A stretch of DNA of 64,000 bases, taken from Shouchella clausii. GTDB lineage: Bacteria > Bacillota > Bacilli > Bacillales > Bacillaceae_D. A program made the position numbers and the translations under genes. The stretch's first letter is position 1. Each line of letters opens with the position of its first letter. Location: positions 1 to 64,000 of the forward strand of contig NZ_BCXJ01000009.1 in the NCBI RefSeq assembly GCF_001598215.1, written 5' to 3'. Below, piece by piece: positions 1 through 64,000 of this stretch. Under the pieces are notes generated by a model. The model ran no database searches and had not been told where the DNA came from. It saw only the letters and a list, made by a program, of their open reading frames with translations.

Positions 1-86
1 TTGACGAGATACCTTGTATCTCTTTTACGCTTGGCTTTTGTTCAGTTTTCAAAGGACTCGTTTGTCGCCGTTCTCTCTTGGCGACT
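1..86 (-). other. 5' leader of a leftward rRNA operon (16S lies outside the window)
   Basis: Read on the minus strand, the transcript from promoter P2 begins near 86 and runs off the left edge. It has a hairpin with 6-bp arms (64-69 with 80-85, GTCGCC/GGCGAC, 10-nt loop). It then carries CTTTGAAAACTGAACAAA (about 37-54), the boxA-type motif familiar from Bacillus rRNA leaders and spacers. In B. subtilis pdaB (ybaN) is also followed by an rRNA operon (rrnI), so context agrees. No mature rRNA sequence is inside the window. Confidence 0.75.
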
Positions 87-92
87 CTTAAA

Positions 93-121
93 AATTTACA
101 CTACATCCAACCATTTGTCAA
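93..121 (-). promoter_or_regulatory. rRNA operon promoter P2
   Basis: On the minus strand, -35 TTGACA (116-121), 17-nt spacer, -10 TAAATT (93-98). An A/T-rich stretch just upstream (about 122-150) could act as an UP element. It is the proximal member of a tandem pair. Confidence 0.8.
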
Positions 122-175
122 CGGTTTTTTAAAACTTTTTTTATAAAACCGCAAAAAAGGAAGACGGTACATAAA

Positions 176-204
176 AATATACACCTAGTATGCCTTTTCG
201 TCAA
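176..204 (-). promoter_or_regulatory. rRNA operon promoter P1
   Basis: On the minus strand, -35 TTGACG (199-204), 17-nt spacer, -10 TATATT (176-181). It lies 83 nt upstream of P2 and 10 nt beyond the stop of the small minus-strand gene. Tandem P1/P2 promoters are typical of Bacillus rRNA operons. Confidence 0.75.
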
Positions 205-213
205 CGCCTGTAT

Positions 214-468
214 TTAAGACTTTTTATTGGTTTGTTTCCGAAAAGAAGAGAGGGCATAACGAACATGGTCCTTTGGAGGAGCGACACGTTTATATAAATG
301 AAAAAGAATGCTGTATTTTTCAATCATGACATTTTTGACAACACCATCAATCCGCTCATCCGAAAGATCAATCAACAAGGCTTCCAGCTCACGCTTTACT
401 AAGTATTCCATTTCCTTTACTTCTTTATCAGACAACATCATTCCTAACATCGATCTCACCACTTTCAT
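214..468 (-). CDS. small hypothetical protein (84 aa)
   Basis: Family not recognised. It is a soluble, charged, probably helical small protein with no signal peptide or membrane segment and a basic C-terminus (FRKQTNKKS). It lies between the divergent pdaB gene and the rRNA promoters. The start is uncertain: the first ATG (468) has AGGAA only 3 nt upstream, while Met7 (450) has GGTGAG 4 nt upstream. No terminator is visible between it and rRNA P1, so readthrough is possible. Coding is supported mainly by the ordinary residue composition and the uninterrupted frame. Confidence 0.55.
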   Translation of the reverse strand: MKVVRSMLGMMLSDKEVKEMEYLVKRELEALLIDLSDERIDGVVKNVMIEKYSILFHLYKRVAPPKDHVRYALSSFRKQTNKKS

Positions 469-511
469 GGGTTCCTAGTTGGACAGTCTTTTCGTTTTGC
501 TGCTTTTTTAT

Positions 512-539
512 TCATATCTTCCGCGGACAAACATATCTT
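512..539 (+). promoter_or_regulatory. putative sigma-E-type promoter of pdaB
   Basis: TCATATC (512-518), 13-nt spacer, CATATCTT (532-539) resembles the mother-cell sigma-E consensus (ATATT-like -35, CATACA-T -10). Transcription would start near 546, 10 nt before the ribosome binding site. Sporulation-specific expression fits what is known of pdaB. Confidence 0.5.
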
Positions 540-570
540 GTCTTTGAGAACAATTGAAGGAGCGGTGTAC

Positions 571-1332
571 ATGAAAGGAATTTGGGTGTTTAATTTAAAA
601 AAATGGAAGCCACTGCTGTTTATTTGCATCGCTTCTCTATTCGTTGCTAGCTGGCTGTTTATCCAGCGTGACCATATTTCCGTCTTTACGACTCCAGATG
701 GTCCGCAAGCTTTTTACCGGGCCGAAAACGCTGACCATAAAATTGCGCTTACGTTTAACATAAGCTGGGGAGAGCAAAATGTACGGCCAATTGTCAACAT
801 TTTAAAGGAGAATGACGTGGAGCATGCGACTTTTTTCGTTTCGGCTTCATGGGCGGAAACATACCCGGAATTAGTCAAAGAAATTGCAGATTCCGGCTTC
901 CACATTGGCAGCCATGGGTACCGTTATAAAAATTATACCGCTATGGATGATGAGCAAGTCATGAAAGATATGAGAAGAAGCAAACAAGTGTTGCAAGAAC
1001 TAACAGGAGAAACACCGACGCTCCTTCGCCCTCCGAATGGCGCATTTACAACGCGCACACTTGCTTTAGCGGAACAGCAAGGCTTCGATATTGTCCATTG
1101 GAGCGTTAATTCTTACGATTACAAAAATCCTGGAACTGCGCAGATCATTGACAATGTTTTAAATGCGACTCATTCTGGCGATGTTTTAATGTTCCATGCT
1201 TCAGACACTGTTAAGCAAACTGGGGCAGCATTGCCAACTATTTTGAAAGAGTTGGAAAAACGCGATTATGAACTTGCCACCCTAGAAGAGCTCATGAACA
1301 GCGCCGATGCAACGAGCAATGAGGTGAATTAA
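571..1332 (+). CDS. pdaB: PdaB-type polysaccharide deacetylase (sporulation)
   Basis: NodB-fold (CE4) protein of the PdaB/YbaN family, needed for spore maintenance in B. subtilis. The ATG at 571 has GAAGGAG 8 nt upstream and gives 253 aa, the family length; an earlier in-frame TTG at 538 falls inside the putative promoter. One N-terminal membrane anchor spans about residues 14-31. Motif 1 reads LTFNISWG (N63 where the catalytic Asp normally sits), motif 2 SHGYRY (H115, second His replaced by Tyr), motif 3 RPPNG (R153), and motif 5 carries H209. The changed motifs make strong deacetylase activity doubtful. It converges with kbaA across a shared terminator. Confidence 0.9.
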   Translation: MKGIWVFNLKKWKPLLFICIASLFVASWLFIQRDHISVFTTPDGPQAFYRAENADHKIALTFNISWGEQNVRPIVNILKENDVEHATFFVSASWAETYPELVKEIADSGFHIGSHGYRYKNYTAMDDEQVMKDMRRSKQVLQELTGETPTLLRPPNGAFTTRTLALAEQQGFDIVHWSVNSYDYKNPGTAQIIDNVLNATHSGDVLMFHASDTVKQTGAALPTILKELEKRDYELATLEELMNSADATSNEVN

Positions 1333-1357
1333 AAAAACGCCTGTGCAGGCGTTTTTT
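1332..1357 (+). terminator. bidirectional terminator between pdaB and kbaA
   Basis: Perfect hairpin CGCCTG-TG-CAGGCG (1338-1351) flanked by an A-run on the left and a T-run on the right, so it can end transcripts from both converging genes. The kbaA stop codon begins in the T-run. Confidence 0.85.
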
Positions 1358-1940
1358 ACGGTTTAGCGATTAGTCGGTGCAACAATAGCAGTTGCCATGT
1401 ATTCGCCACAAGCAGAGGCGTTATGTATAACAACAACCACCTGCCGTCGTTCGCCACTAAAGCTGGTACCCACTCAATCGTCGTAATGACAAACATAAAG
1501 AAAAGCGCGGGGACAAATGCGCCTTTGTTCGTTTCTTTTGCCTTAATCCGTGCCACAATAAACGCATAAATAAATAGCAATGTCGGGATAAGCAAATACC
1601 CCCAAAAGGAGTGCTCTTTTCCGAATGCAATATATCGGAAATAGACAAGGTCAAAAAAGACAAACGCGATTAATACCCACTGTATCCGATTCCATAACGT
1701 ATGCGATTTCGATAACCCTAAACCAAATCGGTGTAAAAACAAATAAGCAAAAAACCCCATTTGGGCGACCAAGCTAAAAGCAGCGCTTATGCCAAGCATA
1801 TAGATAATGCCTACGATTAGATTGCCAATGCCATCCCCAAGATATACCTCTAAATTAATAAAAAAACCGACGATCCCGCCGCTAACGCTTCCAAAAAGCA
1901 GCGTCGACCAAAAAAGGAAAACAACTTTTTTGCTGTTCAC
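1356..1940 (-). CDS. kbaA: KinB-signalling pathway activator KbaA
   Basis: Integral membrane protein of the KbaA family, required for KinB-dependent entry into sporulation in B. subtilis. The start is a GTG at 1940: GGAGG (1949-1953) lies 8 nt upstream and the product (194 aa) matches the B. subtilis length, whereas an upstream ATG would add about 44 unrelated residues. About six hydrophobic segments are visible, with the family motif QMGFFAYL followed by HRFGLG. It is divergent from gerD across 138 bp. Function is assigned by family and by the conserved pdaB-kbaA-gerD order. Confidence 0.88.
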   Translation of the reverse strand: MNSKKVVFLFWSTLLFGSVSGGIVGFFINLEVYLGDGIGNLIVGIIYMLGISAAFSLVAQMGFFAYLFLHRFGLGLSKSHTLWNRIQWVLIAFVFFDLVYFRYIAFGKEHSFWGYLLIPTLLFIYAFIVARIKAKETNKGAFVPALFFMFVITTIEWVPALVANDGRWLLLYITPLLVANTWQLLLLHRLIAKP

Positions 1941-2078
1941 AAGCCTATCCTCCAGTTCGTTATGCCTCGCTTTCATTGTAGCAACCCTTTTCATGAAACG
2001 CCAGCGCGTTATGCATATTTTGTCGCAGACAACAAACACTAAAGCCATCATGATAATGCAGAAAGGAATCATTCATCC

Positions 2079-2663
2079 ATGAGCAAAAAAAATTGGAAAG
2101 TTTTGTTGGCATTGCCGTTGCTCGGTCTGCTCATGTTGGCTGGGTGTGCCCAGACAGAGGCGCAACAGAACGCCGATTATGAGGGCACCAAAAAAATGGT
2201 CATTGATTTGTTAAAAACGGATGAGGGCAAAAAAGCGTTCCATGAATTGATTGCCGAGGAAGAGATGCGGGAAGAACTTGTCATGGATAGTGACTTTGTC
2301 AAAAAAACCATCCAAGATACATTAACATCTGAAGAAGGCAAATCCTTTTGGCAAGAAGTCATGAAAGACCCTGAGTTTGCCAAAACGTTTGCGGAGAGCA
2401 TGCAGTCGGAAAATGAAAAGATTTTAAAGTCATTGATGAAAGACCCTGAATACCAGCAAATGATGATGGACATCTTAAAAGATCCGCAAATGGGCGAGCA
2501 AGCGCTGGAACTGATGAAGTCAAAAGAGTACCGTGAACAAATTATGGGTATTATGAACGAAGCGCTGGAAAGTCCTTATTTCGCCTCAAAAATGACTGAT
2601 TTAATAAGCAAGGCAATGGAAAAGCAAACAAAAGGACAAGATCAGAATAAAGAAGGTTCGTAA
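2079..2663 (+). CDS. gerD: spore germination lipoprotein GerD
   Basis: 194-aa lipoprotein: basic N-terminus, hydrophobic segment, lipobox LAGC with the modifiable Cys near residue 23, then a charged, Met-rich helical body. GerD clusters germinant receptors in the spore inner membrane. An AAAGGA element lies about 11 nt upstream of the ATG. A weak sigma-G-like promoter can be read at GCATA (2013-2017) with a CTA-containing -10 near 2035-2041; this is tentative. A strong hairpin terminator follows. Family and position next to kbaA agree with B. subtilis. Confidence 0.9.
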   Translation: MSKKNWKVLLALPLLGLLMLAGCAQTEAQQNADYEGTKKMVIDLLKTDEGKKAFHELIAEEEMREELVMDSDFVKKTIQDTLTSEEGKSFWQEVMKDPEFAKTFAESMQSENEKILKSLMKDPEYQQMMMDILKDPQMGEQALELMKSKEYREQIMGIMNEALESPYFASKMTDLISKAMEKQTKGQDQNKEGS

Positions 2664-2685
2664 TGAACGGGGTTTTAATAAAACT

Positions 2686-2722
2686 GCCCAGCAGGTCGTA
2701 GATTGCGACCTGCTGGGCTTTT
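2686..2722. terminator. bidirectional terminator, gerD / RpiR regulator
   Basis: 13-bp perfect stem (2686-2698 with 2706-2718), 7-nt loop, T-rich on both strands outside the stem. It ends gerD on the plus strand and the seven-gene sugar operon on the minus strand. Confidence 0.9.
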
Positions 2723-2729
2723 ATCAAAT

Positions 2730-3539
2730 TCAATCAATCGATTCAGATATTTTCTTTTTAGCTGATTCGATATTGTCTTTATCTAACTCATACAGATGTT
2801 GACAAATTTGTTCCGTTACAAAAAGCTGTGACATTTGTGTAATTAATGTACTACCTTCTTGTTCGATTTCTTTTCCTGCTGTATGAATAATCATCTCTCC
2901 GATATTCGTGATCGGCGAGTGGGAATGATTTGTGATCGCAATGGACTTTGCCTTGTTTTTCTTCGCATTTTCTAGCCAGCGAATCGTTTCTTTCGTATCT
3001 CCAGTAATGCTAAAGGCAATCGCTAAGTCGCCCTCAGAAATCAGGTGGGAGCTAATAAATTGTGTATGTTGATCCGAAAAAGCATACGCTTTATAGCCGA
3101 GGCGCATGAGTCTAATTTGCGCGCCTTGGGCCGCCAGCCCTGAAAACCCAATCCCAAATAGATAGATGGATTGGCTTTCCATAATCCAAGTGGCAGCCTT
3201 TTTGAGGACCTCATTATCAGCCAAATTCCGTGTGTCATTCAGCATTTGAATGATCTCTTCATAGGTTTCTTGGACTTCCGTACTAAAGGTGGACGGTGTT
3301 GGGTTTCGCAGTTGTTTCGCCATATTCGTTTTGAATTCATGGTACCCAGAAAAACCAAGTTTTTTAAAGAAGCGAAAAACGGTCGCTTCACCCACGCCGC
3401 ATTCCTTAGCGAATTCCGTTAGTGATGGAAAAACAAAGTGATCGTAATGTTCTGTTATATATTGGGCTACCCGTTGTTCACTTTTCGTTAAGGAAGGGTA
3501 AATGCTTTTGATCACTGTTAACACGTCGGTTACATTCAC
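2730..3539 (-). CDS. MurR/RpiR family transcriptional regulator
   Basis: 269 aa. An N-terminal HTH_6-type DNA-binding domain (about 1-80, with CGVGEATVFRFFKKLGF) is followed by a SIS sugar-phosphate-binding domain (about 120-250). The GTG start at 3539 has GAGGGGGG 6 nt upstream. It is the last gene of the operon, 19 nt after the DUF4127 gene. Regulators of this class usually sense a pathway phosphosugar; given nanE in the operon, ManNAc-6-P or GlcNAc-6-P is a reasonable guess. It probably controls its own operon promoter near 8692. Confidence 0.88.
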   Translation of the reverse strand: MNVTDVLTVIKSIYPSLTKSEQRVAQYITEHYDHFVFPSLTEFAKECGVGEATVFRFFKKLGFSGYHEFKTNMAKQLRNPTPSTFSTEVQETYEEIIQMLNDTRNLADNEVLKKAATWIMESQSIYLFGIGFSGLAAQGAQIRLMRLGYKAYAFSDQHTQFISSHLISEGDLAIAFSITGDTKETIRWLENAKKNKAKSIAITNHSHSPITNIGEMIIHTAGKEIEQEGSTLITQMSQLFVTEQICQHLYELDKDNIESAKKKISESID

Positions 3540-3558
3540 TCCATGCCCCCCTCATCTA

Positions 3559-5094
3559 TCAATGAGTTTCCCGAATGTCTAGATGAATGCTGATTTCAAA
3601 CATCCGCTTCCAAGGGAATGTAATCTCTAGATTGGATATTACTATATTTTTAAAACTATGTCGAATGTTTGTATCATAAGCTTCTTTCAAGAGCGTTTCT
3701 ATTTTTTCCCCGACAACTTCTTCTTGTCCTTTCACATCAAAATAGTTGGCTCCAATGTTCGGTAGGAATGTATCAGTGATCGATTTCCTTATAGCAGCCT
3801 GGTAAAACCCATCATCAAACAGGTGATAGAGAATGTTTTTCTTTAAGTTGACCGTATGCCGATTTGTGCTCTCAAAGCCGAAAATCGCCGCTGCTATTGA
3901 AGTTCCGATCGTATTGCAGTTTGTGTTCCACGCTTTGTACGAAATAATGTGGTCTAGCAGCCTACTGTCATCTAAAAGTGCGATTAGCTCTAAATCACCC
4001 CCATTAGCAAAAGCACTATCCACGACGGCTACAGGGATACCCTCTTGTACATACCGCTCAATCGTATGGACAAAAACCCTCAATTGACGGAAGCTATTGT
4101 ACGTACTATCTTTCGCCAATTGATCGAACGATTCTTGCATCACTTTTCCAGGCGTATTCACAGCTAAAATAAAATCGGCTTGCTCTGGATTCGAGACCCA
4201 TATACAATCCGTGACAAACAAGTGTGATGTTAAACTTTCTGCCAGTGGCCTGTCTTCATATAACGGAATGATATTGGCACCTAAGGTTGAACTAAAGAAT
4301 GGATAAACTTTGATGGTTCGTTTGTTTAAATAATTAAATGCTTTTGCTATCAAAGAGGAACCGGCCTCATCTGCTCCGGGGTACACGACCACTTTCGATT
4401 GTAGCCTCTTGCTTACTATTTGGTCATAGACTCGTTTTTGGTCCTGTGATGTATAGCCATATTCAGCAGAATCATCTTGTGGTATCGCTAAAAAGTCAAT
4501 GACACCGTTCTCGACTAATTCCATAATCTTGACATTCATATTTAAGTTAAAGGCTCGTCTGTCTTCATAATCTTTAATTATGTCTTTTGGAACCTCACGT
4601 CGAATCGTTTGAAGTTCCTCTTGCTCTTTTTGAGACAAGCCGCTTCGTTCCCATTTATCGGTTAAATAAGCCCGTTTATATATACGTTCTCCGTACTGTT
4701 CATAATAATCGGGTTCTTCATCAGCGCTGTTATAACGAGGCGTTCGCATAATTAAACTAAACGAAAATATCGGTTTATCCCTAACCACTTTCCTTAATGT
4801 TCGAAAATAATCGATACGCTTCAACCCTTCATCTTCGCTTAAATGATGCAAGCGAGAAGGAAGTAGCCCTCCATAAAGCAGCATATCAGTAGATAATACA
4901 AGGGCATCCGCTGTTTTTGCTTGATCAAATACAAATTCCCACAAAGCCTCCGTATCAGCAGGCTTCTTCTTGTCCCCCAATAGATGGATAGGCGGTATTC
5001 GTAATCGCACATCTGATCTTGTGTTGGCTAGGAATGTTGGATAAGCATAGTTGCATGGACGTTCATCTAGCGGGATATAAACGATCGTGTACAA
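3559..5094 (-). CDS. DUF4127 family protein, possible glycosidase of the sugar operon
   Basis: About 511 aa, cytoplasmic (no signal peptide). The family hallmark IPLDERPCN sits at residues 7-15. Other conserved-looking acidic motifs are STD (68-70) before LLYGG, QDDS (206-209), PGADEAG (239-245), NGGD (364-367) and AWNTNCNTIG (388-397). The clustered Asp/Glu residues suggest an enzyme, but the family has no function I know. I prefer a TTG start at 5094 (AAAGGAG about 10 nt upstream; product begins just before the family motif); a GTG at 5121 would overlap the HAD gene by 4 nt. In a disaccharide-PTS operon with no known phosphoglycosidase, it may be the hydrolase; this is inference. Confidence 0.8.
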   Translation of the reverse strand: MYTIVYIPLDERPCNYAYPTFLANTRSDVRLRIPPIHLLGDKKKPADTEALWEFVFDQAKTADALVLSTDMLLYGGLLPSRLHHLSEDEGLKRIDYFRTLRKVVRDKPIFSFSLIMRTPRYNSADEEPDYYEQYGERIYKRAYLTDKWERSGLSQKEQEELQTIRREVPKDIIKDYEDRRAFNLNMNVKIMELVENGVIDFLAIPQDDSAEYGYTSQDQKRVYDQIVSKRLQSKVVVYPGADEAGSSLIAKAFNYLNKRTIKVYPFFSSTLGANIIPLYEDRPLAESLTSHLFVTDCIWVSNPEQADFILAVNTPGKVMQESFDQLAKDSTYNSFRQLRVFVHTIERYVQEGIPVAVVDSAFANGGDLELIALLDDSRLLDHIISYKAWNTNCNTIGTSIAAAIFGFESTNRHTVNLKKNILYHLFDDGFYQAAIRKSITDTFLPNIGANYFDVKGQEEVVGEKIETLLKEAYDTNIRHSFKNIVISNLEITFPWKRMFEISIHLDIRETH

Positions 5095-5117
5095 ATGTTT
5101 CACACTCCTTTTAGAAG

Positions 5118-5909
5118 TCACTTAGCTTTTAACTGTTCGAGAATCTCTTCCATGCAGGCTTTGACACTTGTTTTCACTACGGTTGCCTTTTGTTTTACAG
5201 CTTCCGGGGCATGTTCCATCGCAAAGGAATAGCCGGCGACCTCAAATAAGGAGAGATCGTTTTCAGAGTCGCCTATTGCAACGACTTGCTTCGAGTTGGC
5301 CTTTAGTTTTTCCATCGTTTTTTCAAGAGCAGTCCCTTTTGATACGCCGTAGGGTAAAATTTCTAGTGTATGTGGACTCGTGGCGATGAAGTCAACATAG
5401 CCATCGTATTTTTTAGAAAGCTTTTCTTTGATTTCAGCAAATATCCCTACATCACCAAAAAGGAGGAAAATGACAGGTTGAATTTGGACGCCTACCTTTT
5501 GCTCAAGATCAGGTTCAATAATCGAGGAGTCGATAAACTCAGCTACTTCCCCTTCCTTTCGCGGCGATGGAAAATAGCGATGATTTATATCAGATACTTC
5601 AATGCGAATATCCCAAGCTTTAAGGTCTCTCATTAATCTTTGTGCAACGTCTGAATGGATCTCTTTTTTTAATAAAACTCGGTTCTCTTTATCTTTAATA
5701 ACCGCACCGTTTTGACTGATGCGAAACTCCCCAGCAATCCCTAGTTGTTTTTCAACATAAACAATATCGTGATCCAGCCTTCCTGTTGCAATCATGAATG
5801 AGCCGCCCACATGATGGAATGCTTGGATGACATCTTTTGTGCCAGCCATAATGCGATTTTGTTTATCAAGTAAAGTTCCATCTAAATCACATGCTACAAG
5901 GTTTGTCAT
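5118..5909 (-). CDS. Cof-type HAD-IIB family phosphatase
   Basis: 263 aa. HAD motif I DLDGT has the nucleophile D8 and D10; the motif II region is ATGR (41-44), Lys191 fits motif III, and GDSEND (213-218) is motif IV, with a C2-type cap between. Members dephosphorylate sugar phosphates and similar small metabolites. The ATG at 5909 has AGGAGG 6 nt upstream; longer frames lack a ribosome binding site. It sits between the PTS IIC gene and DUF4127, so its substrate is probably an intermediate of the same pathway. The exact substrate cannot be read from sequence. Confidence 0.88.
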   Translation of the reverse strand: MTNLVACDLDGTLLDKQNRIMAGTKDVIQAFHHVGGSFMIATGRLDHDIVYVEKQLGIAGEFRISQNGAVIKDKENRVLLKKEIHSDVAQRLMRDLKAWDIRIEVSDINHRYFPSPRKEGEVAEFIDSSIIEPDLEQKVGVQIQPVIFLLFGDVGIFAEIKEKLSKKYDGYVDFIATSPHTLEILPYGVSKGTALEKTMEKLKANSKQVVAIGDSENDLSLFEVAGYSFAMEHAPEAVKQKATVVKTSVKACMEEILEQLKAK

Positions 5910-6003
5910 TGACATCCTCCTGAACGATCGTGTTGTTTTTCTCAAATAAAGAACCAATAGGTTGTATCGGCCGTCGATACAACCTAACAGATTTTAAAAA
6001 GAT

Positions 6004-7314
6004 TTACTGACTTCTTTCCTCGTTCGCAACCTTATTCGCTGCGATTACAAAAGGAAGGTAAATAAATACGGAAACACCAATTAACAGCACTGCTAAAAGT
6101 GCGGCCCTCCAGTCACCTGCGGTTGATAAAAAAGCAGATAATACGGGAGGCGTTGTCCAAGGAACCATGACAACGGTTTTTGATATGAACCCTAACGCTG
6201 TAGCCATATAAGCGATATTTAAATTAACCAATGGCACGAGAATAAGGGGTATCGCTAAAATAGGGTTTAGAATAACTGGCAGTCCGAACATTAATGGTTC
6301 ATTAATATTAAACAAACCTGGTGCCAGTGAAAATTTAGCAACCTCTCGATATTCTGCTCGTTTTGAGGCAATGAAAATGGCAATGATCAATCCGATCGTA
6401 CATCCGCCGCCTCCAAGCATAGCGAAACTATCAATAAATGGCTTTGTTACAATATTAGGAATATCTAAATTAGTTTGAAAGGCATTGATGTTTTCCTGAA
6501 TCGCTGTGAGCAATGTCGGTTCTGTTATCGGCCCAAGAACGAACGTCCCGTGGATACCCATTCCCCACAGCAAATTTTGAAAGGTCATCACAACGTTAAT
6601 GCCGACTAAACCTTGGAAAATGGCCTTAAGAGGCACCTGGATAACCTCTGTTACGATTTCTTGCAGTCCTAAGCCAAACATTGATTGTAGGAGAAAAACC
6701 AATGTTCCAAAGAACGACAGTGTAACAAATGCTGGAATCAGCGCTTCAAATGATCTGGATACTGCAGGTGGAACACTTTCAGGTAGCGATATTCGTAATC
6801 TCTTGTTTTCTTGAAGCTTTAAAAAGAGCTCTGTTCCGAGCAACGCAGAAATAATCGCGAACAGCAAACCTGTTGCTGATGTCTCTGTCTGTGTAATAAT
6901 CCCCGTTACTTGTACGGCTGTCTCGCTATTAAGAGGGGTCACATCTAATACAGAAGGGAACATTGTAACAAGGACAGCCACAGACATGACGCCTGGAATG
7001 ATCCCGTCTTTGCCATAGCTTACCGCCAGTTTATAGGCAACCGTAAATGCAACAAATATCGAGAGAAACCCTAGCGTTCCATTATAGACTTGGGTTCCGA
7101 TCCCTTTAAATTGACTTAAATCAATGACATTTTTCAAAATGCCATTGTCTGGGTCTAGCACAACATTGTTAATTAATATGAAGAATGAAGCAACAATGAC
7201 TAAAGGAATCAGTAAAATAAAACCATCACGGACAGCTCCTAAATGGCGCTGATTGGCAAATTTGTTCGCAACGGGTGCCAGCCAAGTTGCGATCTTATCG
7301 GATAGTTTGTTCAT
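6004..7314 (-). CDS. PTS Lac-family sugar transporter subunit IIC
   Basis: 436-aa polytopic membrane protein of the lactose/cellobiose/diacetylchitobiose (CelB-like) EIIC family, forming the sugar channel. About ten hydrophobic segments are visible. Typical family stretches include GMGIHGTFVLGP and GGGGCTIGL, followed by NEPLMFGLPVILNP, which contains a conserved Asn-Glu. The ATG at 7314 has GAGGGGGG 7 nt upstream. Separate IIB and IIA genes lie just upstream. The family generally imports beta-linked disaccharides or N-acetylated sugars with phosphorylation at C6. Confidence 0.92.
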   Translation of the reverse strand: MNKLSDKIATWLAPVANKFANQRHLGAVRDGFILLIPLVIVASFFILINNVVLDPDNGILKNVIDLSQFKGIGTQVYNGTLGFLSIFVAFTVAYKLAVSYGKDGIIPGVMSVAVLVTMFPSVLDVTPLNSETAVQVTGIITQTETSATGLLFAIISALLGTELFLKLQENKRLRISLPESVPPAVSRSFEALIPAFVTLSFFGTLVFLLQSMFGLGLQEIVTEVIQVPLKAIFQGLVGINVVMTFQNLLWGMGIHGTFVLGPITEPTLLTAIQENINAFQTNLDIPNIVTKPFIDSFAMLGGGGCTIGLIIAIFIASKRAEYREVAKFSLAPGLFNINEPLMFGLPVILNPILAIPLILVPLVNLNIAYMATALGFISKTVVMVPWTTPPVLSAFLSTAGDWRAALLAVLLIGVSVFIYLPFVIAANKVANEERSQ

Positions 7315-7336
7315 CCACAATCCCCCCTCAAGCCTA

Positions 7337-7654
7337 TTATTTAGACTGCTCGATCGTTTCTACAATATCTTCAAGCACTTTGTCTCCCCGCAGCATGCCA
7401 TAATCAGCTTGGTTGATCACTTTCACTGCCATGCGGCCTTTAACGAACTCTTCCATTTGTTTTTGCATAAATGCCACTTGTGGTCCTAATAGCAAAAGAT
7501 CATAATCATGTTTTTGCACTAAGGCTTTTCCTTCAGTAATAGATACAGCCTCAATATCCAAGTTTACCCCTTGCTTTTCGGCCTCGTTCTTGACCTTTTG
7601 TACGAGCATACTCGTTGACATTCCAGCACTGCAGGTCACCAAAACGTTATACAT
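7337..7654 (-). CDS. PTS Lac-family subunit IIB
   Basis: 105-aa cytoplasmic phosphocarrier. The active-site Cys8 sits in TCSAGMSTS, the typical loop of the lactose/cellobiose IIB family, followed by the conserved LLGPQVAFM segment. AGGAGGGG lies 7 nt before the ATG. It accepts phosphate from the IIA protein encoded two genes upstream and passes it to sugar bound by IIC. Confidence 0.93.
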   Translation of the reverse strand: MYNVLVTCSAGMSTSMLVQKVKNEAEKQGVNLDIEAVSITEGKALVQKHDYDLLLLGPQVAFMQKQMEEFVKGRMAVKVINQADYGMLRGDKVLEDIVETIEQSK

Positions 7655-7667
7655 GATTGAACCCCTC

Positions 7668-8336
7668 CTATTGTTTTAACTTTTCAGCAAATGTGTGTGT
7701 AATCAATTGCGGCCGAGTAATGGCGGACCCAACCACGACTGCATGGGCGCCTAATTCTATCGCTTTTTTAGCTTCTTCAGGTGTTTGAATTCGCCCCTCA
7801 GCTATGATCGGCATGTTTAGTTCGCGAACCAATTGTTCGAGCAGATGAAAATCCGGCCCTGGTTGTTGTGACGAATAAGGTGTATACCCTGATAATGTCG
7901 TCGAAATGCAATCAACGCCTAACTTGGCTGCCTCCACACCTTCATCGAATGTAGAAATATCGGCCATTACTAAGCATCGGTTTGTCTGAATGTGCCGAAC
8001 TAACTGTTCCACACGCTCACCATTAGGCCTTTTCCTGTTAGTGGCATCGATTGCAATCATGTCAATACCTGTACTTAAAAGTTCATTTACCTCTGCTTTG
8101 GTAGGTGTGATATATACTTCTGATCCGGCATACTCCCGCTTTATGATTCCGATTACAGGAAGGTCTACTTCATTTTTTATGGCTTGAATATCTTGTACGG
8201 AATTTGCACGAATACCAACAGCGTTTCCCCATTTCGCTGCTTTCGCCATTTTCGCCATGATCATCGATCCATGCAAAGGCTCATCCTCTAAAGCTTGACA
8301 AGAAACAATTAACCCACCTTTTATCTCATTTAGCAT
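7668..8336 (-). CDS. nanE: N-acetylmannosamine-6-phosphate 2-epimerase NanE
   Basis: 222-aa TIM-barrel enzyme converting ManNAc-6-P to GlcNAc-6-P. Visible family signatures are GGLIVSCQA near the N-terminus, IKREY with the likely catalytic Lys66, IDATNR (96-101), and EGRI plus VVVGSAITRP near the phosphate-binding end. I chose the ATG at 8336 (AGGAG 9 nt upstream) over a GTG two codons earlier. No sialic-acid lyase (nanA), ManNAc kinase (nanK) or nagA/nagB is nearby. Its place inside a PTS operon points to ManNAc-6-P formed directly by PTS import rather than by sialic acid breakdown. Confidence 0.95.
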   Translation of the reverse strand: MLNEIKGGLIVSCQALEDEPLHGSMIMAKMAKAAKWGNAVGIRANSVQDIQAIKNEVDLPVIGIIKREYAGSEVYITPTKAEVNELLSTGIDMIAIDATNRKRPNGERVEQLVRHIQTNRCLVMADISTFDEGVEAAKLGVDCISTTLSGYTPYSSQQPGPDFHLLEQLVRELNMPIIAEGRIQTPEEAKKAIELGAHAVVVGSAITRPQLITHTFAEKLKQ

Positions 8337-8348
8337 GATCACATTCTC

Positions 8349-8660
8349 CTATTTTTGAACTTTCTCTTTATGCAGAAATAGCATTTCTTTCGCTAAGTCT
8401 ATCGCTAACATGGCAGTCATTAAGTGATCCTGTGCATGGATGAGCAGAATAGAAAGGTTGATTTCCTCTCCCCGTGCATTGCTTTGGATCATCTCGGTTT
8501 GTACTTTATGAGCGACATTGATTTCCTTCTCTGCTTCCTCTAGCAAATTGTCTGCTTCTGAAAATTGCTGTTCTCTAGCAAATTGTAACGCTTGCATCGT
8601 TTTGCTTCTTGCATTTCCGCTATGCAAAATAATGGAAAAAGCGTTTTCATGAATATTCAT
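8349..8660 (-). CDS. PTS Lac-family subunit IIA
   Basis: 103-aa three-helix phosphocarrier of the lactose/cellobiose IIA family. The active-site region IHAQDH (74-79) contains the likely phosphorylated His75. It is the first gene of the operon, with AAAGGAGG 6 nt upstream of the ATG and a TATAAT -10 further upstream. It takes phosphate from HPr, which is encoded elsewhere. NanE starts 12 nt after its stop, indicating tight co-transcription. Confidence 0.93.
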   Translation of the reverse strand: MNIHENAFSIILHSGNARSKTMQALQFAREQQFSEADNLLEEAEKEINVAHKVQTEMIQSNARGEEINLSILLIHAQDHLMTAMLAIDLAKEMLFLHKEKVQK

Positions 8661-8868
8661 TGGGAGCCTCCTTTCTTTAATGGAAATGACAATTATAGTT
8701 TAAAGGAAGAATATAAAAATGTAAAGTTATTTTCACCACAATAATTATTTTGGAGAAAATATTTCATTTATTCGTTTTTAAACTTGTCCTCTCCTAACGA
8801 AGAGCTTTTCAAGAAACCTAGCGACAGCGCTTGAAGAAAACGATAGAAAGGGAAGAGGAAAAGCCAAC
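8661..8868 (-). promoter_or_regulatory. promoter and candidate operator of the PTS/NanE/DUF4127 operon
   Basis: On the minus strand a perfect -10 TATAAT lies at 8692-8697 with no good -35 at 16-18 nt, as expected for a regulated promoter. Upstream are two small palindromes: AATAATTATT (8740-8749) and GAAA-ATA-TTTC (8755-8765). The latter resembles the pseudo-palindromic GAAA/TTTC sites bound by RpiR-type repressors. The remainder (8770-8868) shows nothing recognisable. Confidence 0.5.
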
Positions 8869-8869
8869 A

Positions 8870-8911
8870 AAAAAAAGCGGGAGAAGCATATCAAATGCTT
8901 CTCCCGCTTTT
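8870..8911 (-). terminator. terminator after salA
   Basis: 14-bp perfect stem (8876-8889 with 8895-8908), 5-nt loop, followed on the minus strand by a run of eight T. It separates salA from the downstream sugar operon. Confidence 0.92.
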
Positions 8912-8928
8912 AAGGCAACCTCTTTCAA

Positions 8929-9981
8929 TCACTCTGTTTTTTCAACAATTCGTTCCGCCAAACGGTGGTAAATCTCACCAATTGGATGTTCTTGTGCATA
9001 AACGGACGGGGCAAAATCATTTTCATCAATCTCAGGCTGCCCGAGAGGAATTTGCGCAAGCAATTCCGTTTTTAATTCTTCCGCCAAACGTTCGCCGCCG
9101 CCCGTTCCAAACACATATTCTTTCTCTCCAGTTGCTTTGCTTTCAAAGTAAGCCATATTCTCTACAACGCCAAGCATTTCATGGTTTGTTTTTATCGCCA
9201 TTGCACCAGCTCGGGCAGCAACAAATGCTGCTGTTGCGTGTGGGGTGGTCACGATCAGTTCCTTTGAACCTGGCAGCATGGAATGCAAGTCGAGAGCAAC
9301 ATCGCCCGTACCTGGAGGTAAGTCCAAGATGAGATAATCAAGCTCTCCCCATTCGCATTCGGAAAAGAATTGGTTGATCATTTTCCCGAGCATGGGTCCC
9401 CGCCAAATAACAGGGGCATTGTCTTCCACGAAAAAGCCCATTGAGATGACTTTAACGCCAAAGCGTTCAACGGGGTGGATACGTTTGTTGATCACTTTCG
9501 GCCGTTCTTCAATCCCCATCATGTCAGGGACACTAAATCCATAAATATCGGCGTCAATAATGCCGACTTTTTTCCCAAGGCGGGCAAGCGCGACTGCCGT
9601 GTTGACAGAGACGGTCGATTTGCCAACCCCGCCTTTTCCGCTCGCCACTGTAATAAACGTTGTTTTGCTTGTCGGCGCAAGCAAAGCAGGACCTTTAAAG
9701 GGTTCTTCTTTTAGGCCGCCAACCGCTTCTAGCTCTTCCTCAGTAAGTGTATCAAAACGGAGTCCGACTGATTCAGCGCCCTCGTTTTTGAGGACATTGA
9801 CTATTTCCTGTTGGACTTGCATTTGCTCGGCTGTTCCCGTTTTTGCTAAAGCGACTTTTAGGCTGACGTGGCCATTTTTATTTTTCAGCTCGCGGATGCC
9901 GCCAGTTTCTACAATGCTCTTATTCAAGTCACGATCTTTAATTCGTTTTAGCGCTTCCATTATTTCTTGATCCGTTATCAT
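8929..9981 (-). CDS. salA: Mrp/NBP35 family P-loop ATPase SalA
   Basis: 350 aa. An N-terminal MIP18-type domain (about 1-80) is followed by a deviant Walker A GKGGVGKS (115-122) and a MinD-like ATPase domain. In the C-terminal region where Mrp Fe-S carriers have CxxC, this protein has YFESKATGEK, so the cluster ligands are missing, as in B. subtilis SalA, a regulator of protease expression. Length matches SalA (352 aa). The ATG at 9981 has AAGGAAGG 8 nt upstream; a GTG three codons earlier overlaps that site. Position next to gerD/cwlD is conserved apart from the inserted operons. Confidence 0.9.
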   Translation of the reverse strand: MITDQEIMEALKRIKDRDLNKSIVETGGIRELKNKNGHVSLKVALAKTGTAEQMQVQQEIVNVLKNEGAESVGLRFDTLTEEELEAVGGLKEEPFKGPALLAPTSKTTFITVASGKGGVGKSTVSVNTAVALARLGKKVGIIDADIYGFSVPDMMGIEERPKVINKRIHPVERFGVKVISMGFFVEDNAPVIWRGPMLGKMINQFFSECEWGELDYLILDLPPGTGDVALDLHSMLPGSKELIVTTPHATAAFVAARAGAMAIKTNHEMLGVVENMAYFESKATGEKEYVFGTGGGERLAEELKTELLAQIPLGQPEIDENDFAPSVYAQEHPIGEIYHRLAERIVEKTE

Positions 9982-10020
9982 CGATGGCACCTTCCTTTAA
10001 CAATCGCTCCTATTTTCCCC

Positions 10021-10049
10021 AGTATAGCACACATAAATAACAGAAAGAA
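10021..10049 (-). promoter_or_regulatory. salA: putative salA promoter
   Basis: -10 TATACT on the minus strand (10021-10026); the hexamer 17 nt upstream (TTCTTT) is a poor -35 and overlaps the ptsG terminator stem. Plausible but weak. Confidence 0.4.
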
Positions 10050-10080
10050 CTAGAGCGCTTCGCCCTAGTCCTTATCTGTT
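10039..10080 (-). terminator. terminator after ptsG
   Basis: Long imperfect hairpin with arms 10039-10057 and 10061-10080 and a 3-nt loop. It overlaps the ptsG stop codon. The following T-run is short, so termination may be partial. Confidence 0.6.
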
Positions 10081-12118
10081 AGCGGTCCACCGCGACAATG
10101 CCTTTTTCTTTTGCCAGAACCCGTCCTTTTTTGTTGATGACGACAGTCCCTCCTAAGTTGGTAAACACGACTGGCGTAATTGTAGAAGCACCGTGGTTCC
10201 GGATATAATCTAAATCAAATTCGGCCAATTTCTCGCCTGCACTTATCTGGTCGCCTTCTTCTACAAGGACGTCAAACCCTTCTCCTTGAAGTTTAACTGT
10301 ATCGATGCCGATGTGGATCAACACTTCCATTCCAGTAGATGTCGTCAGTCCAATCGCATGCTTCGTCGGGAAGATGGTCGTCACTTTTCCTTCAACAGGC
10401 GAATAAACAATGCCGTCTTCTGGATCAATCGCAAACCCGTCGCCCATCATTTTTTCAGAAAAGACTTGATCTGGCACTTCCGCGAGCGACATGACCGTAC
10501 CTGTCATTGGTGCTAGGAATGCCCCGTCATTCATCAATGCATCTGGCTGAATTTCTTCCAGTTTGCCACTGACTTCCTCTTGTTGATTTGTTTCTAGAGG
10601 TCGAGGCGCTTTTCCCACCATGACATCTTGGATTTGGCCTTTAAGCGTCTCTGAACGAGGGCCAAAAATCGCTTGGATGTTGTTGCCTACTTCTAGAACT
10701 CCAGCTGCGCCAAGCGCCTTCAATTCGTCTTTGTCGACTGCTTTAATATCATTTACCGATACACGCAGCCGCGTAATGCATGCGTCAAGATGAGCAATAT
10801 TGTCTTTTCCGCCCATCGCTTGCAACACTTGTCCTGCTAACTCGCCTGTTTTTCCTTTGCCTTTGTTATCATTAGCTGTGTCTTCTTCCCGTCCTGGCGT
10901 CATTAAATTGAATTTTTGAATCGCAAAGCGAAAAACGACGTAATAAATTACCGCAAATACGAGGCCAATGAGAATGGTAATCCACCATTGTTCTTCATTC
11001 GGCAAAATCCCGAATAAGAAAAAGTCAATCGCTCCGCCTGAAAAGGTGAACCCAACATGAACGTCGAACAACGTCATCAATACAAACGATAGGCCATCGA
11101 GGATCGCATGTAGCAAAAACAATACCGGCGCGATAAACAAGAACGTAAACTCAATTGGTTCTGTGATTCCTGTCAAAAACGATGTCAACGCCGCAGAACC
11201 AAACAAACCAGCAACCAGTTTTTTCTTCTCAGGTTTGGCACAATGGTACATCGCCAGTGCCGCAGCTGGCAGGCCAAACATAAAAATCGGAAATTCGCCT
11301 GCCATGAAGTGGCCAGCCGTCAATTCCACGCCATCGCGGAGTTGCGCGAAGAAAATGAGCATGTCGCCACGGACAATTTCCCCTGCCGCATTGGTATAGG
11401 AACCGAATTCATACCAGAACGGGGCATGGAAAATGTGGTGCAGTCCAAATGGGATCAAAAGCCGTCTTATAAAACCAAATAAAAACACAGCTACATACAA
11501 GCTCGACCCTAACAAAAACTCAGAAAAGCTGTTTAAGCCGTGTTGGATCGGCGGCCAAACAACAAGCAAAAGAAGCGCCATTAAAAATGTAGCAACCGCT
11601 GTGATAATAGGGACAAACCGTTTGCCGGCAAAAAAACCAAGAAAAGCGGGCATTTCTATATCGTGAAAGCGGTTATAACAGTAAGCAGCAATTAAGCCGA
11701 CGATGATCCCGCCAAATACGCCTGTTTGCAGAGTATCAATCCCCAGAATATTGGCAAAGCTCGGGTCTTCGGCTACCATTTCCGCGCTCACGCCAAGCCA
11801 TTGGCCCATCACGGTATTCATCACCAGGTAGCCGACTAGCGCTGCAAGTGCGGCTGCACCGTCACCAGCAAGGCCGATCGCGACCCCGACAGCGAAAATA
11901 AGAGACAAGTTGTCAAAAATAATGCCGCCAGCGGCTTCCATCACACCAGCCGTATGTTGAATCCAGCCCGCGTCTAAGAACGGCATGTAGTTCAATGTGT
12001 TTTCCATTTGCAAAGCGGCACCAATGCCAAGCAGCAAACCAGCCACCGGCAGCATCGCAACCGGGAGCATCAATGCCTTCCCAATTTTTTGCAACTTGCC
12101 AAATGCATTTTTAAACAA
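10079..12118 (-). CDS. ptsG: glucose-specific PTS enzyme EIICBA
   Basis: 679-aa fused glucose permease. The IIC membrane domain covers about 1-400. The IIB domain (about 425-505) has the phosphorylated Cys in LDACITRLRV, and the C-terminal IIA domain (about 535-675) has the active His in VLIHIGIDTV. It imports and phosphorylates glucose. The TTG start has GGGAGG 8 nt upstream. The domain order is that of B. subtilis PtsG. The adjacent glcT gene and the RAT/terminator in the leader show GlcT-controlled antitermination. Confidence 0.93.
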   Translation of the reverse strand: MFKNAFGKLQKIGKALMLPVAMLPVAGLLLGIGAALQMENTLNYMPFLDAGWIQHTAGVMEAAGGIIFDNLSLIFAVGVAIGLAGDGAAALAALVGYLVMNTVMGQWLGVSAEMVAEDPSFANILGIDTLQTGVFGGIIVGLIAAYCYNRFHDIEMPAFLGFFAGKRFVPIITAVATFLMALLLLVVWPPIQHGLNSFSEFLLGSSLYVAVFLFGFIRRLLIPFGLHHIFHAPFWYEFGSYTNAAGEIVRGDMLIFFAQLRDGVELTAGHFMAGEFPIFMFGLPAAALAMYHCAKPEKKKLVAGLFGSAALTSFLTGITEPIEFTFLFIAPVLFLLHAILDGLSFVLMTLFDVHVGFTFSGGAIDFFLFGILPNEEQWWITILIGLVFAVIYYVVFRFAIQKFNLMTPGREEDTANDNKGKGKTGELAGQVLQAMGGKDNIAHLDACITRLRVSVNDIKAVDKDELKALGAAGVLEVGNNIQAIFGPRSETLKGQIQDVMVGKAPRPLETNQQEEVSGKLEEIQPDALMNDGAFLAPMTGTVMSLAEVPDQVFSEKMMGDGFAIDPEDGIVYSPVEGKVTTIFPTKHAIGLTTSTGMEVLIHIGIDTVKLQGEGFDVLVEEGDQISAGEKLAEFDLDYIRNHGASTITPVVFTNLGGTVVINKKGRVLAKEKGIVAVDR

Positions 12119-12159
12119 TAGAATTCCCTCCCAAATTGTTTTTTTGATATGTAGGAACG

Positions 12160-12250
12160 CAAAAAAGGCATGAGCAAAAAGACACTGGATTGGTTTTAAA
12201 ACCCAGTCATTTCTTTTTCCTCATGCCTGATCGAATCAGTTACACGAATT
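12160..12250 (-). promoter_or_regulatory. ptsG leader: RAT antiterminator overlapping an intrinsic terminator
   Basis: On the minus strand the segment 12216-12248 contains GTGTAACTGATTCGATCAGG then CATGAG, closely matching the B. subtilis ptsG ribonucleic antiterminator, with a CTGAT/ATCAG stem (12227-12239). Its 3' part forms one arm of a terminator whose arms are 12166-12182 and 12212-12228 (one mismatch in 17), followed by TTTTTT. The two structures are mutually exclusive, so GlcT binding should allow ptsG transcription. The RAT begins directly at the glcT stop codon. Confidence 0.88.
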
Positions 12251-13095
12251 TATTTGCTTTTGTTCTGCACCCTCTGCAAGTGCATCGTCAAGTAGACCGC
12301 CTCAGCATCATACACTGGTTTACCAAGCGTCCTTTGCATGACTTTAATGAGCTTCCAAGAAAGATTATAACATACGGGATATTCTTGTTTCAACAGTTTT
12401 GCAATCGCTTTCGGCTCTTCGACTTTTTCACCCGTCATCACCCGTTCAATCGTAAAGCGCAAATGCCTCACAAGACGAAGATAATCCATGCTCTCTTTGT
12501 CCAATTTTATCGCAAACTGGCTCTCCACAAGGGAAACAAGTTGACTAACTAATTGCGAATGGCTATTGACGATATTCATGCTTTTATTTTGAATGGCGCT
12601 ATGGATATGAAGCGCAATAAAGCCAATTTCTCCTTCAGGGAGCTGGACACCGGTCTGCTGGCCAACAAGGGCTACCACTTCTTTGGCAATCGCATATTCA
12701 CGTGGATAAAGCGCTTTCGTCTCTGCCAAAAAAGGGTTTTCAATCGACATTCCTTGGGCAATCCGGGCATGGGCAAAGGACAAATGGTCCAGTAGCCCGA
12801 TATGGATATGCTCGTTTAAATCCATGCCTGCTTTTTTGGCAATAAGAGAAATGGCTTCCACCGTCACATCTATCATCGTTTGCGAAATATGTGGAAGCAG
12901 CTTCAAATAGCTTTGTTGCTCTTTTTCATCTTTTAAAACAAACAGTTTCTCAATGTCTTGCTGCTCAAGCCAGTCTCCATTTTTGCGGGCAAAACCGATG
13001 CCTTTTCCAATGACGACCACTTCTTGGTTGTCACGCTCAGCAATGACCACATTGTTATTAAGGGCCTTTTTTACTTTGTACTCCCCCACATTCAT
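12250..13095 (-). CDS. glcT: transcription antiterminator GlcT (BglG family)
   Basis: 281 aa. An N-terminal CAT RNA-binding domain (about 1-60, KKALNNNVV and VVIGKGIGF) is followed by two PRD domains with the conserved His residues that take PTS phosphate. It binds the RAT in the ptsG leader when glucose is present. I use the ATG at 13095, matching the B. subtilis N-terminus; the GGAG upstream is unusually close, and a GTG one codon earlier is possible. The gene pair glcT-ptsG is conserved in bacilli, but its location between cwlD and salA differs from B. subtilis. Confidence 0.92.
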   Translation of the reverse strand: MNVGEYKVKKALNNNVVIAERDNQEVVVIGKGIGFARKNGDWLEQQDIEKLFVLKDEKEQQSYLKLLPHISQTMIDVTVEAISLIAKKAGMDLNEHIHIGLLDHLSFAHARIAQGMSIENPFLAETKALYPREYAIAKEVVALVGQQTGVQLPEGEIGFIALHIHSAIQNKSMNIVNSHSQLVSQLVSLVESQFAIKLDKESMDYLRLVRHLRFTIERVMTGEKVEEPKAIAKLLKQEYPVCYNLSWKLIKVMQRTLGKPVYDAEAVYLTMHLQRVQNKSK

Positions 13096-13119
13096 CACTC
13101 CAACAGCTTCTTCCCTTTC

Positions 13120-13148
13120 ATGGTAATCCAGGGACAGACTTACGTCAA
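13120..13148 (-). promoter_or_regulatory. glcT: putative glcT promoter
   Basis: -35 TTGACG (13143-13148), 17-nt spacer, -10 TACCAT (13120-13125) on the minus strand, directly after cwlD. The -10 matches only four of six consensus positions. Confidence 0.45.
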
Positions 13149-13157
13149 CTTAATCGT

Positions 13158-13889
13158 TCACTCGTAAGGATTGCTGTTTGGCGCTTTTTCATCGGTAAAA
13201 AACCGAAGCATCCCTTCATAAATGGAAGCAGCCATTTTGTCTTGGTATTCGTCTGTTGCGAGCAGTGCCGCCTCCTGCGGGTTGGACAAAAAACCTGCTT
13301 CGATCAATGCCCCAGGAATTTCGGCTTCTTTTAACAAATACACATGATGGATCGGTTTCGGATACCGGTTTGTATTTTGCAAATTGCGCTTGATTTCCTC
13401 CTGTATAAAAACAGCCAAATCTTCATTGCGTTGATTTTTTAGGTGGTAAAAAGTTTGCGCGCCATTCCAACGTTCAGCCGGAATCGCATTCATATGAATC
13501 GACAAAAACGCATCCGCTTCCGAATCATTGATAATCATTGCCCGTTTTCTTAAGTCTTCGGTTTTTCGCTGCCGTATTTTCGCCGTACCAGCATCGGCCA
13601 AATCAACATCTTCCTCCCGCGTCATGATGACAAGCGCGCCAGCTTCCTGCAAATAATCGCGCAACTTCAATGCCACTGCTAACGTAACTTCTTTTTCAAG
13701 CGTGCCCGTCTTTGAAACGGCTCCCCCGTCCATCCCGCCATGGCCAGGGTCAAGGACAATCACTTTCCCTGACATCGGCAAGTGCCAAGTAGAAGACGAA
13801 TCTTTAAGCGTACTGTCATATTGAACCCATAATAATACCGCTGCAAACAAAAGCGCCCCAATAAAAATGCTCCATTTATGTTTCTTCAC
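13158..13889 (-). CDS. cwlD: N-acetylmuramoyl-L-alanine amidase CwlD
   Basis: 243-aa Amidase_3 enzyme needed for muramic-delta-lactam formation in spore cortex. An N-terminal signal anchor (about 6-22) precedes zinc-site motifs DPGHGG (His50), the Glu in the following KEVTL helix region, and SIHMNA; the catalytic-Glu motif IEAGFLSN is near the C-terminus. The GTG start has AAGGGGGA 7 nt upstream. It follows ybaK, and the pair appears to share the sigma-G-type promoter at 14411-14439, consistent with forespore expression. Confidence 0.92.
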   Translation of the reverse strand: MKKHKWSIFIGALLFAAVLLWVQYDSTLKDSSSTWHLPMSGKVIVLDPGHGGMDGGAVSKTGTLEKEVTLAVALKLRDYLQEAGALVIMTREEDVDLADAGTAKIRQRKTEDLRKRAMIINDSEADAFLSIHMNAIPAERWNGAQTFYHLKNQRNEDLAVFIQEEIKRNLQNTNRYPKPIHHVYLLKEAEIPGALIEAGFLSNPQEAALLATDEYQDKMAASIYEGMLRFFTDEKAPNSNPYE

Positions 13890-13948
13890 AGTCCGTTCCC
13901 CCTTGTCCTGTATTTATATATACGAGGACAAGGAGAAGTTATGAACGA

Positions 13949-14386
13949 TTAATGAAGGCGAAGCTTGTACGCTTTGCTCGCTTCCCGAAAGCCTTTTTCC
14001 CACCATGTGCCAATCAGCATGTCAGAAGCAGCAAGAAGCGCTTCAGTCGGCGCTCTTTCTTCTTTAGACCAACCGGTTAAAGTTGCACAAAGACAATGGG
14101 ACAAATCAGTCAACTCTTCCTCACAACGTTTGCGCACCTCCTGCGCCGGTTCGCCATAATAACCAAAACGCCCAAACTCTGTGCCAAGCAAATAAGCATC
14201 AATCGTCATATCCAAACATTGGTCAATTAAGAAAGGATACGCTTGAAATTGGAACGGAAGGATCGGAAAAATCCATTCCTTTATTGCCTTCTCCATTTCC
14301 TTCATACTAATATGGCGCAACATCTTCTTTTCAAAATTCCACTGTTTTTCTCGTCTTCTTTCGGTAAGTGTCGTAATTACATTCAT
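13949..14386 (-). CDS. ybaK: YbaK family protein (DUF2521)
   Basis: 145 aa, no known biochemical function. It lies immediately upstream of cwlD as in B. subtilis. It is soluble, with many Trp and acidic residues, and has Cys within LSHCLCATL. The ATG at 14386 gives the family length and has AAGGGGA about 9 nt upstream; earlier in-frame starts fall upstream of the promoter. Expected to be sporulation-associated from its promoter and its neighbour. Confidence 0.85.
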   Translation of the reverse strand: MNVITTLTERRREKQWNFEKKMLRHISMKEMEKAIKEWIFPILPFQFQAYPFLIDQCLDMTIDAYLLGTEFGRFGYYGEPAQEVRKRCEEELTDLSHCLCATLTGWSKEERAPTEALLAASDMLIGTWWEKGFREASKAYKLRLH

Positions 14387-14410
14387 TGGTCGTTTCCCCT
14401 TTTTTCTTTT

Positions 14411-14439
14411 TAGTATGGTCGTCCCCATTTGCGCCATAC
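14411..14439 (-). promoter_or_regulatory. sigma-G-type promoter of ybaK-cwlD
   Basis: On the minus strand GTATG (14435-14439), 17-nt spacer, CATACTA (14411-14417), a full match to the sigma-G consensus (gyATR, 17-18 nt, cATnnTA). CATACTA also resembles a sigma-E -10. The 5' untranslated region would be about 18 nt. Confidence 0.65.
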
Positions 14440-14688
14440 ACATAAGAAAAGCTCAAATAATGCTGGGATAACCATTATCTGCTGGGGGAACATGTGCGAC
14501 CTCCATTTAAAAAAGGGTATATAGTTAGGTGATATTGCAAACTATAGGAAGGGATACTGACGAGTTTCTAGATGAGGCTCCTAGAAAGGGGCTGTAGAGC
14601 TTTTTTAGGTATCGTAAGAATGTCTGAGGTCACTGTAAGGAGGGTATGTATAGAAACAAGCTTTTTCTACCGCTGTCCCTTTTTGCGC
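14440..14688. other. intergenic region without a recognised gene
   Basis: Between the ybaK promoter and the GNAT gene. It holds two weak inverted repeats (ATAGTT/AACTAT near 14521-14545, TTTCTAG/CTAGAAA near 14565-14587) but no convincing terminator T-run, ribosome binding site or coding frame. Confidence 0.5.
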
Positions 14689-15201
14689 TCAACAACCACC
14701 TTTAGTAAACGAATAGATCAAGTGTTTTTTATTAAAAACAAAGGATTCTTTTTCCTTAGAAAAACCGATTTTCTCTGCAACACGAATGGACGGAATATTC
14801 ATTGGGTCGATAATACTTATCAGCTTGTTTAGCCCTAATTGATTTAGGCCGAATTCCATGCAACCTTTTGCTGCTTCAGAAGCGTATCCTTGCGACCAAT
14901 ATTTTTTATTAATATGGTACCCAATTTCAACTTCCCTATTGCCCTCCACTATTTGTTTAACAAGACCGCAGTCCCCAATTAGTTCATTTGTTTCCTTCAG
15001 GCATACTGCCCATAAACCATAGCCATCTTCTTCGTATCTTTCTCTATTTTTTTGAATCCAGTTTTTCGTTTTCTCGAGGCTAAACGGTGCTGGATAATAT
15101 TTCATTGTTTCTGCATCTGAAAACATGGAGTGAAGAGGTACAATATCCTCCTTGCTATATTGTCTTAAAAATAACCTTTCTGTTTCCAAAATAACCATCA
15201 T
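14689..15201 (-). CDS. GNAT family N-acetyltransferase (RimJ/RimL-like)
   Basis: 170 aa. It has the GNAT beta strands ETERLFLRQYSKED and IGYHINKKYW, then SQGYASEA (acetyl-CoA pyrophosphate loop), and a C-terminal part with NIPSIRVAEKIGF, typical of the RimJ/RimL group that acetylates protein N-termini or small amines. GGGGGAG lies 7 nt upstream of the ATG. It is alone, in an AT-rich patch absent from the equivalent place in B. subtilis. The substrate cannot be predicted. Confidence 0.88.
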   Translation of the reverse strand: MMVILETERLFLRQYSKEDIVPLHSMFSDAETMKYYPAPFSLEKTKNWIQKNRERYEEDGYGLWAVCLKETNELIGDCGLVKQIVEGNREVEIGYHINKKYWSQGYASEAAKGCMEFGLNQLGLNKLISIIDPMNIPSIRVAEKIGFSKEKESFVFNKKHLIYSFTKGGC

Positions 15202-15451
15202 TGACTGTCTCCCCCAATAAAAATTTTAAGCTTCATTATACGTGATCAATTGTAGCCTAGCACATCAACAATTTGCTTCTACATGGACAATCTTCCTGAA
15301 AAATTTATAAAAATTTTATAATTTTGGATCTGTTAACGAAGGCACTTCGTAATATAATGAAAGAGCAACATATTGAAACTAAATATTGGAGGATAAACTC
15401 CGACCATTCATTTTCCAGAAATTTAATTTTTTAAACAGGCGGATGGACATC

Positions 15452-15613
15452 ATGAAAAAGAAATCAAAGAAATTTTGGCTTTTTTATTTAATATTCCTTT
15501 TATGTTTCGCTATAATTTACTTTTTTCCTGATGACATTCGATTTATCTTTGTTGTTGCATTTCCAATCCTTTTTTGGGGAATGTATGGTTTTCTGAATAA
15601 CCGTACGACATAG
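15452..15613 (+). CDS. small two-helix membrane protein (hypothetical)
   Basis: 53 aa: basic start MKKKSKK, then two hydrophobic segments (about 9-26 and 31-48) and a short polar tail. Not recognised. GGCGG lies about 9 nt upstream of this ATG; an ATG three codons earlier and a TTG further upstream (15386) are possible alternatives. A TATAAT-like -10 at 15353-15358 has no good -35. It is the only plus-strand gene in this part of the window besides pdaB and gerD. Coding is plausible but not certain. Confidence 0.45.
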   Translation: MKKKSKKFWLFYLIFLLCFAIIYFFPDDIRFIFVVAFPILFWGMYGFLNNRTT

Positions 15614-15861
15614 CATGGGATACAGAGGTATGGTTCGCGGATATGCTGGCTTGTTCACCCTAAAAAATAGTCCACCCTTGAGTTTTATTCCTAATAGGGC
15701 CGATCCTCCTGGATGGAACCGAGCCATTGTATAGGCTGAAGATGGTGACACACCTTCCGTATACCCTTTTTTCTGAGTTCGATCCCATTCCGTTAATGAA
15801 CTGGATGAGGACAAACAGACCAAATTGCCCACTAGTTAAAAACTGGATAACCAATGCTTTG
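15614..15861. other. intergenic stretch, nothing recognised
   Basis: Short overlapping frames exist on both strands but none has a ribosome binding site or a recognisable protein. It might be decayed coding sequence; no repeat or transposon end is visible. Confidence 0.4.
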
Positions 15862-16074
15862 CTATATGTCGGCTTTTTCTTCGTATTCGAGTATATCACC
15901 AGGCTGACAATTTAATGTCTGGCAGATCTTTTCTAACGTAGCAAAGCGGATACCACGCGCTTTGCCTGTTTTTAGTATTGATAAATTAGCTTGAGTAATA
16001 TCAATTTTTTCTGCTAACTCTTTTGAAGAAATGTTTCTTTCTAGCATTACTCGATCTAAGTTAATTTTTATCAT
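15862..16074 (-). CDS. XRE-family transcriptional regulator (small, YozG-like)
   Basis: 70-aa single-domain Cro/C1-type HTH protein: SSKELAEKIDITQANLSILKTG forms the helix-turn-helix and the tail LNCQPGDILEYEE is typical of the type. The ATG at 16074 has GGGAGG 4 nt upstream. It lies 12 nt downstream of the DUF2975 gene, a common pairing in Firmicutes in which the regulator probably controls the pair. Likely operator sites lie at 16641-16679. Confidence 0.88.
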   Translation of the reverse strand: MIKINLDRVMLERNISSKELAEKIDITQANLSILKTGKARGIRFATLEKICQTLNCQPGDILEYEEKADI

Positions 16075-16086
16075 TAGGCCTCCCAC

Positions 16087-16617
16087 CTAAATCACGTTGT
16101 TAGAATCGTCTTGCAAAGATATGCCATATTTAAAAACCACATAAAGCGTATAAATAATGGCTAACAGAAGAATGTTTCCTATTAAACCTGGCGAAGAATC
16201 TGAAAAAACATCACTGACATTGTATACATGCGCCTGCGCAAAGAACAGCTGACTAATGATCTGCAAAATGGTAAAGCTAGTAATCGAGATTAAGATTAGT
16301 TTGAGATACGTAAGATTTTGAGAAACAAAAAAGTGTTGTTTATAAATATTACCAATCATTTTATGTAGAGCGTACATAATAATAAACAAACAAGCAATGA
16401 TGGCTAGCGCGACTAAACAAGAAAGTACTAAAAACCATACTGATAGGTTTGTGTTTAACCCTGCATACTGTAGCAATTGCGTTTTGACCCCGCTCGACAC
16501 GACCAATAAAGCTCCAGCCGCAAATAACAGTATTAATCCAGCAAACGCAAATAAAACTTGAGCAATTAGCGACACAATTGACAGGAATTTTAGAACGGTC
16601 TTGGTAAAAAGATTCAT
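16087..16617 (-). CDS. DUF2975 family membrane protein
   Basis: 176 aa with four hydrophobic segments (about 10-42, 60-85, 102-125 and 145-165). Its length and its pairing with a small XRE regulator are typical of DUF2975 proteins. No function is established to my knowledge. AAGGGGGG lies 6 nt before the ATG. It is transcribed from the repeat-containing promoter at 16641-16679 together with the XRE gene. The low GC content of this pair relative to the flanking ribosomal genes suggests later acquisition. Confidence 0.82.
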   Translation of the reverse strand: MNLFTKTVLKFLSIVSLIAQVLFAFAGLILLFAAGALLVVSSGVKTQLLQYAGLNTNLSVWFLVLSCLVALAIIACLFIIMYALHKMIGNIYKQHFFVSQNLTYLKLILISITSFTILQIISQLFFAQAHVYNVSDVFSDSSPGLIGNILLLAIIYTLYVVFKYGISLQDDSNNVI

Positions 16618-16640
16618 TATATGCCCCCCTTAACTACCCA

Positions 16641-16679
16641 TTATTGTAAAACGATAATATGTTATTGTCAAACGATAAT
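16641..16679 (-). promoter_or_regulatory. promoter with two direct-repeat operators for the DUF2975-XRE pair
   Basis: On the minus strand -35 TTGACA (16666-16671), 17-nt spacer, -10 TACAAT (16643-16648). Two 18-bp repeats, TTATTGT(A/C)AAACGATAAT (16641-16658 and 16662-16679), begin exactly 21 bp apart; each is an imperfect palindrome. One covers the -10 and one the -35, so a bound regulator would exclude RNA polymerase. Confidence 0.82.
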
Positions 16680-16718
16680 TTTTTGTTGCTTGTTTTAAAG
16701 GGATTTCGATTTTTGTAC

Positions 16719-16752
16719 TAAAAAACCCCTCCCCGATTTCCTCGGGAAGAGG
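16719..16752 (-). terminator. terminator after rpsI
   Basis: 11-bp G/C-rich stem with G-T pairs (16726-16736 with 16742-16752), 5-nt loop, followed on the minus strand by a run of T. It ends the rplM-rpsI transcript. Confidence 0.88.
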
Positions 16753-16767
16753 CTGTAAACGTTGATA

Positions 16768-17160
16768 TTAACGCTTCGAGAACTGAGGCGCACGACGAGC
16801 GGCTTTAAGACCGTATTTTTTACGTTCTTTCATGCGGGCATCGCGTGTAAGGAAGCCTGCTGCTTTTAGTGTTGCACGGTTGTCAGGATCGACTTGTAGT
16901 AGGGCGCGGGCAATGCCGTGGCGGATTGCGCCTGCTTGGCCGGTGAAGCCGCCGCCATTAACGTTAACATGGACATCGTACTGGCCAGTCACGCCTGTTT
17001 CTACAAGCGGTTGTTTTACGATCAATTTTAATGTTTCAAGACCGAAATATTCATCAAGGTCACGGCCGTTTACAACAATTTTGCCTTCGCCAGGAATAAG
17101 GCGCACACGGGCAACAGAGTGCTTACGGCGGCCTGTGCCGTAGTATTGTACTTGAGCCAT
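16768..17160 (-). CDS. rpsI: 30S ribosomal protein S9
   Basis: 130 aa, the usual size. It carries the family features [15 protein letters not shown] near the start, [19 protein letters not shown] in the middle, and the conserved basic tail PQFSKR that reaches the P-site tRNA. The ATG at 17160 has AGGAGG 8 nt upstream; the frame two codons longer is not used. Co-transcribed with rplM. Confidence 0.98.
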
Positions 17161-17179
17161 AATCATTACCTCCTAAAGA

Positions 17180-17617
17180 TTAACCGCGAAGCTCGTATGC
17201 TTCTGGTTTTTGTGCATGGTGATTGTGTTCTGAGCCTGCATAGACATGCAGTTTCATTCCTTGTTTGCGGCCAAGAGTGTTTTTCGGAAGCATCCCTTTG
17301 ATCGCCAACTCAAGCATACGCTCAGGCTTGTTCGCACGCATGTCTTGCGCTTTTGTTTGTTTCAAGCCGCCTGGGTGGTTCGTGTGGCGGTAGTAAATTT
17401 TATCTTGGAGCTTGTTTCCAGTTAATTGAATTTTGCTTGCATTCAAAACAATCACATGGTCGCCAGTATCGACGTGCGGCGTGAAAGTTGGTTTGTGCTT
17501 TCCGCGAAGGATAGATGCTACTTCTGAAGCAAGACGCCCAAGCGTTTGCCCTTCAGCGTCGACTACATACCACTTACGCTCAACTTCGTTTGGCTTTGCC
17601 ATATATGTTGTACGCAT
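17180..17617 (-). CDS. rplM: 50S ribosomal protein L13
   Basis: 145 aa, full length, with [13 protein letters not shown] and the conserved [10 protein letters not shown]. First gene of the rplM-rpsI operon, preceded by AGGAGG, a leader of about 145 nt and a strong promoter. L13 binds 23S rRNA early in 50S assembly; in Firmicutes the leader is thought to mediate feedback by the protein. Confidence 0.98.
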
Positions 17618-17761
17618 AGTTTAAACCTCCTAAATAATAAACACGTTTTTATCTGATCGTTTTGCCAAGAGAAACACGTTAAACTGGCTGTTTTAATGCG
17701 CATTCCCTTTAGCATTGTCCTTTATTCCGTAACCCGGGGCAGTGGGTCTTAAGAATTGCCA
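17618..17761 (-). ncRNA. rplM leader, candidate L13 autoregulatory RNA
   Basis: An untranslated stretch of about 145 nt between the predicted transcription start and rplM. Firmicutes are known to carry an L13 leader at this place, so function is inferred from position; I did not match the structure base by base. Confidence 0.45.
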
Positions 17762-17767
17762 TCTAAT

Positions 17768-17796
17768 ATCATACAATATCGGCTTAGTAAAGTCAA
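17768..17796 (-). promoter_or_regulatory. rplM: rplM-rpsI promoter
   Basis: -35 TTGACT (17791-17796), 17-nt spacer, -10 TATGAT (17768-17773) on the minus strand, immediately after the truA stop codon. It separates rplM-rpsI from the upstream ribosomal superoperon. Confidence 0.8.
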
Positions 17797-18582
17797 TTAT
17801 TTCATAGAAACTTGTCCGGGTGTTTCATTTACAAAAAGCGGCTGGCCGTAGTCCACTTCATACAGGCATAAGCCATGCGCAGGTGCTGTTTTTCCAGCCA
17901 GATTGCGGCTTTTGCCTGCCAAAATGACTTTCATTTCAGAGGCTACACGTTTTCCAGTGCCTATTTCTAGAAGCGTTCCGACTATGATGCGTACCATATT
18001 GTATAAAAAACCAGTGCCACGGATTGAAATAAGCAGCCCTTCTTCGCTAGGCTGGACGGCTACATGGGTAATCGTCCTAACTTTATCGGCTACGGTTGTG
18101 TTCGCTGCACAAAAAGCAGAAAAGTCGTGTGTCCCTAACAAATGCTTAGCCGCTGTCTGCATCGCCGGCACATCAAGAGCTTGTTTAATGTGGACAGCAA
18201 AATGGCGGCGAAACACATTTTCGAAAGGTCCGCATTGGATATAATAGCGATACTCTTTCGCCTGCGCCCCATAACGGGCATGAAAATCCGGCCCTACCAT
18301 TGCCGCGTTTGTGACGACAATGTCATCAGGAAGATGGGTGTTTAAAGCAGATACCCAACGCTCAGGGGCAATCGCTAATTCTGTATCAAAATGGAGCACT
18401 TGGCCACAGGCGTGCACTCCTGCATCCGTGCGCCCTGACGCTACGACTGGGACTCGTGCCCCTTTATGAATTTCTTGCAGTGCTCTTTCAACTTCGCTTT
18501 GGACCGTGCGCTTGCCGGGCTGGACTTGGTAACCGGCAAAAGCCGTGCCGTCATAGCTTAGTTTGCATGCCATTCTAGACAT
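17797..18582 (-). CDS. truA: tRNA pseudouridine(38-40) synthase TruA
   Basis: About 261 aa. The catalytic Asp is in SGRTDAGVHA, with YDGTAFAGYQVQ at the N-terminus and GTHDFSAFC in the second half. TruA modifies positions 38-40 of the tRNA anticodon arm. The start is either the ATG at 18582 (GAAGGAG 11 nt upstream) or Met4 at 18573 (AAAGGA 10 nt upstream). It follows ecfT by about 20 nt, the same order as in B. subtilis (ybxA-ybaE-ybaF-truA). Confidence 0.95.
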   Translation of the reverse strand: MSRMACKLSYDGTAFAGYQVQPGKRTVQSEVERALQEIHKGARVPVVASGRTDAGVHACGQVLHFDTELAIAPERWVSALNTHLPDDIVVTNAAMVGPDFHARYGAQAKEYRYYIQCGPFENVFRRHFAVHIKQALDVPAMQTAAKHLLGTHDFSAFCAANTTVADKVRTITHVAVQPSEEGLLISIRGTGFLYNMVRIIVGTLLEIGTGKRVASEMKVILAGKSRNLAGKTAPAHGLCLYEVDYGQPLFVNETPGQVSMK

Positions 18583-18602
18583 TTCCTTTTGTTCTCCTTC
18601 AA

Positions 18603-19397
18603 CTAAAACCAGGCAAGCAGGAACGCCACAGTCGCACTGACAAGCAGCGCATACGTATCCTTAAACGCCCACTGGTTTGTTTTCCAGGACGACCGTTCCC
18701 TGTTGCGGCTGTATCCCCGCGCTTCCATGGCTTGAGCCAACTCTTCTGCACGCTTTAAAGAGCGAACAAATAGCGGCACAAGCAGTGGCACGTACGCTAG
18801 TACGCGTTTCATGAATGGCAGGTCACGGACGCCAATTCCCCTTGCTGCTTGAGCCCGGGATATCGTGTATAATTCACCACTTAAAATCGGAATAAAGCGT
18901 AATGTAATCGACATCATCATCGCAAGGTCTGAAACGGGAAATTTTACGGCCTTTAACGGCTTCAGGAGCGATTCAATCGCCCACGTAATATGCAACGGGC
19001 TTGTCGTCATCGTCAATAGCGTTGCAGCAAGAAATAGACACAAAGTGCGCCACGCTAAAATCCCGCCTTCAGCAAGGCCTTCGGCGTAAACGGGCCACCC
19101 AAATAGTTGAAAAACCAACTGGCCTTCCCGCGTTACAATCACTTGCAACAAAGCAAAGGCAATGACAAACCACATAATCGGTTTCAGCGATTTGGCAAGG
19201 ACAGAGAGCGGCACATTGCTAAAGGCGATCGCCGCTGCAAAATAGCACGCTGACATCGCCAGCGTTGCAGGAGAGGCAACAAAAAATAGCGCAAATGCGA
19301 CAATGAACACGCTAAGCAACTTGCTGCGCGGGTCGAGGCGATGCACAAATGAATCGCTTTGTCTGTATTGCCCCATTAAAAGCGACGGACCTTTCAT
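18603..19397 (-). CDS. ecfT: ECF transporter transmembrane protein EcfT
   Basis: 264 aa with about five membrane segments. The two Ala-Arg-Gly coupling motifs that contact the ATPases are visible in AQAARGIGV and AMEARGY. It forms the energy-coupling module with EcfA1 and EcfA2, shared by many vitamin-binding S components encoded elsewhere. The ATG at 19397 has AAAGGAGG 6 nt upstream and overlaps the ecfA2 stop by 4 nt. Confidence 0.95.
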   Translation of the reverse strand: MKGPSLLMGQYRQSDSFVHRLDPRSKLLSVFIVAFALFFVASPATLAMSACYFAAAIAFSNVPLSVLAKSLKPIMWFVIAFALLQVIVTREGQLVFQLFGWPVYAEGLAEGGILAWRTLCLFLAATLLTMTTSPLHITWAIESLLKPLKAVKFPVSDLAMMMSITLRFIPILSGELYTISRAQAARGIGVRDLPFMKRVLAYVPLLVPLFVRSLKRAEELAQAMEARGYSRNRERSSWKTNQWAFKDTYALLVSATVAFLLAWF

Positions 19398-20242
19398 TGC
19401 CGCCCTCCTTTGCGATCGATGAGCCAATCTGCTAACGTTGCTGCATCAGGTAAAAAAGGAATCGTCCCTTTTGACGTCATTGCCTTTTGTGCAAAAGCCA
19501 TCGGTCTTGGCAAAGCCAGTTTTGCCGTTTGTAACACATCTTGCTCTTGAAATACGGCAGCAGGCTCGCCCATCATTAGCGGCGTCCCATTATGCATCAC
19601 CACGCAAAAATCCGCATATTTAGCAACGTCGTCCATTGAATGGGTCACCATCCAAATCGACGCTTTGTTTGTTTGGCGATAATTGCAAAGCAAATGGAAC
19701 AGCGCCTCTTTGGATGCTGGGTCAAGTCCGGCTCCAGGCTCGTCTAACACAAGCATTTTCGGCTGCTGCACGAAAACAGAGGCAATGGCGACTCGTCGTT
19801 TCTGCCCCCCTGAAAGCTGAAACGGGGAAGCGCTGAGTAACGAAGGCGGCAGCCCAACTGAGTTAAGGGCTGCGGCAGCGGTTTTCGCCGCCTCGACTTT
19901 TGAGACGCCCTGCATCCGTAGTGCATAGCCAATCTCTTTTTCGACTGTTTCTTCAAATAGCTGATGTTCCGGATATTGAAAGACGAAGCCGACCTTTTTC
20001 CTTAATTGTTGTAGCTGCTTTTTTTGCTCAGGCAGACGAACGTCCCCAATTTCGACTGTTCCTTTTGTTGGCAAAAGCAAACCGTTTAAATGCTGGACCA
20101 ATGTCGATTTTCCCGCTCCGCTAGCACCAATCACAGCAACAAACCGACCTGCTGGCACACGGAGCGTAACGCGATTAAGCGCTTGGACCGTTTTGCCTGC
20201 ATCGTTGTATTCGTAGCTTACTTCGTTAAATGCAACGTCCAT
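19394..20242 (-). CDS. ecfA2: ECF transporter ATPase EcfA2
   Basis: 282-aa ABC ATPase: Walker A GASGAGKST, signature LSGGQKRRVA, Walker B MLVLDEP with AGLDP. The group-II ECF type is shown by pairing with a second ATPase and EcfT. It starts within the last codons of ecfA1 (25-nt overlap), suggesting translational coupling. Provides ATP hydrolysis for vitamin and micronutrient uptake. Confidence 0.95.
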   Translation of the reverse strand: MDVAFNEVSYEYNDAGKTVQALNRVTLRVPAGRFVAVIGASGAGKSTLVQHLNGLLLPTKGTVEIGDVRLPEQKKQLQQLRKKVGFVFQYPEHQLFEETVEKEIGYALRMQGVSKVEAAKTAAAALNSVGLPPSLLSASPFQLSGGQKRRVAIASVFVQQPKMLVLDEPGAGLDPASKEALFHLLCNYRQTNKASIWMVTHSMDDVAKYADFCVVMHNGTPLMMGEPAAVFQEQDVLQTAKLALPRPMAFAQKAMTSKGTIPFLPDAATLADWLIDRKGGRQ

Positions 20243-21036
20243 AATGCTTGCACTAGCTCCTCTTCCGTTTGGGAATTGCCTATCGCTACACCGCGCTTGT
20301 GCAATTCAGCTTGGAGCTCATATAAAAAAGGAAGCGCGATATCGAGCTGTTCTACTTGGTCGTGATCAAAAAATAGCTGGGCCGGTGTGCCATCAAAAAC
20401 CAAACAGCCCTCTTTAAGCGCTAAAACACGGTCTGCAAAGGGCAGTTCTTCTGGATCGTGGGTAATGGACAAGATGGTCTTGCCTTTGCGATGGAGTTTC
20501 TTTAATAGCGAAAGCCATTCCCTTTGCCCAGCCGGATCTAGCATGGAGGTGGCTTCATCGAGAACGAGAATGTCTGGGTCAGGTGCTAGCACACCCCCAA
20601 GGGCGACTCGTTGCTTTTGACCACCTGATAGGCGGCTCACATCCCGTTTTAGCAATGCTTCAATGCCTAGTTCCTTTGCCACTGTTGCAACACGCCGTGA
20701 AATTTGCTCAGGTGGCCACCCACGGTTTTCCAGCCCAAACGCAAGATCATCTTCCACAATGGTTGTGACAATTTGATTGTCGGGATTTTGAAAAACAAAC
20801 CCCACTGTTAGGCGGATTTTCTCTGCATTTGCTTCCGTTGTCCACTTTTGGACCGTCACTGTTCCGGAAGAGGGCAGCAATAAGCCATTTAATAGCCTTG
20901 CCAACGTCGATTTCCCAGAGCCACTACGCCCGACAACTGCAACCCACTCACCCTTTTGAACGTGCAGCGAAATGTCCGAGAGCGCGTCGGTAGCATGATT
21001 GGCATAACGATAGGAAACATGCTCACAAACAAGCAT
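20218..21036 (-). CDS. ecfA1: ECF transporter ATPase EcfA1
   Basis: 272-aa ABC ATPase: Walker A GRSGSGKST, signature LSGGQKQRVA, Walker B ILVLDEA with TSMLDP. The ATG at 21036 is preceded by a G-rich GGGGTGTGGGG rather than a canonical site; the longer frame would start inside the terminator after rplQ. First gene of the ecf-truA group, 101 nt after rplQ. Confidence 0.93.
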   Translation of the reverse strand: MLVCEHVSYRYANHATDALSDISLHVQKGEWVAVVGRSGSGKSTLARLLNGLLLPSSGTVTVQKWTTEANAEKIRLTVGFVFQNPDNQIVTTIVEDDLAFGLENRGWPPEQISRRVATVAKELGIEALLKRDVSRLSGGQKQRVALGGVLAPDPDILVLDEATSMLDPAGQREWLSLLKKLHRKGKTILSITHDPEELPFADRVLALKEGCLVFDGTPAQLFFDHDQVEQLDIALPFLYELQAELHKRGVAIGNSQTEEELVQALWTLHLTK

Positions 21037-21062
21037 CCCCACACCCCATTTTTTTACGTAAC

Positions 21063-21115
21063 AAAAAAGGGCATAGAGTGAAAGAAGCACCTTGCTCCTA
21101 TTGTCTCCTGCCCTT
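21063..21115 (-). terminator. hairpin between rplQ and ecfA1
   Basis: Outer stem AAGGGCA/TGCCCTT (21067-21073 with 21109-21115) enclosing an inner AGCA/TGCT hairpin, then TTTTT on the minus strand. The long interior makes it a probably leaky terminator that lowers ecf expression relative to the ribosomal genes. Confidence 0.6.
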
Positions 21116-21137
21116 AATCGCCGCTTACCTGAGCTTT

Positions 21138-21500
21138 TTAAACAAACTCAATGATTGCCATTGGTGCACCGTCACCACGACGAGGACCAACTTTAAGAAT
21201 GCGTGTATATCCACCTTGACGCTCTGCAAAGCGCGGAGCGATATCTGCAAACAGCTTTTGGATTGCATCTTGCCCTGATTCAACGTCTGCTGTTTCGTTG
21301 CGAACGAACGCTGCAGCTTGACGACGGGCATGCAAATCACCGCGTTTTCCAAGCGTAATCATTTTTTCGACGATTGGACGCAGCTCCTTTGCTTTTGCTT
21401 CAGTCGTTTCAATGCGTTCGTTGATGATAAGGTCTGTCACCAAATCACGAAGCAACGCTTTACGTTGTGAGCTCGTACGGCCAAGTTTTGCGTATGCCAT
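21138..21500 (-). CDS. rplQ: 50S ribosomal protein L17
   Basis: 120 aa, normal bacterial length. It starts [20 protein letters not shown], the family signature, with [20 protein letters not shown] near the C-terminus. It follows rpoA by 34 nt and is the last ribosomal gene of the alpha operon. Confidence 0.98.
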
Positions 21501-21534
21501 GCTAATTCCCTCCTTTGAGACAAAAACCTATTCC

Positions 21535-22479
21535 TTATTCTTCATTGCGAAGCCCGAGGCCAAGTTCGCCCAACTTCTCTTGTACTTCTTCAAGTGATTT
21601 ACGGCCAAGGTTGCGGACTTTCATCATGTCTTCCTCTGTTTTGTGCGTCAATTCCTGTACAGTATTAATGCCAGCACGCTTCAAACAGTTGTACGAACGG
21701 ACCGATAAGTCAAGTTCCTCAATGGTCATTTCAAGTACTTTTTCTTTTTGGTCCTCTTCTTTTTCGACCATGATTTCCGCATTTTGCGCTTGGTCTGTTA
21801 AACCTACGAAAATATTTAAGTGCTCCGTAAGAATTTTCGCGCCAAGAGAAACGGCTTCTTCTGGGCGAGTACTTCCATCGGTCCACACATCAAGGGTTAG
21901 TTTATCATAGTTTGTGACTTGCCCGACACGCGTGTTTTCAACTTGGTAGTTAACGCGCGCCACCGGTGTATAGATCGAGTCAATCGGAAGAACGCCAATT
22001 GGCTGGTCATCATTTTTGTTGCCTTCAGCAAGAACGTACCCACGACCTCGTTTCGCCTGCAAGCGCATGCGGAACGATGCTCCTTTTGTAAGCGTAGCGA
22101 TATGAAGATCAGGATTTAATACTTCAACGTCACTGTCATGAGTCAAATCACCGGCAGTTACATTGCCTTCACCTTGTACATCAATTTCAAGCGTTTTTTC
22201 TTCATCTGAATAAATTTTCAAAGCCAATTTTTTCAGATTCAAGATGATTGTCGTAACATCTTCTACAACGCCTTCAATTGTTGAAAATTCGTGAAGGACA
22301 CCGTCAATTTGAACAGATGTAACCGCAGCTCCTGGAAGCGAGGACAAAAGGATGCGACGCAAGGAGTTTCCTAGTGTTGTTCCATAACCGCGCTCTAGAG
22401 GCTCTACGACAAATTTGCCGTATTTCGCGTCTTCGCTAACTTCCACCGTTTCAATATTCGGCTTTTCAATTTCAATCAT
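21535..22479 (-). CDS. rpoA: RNA polymerase alpha subunit
   Basis: 314 aa, the length of the B. subtilis protein. The N-terminal assembly domain contains [19 protein letters not shown]; a linker follows, then the C-terminal DNA-binding domain (about 245-314) with [14 protein letters not shown] and [12 protein letters not shown]. It is preceded by a long spacer with its own predicted promoter, so it can be made separately from rpsK. Confidence 0.99.
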
Positions 22480-22652
22480 TAAACAAACCCTCCTTCAAAA
22501 CGTCGAACTCCGGCAAACGCAAGGATTGCCCAAAGAGCTCCTTTATTTGGGCTTCCACCTGAGCAAATCCTATTAGTCTTACCTTCATTGTCTATAGATC
22601 TCGTCTTATCCATTATAGACATTAGCGGGAAATCTATACAATGACGATTTTC
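22480..22652 (-). promoter_or_regulatory. internal promoter and leader of rpoA-rplQ
   Basis: On the minus strand -35 TTGTAT (22636-22641), 18-nt spacer, perfect -10 TATAAT (22612-22617), within the 173-nt rpsK-rpoA gap. The leader carries a hairpin GCCCAAA/TTTGGGC (22528-22534 with 22546-22552) with no following T-run. Confidence 0.65.
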
Positions 22653-23054
22653 TTACACTCTACGACGTTTCGGCGGACGGCAGCCATTATGTGGAACTGG
22701 TGTCACATCTTTAATCATGTTCACTTCAAGCCCTACAGCTTGCAATGAACGGATTGCCGCTTCACGGCCAGCTCCTGGGCCTTTAACTGAAACTTCGATC
22801 GTTTTCATGCCATGTTCCATCGCTGTTTTGGCAGCTGATTCAGCAGCCATTTGCGCAGCAAATGGTGTTGACTTACGAGAGCCTTTAAAACCAAGTGCGC
22901 CAGCGCTAGCCCAAGAAATCGCATTGCCATGAGGATCTGTAATCGTCACAATTGTGTTGTTGAATGTAGAACGGATGTGCGCCACACCACTGTCAATGTT
23001 TTTTCTTTGACGACGTTTTGGACGAGTATTCGTTTTTTTAGCCATGTTTTTCAT
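22653..23054 (-). CDS. rpsK: 30S ribosomal protein S11
   Basis: About 130 aa of clear S11: [34 protein letters not shown] and the C-terminal [20 protein letters not shown] lies 3 nt before one ATG (23054) and about 11 nt before a second, in-frame ATG three codons later; the shorter form, starting M-A-K-K, matches the family better. S11 forms part of the 30S platform. Confidence 0.97.
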
Positions 23055-23066
23055 TTCCCTCCTTGC

Positions 23067-23432
23067 TTATTTTTTCTTATTCGCAACCGTACGTTTTGGA
23101 CCTTTGCGCGTACGAGCATTGTTTTTTGAGTTTTGGCCGCGGACTGGTAAGCCACGACGATGACGAATTCCACGATAGCTGCCGATTTCGATTAGACGTT
23201 TGATGTTCAAGGAAACTTCACGGCGCAAATCGCCTTCCACTTGATAGCCTTCAACCGCTTCGCGAATACGGCCAAGTTCTTCTTCCGTTAGGTCACGAAC
23301 GCGTGTATTTTCATCAACGCCAGCTGTTTCAAGGATTTTTGCTGCTGTTGATTTACCAATACCAAATACGTAAGTGAGTGAGATTACAACGCGCTTATCG
23401 CGAGGAATGTCAACACCTGCAACACGTGCCAT
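23067..23432 (-). CDS. rpsM: 30S ribosomal protein S13
   Basis: 121 aa, full length: [20 protein letters not shown], the helix-hairpin-helix segment [10 protein letters not shown], and the [11 protein letters not shown] motif before the basic tail. It contacts tRNA and the 50S bridge. In the usual place between rpmJ and rpsK. Confidence 0.98.
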
Positions 23433-23454
23433 GGGCTAGGCACCTCCTTATCAT

Positions 23455-23818
<364 letters not shown>

Positions 23819-23902
23819 GAATGGATATCCTCCCTTCGAGTAGATGCAAGCAATACCTTTTTGTCTTCATCACTGTACAGACAGTCTATCTTACCTGAAA
23901 AA

Positions 23903-25365
<1,463 letters not shown>

Positions 25366-25367
<2 letters not shown>

Positions 25368-26676
25368 AGTTAATGAAGCCTTTATACGAACGTTTAATGA
25401 GCTGCCCTTCGATTTGTTTCATCGTATCTAGCGCAACGCCAACGATGATTAACAAGCCCGTGCCGCCAATTTGCACTTGCTGCGGCAAGTCAAGTAGCGC
25501 AATAAACACAACCGGTATCGTTGCGATGGTCGCCAGGAATAGAGCACCAACGAACGTAAGCCGATATAAAATTTTCGTGATAAAAGACTGCGTTGCTTGA
25601 CCAGGACGAATGCCAGGGATATACCCGCCTTGCCGTTTCAAATTATCGGCCATCTTTTCCGGGTTAACCTGTACAAATGTGTAAAAATACGTAAACGCGA
25701 TAATCAGGACAACAAAAATGCTGCCTCCGATCCATGAACTGGGCACGAAATGTTCGATAATCCATCTTGCCCATGCCTTGTCCTCTGGTCCAACAAAAGA
25801 AGCAATGGTTGACGGAAAATAAAACAATGCTGAGGCAAAGATGACCGGAATGACCCCTGCAGCGTTCACTTTAATCGGCAAATGCGTTGACTGTCCGCCT
25901 ACTTGGCTGCGATTGACGACGCGCTTCGCATATTGGACAGGTATTTTCCGCAAGGCTTGGTGCACGTAAATAACGCCAATGATAATCAGTAAAACGATTA
26001 AAGCGAGCAATGCAACGGTGGCGATGCTCAAAAACAACTGGTCGCCTGCGCCTTCAATTTCAGATGTATATAAAGCATTCAGCATGTTTGGAATGCCGGC
26101 TGCAATACCAGCAAAGATAATGAGCGAGATTCCATTCCCTACACCATGAGCCGTAATCTGCTCTCCTAGCCACATTAAAAATGCTGTACCCGCTGTAAGG
26201 ACAATGGCGATATAGACGTACGTCATCACAGATGGATTTTCAATCAAGCCAGGGCCTGCTCCTTGATACATTGAATTAAAACCGACTGACATGGCGATTG
26301 CTTGGACAAACCCTAAAACAATCGTGCCATATCGAGTTACTTGCGTTAGCTTTTTCCGACCAGCCTCGCCCTGTTTCGCCCATTCTGCAAACTTCGGCAC
26401 TACATCAAGTTGAAGAAGCTGAACAACGATCGAGGCTGTGATGTAAGGCATGATCCCCATTGCAAAAATCGAGAAGTTGCTTAATGCGCCGCCGCCAAAG
26501 GTATCGAGAAACCCAAAAGCATTAGCGCCGCCAAAAAGCATCTCAAGCGCATCACTGTTCGTGCCTGGCACGGGTATGAATGCGCCGATTCGAAAAACAA
26601 TAAGCATCAGAAGCGTAAAGACGATTTTTCGACGTAAATCTCTCACACGGAAGATGTTGGAGATCGCCTTAAACAT
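25366..26676 (-). CDS. secY: preprotein translocase subunit SecY
   Basis: 436 aa with ten membrane helices. Starts [21 protein letters not shown]; the plug region GGALSNFSIFAMGIMPYI and the loop PGIRPGQAT are diagnostic. It forms the SecYEG channel with SecE (52417-52605). Its start overlaps the rplO stop by one base (TAATG). Confidence 0.98.
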
Positions 26677-27116
26677 TAAACCACCTCGGTTTTTCCGCCA
26701 GCAGCCTCAATTGCTTTTACTGCAGATGCAGAGAACTTATGAGCTTTTACAGTCAAGTTTTTGTCTAAATTGCCATTGCCAAGCACTTTAATGCCATGCT
26801 TTACGTTTTTTACCGTTTTCGTTTCAATAAGAAGTTCTGGGGTCACTTCTGTGCCAGCTTCAAAACGATTCAGCACGTCTAGGTTCACAACTGTATACTC
26901 TTTACGGTGAATGTTCGTGAATCCACGTTTTGGCAAACGGCGATAAAGCGGGTTTTGCCCACCTTCAAATCCAGGACGAACGCCGCCGCCTGAACGGGCT
27001 TTTTGTCCTTTATGGCCTTTGCCTGCCGTTTTTCCGTTGCCAGAACCGATACCGCGACCTACACGATTGCGGACTTTGCGTGAACCTTCTGCTGGTTGTA
27101 GTTCGTGAAGTTTCAT
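26676..27116 (-). CDS. rplO: 50S ribosomal protein L15
   Basis: 146 aa: [20 protein letters not shown], Gly-rich [18 protein letters not shown] and [11 protein letters not shown]. Usual length and place between rpmD and secY; the overlapping stop/start with secY suggests coupled translation. Confidence 0.98.
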
Positions 27117-27153
27117 GCTTCCTACACCTCCTCGTTATGAAAAAATGATCTAT

Positions 27154-27342
27154 TTACGCGTCGATCTCATTAACAGTAATCAAATGTTTAACTTTGTTTA
27201 CCATTCCGCGGATCGCTGCATTATCTTCTTGTACGACCGTTTGGTGCAATTTACGCAAACCAAGCGTATTTACTGTCACGCGTTGATCGCTTGGGCGGCC
27301 AATCAAGCTACGTGTAAGGGTGATTTCTAATTTCTTCGCCAT
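27154..27342 (-). CDS. rpmD: 50S ribosomal protein L30
   Basis: 62 aa, the short bacterial form: [20 protein letters not shown] and [14 protein letters not shown]. Located between rpsE and rplO as in all bacilli. Confidence 0.97.
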
Positions 27343-27355
27343 CGTAATCCCTCCC

Positions 27356-27856
27356 TTAACCTAACAGTTCTTCTACGGATTTGCCACGTAGTTTCGCTAC
27401 TTCTTCAGCACGCTTCAAGTTTGTTAGGCCAGTTATAGTAGCGCGAACCATGTTGATCGGGTTGCTTGAGCCAAGAGATTTGGAAAGGACGTCACCGATG
27501 CCAGCGAGTTCAAGCACAGCACGTACAGGACCGCCAGCGATAACGCCAGTACCTTCAGAGGCTGGCTTCAAAAATACGCGACCCGCACCAAAACGCCCAA
27601 CAATTTGGTGTGGAATCGTTGTATTAACGATCGGCACTTCAATTAAGTTTTTCTTTGCATCTTCTACAGCTTTACGAATGGCTTCAGGCACTTCTTGTGC
27701 TTTCCCCATTCCAAAACCGACGTGTCCGTTTTTGTCGCCTACGACCACAAGCGCGGCAAAACGAAAACGGCGTCCACCTTTAACCACTTTTGCAACACGG
27801 TTGATTGTGACAACTTTTTCTTCAAGTTCCAATGTGTTTGGATCGATAGAACGCAT
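27356..27856 (-). CDS. rpsE: 30S ribosomal protein S5
   Basis: 166 aa. N-terminal double-stranded RNA-binding domain ([19 protein letters not shown], then [10 protein letters not shown]) and C-terminal domain with [19 protein letters not shown]. No change is seen in the VVKGGRR loop that is linked to spectinomycin resistance in other bacteria. Confidence 0.98.
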
Positions 27857-27880
27857 ATACGATGTTTCCCTCCTTCGTAA

Positions 27881-28243
27881 TTAGAATTTAAGGCCAGCTT
27901 CGCGAGCGCCATCCGCCAGCTCAGCAATACGGCCGTGATACAAGTAGCCTCCACGATCAAAGACCACTGATTCGAATCCCGCATCAACCGCACGTTTTCC
28001 TACAAGTTCGCCGACTTTACGCGCAGCTTCTTTGTTGCCGCCGTTCTCAAGCCCCAACTCTTTGTCAAGCGTAGAAGCTTGTGCAAGAGTTACGCCATTC
28101 ACATCATCAATAAGCTGAGCGTAAATGTGCTTAGAAGAACGGAATACGTTCAAACGTGGACGCTGCGGCGTGCCGCTTAGTGTGCGGCGTACGTGAGCGT
28201 GTCTTTTCTTACGGCCTGCATTTTTGTTAGGCTTCGTAATCAT
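27881..28243 (-). CDS. rplR: 50S ribosomal protein L18
   Basis: 120 aa: basic N-terminus with [21 protein letters not shown], then [13 protein letters not shown] and the end [20 protein letters not shown]. It binds 5S rRNA. Standard spc-operon position. Confidence 0.98.
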
Positions 28244-28273
28244 GAGACGTCATTCCTTTCTATACGAAACAAA

Positions 28274-28810
28274 TTATTTACCAGTTTTGCCTTCTTTGCG
28301 ACGCACATATTCGCCTTCATAACGAATCCCTTTGCCTTTGTAAGGTTCAGGCAGACGGACAGCGCGAATGTTTGATGCAAGCGCCCCAACTCGTTCTTTG
28401 TTGATTCCTTTTACAACCACTTTCGTATTGGAAGGAACTTCGATTTCAAGGCCTTCTTCAGGAGTGATTTCAACTGGGTGAGAGTAACCAACGTTAAGCA
28501 CAAGCTTGTTGCCAGATTTAGAAGCACGGTAACCGACACCGTTCAGTTCTAGCGCGCGTTCAAATCCTTTTGTTACACCTTCAACCATGTTGTTTACGAG
28601 CGCACGCATCGTTCCGTGAAGAGCACGGTGCTCTTTATGGTCAGACGGGCGTTCAAATGTAATTTCGTTGCCCTCAACAGTAATGTTAATATCCGGGTGA
28701 AGCTCACGGCTTAATTCACCTTTTGGACCTTTGACAGTGCAAAGGTTTCCGTCGAATGTAACTGTGACGCCATCAGGAATAATGACAGGTTTTTTACCTA
28801 CGCGAGACAT
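28274..28810 (-). CDS. rplF: 50S ribosomal protein L6
   Basis: 178 aa: [19 protein letters not shown], the duplicated beta-alpha fold, and the C-terminal signature [14 protein letters not shown]. Binds 23S rRNA near the GTPase centre. Standard spc-operon position. Confidence 0.98.
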
Positions 28811-28840
28811 TTATGTCCACCTCCATTCATTTAAAGCTAC

Positions 28841-29239
28841 TTACCAAACGTAAGCGAGCACTTCTCCGCCGACTTGTTGTTGACGTGCTTCTTTGTCGGT
28901 CAAAACGCCTTTTGAAGTTGAAACAAGCGCAATGCCTAAACCACCAAGAACACGTGGAAGTTCATTTGATTTTGCGTATACGCGCAATCCAGGTTTTGAA
29001 ATACGCTTCAATCCAGTAATTACACGTTCGTTAGATGGACCGTATTTAAGGAAGATACGGATTACACCTTGTTTATTGTCTTCAATGAATTCGTAATCGC
29101 GGATGAAGCCCTCGCGCTTAAGAATATCGGCAATCTCTTTTTTAAGCATAGAGGCCGGAAGTTCTAGTTTTTCATGGCGTACAAGGTTCGCATTACGAAT
29201 ACGTGTCAGCATATCTGCAATTGGATCAGTCATGACCAT
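28841..29239 (-). CDS. rpsH: 30S ribosomal protein S8
   Basis: 132 aa: [20 protein letters not shown] and the C-terminal [22 protein letters not shown] is 9 nt before the first ATG, consistent with the M-V-M-T start seen in bacilli. Confidence 0.98.
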
Positions 29240-29265
29240 TGATAATTACCTCCTTCCAATCGTTT

Positions 29266-29475
<210 letters not shown>

Positions 29476-30015
29476 TTATTTTTGGAACGGCATGCCTACT
29501 TGAGTAAGTAATTCACGCGCTTCTTCGTCTGTTTTCGCAGTTGTGACGATGACAATGTCCATACCGCGGACTTTATCGACTTTATCGTAATCAATCTCAG
29601 GGAAAATCAGTTGCTCTCTCACGCCGAGCGTGTAGTTTCCGCGACCGTCAAACGCTTTTTTTGATACACCGCGGAAGTCGCGAACACGTGGCAATGAAAC
29701 AGATACTAATTTATCCAAGAAGTCATACATGCGCTCGCCACGCAATGTTACTTTTGCACCGATTGGCATTCCTTCACGGAGTTTAAAGCCGGCAATCGAT
29801 TTTTTTGCTTTCGTAATGACAGGCTTTTGACCAGTGATCGCTTGCAGTTCTTCAACGGCTTTGTCGAGCACTTTCGCATTTTGAACGGCATCGCCAATGC
29901 CCATGTTGACAACGATTTTCTCAATCTTTGGCACAGCCATTACAGATGGGTAATTAAACTTCTCTGTTAGAGAAGAAACGATTTCGTTTTGGTATTTCTC
30001 TTTTAAACGATTCAT
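29476..30015 (-). CDS. rplE: 50S ribosomal protein L5
   Basis: 179 aa: [34 protein letters not shown], and [17 protein letters not shown]. It binds 5S rRNA. The ATG at 30015 has AAAGGAGG 9 nt upstream; the frame eight codons longer has no site. Confidence 0.98.
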
Positions 30016-30042
30016 TGAAATGGTCCTCCTTTCACACACTGA

Positions 30043-30351
30043 CTACTTAATGATTTCGCCAGATTTTTTTGCAACGCGTACTTTTTTGCCGTTTTCTTCT
30101 TTGTAGCCCACTCGAGTGCGTTCACCTGTCTTTGGATCAACAAGCATGACATTGGAAGAGTGGATCGGTGCTTCTTGGTTTAGAATTCCGCCTTGTGGAT
30201 TGTCTTGCGACGGCTTAGCGTGTTTTTTCACCATGTTTACACCTTCAACGAGCACACGGCTTTTTTTCGGGTAAGCTTCTAGTACCGTCCCTTGCTTCCC
30301 TTTGTCTTTGCCTGTAATGACAACGACTTTGTCGCCTTTTTTGACATGCAT
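30043..30351 (-). CDS. rplX: 50S ribosomal protein L24
   Basis: 102 aa: [21 protein letters not shown] (a KOW motif) and the conserved [19 protein letters not shown] lies 9 nt before the ATG at 30351. An upstream in-frame Met is not used because it would overlap rplN by 20 nt. Confidence 0.97.
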
Positions 30352-30391
30352 ACAATGGCACCTCCTTAAGCTTAGTACATCAATTCTCTGC

Positions 30392-30760
30392 TTAAAGAAC
30401 TTCTGGAGCAAGAGAAACGATTTTCATGAACTGGTTGTCACGAAGTTCACGTGCAACTGGTCCAAAGATACGAGTTCCGCGCGGGCTTTTGTCGTCACGG
30501 ACAATGACTGCTGCGTTTTCGTCAAATTTGATGTAAGAACCATCATTGCGGCGTACACCACTTTTAGAACGAACGATTACAGCCTTTACAACGTCGCCTT
30601 TCTTGACAACGCCCCCTGGTGTTGCTTCTTTTACCGAACAAACAATGACATCGCCAATGTTCGCTATCTTACGCCCAGAGCCACCTAACACTTTAATACA
30701 GAGCACTTCACGGGCCCCAGAGTTGTCGGCGACTTTTAAGCGGCTTTCTTGTTGGATCAT
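30392..30760 (-). CDS. rplN: 50S ribosomal protein L14
   Basis: 122 aa, standard length: [20 protein letters not shown], and the C-terminal [13 protein letters not shown]. Part of the intersubunit bridge region. Standard place after rpsQ. Confidence 0.98.
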
Positions 30761-30791
30761 TCAGTTTTACCTCCCTTCAACGGACGCATTG

Positions 30792-31052
30792 TCAAATGAT
30801 GATCGCTTCTTCGACGATCTCTACTAAACGGAAACGTTTATCTTTTGAAAGCGGGCGTGTTTCCATAATGCGGACAATGTCGCCTACTTTTGCAGTGTTT
30901 TGTTCATCATGCGCTTTAAATTTCTTTGAGTATTTTACGCGTTTTCCGTAAAGGCGGTCTTTTTTATACGTTTCAACGAGTACAGTGATGGTTTTATCCA
31001 TTTTATCAGAAACGACACGCCCTTGGTAAACTTTACGCTGGTTGCGGTCCAT
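30792..31052 (-). CDS. rpsQ: 30S ribosomal protein S17
   Basis: 86-aa OB-fold protein: [19 protein letters not shown] and the signature [20 protein letters not shown]. Standard length and place. Confidence 0.98.
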
Positions 31053-31067
31053 GCAGCAAACCCTCCT

Positions 31068-32360
<1,293 letters not shown>

Positions 32361-32363
32361 ATG

Positions 32364-32708
32364 TTATCCCTCCTTCTTTTCTGTTACAACCAATGTAATA
32401 TGGCTTGTGCGTTTATTGATCCGGCTAGCGCGGCCTTGTGCGCGTGGACGGAAACGTTTCAGCGTTACGCCTTCGTTCACGTACGCTTCAGATATTACGA
32501 GATTGTTTGGCTCCATTTCATAGTTGTGCTCAGCGTTCGCAATTGCCGAATTTAAAAGCTTTTCAACTACTGGAGAAGCAGCTTTAGGCGTGTGTTTTAA
32601 AATAGCGATGGCTTCACCGACTTGCTTACCACGAATAAGATCGATCACAAGACGGACTTTGCGAGGCGCTATGCGGACTTGCTTCGCAACAGCTTTAGCT
32701 TGTTCCAT
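32364..32708 (-). CDS. rplV: 50S ribosomal protein L22
   Basis: 114 aa: [20 protein letters not shown] and the extended loop [20 protein letters not shown], whose tip lines the exit tunnel. No insertion or deletion of the kind linked to macrolide resistance is apparent. Confidence 0.98.
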
Positions 32709-32731
32709 GAGAAAAGGTCCTCCTTCCTTAC

Positions 32732-33007
32732 TTAGCGTCTTGTTTTCTTATCAGCGGCATGCCCTTTGTACGTGCGAGTAGGGGCAAATTCGCCAAGTTT
32801 GTGACCAACCATGTCTTCAGAAATGTAAACCGGTACATGCTTGCGGCCATCATAGACAGCAAACGTGTGGCCGATAAATTCAGGGAAAATCGTTGAACGA
32901 CGAGACCAAGTCTTCACGACTTTCTTGTCGTTCGTTGCGTTTAATGCTTCTACTTTTTTCATGAGATGACCATCAACGAAAGGTCCTTTTTTCAAACTAC
33001 GGCCCAT
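32732..33007 (-). CDS. rpsS: 30S ribosomal protein S19
   Basis: 91 aa: [39 protein letters not shown] and [17 protein letters not shown]. The ATG at 33007 has AAAGGAGG 7 nt upstream; a longer frame has no site and adds non-family residues. Confidence 0.98.
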
Positions 33008-33067
33008 GTATGTTCCTCCTTTCGGGATTCGTCCACGGTTCTGCGTGAGAACCGCAGGCAAACCACG

Positions 33068-33898
33068 TTATTTTTTACGACGGCGAACAATGTACTTGTC
33101 GGAGTGTTTGTTTTTCTTACGTGTTTTGTAACCAAGCGTTGGTTTGCCCCATGGTGACATTGGCGACGGACGGCCAATTGGCGCTTTTCCTTCACCACCG
33201 CCATGCGGGTGATCGTTAGGGTTCATAACAGAACCACGAACAGTTGGGCGGATGCCTTTCCAACGTGAACGTCCAGCTTTACCGATGTTAATCAGTTCAT
33301 GCTCAACATTTCCGACTTGGCCAATTGTAGCGCGGCAAGTAGATAAAATGTAGCGTGTTTCCCCTGAGTTCAAACGAACAAGGGCATAATCGCCTTCTTT
33401 ACCAAGAAGCTGGGCTTCTGTGCCAGCTGAACGGACTAACTGACCGCCTTTTCCTGGACGAAGCTCGATATTGTGGATCACTGTACCTACTGGAATATTC
33501 GCTAACGGCAATGCGTTACCTGTTTTAATGTCGGCATCAGGACCAGACACGATAACTGTGCCAACTGTTAGGCCTTTAGGCGCTAGAATGTAACGCTTCT
33601 CGCCATCTGCATAGTTGATTAAAGCGATATTCGCGGAACGGTTTGGATCGTATTCGATCGTGGCAACGCGGCCCGGAATTCCATCTTTGTTGCGTTTAAA
33701 GTCAATAACACGATATTGACGTTTATGGCCGCCACCTTGGTGACGAACAGTTAAACGACCTTGGTTGTTGCGTCCGCCTTTTTTATGCAAAGGGGCAAGC
33801 AACGACTTTTCCGGCTTGTCAGTCGTAATTTCAGCAAAATCAGATACGCTCATATTACGACGACCGGCACTGGTCGGTTTATACTTTTTAATTGCCAT
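33068..33898 (-). CDS. rplB: 50S ribosomal protein L2
   Basis: 276 aa, full length: [40 protein letters not shown] and the peptidyl-transferase-proximal [18 protein letters not shown] with its conserved His. Standard place. Confidence 0.99.
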
Positions 33899-33925
33899 GT
33901 TGATGTTCCCTCCTTCTCTTGTTAC

Positions 33926-34213
33926 TTACACTTCAAAGAAGTCTAGTTCTTTACTGTCAGCAGAGAGCTGAACAATTGCTTTTTTGCGTTTAGGGGTAAA
34001 GCCCGTGTAGCGTCCGAAACGCTTCGCTTTCCCTTTATAATTTACTGTGTTAACGTTTGTCACTTTCACTTCAAAGATTTCTTCAACAGCATCTTTGATT
34101 TGCGTTTTGTTGGCGCGGACGTCAACTTCAAACGTGTATTTTTTGTCTTCCATCAGTTCAGTAGAACGTTCAGTGATGACAGGGCGCTTAATGATATCAC
34201 GTGCGTTTGACAT
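33926..34213 (-). CDS. rplW: 50S ribosomal protein L23
   Basis: 95 aa: [20 protein letters not shown] and [19 protein letters not shown]. Docking site for trigger factor and SRP at the tunnel exit. Its start overlaps the rplD stop by one base. Confidence 0.98.
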
Positions 34214-34836
34214 TACGCAAGCACCTCCTCTACCTTTTCGACTGCGTCTTTTGTGATGACAAGCTTGTCATGTTTAAGCAAGTCAAGGACGTTTACGCCG
34301 TCGGCTGTAAGGAACGTGATCCCTGGCAAGTTCCGTGCAGACAGAGCAACATTTTCGTTGTAGTCAGCTGTTACAACGAGTGCTTTTGAATCTACAGAAA
34401 GGCTTGCAAGCACGTCCTTCATAGCTTTCGTTTTGATTGCTTCTAGCTTCAAGTCATCTAGTACAACCAACTCTGAGTCTTTCACTTTAGATGAAAGCGC
34501 TGATTTAATAGCAAGACGACGAACTTTCTTCGGCAGTTTATAGCTATAGCTGCGCGGTGTTGGACCAAATACTACGCCACCACCAACCCATTGTGGGCTG
34601 CGAATAGAACCTTGGCGAGCACGCCCAGTTCCTTTTTGACGCCATGGCTTTCTTCCGCCGCCGCGTACTTCTGAACGGCCTTTAGTTTTGTGTGTACCTT
34701 GACGAAGAGATGCTTGTTGCATAACAACAGCGTCATGTAAGACACTTTCATTTGGCTCAACACCAAAAACGGTGTCCGCTAGTTCGATCTCTCCTACTTG
34801 TGAACCTGTTTGGTTAAAAAGTGATACTTTCGGCAT
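34213..34836 (-). CDS. rplD: 50S ribosomal protein L4
   Basis: 207 aa: [20 protein letters not shown], the tunnel loop [20 protein letters not shown] then [11 protein letters not shown], and a C-terminal globular part. In some bacteria L4 also regulates the S10 operon; the long structured leader at 35828-36010 is compatible with that, but this is inference. Confidence 0.98.
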
Positions 34837-34860
34837 TCGAATGGCCTCCTTTCTTAAGCG

Positions 34861-35481
34861 TTACGCCTTAACTGCAGATTGCACAGTTACATAGCTTTTC
34901 TTAGCCCCTGGCACGTTGCCTTTAACGAGAAGCAAGTTGCGCTCTTCGTCAACGCGAACGATCTCAAGGTTTTGCATTGTAATTTGTTCTCCGCCCATAC
35001 GGCCAGGAAGCGCTTTGCCTTTAAATACACGGTTTGGCGCTACAGGGCCCATTGAACCTGGACGACGGTGGTAACGAGAGCCGTGTGACATTGGTCCACG
35101 GGATTGGTTATGACGTTTGATCGCGCCTTGGAACCCTTTCCCTTTAGACGTTCCTGTTACGTCAACAAGATCTCCTGCTGCAAATGTTGTTACGTTAATC
35201 GCTTGACCTACCTCAACTTCGTCAAGATTAACGCCACGGATTTCCTTAATGAAGCGCTTAGGAGCCGTCTCAGCTTTAGCGGCATGGCCAGTAGCTGGTT
35301 TGTTCGGCTTTTTCGCATCAGCAAAACCGATCTGAATCGCCTCGTAGCCATCAGATTCCACTGTCTTCTTTTGAAGGACAATATTTGGTTCTGCTTCAAT
35401 TACTGTTACTGGAATGACTTCTCCGTTTTCTGCAAACACTTGAGTCATACCGATTTTTCTACCTAAGATTCCTTTGGTCAT
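34861..35481 (-). CDS. rplC: 50S ribosomal protein L3
   Basis: 206 aa: [40 protein letters not shown], and the central loop [19 protein letters not shown] that approaches the peptidyl transferase centre. Standard place after rpsJ. Confidence 0.98.
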
Positions 35482-35518
35482 CCGTTACACCTCCTACTAT
35501 TGTTCGTTTTATATAGTC

Positions 35519-36010
<492 letters not shown>

Positions 36011-36016
36011 TCTACT

Positions 36017-36045
36017 ATTATATAGATTTAGGCCAGTGAACGCAA
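36017..36045 (-). promoter_or_regulatory. rpsJ: S10 operon promoter
   Basis: -35 TTGCGT (36040-36045), 17-nt spacer, perfect -10 TATAAT (36017-36022) on the minus strand, just after the tuf terminator. Confidence 0.82.
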
Positions 36046-36055
36046 GGGATTCAAG

Positions 36056-36101
36056 AAAAAAACATAAAACAAAAGAGGACGATCGATAACCGTCCTCTTT
36101 T
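36056..36101 (-). terminator. terminator after tuf
   Basis: 11-bp perfect stem (36071-36081 with 36091-36101), 9-nt loop, followed on the minus strand by T-rich sequence (complement of 36056-36070). Ends the str operon. Confidence 0.9.
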
Positions 36102-36115
36102 GCATAAGCATAAGC

Positions 36116-37306
36116 TTATTCAATAATCGTAGAAACAACGCCTGAACCAACAGTACGTCCGCCTTCACGGATAGAGAAGCGTGTACCTTCTTCGATTGCG
36201 ATAGGCGCAATTAGTTCAACTGTCATTTCAGTGTTATCGCCAGGCATAACCATTTCCGTTCCTTCTGGAAGGTTTACAACGCCAGTTACGTCCGTTGTAC
36301 GGAAATAGAATTGTGGACGATAGTTAGAGAAGAATGGCGTATGACGTCCACCCTCGTCTTTAGAAAGGACATACACTTCAGCAGAGAACTTTGTGTGTGG
36401 CGTGATTGTGCCTGGTTTTGCAAGCACTTGCCCACGTTGGATTTCTTCGCGGGAAACGCCACGAAGAAGTGCGCCAATGTTGTCGCCAGCTTCTGCATAG
36501 TCAAGAAGCTTACGGAACATTTCTACACCTGTAACAGTTGTAGATTTTTTCTCTTCGTTGATACCAAGAATTTCAACCGTGTCGCCAACATTCAATTGTC
36601 CACGCTCTACACGGCCAGTCGCAACTGTACCACGACCAGTGATAGAGAACACGTCCTCAACTGGCATCATAAATGGTTTGTCTTTGTCGCGTTCTGGAGT
36701 TGGGATGTACTCATCGACTGCATTCATCAATTCGATGATTTTTTCTTCCCACTCAGCTTCACCTTGAAGAGCTTTAAGAGCAGAACCTTGGATAACAGGA
36801 ACATCGTCGCCAGGGAAGTCGTACTCAGAAAGAAGGTCACGTACTTCCATTTCAACAAGCTCAAGAAGTTCTTCGTCATCAACCATGTCGCATTTGTTTA
36901 GGAATACAACAAGGTAAGGAACACCTACGTTACGAGAAAGCAAGATGTGCTCACGTGTTTGTGGCATTGGGCCGTCAGCAGCAGATACAACTAGGATACC
37001 GCCGTCCATTTGTGCAGCACCAGTGATCATGTTTTTAACATAGTCAGCGTGGCCTGGGCAGTCAACGTGTGCATAGTGACGAGAATCTGTTTCATATTCA
37101 ACGTGTGCTGTTGAAATTGTGATACCGCGCTCGCGCTCTTCTGGAGCACCGTCGATTGCGTCATATGCCATTGCTTGGCCTTTACCAGAACGCTTTGCAA
37201 GTACAGTTGTAATTGCAGCTGTTAGAGTTGTTTTACCATGGTCAACGTGTCCAATTGTACCAATGTTGGCATGTGTTTTGGAGCGGTCGAATTTTTCTTT
37301 TGCCAT
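36116..37306 (-). CDS. tuf: elongation factor Tu
   Basis: 396 aa. G1 GHVDHGKTT, switch [14 protein letters not shown] and SALK guanine-binding motifs. It carries aminoacyl-tRNA to the ribosome. Standard length, single copy in this window, 121 nt after fusA; no separate promoter with good -35 and -10 is visible in that gap. The ATG has an AGGGAGG site upstream. Confidence 0.99.
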
Positions 37307-37427
37307 GAGTCATTTTCCTCCCTTAAATACGGATTTGATTTTATGTCAATAAGAAAGGTCGGCTGAATGGACAGCCTATTCCTCCCCTAGCTTACAACAA
37401 AAAATGTCGCAAAACAACGAGAAGTAA

Positions 37428-39506
37428 TTAAGCACCCGTTTGTTTTTTGATAATTTCTTCGGCAATGCTCTTCGGCACTTCTTCGTAGTGGTCGAAAACC
37501 ATTGAGTATGTGCCACGTCCTTGCGTACGAGAGCGAAGGCTTGTTGCATAACCGAACATTTCCGCAAGCGGTACAAACGCTTTTACAACTTGCGCATTTC
37601 CACGTGCTTCCATGCCTTCGACACGTCCCCGACGTGCTGTAACGTCACCCATAATGTCACCCATGTATTCTTCTGGGACGACAATTTCAACTTTTGAAAT
37701 CGGCTCAAGCAGAACTGGGTCACATTTTGACTTAGCGTTTTTAAGCGCCATAGAAGCGGCGATCTTAAAGGCCATTTCAGAAGAGTCGACATCATGGTAT
37801 GAACCGTCATAAAGCTTTGCTTTAATGTCGATGACAGGATAGCCTGCAATCATACCGTTTTGCAACGCTTCTTCAATACCCGCTTGAACGGACGGGATGT
37901 ATTCACGAGGAACGACGCCTCCGACAATCGCGTTTTCAAATTCAAAGCCAGCGCCTTCTTCGTTTGGCGAGAACTCAACCCAAACGTGTCCGAACTGACC
38001 GCGTCCACCAGATTGGCGAACGAATTTGCCTTCCACTTGTGCAGCAGTACGGATTGTTTCACGGTAAGAAACTTGTGGCGCACCAACGTTCGCTTCGACC
38101 TTAAACTCGCGGCGTAGACGGTCAACGATAATGTCAAGGTGAAGCTCACCCATACCACCAATAACCGTTTCACCCGTCTCTTCGTCCGTAAATGTTTTGA
38201 AAGTCGGATCTTCTTCAGCAAGCTTGGCAAGCGCAATACCCATTTTGTCTTGGTCGGCCTTTGATTTCGGCTCAACGGACAAGTGGATAACTGGATCTGG
38301 AAATTCCATAGACTCTAAAATAACAAGATTTTTCTCGTCGCATAGAGTATCGCCAGTTGTTGTATCTTTCAAACCAACAGCAGCTGCAATATCTCCGGAG
38401 TAAACAGTTGAAATTTCCTCACGGGAGTTTGCGTGCATTTGCAGGATACGTCCGATACGCTCACGCTTGTCTTTCGTTGCATTGCGCACATAGGAACCAG
38501 AGTTAAGCGTACCTGAGTAAACACGGAAGAATGTAAGTTTCCCTACAAATGGATCCGTCATTACTTTAAAAGCCAATGCGGCAAACGGTTGGTCGTCGCC
38601 AGGCTCACGCGTTACTTCTTCGTCTGTTCCAGGGACTTGGCCGCGGATTGCTGCGACGTCAAGCGGTGATGGCAAGTAGTCAAGCACTGCATCAAGAAGC
38701 GCTTGAACCCCTTTGTTCTTAAAGGCAGTACCACAAACGACTGGGTAGAACTCAACATTACAAGTTCCTTTGCGGATAGCCGCTTTTAGTTCGTCTTTTG
38801 TTAATTCTTCGCCTTCTAGATACTTCATCATGAGCTCTTCGTCTAATTCTGCTACAGCTTCAACCAACGATTCACGAAGGCTTTCCGCTTCGTCTTTATA
38901 GTCAGCAGGAACTTCAGTAACTTCCCAATCTTGGCCTAAGTCGTCTTTCGAAATATGCGCTTGCATTTCGATCAAATCGACAAAGCCGACGAAATCATCT
39001 TCAGCGCCAATCGGCAACTGGATTGGATGTGCATTGGCCTGTAAACGGTCACGCAAAGTGCTTACAGAATACATGAAATCGGCACCGGTTTTGTCCATTT
39101 TGTTGATGAATACAATACGCGGCACCCCGTATGTCGTCGCTTGACGCCATACTGTTTCTGTTTGCGGCTCAACGCCTGATTGCGCGTCAAGTACCGCAAC
39201 AGCTCCATCAAGTACACGTAACGAACGTTCAACTTCAACTGTAAAGTCTACGTGTCCAGGTGTATCAATAATGTTGATACGGTGGCCTTTCCACTGAGCT
39301 GTTGTAGCCGCAGACGTGATCGTAATGCCACGTTCTTGCTCTTGCTCCATCCAGTCCATTTGGGAGGCACCTTCGTGTGTTTCACCAATCTTGTGCACAC
39401 GACCTGTGTAGAACAAAATACGTTCTGTTGTCGTCGTTTTACCGGCATCAATGTGAGCCATGATGCCGATATTACGCGTATCTTTTAAGGAGAATTCTCT
39501 TGCCAT
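37428..39506 (-). CDS. fusA: elongation factor G
   Basis: 692 aa. G1 [22 protein letters not shown]; domains II-V follow, with GMGELHLDI in domain III. Catalyses translocation and, with RRF, ribosome recycling. Length and start ([20 protein letters not shown]) match bacilli. 38 nt after rpsG. Confidence 0.99.
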
Positions 39507-39544
39507 AGGTTCGTTCTCCTTTCTCTATCGAGTGAATAAGATTC

Positions 39545-40015
39545 TTACCAACGATAATGAGCAAATGCTTTGTTCGCTTCTGCCATTTTGTGCGTGTCTT
39601 CGCGCTTCTTGACAGCTGCGCCAGCATTGTTGGCTGCATCAAGAATTTCGTTAGCGAGACGCTCTTCCATTGTCTTTTCGCCACGAAGACGTGCGTAATT
39701 GACCAACCAACGCAAACCTAGAGTCGTACGACGCTCTGGTTTCACTTCAATTGGCACTTGATAGTTGGAACCGCCGACACGGCGAGCTTTCACTTCAAGG
39801 ACAGGCATAATGTTTTTCAACGCTTGATCGAATACTTCCATTGGATCGTTACCGCTACGCTCTTTTACTAGTTCAAACGCATTATAAAGAATCGTTTGTG
39901 CTGTTCCACGCTTCCCGTCAACCATGATGCGGTTAATGAGGCGGGTAACAAGTTTAGAGTTGTATATTGGATCAGGCAATACGTCGCGACGTGCAACTGG
40001 ACCTTTACGAGGCAT
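39545..40015 (-). CDS. rpsG: 30S ribosomal protein S7
   Basis: 156 aa: [33 protein letters not shown]-type segment ([15 protein letters not shown]) and the C-terminal AFAHYRW. The ATG at 40015 has AAAGGAGG upstream. Nucleates the 30S head. str operon. Confidence 0.98.
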
Positions 40016-40058
40016 GTTTCCCCCTCCTTTCAACATTTATCTACATTAAAAACGTAGG

Positions 40059-40502
<444 letters not shown>

Positions 40503-40544
40503 TTAAGACCACTGATCCAGGTGGTTCATGTTTAGGCAAAAGAA

Positions 40545-40576
40545 TATATTGTAAGGCGTCAGCGCCAAACAATATC
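40545..40576 (-). promoter_or_regulatory. RNA hairpin between rplGB and rpsL
   Basis: Directly after the rplGB stop: outer stem ATATTGT/ACAATAT (40546-40552 with 40569-40575), a symmetrical 2 x 2 internal loop of UU/UU on the transcript, inner stem GGCG/CGCC and loop CTGA. No T-run follows, so it is not a usual terminator. Confidence 0.6.
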
Positions 40577-40577
40577 T

Positions 40578-40829
40578 TTACTTCCTTAACGCTACAGCAG
40601 CAGCGCCAACATCAATTCCGCAAGCTTTTCCTAGCCGTTTCATTGAGTCGACATACACGACCGTCACATCTGTATCTTTCGCGGCTTCAAGTACGTCTGC
40701 CACAACTCGTGGGTCAGCGTCTTTTGCCACGTACAATTCACTGACTAAACGAGCGTGTAAAGCTTTTTGTGTCTGTTTCTTACCGATAATCGGATCTTTT
40801 GCCTGCTCCACTTTTTCATAAGACATCAT
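40578..40829 (-). CDS. rplGB: L7Ae-family ribosomal protein (YbxF / RplGB)
   Basis: 83 aa: [27 protein letters not shown] and the RNA-contact segment [15 protein letters not shown]. Bacillus members bind kink-turn RNA. The start is the ATG at 40829 (GGAGG 6 nt upstream); a second ATG follows at once. First gene of the str operon, as in B. subtilis. Confidence 0.95.
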
Positions 40830-40872
40830 TCTCATCCTCCAAAGCAACAGGCCTCATCAGGCACACTTTGAT

Positions 40873-40917
40873 ATATTATCACCGCCTGATAGGCTGTGTC
40901 AACAGCCTATCGCGGCG
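40873..40917 (-). promoter_or_regulatory. str operon promoter with its -35 in the loop of an inverted repeat
   Basis: On the minus strand -35 TTGACA (40897-40902), 18-nt spacer, -10 TAATAT (40873-40878). The -35 lies within the 8-nt loop of an inverted repeat: GATAGGCT/AGCCTATC (40888-40895 with 40904-40911) extended by CGCC/GGCG (40883-40886 with 40914-40917). The repeat begins 9 nt after the rpoC stop and lacks a T-run. Confidence 0.72.
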
Positions 40918-40926
40918 ATTCTAAAA

Positions 40927-43900
40927 TTAATCTTGGACAAGCACTTCTTCTGGCGTACCCGCTTCTTCATTCTCAGCTCTTTCATCATGAGTGGAATGAA
41001 TGCCGAGCGTTTTATAGCGAGCAAGCCCTGTTCCCGCCGGAACGAGTTTGCCGATGATGACATTTTCTTTTAAGCCAAGCAACTCGTCGCGTTTTCCTTT
41101 AATGGCTGCATCCGTCAAGACACGTGTGGTTTCTTGGAATGAAGCAGCAGATAAGAAGGAATCCGTTTCAAGTGAAGCTTTCGTAATGCCTAACAGCACT
41201 GGGCGGCCAGTAGCTGGACGCATATTGCTTAACAACACTTTCTTGTTTGCTTCGTTAAAGCGTTGAATTTCAACGAGAGAGCCAGGAAGAATGCCTGTAT
41301 CTCCAGCATCAACGACACGCACTTTGCGAAGCATTTGCCGAACCATTACTTCAACGTGCTTATCGCCAATTTCTACCCCTTGGAGACGGTATACTTTTTG
41401 GACTTCACGGAGCAAGTATTCTTGTACGCCACCCATACCCGTTACTTTGAGAAGTTCTTTTGGATCAATCGAACCTTCTGTTAACGTTTGGCCAGCAACA
41501 ACCTTGTCCCCGACTGCCACTTTCAGACGAGAGCCATACGGAATCGAGTAACTTTTCGTCTCGAGTTCACTTTGTACAGTGACTTCACGTTTGTCGCCGT
41601 CTCTGACATCAACCACATCGCCGTCGATTTCGGTAATAACGGCCTGCCCTTTTGGATTACGGGCTTCAAACAGCTCTTGAATACGTGGAAGACCTTGGGT
41701 AATATCGTCTCCAGCAACACCGCCTGTATGGAACGTCCGCATTGTTAGCTGCGTTCCTGGTTCCCCGATGGACTGGGCGGCGATGATGCCAACTGCTTCG
41801 CCAACTTCTACATCGCTGCCAGTAGCGAGGTTGCGGCCATAGCAAGCCTTGCACACGCCGTGATGTGTGTTACAAGTGAAGACAGACCGAATCGTTACTG
41901 ATTCAACGCCAGCATCAACAATTTGTTTAGCTGTGTCCTCATTCATCAACTCGCCGCGGTGGACAAGGACCTCATCCGTTTCTGGATGACGCACCGTTTT
42001 GAAAGCAACACGGCCGACTAAACGGTCGTAAAGGCCTTCAATCGTTTCGGTACCTTCTTGAATCGCCGTCACTTCCAAGCCACGGTCTGTGCCACAGTCA
42101 TTTTCCCGAACAATGACATCTTGGGCTACGTCAACAAGGCGGCGTGTCAAGTAACCTGAGTCAGCTGTTTTCAGCGCTGTATCAGCAAGACCTTTCCGGG
42201 CTCCGTGCGTTGAAATAAAGTACTCAAGGACTGTCAGCCCTTCACGGAAGCTCGATTTAATTGGAAGTTCAATGATCCGTCCAGATGGGTTGGCCATCAA
42301 ACCACGCATACCAGCAAGCTGGGTAAAGTTTGAGGCGTTACCACGGGCGCCTGAATCACTCATCATGAAGATTGGATTGCGGGCATCAAGGGTACCCATG
42401 AGCTTGCTTTGGATTAAGTCTTTGGCGTCGCTCCAAATTGAGATGACGCGGTCGTAGCGCTCTTCTTCCGTGATCAAACCACGGCGGAATTGCTTCATGA
42501 TGCGCTCGACTTTTTTGTCCGCTTCATCAAGAATTTCTTTCTTCTCGGAAAGGACGACAATGTCTGACACGCCTACCGTGATCCCGGCTTTCGTTGAATA
42601 CTTAAAGCCAAGGTCTTTCATCCGGTCAAGCATTTTAGACGTTTCCGTAATCTTGAATTTCTTGAACACTTCCGAAATGATGTTGCCAAGAAACCCTTTT
42701 TTAAACGGCGGAACAAGATCCCGTTCTTTTAAGAGTTGTTTTACATTGGTGTTGCTTGGTACCAAGTATTTTTCTGGCGTCTTCACTTCCAAGTTCGACG
42801 CCGTCGGCTCATTGATGTACGGGAACGAGTCAGGCATAATCTCGTTAAACAAAAGTTTTCCGACTGTTGTCAATAGCAACATGTTCGACTCTTCGTCAGC
42901 AAACGTCGGTTTATTCAGCGATGCCACTGGAACAGCAATACGTGTATGCAAGTGGACATAGCCGTTTTGATACGCGATCAGCGCTTCGTTGGAATCTTTA
43001 AATACAGAGCCTTCCCCACGGGCATTTGCATTTTCCATTGTCAAATAATAGTTGCCTAAAACCATATCTTGAGAAGGCGTTACAACCGGTTTGCCATCTT
43101 TAGGGTTCAAGATGTTTTGTGCAGCGAGCATGAGAATCCGTGCTTCCGCTTGTGCTTCCGCCGACAACGGCACGTGGACAGCCATTTGGTCGCCGTCAAA
43201 GTCGGCGTTGTATGCTGTACAGACAAGCGGATGCAATTTAATTGCGCGCCCTTCTACTAGGATAGGCTCGAACGCTTGAATTCCAAGACGGTGCAATGTT
43301 GGCGCACGGTTCAGGAGGACAGGGTGCTCGCGGATGACTTCTTCAAGCACATCCCAAACTTCCGGCTGGACACGCTCGACTTTCCGCTTAGCGCTCTTAA
43401 TGTTATGGGCAAGCCCTTTAGAAACAAGCTCTTTCATCACAAAAGGCTTGAATAATTCTAGCGCCATTTCTTTTGGAAGCCCGCATTGGTACATTTTCAA
43501 GTTAGGACCAACTACGATAACCGAACGGCCGGAATAGTCAACCCGTTTTCCGAGCAAGTTTTGGCGGAAACGCCCTTGTTTCCCTTTTAGCATATGGGAC
43601 AATGATTTTAACGGACGGTTCCCTGGGCCAGTAACTGGGCGGCCGCGGCGTCCATTATCAATCAAGGCATCGACAGCTTCTTGAAGCATCCGCTTCTCAT
43701 TTTGCACAATAATGTTCGGCGCTCCTAAATCAAGCAACCGTTTCAAACGGTTATTGCGGTTAATGACGCGGCGGTACAAGTCATTTAAATCAGAAGTAGC
43801 AAAGCGGCCGCCATCTAGCTGTACCATTGGCCGTAATTCTGGCGGAATGACAGGAAGAACATCAAGCACCATCCATGACGGTTCATTACCAGAATTGCGG

Positions 43901-44547
43901 AATGCTTCCAGCACTTCTAGCCGTTTAATCGCACGTGTACGCCGTTGCCCTTGTGCTGTTTCGAGCTCTTCTTTAAGGGCATTGACTTCTTTTTGTAAGT
44001 CAATGTCGGCAAGCAATTTGCGAATCGCTTCCGCACCCATAGAAGCTGTAAACGTACGGCCATATTTATCGTAATAAGCACGGTACTCTTTCTCTGACAA
44101 AAGCTGTTTTTTCTCTAGTGGTGTATCGCCTGGTTCAGTCACTACATAAGAAGCGAAGTATATGACTTCCTCAAGGGAACGGGGCGACATATCCAGCACA
44201 AGGCCCATCCGACTTGGAATCCCTTTAAAATACCAAATATGCGACACAGGAGCGGCAAGCTCAATATGCCCCATCCGTTCCCGGCGCACTTTTGCACGGG
44301 TAACTTCAACGCCGCAGCGATCGCAAACGACCCCTTTGTAACGGACACGCTTATATTTTCCGCAGTGGCATTCCCAGTCTTTCTGCGGCCCAAAAATACG
44401 CTCACAGAACAAACCATCTTTTTCCGGCTTTAATGTCCGGTAGTTGATTGTTTCTGGTTTTTTGACTTCTCCACGGGACCACGAGCGGATTTTATTTGGT
44501 GATGCCAAACCAATTTTCATGTATTCAAAGTTATTTACATCGATCAA
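40927..44547 (-). CDS. rpoC: RNA polymerase beta' subunit
   Basis: 1206 aa. N-terminal zinc site (ECHCGKYK and CDRCGVEV), the absolutely conserved catalytic Mg motif NADFDGD, bridge helix region and C-terminal [20 protein letters not shown]. The start is a TTG at 44547: GGGAGG lies 8 nt upstream and the product begins I-D-V-N-N-F-E-Y as in the family. A 220-nt spacer separates it from rpoB, longer than in B. subtilis. Confidence 0.99.
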
Positions 44548-44767
44548 GGGGCCAACCTCCCTTATGATTTCACCCAATGTGGGTAACTGTTCAATGCGGA
44601 TTATTCTTGAGGGGCAAAGGGGAAGAAACGCATGTTTCTCCCCTCAGACTGTAGACAAACGCTCGCATACGTCATCGTTTGCCTCGGTCATCTGCTTTAG
44701 AACCGTCGTTCCACGCGCAAGCACTGTTGCTCATGGATAGTCGTTCTATTCGCATCTCCCCTGCCCT
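44548..44767 (-). other. rpoB-rpoC intergenic region with hairpins
   Basis: No gene. On the minus strand a strong hairpin GGGGAGAAAC/GTTTCTTCCCC (44619-44629 with 44634-44643) lies about 70 nt before rpoC. The same CCCC tract (44640-44645) can pair instead with GAGGGG (44609-44614), so two folds compete. A second stem AAACG/CGTTT lies near 44654-44681. No T-run or clear promoter. Confidence 0.5.
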
Positions 44768-47700
44768 TTATAGTTGTGATTCGTTCGTCTCTAAGTTGAG
44801 GTTGAGTTTTTCAGACGTTTGGTCTTCTTCGTCATCCAGCTCACGCATTTCAATTTCCTCTTCGTTGCTGGAGAGCATCTTCACATCCATGCCCAACGAT
44901 TGCAATTCTTTAATGAGGACTTTAAACGATTCTGGCACCCCTGGCTCAGGAACGTTTTCCCCTTTTACAATTGCCTCGTACGTTTTCACACGCCCAACAA
45001 CGTCATCTGATTTAACAGTCAGGATTTCTTGGAGCGTGTAAGCAGCACCATATGCTTCCAGTGCCCATACTTCCATCTCCCCGAAACGCTGTCCACCAAA
45101 TTGAGCTTTACCGCCAAGAGGCTGCTGCGTAACGAGTGAGTACGGGCCTGTTGACCGCGCATGGAGCTTGTCGTCAACCATATGGGCAAGCTTGATCATA
45201 TACATAATCCCAACGGATACGCGGTTGTCAAACGGTTCGCCAGTACGGCCATCATATAAAATCGTTTTTCCGTCTCGGGCCATGCCTGCTTCTTCCAATG
45301 TGCTCCAAACATCTTCTTCGCTGGCGCCGTCAAATACTGGAGACGCAACATGGATGCCTAGCTTGCGGGCAGCCATACCAAGATGGAGTTCAAGCACTTG
45401 TCCGATATTCATCCGCGAAGGCACACCAAGTGGGTTTAACATAATGTCAACAGGCGTTCCGTCTGGTAAAAACGGCATATCTTCTTCTGGCAGGATTCGG
45501 GAAATAACACCTTTGTTCCCGTGACGGCCAGCCATTTTATCGCCTTGGTTAATTTTCCGCTTTTGTACAATGTAGACACGGACAAGTTGGTTGACGCCTG
45601 GAGGAAGCTCGTCGCCGTCTTCACGGTTAAAGATTTTCACGTCAAGAACGATTCCGTCTCCACCATGCGGTGCACGCAATGAAGTATCCCGCACTTCACG
45701 GGCTTTCTCTCCAAAAATCGCATGCAAGAGGCGTTCTTCCGCCGTCAGCTCCGTTACGCCTTTTGGCGTCACTTTACCAACAAGAATGTCGCCATCTTTG
45801 ACTTCAGCCCCGATGCGAATAATTCCCCGCTCATCAAGGTTGCGTAATGCATCCTCACCAACGTTCGGAATATCGCGCGTAATCTCTTCAGGTCCGAGTT
45901 TTGTATCACGGGCATCCGATTCATATTCCTCAATATGGATGGACGTATAAACGTCATCTTTGACTAGGCGCTCACTTAAAATGATCGCATCCTCGTAGTT
46001 GTAGCCGTCCCATGTCATAAAGGCGACAAGCACGTTGCGGCCAAGCGCCATTTCGCCCATCTCCATTGAAGGACCATCTGCGAGGATTTCACGTTTTTCA
46101 ACGCGATCGCCTTCGCGTACAATCGGGCGCTGATTATAACTTGTGCCCTGGTTGGAGCGCACAAATTTTTGTAGTTTGTATTTATCAAGGTCGCCTTTCG
46201 TTTCTTTGCCATCTACTTCTTCAATGCGGCGGACCCAAATTTCTTTAGCAGTAACGCGTTCAACGATACCGGCATATTTTGAGACAACAGCAGCCCCTGA
46301 ATCTTTAGCAGACACGTGCTCCATCCCTGTTCCGACAAGCGGTGCTTCTGGAACGAGCAAAGGCACGGCCTGGCGCTGCATGTTTGCGCCCATTAGTGCG
46401 CGGTTCGAGTCGTCATTTTCCAAAAACGGAATACATGACGTCGCGGCAGAGACAACTTGTTTAGGCGAAACGTCCATATAGTCGACACGATCACAAGGAA
46501 CGACGGTGTTTTCACCGCGGAAGCGGGCAATGATGTTATCATCGACAAACGATCCGTCTTCATTCAGCTTCGCATTTGCTTGGGCAACTACATAATTGTC
46601 CTCTTCATCGGCTGTTAAATAGTCAATTCGCGATGTCACTTTCCCTGTTTCAGGGTCAACACGGCGGTATGGTGTTTCCATAAAGCCGAACTCATTCACT
46701 TTCGCATAAGAGGACAGCGTGTTAATTAAGCCGATGTTCGGACCTTCCGGCGTTTCAATCGGACACATCCGGCCGTAATGGGAGTAATGAACGTCACGCA
46801 CTTCCATTCCAGCGCGCTCCCGAGTTAAGCCACCTGGTCCAAGCGCTGAAAGACGGCGCTTATGCGTCAGTTCAGCAAGGGGGTTCGTTTGGTCCATGAA
46901 CTGCGAAAGCTGCGAGCTACCAAAGAACTCTTTTATCGAGGCAATGACTGGACGAATGTTAATAAGCGCTTGTGGCGTAATTACATTCGGGTCTTGAATC
47001 GACATCCGTTCCCGTACCACGCGCTCCATCCGAGAAAGGCCAATCCGGAATTGGTTTTGTAACAGTTCTCCAACGGAACGGAGACGGCGATTGCCCAAAT
47101 GGTCAATGTCATCTGTATCGCCGACACCATGCAGCAAGTTGAAGAAATAGCTGATGGAAGCGATGATATCAGCAGGGGCAATATGCTTCACGTCGCGTTC
47201 CACCATGCCGTTGCTAATAACAGAAATAACGCGCTCGCCCTCGTAGTCATCTGCTACATAAATTTTAACCGATTGAATTTCAACGTCGGATTCCTCAAGA
47301 ACGCCGCCAGATGTACGGGCTGTACGGAAACCAACATTTTTCTCCAAATGCGGGATCAGTTTATCCAACGTTCTGCGGTCAAGCAGTGTTCCCTCTTCAG
47401 CTAGAACTTCACCTGTTTCCGGATCAACAAGCTTTTCCGCCAAACGTTGGTTAAATAGCCGATTTTTGATATGAAGCTTTTTATTTATTTTATAACGACC
47501 GACATTTGCGAGGTCATAACGCTTAGGATCGAAAAAGCGAGATTCAAGCAAGCTTTTCGCATTTTCTACTGTTGGCGGCTCGCCTGGGCGCAAACGCTCA
47601 TAGATTTCAAGCAGCGCTTTATCGGTTGAATCTGTGTTATCTTTCTCAAGCGTGTTGCGCAAATACTCGTTTTCGCCTAAGAGGTCAACGATTTCTTGAT

Positions 47701-48310
47701 CAGACCCAAAGCCTAGAGCACGCAAAAGTACTGTTACTGGAATTTTACGAGTACGGTCAATACGTACATAAACAATATCTTTTGCATCTGTCTCAAGCTC
47801 AAGCCACGCTCCGCGGTTCGGGATGACAGTGGCAGTAAAGCCTTTTTTTCCGTTTTTGTCGAGCTTTTGGCTATAGTAAACGCTCGGTGAGCGAACAAGC
47901 TGAGAAACGATAACGCGCTCAGCGCCATTGATGATAAATGTCCCTGTTTCTGTCATCAACGGGAAATCGCCCATAAAGACTTCCTGTTCTTTTACTTCGC
48001 CTGTCTCTTTATTAATAAGACGAACTTTGACACGTAGAGGAGCGGCAAAGGTCACGTCACGCTCTTTTGACTCATCAACAGGATACTTTGGTTCTCCTAG
48101 ACTGTAATCAATAAACTCTAACACTAAATTGCCAGTGAAGTCTTGGATCGGTGAGATGTCTTGAAACATCTCCCGCAAACCCTCATCAAGAAACCATTGA
48201 TAAGAAGCTGTTTGAATTTCAATCAAGTTTGGCAGTTCGAGCACTTCATTAATTCGCGCATAGCTTCTCCGCTGGCGGTGGCGTCCATACTGAATTAGTT
48301 GACCTGTCAA
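44768..48310 (-). CDS. rpoB: RNA polymerase beta subunit
   Basis: 1180 aa. The start is a TTG at 48310 with AAGGGG 8 nt upstream, giving [15 protein letters not shown] as in B. subtilis. The rifampicin pocket reads [12 protein letters not shown], then [16 protein letters not shown], all wild type. Other landmarks are [12 protein letters not shown] and [10 protein letters not shown]. The acidic C-terminal tail is shorter than in B. subtilis (1193 aa). Core polymerase subunit; own promoter at 48603-48631. Confidence 0.99.
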
Positions 48311-48596
48311 CTGATTCACCCCTTAAATCTCGCGTTATAGTATCTAAAAAACACTGTTTATAAGCTGCATCAAAAACCTATAAACAGAGGTACCCGTTCA
48401 GACAAAAAGGCTTGTTTTTGTATCGAATCTGCGAAGAGACTATACAAAACCGCAAAAAAGCTTTATAGTATGAAAATCAGGAACCTTTTTTACGAGAACA
48501 AAACCCATTGTACTAGCATAACCAAAAATGAACCGTTTCAATCACTGAGTCTTTCCTCATGAATCTGGAAACGGCAAATTAGGCAGTTATACGCAT
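48311..48596 (-). other. rpoB leader region
   Basis: About 285 nt of untranslated leader. It holds two inverted repeats on the transcript: ACTATA/TATAGT (around 48440-48470) and GTTTATA/TATAAAC (48356-48362 with 48379-48385). No open frame with a ribosome binding site, and no intrinsic terminator with a clear T-run. Confidence 0.5.
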
Positions 48597-48602
48597 TAAA
48601 TG

Positions 48603-48631
48603 ATAATATCATAGTCAAAACCAGCAGTCAA
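48603..48631 (-). promoter_or_regulatory. rpoB: rpoBC promoter
   Basis: -35 TTGACT (48626-48631), 17-nt spacer, -10 TATTAT (48603-48608) on the minus strand, overlapping the last codon of ybxB. Confidence 0.78.
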
Positions 48632-49242
48632 TTCTTTTTTGCAAGAAAGACATAATAACCCTTCTTTTTCCCCTTGACCTCGACATTTTCTGCCCCAAAA
48701 AGCTCAGCTAACTTTTGCTTGGTCGATGGCGCCCCTTGCTTTTTTTGGATCACTACCCAAAGTTCCCCCTCAGGAATTAACCGTTCGTACGCTTGTTCAT
48801 AAATGTCGTAGACGACGTTCTTTCCAGCACGTATCGGCGGATTCGTTACAACCGCAGCATAACGGGCCACTTGCTCAAAACCAGCTAAGCCCCGTTCATT
48901 GAAACGAACGTCGGCATTTTTTACACCGTTTTCTTTGGCGTTTTTTTCCGCCAATTGGCAAGCGCGTTCATTGACGTCTACCATAACGACCCGCCTTGAA
49001 GGGTCCGCTTTTGCCAACGCTAGCCCAATCGGCCCATACCCGCAGCCAACATCAAGTATATCGCCATCGAGTTCAGGAAAGGCAAATGTCTCAATGAGAA
49101 GTCGACTTCCAAAATCGACTTCACCTTTCGAAAACACACCGCGGTCTGTTGTAAAGGAAAACGATTCTCCTCGCAGCGTGAATGTCCATGTTTTTTCATC
49201 ATGGGGCGAAGACGGTTGGTTTGTATAATAATGCTCACTCAA
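48628..49242 (-). CDS. ybxB: class I SAM-dependent methyltransferase YbxB (RsmC-like)
   Basis: 204 aa. The SAM-binding motif is LDVGCGYGPIGLALA and the N/D-P-P-Y-type catalytic motif appears as VTNPPIRAG, typical of small-domain rRNA guanine-N2 methyltransferases. The TTG start at 49242 has AAAGGAG 8 nt upstream and gives the family N-terminus (S-E-H-Y-Y). Same place between rplL and rpoB as in B. subtilis. The exact rRNA target is not known to me. Confidence 0.92.
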   Translation of the reverse strand: MSEHYYTNQPSSPHDEKTWTFTLRGESFSFTTDRGVFSKGEVDFGSRLLIETFAFPELDGDILDVGCGYGPIGLALAKADPSRRVVMVDVNERACQLAEKNAKENGVKNADVRFNERGLAGFEQVARYAAVVTNPPIRAGKNVVYDIYEQAYERLIPEGELWVVIQKKQGAPSTKQKLAELFGAENVEVKGKKKGYYVFLAKKN

Positions 49243-49264
49243 GGCGATCACTCCTTTCATGAAT

Positions 49265-49300
49265 GGGAAAAGAAGGCCCGCGGATGTTCCGCGGGCCTTC
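49265..49300 (-). terminator. terminator/attenuator after rplL
   Basis: 12-bp perfect G/C-rich stem (49272-49283 with 49289-49300), 5-nt loop, then TTCTTTTCCC on the minus strand. It lies between rplL and ybxB and may lower downstream expression. Confidence 0.82.
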
Positions 49301-49318
49301 TCGTGCGAGGCTAAACGC

Positions 49319-49681
49319 CTACTTCAACTCGACGCTAGCGCCTGCTTCTTCAAGCTTGCCTTTGATTTCTTCGGCTTCTTCTTTCGCAACGCCTTCTTTA
49401 ATTGGAGCCGGAGCACCATCAACAAGGGCTTTTGCTTCTTTCAAGCCAAGGCCAGTGATTTCGCGAACCACTTTGATAACGCCAATTTTAGAAGAACCAG
49501 CAGACTCAAGAACAACATCGAATTCAGTTTGTTCAGCTGCGCCACCTTCTGCTGCGCCGCCAGCAACTGCTACAGGCGCTGCTGCTGTTACACCAAACTC
49601 CTCTTCGATTGCTTTTACAAGGTCATTAAGTTCAAGAACAGTCATTTCTTTAATCGCTTCAATGATTTGGTCTTTGCTCAT
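49319..49681 (-). CDS. rplL: 50S ribosomal protein L7/L12
   Basis: 120 aa: N-terminal dimerisation domain, Ala/Gly-rich hinge ([17 protein letters not shown]) and C-terminal factor-binding domain [20 protein letters not shown]. Multi-copy stalk protein. Strong AGGAGG site upstream. Confidence 0.99.
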
Positions 49682-49735
49682 TGTAAATCCTCCTAGTCAA
49701 TTTTCATTATGAAATGCATTTAAGCAAGCAACAAT

Positions 49736-50236
49736 TTACGCGCCTTGCTCTTCTTTTTGCTCGGCCACCGCTTTTGCAGCAAGTGCAAATTGGCGAACTG
49801 GCGCTTGAAGGACGTTGGCAAGCATAGAAAGAAGCCCTTCGCGTGAAGGAAGCTCGGCCAAGGCTTTCACTTCAGCCGCAGTCGAAATGTTCCCTTCGAT
49901 GACGCCTGTTTTGATTGTTAATGCTTCGTTGTTTTTCGCAAATTCGTTTAGCACTTTCGCAGGAGCAATAACATCATCGACACCAAACGCAATTGCAGTC
50001 GGGCCAACGAGATGCTCATCCAAGCCAGTAAGGCCAGCTTCTGCTGTCGCACGGCGCACAAGCGTATTTTTGTATACTTTGTACTCAACGCCAGCTTCAC
50101 GCAACTGTTTACGAAGTTCAGTAACTTGCGCTACATTCAGTCCACGGTAATCAACAATTACCGTTGATTTGCTGTCGCGCAACTTTGCCGCTACTTCAGC
50201 TACAACTTGTTGTTTTTGCTCTAAAACTTTGCTCAT
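49736..50236 (-). CDS. rplJ: 50S ribosomal protein L10
   Basis: 166 aa: [40 protein letters not shown] and a C-terminal helix that binds L12 dimers. The ATG at 50236 has AGGAGG upstream; a longer frame would run into the leader RNA. Autoregulated through the L10 leader. Confidence 0.98.
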
Positions 50237-50283
50237 CGTTACACCTCCTGTAAAACTGTTCGCACACCGCTTGAGTTTCCATA

Positions 50284-50400
50284 GAAAAGCCCTCGTGGCA
50301 CGAAGACACACGAGGGCTTTAAGCTCTATTAAAAAGAGATCTATTCGCTCACCTCGGCAGGATATTTAAGCTGATAAAGCACCTGCTGTCTACGGTATGA
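50284..50400 (-). ncRNA. ribosomal protein L10 leader
   Basis: On the minus strand it contains the hallmark segments CCGTAGACAGCAGGTGC (from about 50394) and ATATCCTGCCGAGGTGAG, which pair through GCAGG/CCTGC. A 12-bp hairpin AAAGCCCTCGTG/CACGAGGGCTTT (50286-50297 with 50109-position arm at 50309-50320) follows with a short T-run. This is the Firmicute L10(L12)4-responsive attenuator. Confidence 0.88.
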
Positions 50401-50420
50401 CTATTCTATTTCCAACTACC

Positions 50421-50450
50421 AACATAACACAGGTTATATTGCTAGCGCAA
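50421..50450 (-). promoter_or_regulatory. rplJ: rplJL promoter
   Basis: -35 TTGCGC (50445-50450), 18-nt spacer, -10 TATGTT (50421-50426) on the minus strand, right after the rplA stop codon and upstream of the L10 leader. Confidence 0.65.
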
Positions 50451-50453
50451 CTT

Positions 50454-51149
50454 TTATTTTGCAAAAGCAGTCGTAGTCACACGGATCCCAGGACCCATCG
50501 TTGAGGCTACTGCAATGTTTTTCACGTATGTTCCTTTTGCAGCTGCCGGCTTCACTTTGTGAAGTGTTTCTACGATTGTTTGGAAGTTTTCCAGCAATTT
50601 AGGCGTATCGAATGATACTTTGCCGATTGGCACATGGATGTTGCCGGATTTGTCAACACGGTACTCAACTTTACCCGCTTTGATTTCTTCAACGGCTTTC
50701 GTTACATCAAATGTGACCGTGCCTGTTTTCGGGTTTGGCATTAGGCCTTTCGGTCCAAGCACCCGTCCAAGTCTACCGACTTGCGCCATCATATCAGGCG
50801 TCGCAACGATCACGTCAAAATCAAACCAACCTTGGTTAATTTTGTTGATGAGGTCGTCTTCGCCAACGTAATCTGCTCCAGCCGCTTCCGCTTCTTTTGC
50901 TTTTTCGCCTTTCGCAAATACTAGCACACGTTGGGTTTTGCCTGTTCCATGAGGAAGCACAACCGCGCCGCGGATTTGTTGGTCCGCTTTTTTAGGGTCA
51001 ACGCCAAGGCGAACAGCAACTTCTACTGTTTCGTCAAACTTAGCGACTGATGTTTTCTTTACTAGTTCAAGCGCTTCTTCCGCTTGGTAAGCCGTATCAC
51101 GGTCTACAAGCTTTAAAGCGTCTGCATATTTCTTGCCTTTTTTAGCCAT
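50454..51149 (-). CDS. rplA: 50S ribosomal protein L1
   Basis: 231 aa: [40 protein letters not shown] and [18 protein letters not shown]. Forms the mobile L1 stalk. Standard place after rplK. Confidence 0.99.
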
Positions 51150-51244
51150 TTTATTTCCTCCTCGTATGTGGTGTTAACGGAAATTCCTCCCACTATTTGA
51201 AAGGCTGCGACTCCAGCTCGGGCGCAACCTCTCACAGCAACCAA

Positions 51245-51670
51245 TTAGTCTTCAATCACAATGCCCATGCTGCGGGCTGTACCCTCAACCATGCGCATAG
51301 CCGCTTCTACAGAAGCCGCATTCAGATCTGGCATTTTTGTTTCAGCAATTTCACGTACTTTATCGCGTTTAACCGTTGCAACTTTTGTACGATTCGGCTC
51401 GCCAGAACCTGAGTCAATTCCTGCCGCTTTTTTCAAAAGCACAGCAGCAGGTGGCGTTTTCGTGATGAATGTAAACGAACGGTCTTCAAATACAGTGATT
51501 TCCACTGGAATAATCAAACCTGCTTGGTCAGATGTACGAGCGTTAAATTCTTTACAAAATCCCATAATGTTCACACCTGCTTGACCGAGGGCCGGTCCAA
51601 CTGGTGGTGCTGGATTGGCTTTACCCGCAGGGATTTGTAGCTTAACCATTTTAATTACCTTTTTAGCCAC
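51245..51670 (-). CDS. rplK: 50S ribosomal protein L11
   Basis: 141 aa. The GTG start at 51670 has AAGGAGG 8 nt upstream and gives the family start M-A-K-K-V-I-K. N-terminal thiostrepton-site domain [21 protein letters not shown]-terminal rRNA-binding domain with [12 protein letters not shown]. GTPase-associated centre. A weak promoter may lie upstream (TTGGTG, TAGTAT), not convincing. Confidence 0.98.
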
Positions 51671-51732
51671 GTGACACACCTCCTTAAGTCCGTGATGTGG
51701 TTACCGGATACACAACTTGTACCCTCCCACTC

Positions 51733-51757
51733 AAAAAGACGGATGCACATGCATCCG
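51733..51757 (-). terminator. terminator after nusG
   Basis: 7-bp stem CGGATGC/GCATCCG (51740-51746 with 51751-51757), 4-nt loop, followed on the minus strand by TCTTTTT. Separates nusG from rplKA. Confidence 0.8.
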
Positions 51758-51825
51758 ACAAGCATAGTGAAATCTATACTAAACATTGAAATTCTATCAC
51801 CAATACCGCCAAGAAGCAAGGTTTT

Positions 51826-52362
51826 TTAAGAAATCTTTTCAACTTGACCGAACTCAAGCTCCACTGGCGTTTCGCGCCCGAACATATTCACATGGACTTT
51901 CAGTTTCCGTTTTTCCACCTGTATCTCTTCGATTGTGCCGACAAAATCAGCAAACGGACCCGACTTCACTTTAACCGATTCTTTCAGTTCAAAGTCTACT
52001 TCTTCTTGGGCTTCAACAACGCCCATTTGCTTCAAGATCCGCTCAACCTCATCGGGCATAAGCGGCGTCGGCTTGGAGCCTGCTCCAGCTGAACCAACGA
52101 ACCCTGTTACCCCTGGTGTATTGCGGACAACATACCACGAATCGTCAGTCATGACCATTTCCACTAGCACATAGCCTGGGAACACTTTGCGTGAAACTTG
52201 TTTCGTTTTTCCGTTTTTTATTTCTGTCTCTTCTTCGACAGGTACAAGCACACGAAAAATATGGTCAGTCATTTCCATTGACTCAACCCGCTTTTCAAGG
52301 TTCGCTTTCACTTTGTTTTCATAGCCAGAGTATGTGTGTACCACAAACCAGTTTTTTTCCAT
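51826..52362 (-). CDS. nusG: transcription elongation factor NusG
   Basis: 178 aa. NGN domain ([41 protein letters not shown]) and C-terminal KOW domain ([20 protein letters not shown]). Pause/termination factor linked to ribosomes in bacilli. Follows secE by 54 nt. Confidence 0.98.
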
Positions 52363-52416
52363 TGTTCAGGACAGCGTCCTTCCCTCCTTTAACATTCCCA
52401 GAGCTTCAACTTTACG

Positions 52417-52605
52417 CTACAGCATCCGCAGCAACGTCGAAATACCTAGATCGACTAGATAGAAAAAAGCAACCATAAAGATAAGCGTTGTTAGGACAAC
52501 TAACGTATAACGGGTTAACTCTTTTTTAGTTGGCCATGTTACGCGTTTCATTTCCCTGCCTACATTCCGAAGAAAAGTAACTGGTCCTTTGTTTTCATCT
52601 GCCAT
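52417..52605 (-). CDS. secE: preprotein translocase subunit SecE
   Basis: 62 aa with one membrane helix (about 33-55) after the conserved amphipathic segment NVGREMKRVTWPTKKEL. Clamps SecY. Usual short Gram-positive form. Confidence 0.97.
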   Translation of the reverse strand: MADENKGPVTFLRNVGREMKRVTWPTKKELTRYTLVVLTTLIFMVAFFYLVDLGISTLLRML

Positions 52606-52678
52606 GTGATCCGTACACCTCCAGCATTACACAATATCGAAAAGATAAACGTTAGAGCTTTGCGATTTCCTGTATTTA

Positions 52679-52825
52679 TCAACGCGTTTCTACATGCAGT
52701 GTATGTCCATTGCACCGTTTGCAAAATTTTTTTACGGTAAGCCGGGTATCGCTTTTTTTAGCGCTTGTTACCGAGTAATTACGTGACTTGCAGATTTCGC
52801 AAGCCAAGACACGTTTGCCACTCAC
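52679..52825 (-). CDS. rpmG: 50S ribosomal protein L33, zinc-binding type
   Basis: 48 aa, found by reading upstream of secE. The GTG start at 52825 has GGAGG 7 nt upstream. Two zinc pairs are intact, CEIC and CKRC, with [17 protein letters not shown] at the end. Located upstream of secE as in B. subtilis. Confidence 0.95.
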
Positions 52826-52858
52826 GGGCACACCTCCGTACTTTGCACACACTCTTTG

Positions 52859-52887
52859 ACTCTAGCACAGCACTAAACTGGTGTCAA
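52859..52887 (-). promoter_or_regulatory. rpmG-secE-nusG promoter
   Basis: -35 TTGACA (52882-52887), 17-nt spacer ending in TGTGC (extended -10-like TG), -10 TAGAGT (52859-52864) on the minus strand. Confidence 0.78.
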
Positions 52888-52910
52888 TGCTGGGCTGAAG
52901 CGTAATAGAT

Positions 52911-52940
52911 AAAGGACGGAAGCTAATTGCCCCGCCCTTT
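52911..52940 (-). terminator. terminator after sigH
   Basis: 9-bp stem with one G-T pair (52911-52919 with 52932-52940), 12-nt loop, followed by modestly T-rich sequence on the minus strand. Probably moderate strength. Confidence 0.6.
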
Positions 52941-52943
52941 CAA

Positions 52944-53606
52944 TCACAACATTACGCTTTTCAGTTCCACATACCTTTCCAGTTTACGTTTTACACGCTG
53001 GAGGGCATTGTCTATCGATTTGACGTGTCGCTTTAAATCAATCGATATTTCCTGGTACGTTCTGCCATCCAAATAAAGCATCAACACTTGCCTCTCCAGC
53101 TCACTTAAGATCTCGCTCATCTTCCCTTCAATGTAAGCAAAATCTTCTTGATTAATTAAAAGCGCTTCTGGATCTGTTACCTTGTTGCCGCAAATGACAT
53201 CCATTAATGTCCTGTCCGACTCCTCATCATAAAGAGGCTTGTCCAACGACACATATGAATTGAGGGGTATGTGCTTTTGCCTTGTAGCTGTTTTTATCGC
53301 GGTAATAATTTGCCTTGTGATGCACAATTCTGCGAAAGCCTTAAACGAAGAAAGCTTGTCCACATTAAAGTCTCTTACAGCCTTATATAAACCAATCATA
53401 CCTTCTTGCACAATGTCTTCGTGATCAGCGCCAATAAGAAAATACGACCGTGCTTTAGCCCGAACAAAATTGCGGTACTTTCCAATCAAGTGCTCTAAGG
53501 CTAACGTATTGCCAGTTCGGACTTCTTTAATCAAAGAATCATCTTCCCACTCTTCAAACGGACTTTCTTTGTACGTTGATGTTCCTTCTGCTAGACTTGC
53601 ACCCAA
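52944..53606 (-). CDS. sigH: RNA polymerase sigma factor SigH
   Basis: 220 aa. Region 2 KYRNFVRAKARSYFLIGADH then EDIVQEGMIGLYKAVRDF, and region 4 with YLDGRTYQEISIDLKRHVKSI, closely like sigma-H, which starts sporulation and competence gene expression. The start is a TTG at 53606 (GGAGGA 8 nt upstream); a GTG three codons earlier touches that site. Own promoter at 53660-53689. Confidence 0.96.
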   Translation of the reverse strand: MGASLAEGTSTYKESPFEEWEDDSLIKEVRTGNTLALEHLIGKYRNFVRAKARSYFLIGADHEDIVQEGMIGLYKAVRDFNVDKLSSFKAFAELCITRQIITAIKTATRQKHIPLNSYVSLDKPLYDEESDRTLMDVICGNKVTDPEALLINQEDFAYIEGKMSEILSELERQVLMLYLDGRTYQEISIDLKRHVKSIDNALQRVKRKLERYVELKSVML

Positions 53607-53659
53607 ACTAATCACTCCTCCGCGATAGCATCGACATAATGTTGTGAAAAGTTATACAC

Positions 53660-53689
53660 ATTATATAGCACTTTTTTCTAGCAGGTCAA
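53660..53689 (-). promoter_or_regulatory. sigH: sigH promoter
   Basis: -35 TTGACC (53684-53689), 18-nt spacer, perfect -10 TATAAT (53660-53665) on the minus strand, just after the rae1 stop. B. subtilis sigH also has a vegetative promoter here (AbrB-repressed there). Confidence 0.78.
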
Positions 53690-53693
53690 CTAT

Positions 53694-54206
53694 TCATTTG
53701 CCGCCTCGACGCCATCTCTCAAAAACTTCGGCAACTTCCTCTGATAACATAATTTTCGACGACTCTTGCGTTTTCTTCGTTTTTTGTACGATTTTGTCGA
53801 TTTCTTTTGTTGCGATTCCCATTTCAATTGCCATCTCCCTAGCTGACTTCCGCAGTGCCCCACTCCCAAAGGCGTGAGACTGCTCAGCCAAGTCGGAAGT
53901 GGCTACGTGGATCACCCGGTCGATCCGCTTCAATGTCTGAACAAGCTTCTCGATCCGCTCATCGGCTGTCTCGTTTTTCTTCGTATAGACAATCTCGACG
54001 CGATGGCGATTATACGATTTGCCGATCCCAGCAACCATATGGGCGTCAAAAACGGCAATAACGCGGTAACCTGTATATGCCGCATATTCCGCCAATAAGT
54101 CAACCAGTTGATCCCTAGCCGCGCCAAAATCCTTTTCCTTCAATTTCTGCAAAGATGGCCATGCCCCAATCATGTTGTAGCCGTCAACGAGCAGAATATT
54201 CTCCAT
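53694..54206 (-). CDS. rae1: NYN-domain ribosome-associated endoribonuclease Rae1 (YacP)
   Basis: 170 aa. The PIN-like active site is indicated by LLVDGYNMIGAWP and IAVFDAH, with TADERIEKLV further on (acidic metal ligands). In B. subtilis Rae1 cleaves mRNA in the ribosomal A-site. Seven nt after rlmB. Confidence 0.93.
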   Translation of the reverse strand: MENILLVDGYNMIGAWPSLQKLKEKDFGAARDQLVDLLAEYAAYTGYRVIAVFDAHMVAGIGKSYNRHRVEIVYTKKNETADERIEKLVQTLKRIDRVIHVATSDLAEQSHAFGSGALRKSAREMAIEMGIATKEIDKIVQKTKKTQESSKIMLSEEVAEVFERWRRGGK

Positions 54207-54213
54207 TGCTCGC

Positions 54214-55005
54214 TCACTGCCCAGCCCGCTTGTGAAACACTTCGTACATCAGCAAGCTTGCCGCAACGGACGCATTCAATGAAGTGACGCGCCCTTTCAT
54301 CGGAATGCTAACGAGAAAATCGCATTTCTCTTTAATCAGGCGGCTAATCCCTTTGCCTTCACTGCCAATGACGAGGCAAAGCGGCAAATTGTAATCGGCT
54401 TCGCGATAGTCACCCTCTGCTGCCGCGTCCGTGCCAGCAAACCACAGTCCTTGCTTTTTGAGCTCGTCCATTGTCCGCGCCAAATTGGTGACACGGACAA
54501 CAGGAATGTATTCAATCGCTCCTGTCGATGCTTTTGCGACTGTTTGCGTCAGCCCGACCGAACGGCGTTTTGGGATGATGATGCCGTGTGCCCCTACAGC
54601 GTCGGCGGTCCGCATAATGGAGCCTAAATTATGAGGATCCTCTATTTCGTCAAGAACGAGAAAAAATGGGGCTTCATTAGCTGCGGCAGCTTTGGCAAAT
54701 AACGCATCCATGTCTGCATATTCGTACGCGGCCACGGAGGCGACGACGCCTTGATGGTTGCTATGGCCGACAAGTTGGTCAAGCTTGCGCTTAGGGGCCG
54801 TTTGCACCAACACATTCTGTTCTTTTGCCAATTGTGTCAGTTTCGTCATTTGCCCTTTTTGCGATTGGTCGCCAATCCAAATTTTATGGATTGGATGCCC
54901 TGATTTGATTGCTTCGATCACTGGGTTTTTGCCGACAATGAATTCTTCTTTGCGGTTGTCGCCCTTCAGCTGTTTTTTTGGTTGCGGGTTGGTACGTTTG
55001 CTCAT
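54214..55005 (-). CDS. rlmB: 23S rRNA (guanosine-2'-O-)-methyltransferase RlmB (TrmH/SpoU family)
   Basis: 263 aa. An L30e-like substrate domain (about 20-95) precedes the SPOUT knot: [20 protein letters not shown], then [11 protein letters not shown] and the end [20 protein letters not shown]. Lys-rich N-terminal extension. Overlaps the mrnC stop by 4 nt. Confidence 0.94.
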
Positions 55006-55415
55006 GATGGGTTCCCTTCTTTCTGTGCAGCCATTGTCAATGCCAGCTTTAGTAGCTCTTCCAATCGCTCATGTTTATTTGTCAAATACAAATACCCAAG
55101 GAGCGCTTCAAAACCAGTTGCATTCCGGTAAGTGGCCACGTCGGTATTTTTAGGCGTTGTATGGGATTTGGCATTCCGGCCCCGGCGGACAATTGCTTGT
55201 TCTTCTTCTGTTAAAACGCCTTGTTCGCCCATTTGGAAAAGAACGGCGGCCTGCGCTTTCGCAGAGACGTATGTGGTCGCTGCTTTATGCAAGCGGTTTG
55301 GCCGCACTGCCCCTTGTTTCAACAGCTCATAGCGAACACGCTGTTCATACACAGCGTCTCCCATATAAGCAAGCGCAAGCCCATTTAGCTGGCGCCATTC
55401 CTTGTTCGTGCTCAT
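55002..55415 (-). CDS. mrnC: Mini-ribonuclease III
   Basis: 137 aa. RNase III catalytic domain without a dsRNA-binding domain: [19 protein letters not shown] carries the catalytic acidic residue, and [11 protein letters not shown] the second. It matures 23S rRNA in B. subtilis. The ATG at 55415 shares a base with the cysS stop (TGATG). Confidence 0.94.
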
Positions 55416-56815
55416 CATGACCCCCGCTTCCAACGCACGCCTTGGGGCGTATCTTCTAGCACAATGTTTTTCTCTTTTAAGAGGTCACGAATTTCATCAG
55501 CACGGGCAAAGTTCCGTTCTTTCCGGGCAACATTGCGCTCTTCAATCAACGCCTCAATTTCAGCATCAAGAAGCTCTTCGTCTTGTTGTGTAAAGCTTAC
55601 ACCAAGCACTTCGCCAAACTCGGTAAACAACTCCAAAAAAGCATTTAGCACTTTTTTGGACGTTTGTGCTTCGCTCATATAAATATTGGCTTCTTTAGCA
55701 AGGTCAAACAAGACACTTATTCCATTGGCGCTATTGAAATCGTCATCCATTTCTTCAATAAAACGTTGTTTTGCGGCGGCAATTTTTTCGAGCCATTCCT
55801 CTTCTACCCCCATATCAGCCGTTTCCGCTAAGCGGTGCTGCAAATTGGTGACTGTATTTTTCAGGCGCTCTAGCCCGGCTTCAGCCCCTTTAAGAAGCTC
55901 ATCACTAAAGTTAATTGGTGTGCGATAATGAGCAGTGAGCATGAAAAACCGGACGACTTCTGGCGAATATTGTTGGATGATGTCATGTGCAAGCACAAAG
56001 TTTCCGAGTGATTTCGACATTTTTTCGTTGTTTATGTTAACAAATCCGTTGTGCATCCAATAATTGGCCAATCTTTTGCCTGTTAACGCTTCTGATTGGG
56101 CAATCTCGTTTTCATGATGGGGAAACGTCAAATCCTTGCCGCCGGCGTGGATGTCAATTGTATCCCCTAAACTCTTCTTAATCATGGCCGAGCACTCAAT
56201 GTGCCAACCAGGACGACCCTCGCCCCACGGGCTGCTCCACGAAATTTCATTTGGTTTTGCTGCTTTCCATAACACAAAATCAATTGGGTCTTCCTTCCGC
56301 TCATCTACTTCTATTCTAGCGCCGCTTTGCAAATCGTCGAGCGCTTGGCCAGACAATTTGCCATAGCCATCAAACTTGCGGGTGCGAAAATAGACATCGC
56401 CCCCTGCTTCGTATGCAAATCCTTTCTTCTCCAGTTCAGCAACAAAGGCAATGATGTCATCCATCGTTTCTGTCACACGAGGGTGAAGATCGGCTTCCTT
56501 CACATTCAAAGCACATGTATCGGCGTAATACGCTTTAATAAACCGTTCGGCAACATCAGCTACTTCTTCACCAAGTTCATTGGCAGCGCGTATAATTTTA
56601 TCGTCCACATCCGTAAAATTTGAGACAAAGGTTACGTCGTAGCCTCGGTAAGTCAAATAACGGCGCACCATGTCATAGACAATGGGCGGCCGGGCATTGC
56701 CGATGTGAATGTAATTGTACACCGTCGGTCCGCAGCAATACATTTTGACTTTGCCTTCCTCAATCGGCACGAATGGTTCTTTTTTATTTGTCAAACTATT
56801 AAACAGCTTAATCAT
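55415..56815 (-). CDS. cysS: cysteinyl-tRNA synthetase
   Basis: 466 aa. Zinc ligand Cys in [17 protein letters not shown], which also holds the HIGH-type motif (HIGN); KMSKSLGNF is the KMSKS loop; second zinc region [14 protein letters not shown]. Follows cysE by 50 nt and is co-regulated by the upstream T-box. Confidence 0.98.
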
Positions 56816-56865
56816 CGTCTGTCGTCCTTTCTACTTGCTTGGTATCCATACTTTATGAAGCCACT

Positions 56866-57531
56866 CTAGTCCAATGTGCTTTGTTTGTCGGTAAGCTTGC
56901 TATAATCTGCTTTTAAACGTGCAATTTCCCGTTCTAATTCAGCAATCTTGTCAGCAACGGGGTCAGGCAAGGCATGGTGGTCAAGGGAACGGGCCGAGCT
57001 CACTTTTATTCCATTTTGCACAACAATTTTCCCAGGGATACCTACAACCGTCGAATGGGGGGGCACTTCGTTTAACACGACAGAGCCTGCGCCTATCCGG
57101 GCGCCCTCGCCGATTGTAAATGAGCCGAGCACTTTAGCCCCACTGGCAATGAGCACGCCGTCTTTTACAGTTGGATGGCGCTTCCCTTTTTCTTTGCCAG
57201 TGCCCCCTAAAGTTACGCCTTGGAAAATCGTGACATTGTCGCCAATTTCGCAAGTCTCACCAATGACGACACCCATACCGTGGTCAATAAACAGCCTTTG
57301 CCCGATCTTTGCCCCTGGATGGATTTCAATTCCGGTCATAAAGCGGACAATTTGCGAAAGCAGGCGCGCTAAGAAGTACCATTTCCGTTTCCACAGACCG
57401 TGAGCAATCCGATGCCCCCAAACAGCATGCACACCCGAGTACGTAAAGATGACTTCTAGCCGACTACGTGCAGCAGGATCTTGTTCAAAGACGACATCAA
57501 TATCGTTCAACAATGTACGAGCAATCCCCAT
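56866..57531 (-). CDS. cysE: serine O-acetyltransferase CysE
   Basis: 221 aa. N-terminal helical domain, then left-handed beta-helix hexapeptide repeats ([40 protein letters not shown]) and an amphipathic C-terminal helix. First step of cysteine synthesis. The ATG at 57531 has AAGGAGG 7 nt upstream; a longer frame runs into the T-box terminator. Confidence 0.97.
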
Positions 57532-57544
57532 CTGATCCCCCTCC

Positions 57545-57795
57545 TTCATCGCAATAAAAAACGCCCCTGCACCTCCCAACGAAGGTACAGAGGCGCTTAC
57601 TGCACGGTTCCACTCTGCTTTTTTCAGCTTTTTGCTGAATCTCTAATCGCTTGTAACGGAGCGACCCGCTTTTCCCTACGTGTTCCTGTTCAAGAAAAGA
57701 CTCATGGGGGCAAACCATGCGCGTCCCTTACAGGCGGCTTTCAGCCGGTGGCCGCCCTCTCTGCGAAAGTTCTTCGCTGGCATTCCCATTCAACG
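57545..57795 (-). promoter_or_regulatory. cysteine T-box riboswitch of cysES
   Basis: On the minus strand: Stem I base ATGGG/CCCAT; specifier loop TTTGCC, whose UGC Cys codon lies at 57710-57712; distal GGCGGCCACCGGCTGAAAGC stretch; T-box AGAGTGGAACCGTGCAG (57600-57616), whose GGAACC region takes part in the antiterminator; then a terminator GCGCCTCTGTACC/GGTGCAGGGGCG followed by TTTTTT. Uncharged tRNA-Cys should induce cysE-cysS. Confidence 0.93.
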
Positions 57796-57811
57796 TTTTT
57801 TGTCTCTATTC

Positions 57812-59272
57812 TTATTGAATAGCAGCTTGCAAGCGTGCTTTCACAACGCTTTTTCCTAAAAGCTCGATCGTATCGCCAAGCTCAGGGCCATGTGTTTGCC
57901 CGCTCACTGCCGCACGAATTGGCATAAACAATTTTTTCCCTTTTTGCCCTGTCGCTTTTTGCGTTGCTTTAATCGCTTTTTTAATGTCGGCGGCAAAAAA
58001 TCCTTCTAGCGACTCTAGCTCTTTTGCAAATTGGCTTAGCACTTCAGGAACTTGTTCTTCTGCCAGCACGGTTTTTGCTTCTTCTGTATAATCGACTTCT
58101 TCTTTGAAAAACATTTCCGTCAGTTCGACGATTTCAGCCCCGTAATGCATTTGCTCCTGGTATAAGCCAATTAAACGGCGCGCCCATTCACGCTTGCCTT
58201 CATCCAACTGTTCTGGTAGTTTACCGCTGGCAACTAAGTGGGGCAACGCCAAGTCGACAACGGTATCCAAATCAGCGTTTTTCATGTATTGATTGTTCAT
58301 CCAGGCGAGCTTATCTGTATCAAAAATAGCCGGCGCTTTTGAAACGCGATCGAGTGTAAATTGTTCGCATAGTTCCTCAAGCGAAAAGATTTCTTCCTCG
58401 CCGACTGGCGACCAACCAAGCAATGCTAGGAAATTGACAATCGCTTCAGGCATATAGCCCAATGATTTATACTGCTCGACAAATTGAATAATCGATTCGT
58501 CGCGCTTACTCATTTTCTGCCTGTCAGGGTTTAAAATCAAGGAAGCGTGGGCAAATTTTGGCACATCCCATCCAAATGCCTGATAGAGTAAAATTTGCCG
58601 TGGCGTATTGGAAAGATGCTCTTCCCCACGGATCACATGGGAAATGTTCATCAAATGGTCATCGATGACAACGGCAAAGTTGTACATCGGTACACCATCT
58701 TTACGAGCAATCACAAAATCGCCAATTCCGTCTGTCTCAAAAGACACCTCGCCACGAACGGCATCATGAAATGAAACAGTTTGCCCCTCAGGCACTCGGA
58801 AACGGACAACGGGCTGAATGCCCTTCGCCTCGTAAGCTGCCCGTTGTTCCGCTGTTAAGTCCCGGTCACGGCCGCTGTATTTGGGCATTTCGCCTCGGGC
58901 TTTTTGCGCCTCGCGCTCTGCTTCTAATTCTTCTTCCGTCATGTAACAGTAGTATGCTTTTTTCTCATCCAACAGCTGTTGAATATAGTTTTTATAAATA
59001 TCAACGCGTTCCATTGAGCGGTATGGGCCATATTCGCCGGCCTCTGTGTCAATGCTTTCATCCCACTCTAGGCCAAGCCATCTTAAACTGTCCATTAATT
59101 TTTCAGTTGCTGTATCCACATTCCGTGCTTGGTCTGTATCTTCAATCCGCAGCACAAACGCGCCGCCCGCAGATTTAGCAAACAAGTAATTAAACAGCGC
59201 CGAACGCGCTCCGCCTATATGCAAATGCCCCGTAGGACTAGGGGCAAACCGGACCCGTATATCTTTCGTCAT
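57812..59272 (-). CDS. gltX: glutamyl-tRNA synthetase
   Basis: About 486 aa. HIGH motif in [25 protein letters not shown] loop as [10 protein letters not shown], and an alpha-helical anticodon domain. In bacilli it also charges tRNA-Gln for later amidation. The ATG at 59272 has AAAGGAG 9 nt upstream (a GTG one codon earlier is possible). Confidence 0.98.
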
Positions 59273-59338
59273 CACGACGCACTCCTTTGGCTACCTTATT
59301 CTGAATCATCATAGCACGTTCTTCGGCAAAAACAAAGG

Positions 59339-59818
59339 CTACTCTGCTTTCTTCAGCAAGATTACTGCCTGCGCAGCAATCCCCTCCTCACGACCTACAA
59401 ACCCTAGCGTCTCCGTCGTAGTCGCTTTAACACTAACGTTGGCCACATCTGTTTCCAGCAATTCAGCAATTTGTTTCCGGATCGCTTCAATATAAGGTGC
59501 TAGCTTTGGCTTTTGTGCCATCACCGTACAATCCACATTCCCCAACGTATAACCAGCGTTTTTTACAAGCTGCCAAGCTTGGCTCAATAGGTGTTTAGAG
59601 TCAGCATCCTTGAACGCTTCATCCGTATCTGGGAAATGTTTTCCCAAATCGCCTGCCCCAATCGCGCCAAGGGCTGCATCGGTGATTGTATGCAAAAGGA
59701 CATCAGCATCCGAATGGCCGAGAAGCCCTTTCGGATGGGGAATGTGAACCCCTCCTAATAATAGCGGTCTACCTTCGGCGAGCTGGTGTACATCAAATCC
59801 TTGTCCAATCCGAATCAT
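59339..59818 (-). CDS. ispF: 2-C-methyl-D-erythritol 2,4-cyclodiphosphate synthase
   Basis: 159 aa. Metal-binding GQGFDVHQL and [34 protein letters not shown]-terminal [23 protein letters not shown] isoprenoid pathway. Its start overlaps the ispD stop by 4 nt. Confidence 0.98.
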
Positions 59819-60504
59819 AAATGGTTCTCCCTTTTCTTTAATATCGTTTCAGCAAATAACAAGTCTTCCTCAGTCGTTAATTTAATGTTTAAGTAGTCGC
59901 TCTCGACAATGGTTACTCGCTTGTCCAATCTTTCTACAAGACTTGCATCGTCGGTACCGAGAAACCCGTGTTTTTTAGCGTCTTCATGGGCGGCCAAGAC
60001 GAGCTCATACTGGAAAGCTTGTGGTGTTTGCGCGGCCCAGAGGTTTTTCCGTTCAACTGTACGCGCAACGCTGTTTTTGTTTGCAAGCTTGACTGTATCT
60101 TTGACCGGTACAGCGGCAATCGCTGCACCGCTTTGAGCAGCCTCATGGGCCAGTTTTGTCAAAATAGGTTTAGCGACAAACGGCCGGGCGCCATCGTGAA
60201 TAAGGACGATTTCTGCCTCTTCCATTCCTTTTAACCCGGCATAAACACTGTCTTGCCGTTCAGCTCCTCCATTTACAAGCCCTTTTACTTTGCCTATCCG
60301 GTACTCTGCAACAAGCTTTTCCATTGTCTGCCTTTCCGGTTCACTCACTACAAGCCAGATCGCTTTGCAAGCCGCATCTTCTTCAAAAAGTCTGAGTGAA
60401 TGGACAATAAGGGGAATGCCGTTTAAATCGATTAACTGTTTGTTCATACCTGCTTTCATTCGTTTTCCTTGTCCGGCCGCTAGGACAATTGCAGCGTACT
60501 CCAT
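59815..60504 (-). CDS. ispD: 2-C-methyl-D-erythritol 4-phosphate cytidylyltransferase
   Basis: 229 aa. Nucleotide-binding [29 protein letters not shown], and AVPVKDTVK. Acts two steps before IspF in the MEP pathway; the two are translationally coupled here. Confidence 0.98.
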
Positions 60505-60603
60505 CTATGTTCTCCCTTTTTTCGTTATATGCCTAGTTTACCATGGGTACGCCAGTATGCCTAAAAAAACGCCCCTTTAGAAACAAATGGCGTAAAAACA
60601 GGC

Positions 60604-60634
60604 AAAAAGCCTACACCCCAAGGGGCCCAGGCTT
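60604..60634 (-). terminator. terminator after yacL
   Basis: Outer stem AAGCCT/AGGCTT (60607-60612 with 60629-60634) and inner CCCC/GGGG (60616-60619 with 60622-60625), followed on the minus strand by TTTTT. The rest of the 60505-60719 gap holds nothing else recognisable. Confidence 0.72.
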
Positions 60635-60719
60635 CAGACTATAGAACCGAATTGATCCTTCACTGTAAGAGCATATCAAGCAGTGCATGATCGTGCAGCG
60701 TCTTGCTCGTACTACTTTT

Positions 60720-61823
60720 CTATAGTGCTTTTTCAAGCGATTTAGGTTTGGCAAAAATCATCCGCCCTGCACTTGTTTGCAGGACACTTGTCACCGTGAC
60801 ATCAATTTGTTTATTCATATAATCACGGCCCCCTTCGACGACGATCATAGTGCCATCATCTAAGTAAGCAATTCCTTGATGGTTTTCCTTCCCATCCTTA
60901 ATGACATTCACATTAAGAACCTCGCCTGGCAAAACAACTGGCTTGACCGCATTGGCCAAATCGTTGATGTTTAGCACTTTAAGGCCTTGCAATTCACAGA
61001 CTTTGTTTAAATTAAAATCATTGGTTACAACAATTCCGGAAGTGATTTTTGCCAATTTGACGAGCTTGCTGTCCACTTCTTGAATGTCTTCAAAATCGCC
61101 CTCGTATATTTCAACATTGACAGGCAATTCTTTTTGTATTTTATTTAGTATGTCAAGGCCTCTACGGCCACGATTTCGTTTCAATGCATCAGAAGAATCA
61201 GCAATATGCTGTAATTCATCTAACACGAATCCAGGGATGACAAGCGTGCCTTCTAGAAAGCCGGTTTGGCAAATATCAGCAATCCGCCCATCAATAATGA
61301 CGCTTGTATCAAGAATTTTCATTTGTTTGCCGCCGAGATTAGAGTCAGTCTCTTCTTTCTTTTTGTCACGCTCTTTATCTCTCGGCACTCGCATAGAGAC
61401 AACTAATTGAAACAGCTCATCTCGTTTTTTGAAGCCGATTTGGAAGCCTAGATAACCGAAAAGAATGGTAATAAACATAGGCAAAATATTGCTGATAACC
61501 GGCAGATCCAATCCACTCAACGGCGTTCCGAGAAAATAACCGGCCACAAGTCCGACCGTTAAGCCCATTGATCCAGATAACACATCAGCAAGCGGCGCTT
61601 TGACAATTGTTTCCTCGACAACCCGAAAGAAATTAACAATAAGATCGACAATAAACAAGGACAGACCATATAAGACCAAAGCACCGAGTACTGCCCCTGT
61701 ATAAGGACTAGCCAACCACGCCGGTACTTCTAGTGCTATCACTGCAATGAATTCAGGGACAAACAAGAACCCTAATGTTCCTCCCGCTAATAAAAAGAAA
61801 ATCCGAACAATCCAATTAAGCAT
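60720..61823 (-). CDS. yacL: YacL: membrane PIN-TRAM domain protein
   Basis: 367 aa. Four N-terminal membrane helices (about 5-28, 35-65, 82-100, 108-130), a PIN nuclease-like domain starting DTSVIIDGRIAD with further acidic residues (VTNDFNLN), and a C-terminal TRAM domain (GEVLNVNVIKDGK to MIFAKP). A probable membrane-bound ribonuclease or RNA-binding protein; not characterised to my knowledge. Conserved between disA and ispD. Confidence 0.93.
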   Translation of the reverse strand: MLNWIVRIFFLLAGGTLGFLFVPEFIAVIALEVPAWLASPYTGAVLGALVLYGLSLFIVDLIVNFFRVVEETIVKAPLADVLSGSMGLTVGLVAGYFLGTPLSGLDLPVISNILPMFITILFGYLGFQIGFKKRDELFQLVVSMRVPRDKERDKKKEETDSNLGGKQMKILDTSVIIDGRIADICQTGFLEGTLVIPGFVLDELQHIADSSDALKRNRGRRGLDILNKIQKELPVNVEIYEGDFEDIQEVDSKLVKLAKITSGIVVTNDFNLNKVCELQGLKVLNINDLANAVKPVVLPGEVLNVNVIKDGKENHQGIAYLDDGTMIVVEGGRDYMNKQIDVTVTSVLQTSAGRMIFAKPKSLEKAL

Positions 61824-61974
61824 TCACTCTTACACCTCCTTTTAGCTATTATAGACAAGTTTACAACTCTCAAACCTAGTAGTCTGGATTTCCCATAAAA
61901 AAACACGAGATCACGCAAAAAATATTTTTACTGAATATTAAGAAACATATTCCTAAGGAGTGAAACACTCCTTG
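61824..61974 (-). other. disA-yacL intergenic region
   Basis: Hairpin AAGGAGTG/CACTCCTT (61955-61962 with 61966-61973) next to the disA stop, lacking a T-run, and a perfect TATAAT -10 (61848-61853) before yacL without a good -35. Possible weak internal promoter. Confidence 0.45.
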
Positions 61975-63048
61975 TCAAATGTGGCGATCGACGAAAAGCT
62001 GCTCTTGGATGCGGTTTAATCCATCCTTAATCATTTTGGCTCTTGCTTCGCCAATGCCGTCGACTTCATCAAGCTGTTCTTCAGTTGCAACCATTACGCT
62101 TGAGAGATGACCGTATTCGTCAATGACATTTTCAATGATTTGTGAAGGCAGTCGTGGAATTCGGTGCAAAATTCGGTATCCACGCGGCGATGCAGGTTGT
62201 TCTAGAAAATTGCTTGTTCTTGAATAGCCAAGCGCTTTTATAATCGCCTGCTCGTCGAGCAAGTCTTCGTTTAACAGCGTCGTGAGTTCCTTTAGCGTTT
62301 TCTTTACGTCTTGCGTCCGCTCTTTGGCGTAATCTTTAAGCAAATAAAGGGCTTCCTGCTCTGTATTGGAAACAAGCTCTTTTAGCTGCATCGTGATTAA
62401 CCGGCCTTCGTCCCCTAGCTCAAGGATAAAATTTTGGATCTCTTGTTTAATCCGCAGCACCATTTGCACACGGTGGATGACTTGAATCACATCGCTGTAA
62501 GTAACAAGCTGTTCAAATTCAAGCGCTCCTAAATTTGTAATTCCTTGGTCTAATACCGCTTTATACTTTTCAAGCGTTTGGATGGCTTGATTGGCTTTCG
62601 TCAAAATGACGCCAATGTCTTTTAGCGCGTAACGATATTCCCCTTGGTAAAGAGTGATGACATTTCGGCGCTGGGAAATGGAAATCGTTAAATTGCCCGT
62701 TTGTTTCGCAACCCGCTCAGCAGAACGGTGGCGAATCCCGGTTTCGCTCGAACTTATATTATTATTCGGCACTAATTGCGTATTGGCATACAAAATACGT
62801 TTGCCGTCTTCACTCAAAATAATAGCCCCGTCCATTTTTGCCAGCTCATACAAATAAGCCGGTGAAAAATCGCTATTAATAAAGAAACCGCCGTCCACAA
62901 TATTCATCATTTCGCTATTGTAACCAAGGACAATCAGCCCTCCTGTTTTAGCACGGAGTACATTGTCAATCCCAGCTCTAAGCGGCGTCCCTGGCGCCAC
63001 TAACTTTAATAAGTTTTGGATAAATGCAGTTCGATTCCGTTCTTCCAT
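61975..63048 (-). CDS. disA: DNA integrity scanning protein DisA, diadenylate cyclase
   Basis: 357 aa. DAC domain with the c-di-AMP synthesis motifs DGA (in AKMDGAIIL) and RHR (in [10 protein letters not shown]), a helical linker, and a C-terminal RuvA-like helix-hairpin-helix domain ([16 protein letters not shown]). Scans DNA for branched structures during sporulation. 6 nt after radA. Confidence 0.98.
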
Positions 63049-63054
63049 CCATTC

Positions 63055-64000
63055 TTACCTCCCTAAAACAACTTCAATCGCTTGCTCAAGCGTCTGCACG
63101 CCAATCACTTCAATGCCTGCTGGCGCAGTCCAGCCGCCTTTGTTTTTTTCAGGTATGATGACGCGTTTAAAACCTAGTTTTGCGGCTTCATTGACGCGTT
63201 GGTCAATTCTAGAGACGCGGCGGATTTCTCCCGTCAACCCTACTTCGCCAATCGCTACATCCATCGGTTCTGTTGGCTGGTCTCGAAAACTTGAAGCAAT
63301 GCTAAGAGCAATCGCCAAATCGATCGCTGGTTCATCTAACTTTACGCCTCCAGCTACTTTTAAATAAGCATCTTGATTTTGCAAAAGCATGCCAGCCCGC
63401 TTTTCCAAGACAGCCATTAAAAGGAAGACACGGTTATGATCAAGCCCTGTTGCCATTCTCCGGGGGTTGCCAAAACCCATAGGCGAAATAAGCGCTTGTA
63501 ATTCTACGAGAACAGGCCTTGTGCCTTCCATGGAAGCGACAACGACAGAGCCAGCCGCTCCTTGAGAACGTTCTTCCAAAAAAATTTCTGATGGGTTTTT
63601 CACTTCCTCTAAGCCAAGCTCTTTCATTTCAAAAATGCCCATTTCATTCGTAGAGCCAAATCGGTTTTTAACTGCACGTAAAATTCGGTAACTGTGGTGC
63701 CGCTCTCCTTCAAAATAGAGAACAGAGTCGACCATATGCTCGAGCAGCTTCGGACCGGCAATGGAGCCTTGCTTTGTAACATGGCCGACAATAAATACAG
63801 CCACTCCCTTTGTTTTTGCGACACGCATAAACGCAGCTGTACATTCTCGCACTTGGGCAACGCTTCCTGGAGCAGACGTAATCTCGTCCTGGTAAACGGT
63901 TTGGATCGAATCAATAATTACCAAAGACGGCTGGACTTCATCTATAGCCCCTTCAATTAAAGCAATGTCTGTTTCTGCTAATACGTATAACTGCTCTGAT
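63055..64000 (-). CDS. radA: DNA repair protein RadA (5' end outside window)
   Basis: Partial: about 314 C-terminal residues; the frame is open to the right edge ([20 protein letters not shown] precedes the Walker [12 protein letters not shown]). The RadA-specific KNRFG motif and the C-terminal Lon-like domain ([35 protein letters not shown]) are present. The zinc finger and Walker A are outside. A branch-migration helicase in recombination. Upstream of disA as in B. subtilis. Confidence 0.97.

Follow-up and report, generated by a model that had tools for sequence, protein, structure and literature searches.

The window, a 64,000-nucleotide stretch of Shouchella clausii DNA, carries a compact operon whose assignment to an N-acetylmannosamine (ManNAc) pathway is strong. 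We give about an even chance to the reading that it salvages a beta-linked ManNAc glycoside and that its DUF4127 protein is a glycosidase of a new type; the most likely substrate would be ManNAc-beta-1,4-GlcNAc, derived from wall teichoic acid (WTA) linkage units or secondary-cell-wall polymers (SCWPs). DUF4127 is found with N-acetylmannosamine genes in many other bacteria, which makes it the leading candidate for cutting the imported sugar.

A seven-gene operon with a Lac-family PTS, NanE and DUF4127

Seven intact open reading frames, all on the minus strand, occupy 2730-8660 in the order IIA, NanE, IIB, IIC, Cof-type HAD, DUF4127 and RpiR. Their Pfam scores are far above cut-off and confirm the compact PTS-NanE-HAD-DUF4127-RpiR operon described in an earlier note on this DNA. 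The operon and its borders comprise:

2079..2663, plus strand: gerD, left side of the insertion site (NF040801, 236 bits)
2686..2718, no strand given: terminator-like stem 3' of the operon (13-15 pairs)
2730..3539, minus strand: RpiR/SIS regulator, NanR-like (HTH_6, 76 bits; SIS, 74 bits)
3559..5121, minus strand: DUF4127 protein (PF13552, 510 bits)
5118..5957, minus strand: Cof-type HAD-IIB phosphatase (Hydrolase_3, 178 bits; TIGR00099, 164 bits, above cut-off)
5958-5986: third stem, between IIC and HAD
6004..7320, minus strand: PTS IIC, Lac/cellobiose (PTS_EIIC, 188 bits; TIGR00410, 409 bits, above cut-off)
7337..7654, minus strand: PTS IIB, Lac/cellobiose (PF02302, 68 bits)
7668..8342, minus strand: NanE, ManNAc-6-P 2-epimerase (PF04131, 242 bits)
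8349..8660, minus strand: PTS Lac/cellobiose-family IIA (PF02255, 120 bits)
8873..8911, minus strand: terminator-like stem on the operon's 5' side, directly behind the upstream mrp gene (17 pairs)
8929..9990, minus strand: presumed mrp/apbC-type ATPase gene, right side of the insertion site (open reading frame; adjacency in relatives)

NCBIfam calls agree with Pfam for the operon genes except DUF4127, for which NCBIfam has no model. Separate IIA, IIB and IIC proteins of Lac/cellobiose type make the transporter a Lac-family PTS, and IIC matches the solved structure 3qnq (241 bits). The nearest solved chain to NanE is 4utt (284.5 bits); R45, K68, D128, E182 and R210, which we take to be the catalytic residues, are present and the same in the 4utt alignment. 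Pfam and NCBIfam found no NanA aldolase gene among the seven, which sets the operon apart from sialic acid (nan) operons. The earlier note's statement that nagA and nagB are missing holds for the operon but not for the genome, which carries both on another contig (C2, 624-626 kb). The same seven genes recur in a different order in Anaerosalibacter (L032), and the operon's DUF4127 is 100% identical to the copy in Shouchella tritolerans FJAT-45399 (L031).

The operon was inserted as a unit, since gerD and mrp adjoin in 5/5 relatives checked and are separated here by the operon. Stems do lie at both of its ends, as the earlier note held in calling it bounded by terminators, but terminator-like sites total 6 against a shuffle mean of 5.8, so there is no excess.

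The best solved-structure match of the RpiR protein is 4ivn (VvNanR; 94.9 bits). We also aligned it with 8tx9, which its residue numbering suggests is SpNanR. Among the SpNanR side-chain contacts (S135, S179, S181, T184, R148, D160 and Y229), S133, R146, S177 and T182 of the operon protein are identical. It deviates with T179 for S181, H158 for D160 and E228 for Y229 (the alignment is unsure at E228); VvNanR likewise carries H at the D160 position. The conserved contact Arg may be general to RpiR proteins.

Partner genes point to ManNAc as the phosphorylated sugar

We surveyed 133 DUF4127 loci (12 PTS, 121 others), counting NanE, HAD, ROK and FAD genes by tblastn at 1e-8. A ROK kinase gene is absent from all PTS loci (0/12) and present in 60/70 non-PTS loci with NanE, which argues that ManNAc is the sugar phosphorylated by the PTS. 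For two DUF4127 loci, the best solved match of the ROK partner is N-acetylmannosamine kinase (5nck), and one of these partners is fused to a NanR-like RpiR. This exchange of kinase for PTS and the NanK- and NanR-like partners point to ManNAc, in line with the ManNAc-containing substrate proposed in the earlier note; ManNAc-beta-1,4-GlcNAc, which that note gave as its example, is now the best candidate. NanE is found in 10/12 PTS loci. The nagB and nagA clusters, with one member of each identified, occur in 9/133 and 7/133 loci. The released GlcNAc would need a kinase, but a search of 8 kb around DUF4127 in the PTS loci turned up none, which counts against the best explanation.

A HAD homologue lies within 8 kb of DUF4127 in 11/12 PTS loci and 0/121 other loci. 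A weaker phmmer search had assigned HAD genes to 3 loci that have neither PTS nor ABC genes; tblastn at 1e-8 did not reproduce them. The hydrolysis scheme leaves the HAD unexplained, which we count against the best explanation.

DUF4127 matches no known glycosidase family

The operon's DUF4127 is a full-length member of PF13552 (510 bits against a cut-off of 27, profile positions 1-488 of 489) and of the cytoplasmic type, with no signal peptide seen by eye. Pfam gives PF13552 only and NCBIfam nothing, so neither matches it to a glycoside hydrolase or 6-phospho-glycosidase family. A sequence search against solved structures likewise gave no match, and both results count against the best explanation. 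Its AlphaFold model (pLDDT 93) found no convincing fold match among solved structures with Foldseek, with TM-scores of at most 0.31 among the 50 matches listed. Xylose isomerases came first (2e-5) among 26 matches at E <=0.001 and were dismissed because their alignments gave TM-scores near 0.2-0.26 with an rmsd near 13-20 Å; a TIM-barrel guess was dropped because there was no credible match. Residues 205-425 modelled separately (pLDDT 79) had no match at E 0.001. A BFVD search returned one nameless viral protein (A0A346TNQ6, TM 0.80 by query length).

To look for a phosphate site, we compared 11 PTS-associated DUF4127 rows (L099 excluded) with 51 ABC/NanE-associated rows. Six positions differ by a set rule, of which W63/F63 alone comes close to fixation in each group. 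Because the invariant arginines are common to both, this comparison names no phosphate-specific pocket.

The family was seen in Bacillota, Actinomycetota, Spirochaetota, Cyanobacteriota, Pseudomonadota and Deinococcota. Plasmid searches by DNA or protein returned no near copy of the operon and eight plasmid-borne DUF4127 genes. Faecal phage records gave two partial matches, IMG/VR gave four contigs with matches, and a search with a secreted-type member gave none. Some copies, both secreted (L144, L154) and phage-borne, depart from the conserved motifs, which counts against the hydrolase reading.

Secreted-type relatives lie in S-layer loci

Nine secreted-type DUF4127 genes sit, without nanE, in S-layer/SCWP loci marked by TagA-family, CsaB, SecA2-SlaP or SLH genes. 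One (L134) shares a gene run with a TagA-family gene, a flippase, DUF5693, CsaB and a TagO-like gene; others accompany DUF5693 and CsaB (L133), have a TagA-family gene and genes for SLH proteins nearby (L141) or follow SecA2-SlaP (L137-L140). The L134 TagA-family gene scores under the specific TarA cut-off (242 against 350 bits) and so does not settle the sugar, a point against the best explanation. F5/8 type C modules, which are common on glycosidases, occur on two secreted members. In the order sample, CsaB of at least 270 bits, a threshold picked after seeing the list, is found in 9/9 secreted-type genomes (four of them one family), 48/299 overall and 7/42 other DUF4127 genomes (hypergeometric 3.6e-8 for 9/9 against 48/299). 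As a general DUF4127 marker CsaB was rejected, since it hardly discriminates at phylum level (42/46 DUF4127 genomes against 174/253 others, p 0.001; 216/299 overall).

The polymer of these loci is built on beta-ManNAc, and their secreted-type genes lend support to ManNAc-beta-1,4-GlcNAc as the candidate substrate. This disaccharide is part of the linker that ties WTA to peptidoglycan, and also of the polymer that anchors the S-layer, whose end it forms in Paenibacillus alvei (PMC7086022, PMC6081394).

DUF4127 could instead handle the same ManNAc glycans in another way: it might be a lyase or isomerase, or might take off or shift an O-acetyl or pyruvyl-ketal substituent, with an unlinked enzyme cutting the bond. 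The protein's want of a glycosidase signature or convincing fold match suits this account, as does the proximity of the secreted-type clade to the pyruvyltransferase gene csaB. Esterase-family genes (AXE1, Esterase, GDSL) are also frequent neighbours, and a FAD oxidoreductase accompanies NanE in 57/70 non-PTS loci, so substituents may be handled there; plain hydrolysis would leave the oxidoreductase without a role, which counts against our best explanation. We nevertheless consider this alternative unlikely. The simplest locus, from Treponema (L055), consists of DUF4127-NanE-ROK behind an acetyltransferase-family gene, and there DUF4127 is the sole candidate for freeing ManNAc; in PTS loci the HAD is the only other unassigned enzyme. 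Depyruvylation is an improbable task for DUF4127 in PTS loci because, by our reasoning, a 4,6-linked pyruvate on ManNAc would occupy the C6 hydroxyl that the PTS has to phosphorylate.

Mannose, free ManNAc and the link to nanE

The 82 ABC loci contain GH38 in 25, GHL10 in 24, GH20C in 10 and GH84 in 4 (these counts, like those of NagA, NagB and ABC genes, are of ORF clusters, each identified via one or few members), and ManA occurs in L033, L116 and on a Priestia plasmid. At least in the loci with GH38 or ManA genes the substrate also contains mannose, which counts against the best explanation. These genes would accord with a substrate resembling an N-glycan fragment, Man-beta-1,4-GlcNAc left once alpha-mannose is trimmed off, together with a beta-mannosidase-type DUF4127 and NanE serving a side reaction. 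Yet none of the four glycosidase families occurs in the PTS loci (0/12), and the NanE and ManNAc-kinase-like ROK genes would be left without a role; we regard this account as quite improbable.

It is still harder to credit that the operon imports free ManNAc with DUF4127 as an accessory. PTS and NanE would suffice for that sugar, but the genome has a second PTS IICB-NanE locus (L166), without DUF4127, that fits free ManNAc; the operon's PTS is of the disaccharide-type Lac family, and the HAD stays with DUF4127 in nearly every PTS locus.

DUF4127 recurs beside nanE outside the order and in other phyla, which bears out the earlier note, where a test for such recurrence was proposed. In the order sample (n=299 genomes), nanE is present in 41/51 DUF4127 genomes against 31/248 others, and the two genes are no more than 20 kb apart in 35/41 genomes that have both; by copies, 35/48 nanE genes in DUF4127 genomes are this close. 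The phylum sample (n=299) gives 21/46 against 11/253. NanE is within 8 kb of DUF4127 in 80/133 loci and stays while transporters change: on the DUF4127 tree, the PTS label requires 5 changes, at least 3 of them forced by supported branches. The 25/46 phylum-sample DUF4127 genomes without nanE count against the best explanation and, with DUF4127 genes lacking operon-type partners (such as L053), would suit a chance neighbourhood, but co-occurrence in both samples already contradicts it and we give it negligible weight.

A proposed salvage route

In the salvage route that we favour, the Lac-family PTS would import the disaccharide and phosphorylate C6 of the non-reducing ManNAc, as the PTS family and kinase exchange suggest. 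DUF4127, a putative (6-phospho-)beta-N-acetylmannosaminidase, would split the 6-phospho-disaccharide into ManNAc-6-P and GlcNAc. NanE, by a reaction established for its family, would convert ManNAc-6-P to GlcNAc-6-P, which NagA and NagB could process onward. By homology, the NanR-like RpiR may sense ManNAc-6-P; the HAD, we guess, probably eases sugar-phosphate overload or strips phosphate at some step. In the pyruvylated polymer that anchors the S-layer, secreted-type relatives may attack this linkage too.

A wider proposal is more tentative, and we hold it to be somewhat less than an even bet. DUF4127 would be the first beta-N-acetylmannosaminidase family, with a fold unlike solved structures. 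Its cytoplasmic members, phospho- or non-phospho-specific, would recover ManNAc-beta-1,4-GlcNAc from the wall polymers of Gram-positive bacteria. The S-layer anchor polymer, in its pyruvylated form, would be trimmed or remodelled by secreted members and attacked by phage copies beside tail genes.

Comparison with known systems and significance

Like sialic acid operons, the operon and its relatives feature NanE, a NanK-like ROK (in non-PTS relatives), an RpiR/NanR-like regulator and NagA-NagB downstream; unlike them, the operon has DUF4127 in the place of NanA, and entry is by a Lac-family PTS (an ABC importer in relatives). It shares Lac-family IIA, IIB and IIC and a presumed 6-phospho-glycosidase with chb/cel (diacetylchitobiose/cellobiose) PTS operons, but has NanE, HAD and DUF4127 instead of a known phospho-glycosidase, and an RpiR regulator. 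Recycling of MurNAc-6-P and MurNAc-GlcNAc, which uses MupG and NamZ and in which a former DUF family proved a glycosidase, is likewise a salvage of wall fragments; here, the sugar would be ManNAc, DUF4127 matches only PF13552 in Pfam and there is no MurQ among the seven genes. The csaB-tagA-tagO S-layer/SCWP locus of P. alvei, which has five genes (PMC6030368), resembles the gene kinds beside secreted-type DUF4127 (L133, L134, L141), but is biosynthetic, whereas the window's operon would be catabolic.

A word search of an open-access library returned no paper with DUF4127, PF13552 or N-acetylmannosaminidase, and a means of breaking the ManNAc-beta-1,4-GlcNAc linkage appears not to be described in the open literature searched. 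If DUF4127 is that enzyme, the operon would represent a salvage route undescribed in the literature consulted. SCWPs and the linkage units of teichoic acid could then be cut with this enzyme as a tool, and a family seen in six phyla would gain a function.

A complete operon inserted at a conserved site

The earlier note described a compact seven-gene PTS-NanE-HAD-DUF4127-RpiR operon on the minus strand. This layout was borne out: all seven ORFs are intact and score well above Pfam cut-offs, and the last 4 bases of one reading frame are shared with the next at the HAD-DUF4127 junction.

2079-2663, gerD, one flank of the operon
2730-8660, minus strand, IIA-NanE-IIB-IIC-HAD-DUF4127-RpiR
8929-9990, mrp-type gene, other flank of the operon

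The operon is bracketed by terminator-like stems of 13-17 pairs, though such sites are no commoner than in shuffled sequence. We compared the insertion site with five relatives, four of the same genus and one of the same family. All five carry gerD and the mrp-type gene, with matches 53-110 bases apart, and none has a DUF4127 match. The operon arrived as one unit between these two genes. The host is Shouchella tritolerans FJAT-45399 (L031) or a strain very close to it, the DUF4127 of the two being 100% identical. Past mrp, upstream of the operon, lie a glucose PTS (PTS-II-BC-glcB, 814 bits) and a CAT/PRD antiterminator (10079-13098).

The nearest DUF4127 relative on the tree is from Anaerosalibacter (SH-aLRT 97, quick tree), which belongs to a different family and class from the host. 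Its locus (L032) holds the identical seven-gene set, but with RpiR first. Carnobacterium plasmid pCAR50 carries a five-gene version, annotated as deposited: NanE, HAD, DUF4127, IIC and RpiR.

DUF4127 recurs with nanE across genomes

The earlier note proposed looking for recurrent DUF4127-nanE linkage in other genomes, and we found it at two taxonomic depths. Among 299 genomes of the order (DUF4127 in 51; nanE, at E 1e-20, in 72), nanE occurs in 41/51 DUF4127 genomes versus 31/248 others (Fisher p 1.5e-21, uncorrected for kinship). Of the 41 genomes with both, 35 have the two genes no more than 20 kb apart and 9 no more than 2 kb apart; counted by copy, 35 of the 48 nanE genes in DUF4127 genomes fall inside the 20-kb limit. 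Across 299 genomes of the phylum (DUF4127 in 46, nanE in 32), the counts are 21/46 versus 11/253 (p 3.5e-12), and outside the order 19/44 versus 11/251. In the 21 phylum-sample genomes with both, the genes are within 20 kb in 8, on separate contigs in 12 and 2.1 Mb apart in one. The link is real, though nanE was not found in 25/46 DUF4127 genomes of the phylum sample.

Transporter and kinase exchange around NanE

We compared 133 loci (four pairs near-identical): 53 from the order sample and 80 named loci, the best 80 of 514 confirmed whole-genome-scan relatives and hence biased toward the query's nearest, the host's own included. NanE, HAD, ROK, FAD oxidoreductase and IIC were scored by tblastn within 8 kb. 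PTS IIC occurs in 12/133 loci, where NanE accompanies it in 10, HAD in 11, and ROK and FAD oxidoreductase in none. NanE is missing from two PTS loci: L056, on a contig that stops 1.3 kb past DUF4127, and the Pantoea locus L099, where HAD is missing too. NanE is present in 70/121 non-PTS loci, 60 of these with ROK and 57 with FAD oxidoreductase; HAD is present in 0/121, and ABC sugar permeases (ORF clusters) in 82/121. PTS and kinase genes replace one another in these loci. Mapping the PTS label onto the DUF4127 tree takes 5 changes, of which supported branches force at least 3; the transporter therefore switched more than once while NanE stayed.

On the simplest reading, a PTS-phosphorylated sugar makes the kinase dispensable, and NanE's sugar would therefore be the one phosphorylated by the PTS. 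In Lac-type disaccharide PTS, the phosphorylated unit is the non-reducing one. ManNAc freed from a reducing end would still require a kinase, of which none lies within 8 kb in the PTS loci.

Operon partners point to ManNAc

The leanest locus is Treponema L055, DUF4127-NanE-ROK, whose ROK best matches, among solved structures, N-acetylmannosamine kinase 5nck (160 bits versus 113 for the next). Just before these genes is an aminoglycoside 3-N-acetyltransferase-family gene (L055:9219-9974; PF02522, 158 bits), a relative of which follows DUF4127 in L101. The amino-sugar locus L033 encodes a 559-aa ROK-RpiR fusion (7219-8898) with a NanK-like ROK half (5nck 191 bits versus 155 for the next) and a NanR-like RpiR half (8tx9 67 bits, VvNanR 57 bits). 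The window's RpiR best matches VvNanR (4ivn, 95 bits) and 8tx9 (88 bits). According to a preprint, the VvNanR structure was solved with ManNAc-6-P, and SpNanR bound ManNAc-6-P and not GlcNAc-6-P (PMC12713135). By ORF clusters with representatives identified, nagB occurs in 9/133 and nagA in 7/133 loci; the host's nagA and nagB are on its contig C2. From these partners we infer a ManNAc-containing substrate and ManNAc-6-P as the regulator's ligand.

Two further host loci carry NanE. One, on contig C1 near 932-937 kb (L167:5075-10458), groups a PTS IICB and a sulfatase (PF00884, SGSH_C) with an ORF that is IIA-like by eye, NanE (170 bits) and a formylglycine-generating-type enzyme, a content suggesting use of sulfated ManNAc or GlcNAc. 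The other, on contig C3 near 91-94 kb (L166:7157-10261), has PTS IICB then NanE and, on the opposite strand, an ORF that is RpiR-like by eye; it fits uptake of free ManNAc.

A secreted-type clade in cell-surface loci

A separate DUF4127 clade of 16 entries has no NanE within 8 kb, and those members whose start was read begin with a stretch that is hydrophobic by eye. An F5/8 type C module is present in two secreted members, one of which also has a NEW3-like stretch below cut-off. Nine members sit in cell-surface loci, in genomes entirely without nanE; the other seven have FAD oxidoreductase and/or an ABC importer instead. CsaB is present in 9/9 of the cell-surface genomes, 2-54 kb from DUF4127 in the eight sharing one contig.

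L134, single strand: DUF4127, WecG/TagA-family gene (213 bits; TarA model 242 bits, under its cut-off of 350), flippase, DUF5693, CsaB (302 bits), TagO-like gene (PF00953)
L133, one strand: DUF4127, DUF5693, CsaB
L136: CsaB and DUF5693 about 4-9 kb from DUF4127
L141: WecG/TagA-family gene, TagO-like gene (by clustering), SLH proteins
L135: SLH proteins, UDP-GlcNAc 2-epimerase (by clustering; a gene of its cluster reaches 551 bits against wecB)
L137-L140: SecA2 (TIGR04397) and S-layer assembly protein SlaP (TIGR04399) directly before DUF4127 (identified in L139, others by clustering)

Published work describes P. alvei TagA as adding ManNAc to a lipid-linked GlcNAc mimic (PMC6030368), CsaB as a pyruvyltransferase and 4,6-pyruvylated ManNAc as the S-layer anchor (PMC10435577, PMC6030368), the terminal unit as Pyr-beta-D-ManNAc-(1-4)-beta-D-GlcNAc (PMC6081394) and the teichoic acid linker as ManNAc-beta-1,4-GlcNAc (PMC7086022). 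The secreted-type clade, too, points to ManNAc.

A candidate beta-N-acetylmannosaminidase

DUF4127 looks like an enzyme. Its structure model is confident (pLDDT 93, pTM 0.92) and alternates strands and helices, and searches by sequence, full model and a domain model gave no convincing match to any solved structure. Among 28 order members 42 columns are invariant, several of these being acidic residues that come soon after predicted strands (D19, D216, D217, D251, E252, D368). At these motifs some copies depart from the pattern, both secreted (L144, L154) and phage-borne. Divergent DUF4127 genes are present on phage-like IMG/VR contigs of about 25-34 kb (L168-L171; L170: 231 bits). In L170 the gene has a phage transcription activator on one side and tail sheath/tape measure genes on the other, and the other three contigs are alike by eye.

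We propose that DUF4127 may hydrolyse a beta-ManNAc bond, the bond and the substrate's phosphorylation state both being putative. We favour this activity for three reasons: the sole step missing in the leanest loci is one that frees ManNAc(-6-P), the enzyme without an assigned role that all these loci share is DUF4127, and the secreted-type clade sits where ManNAc-GlcNAc polymers are made.

Some gene content does not fit. HAD, despite its retention in PTS loci, matches no clear step of the proposed pathway. FAD oxidoreductase, retained in most NanE-bearing non-PTS loci and present even with secreted-type DUF4127, suggests a redox step without a place in it. In Gemmiger L042 and L045, DUF4127 is followed by a gene (no Pfam match in L042) and an FAD oxidoreductase-like gene (by eye); L042 also has a GH38-like gene (by eye). 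As GH38 and ManA genes show, mannose is also a component of some ABC-type substrates. None of these partners adjoins the cyanobacterial DUF4127 of L053.

The open-licence PMC literature contained no mention of DUF4127, PF13552 or N-acetylmannosaminidase. The operon belongs to a known type, PTS amino-sugar catabolism; DUF4127 would be a new enzyme family if its activity is confirmed.
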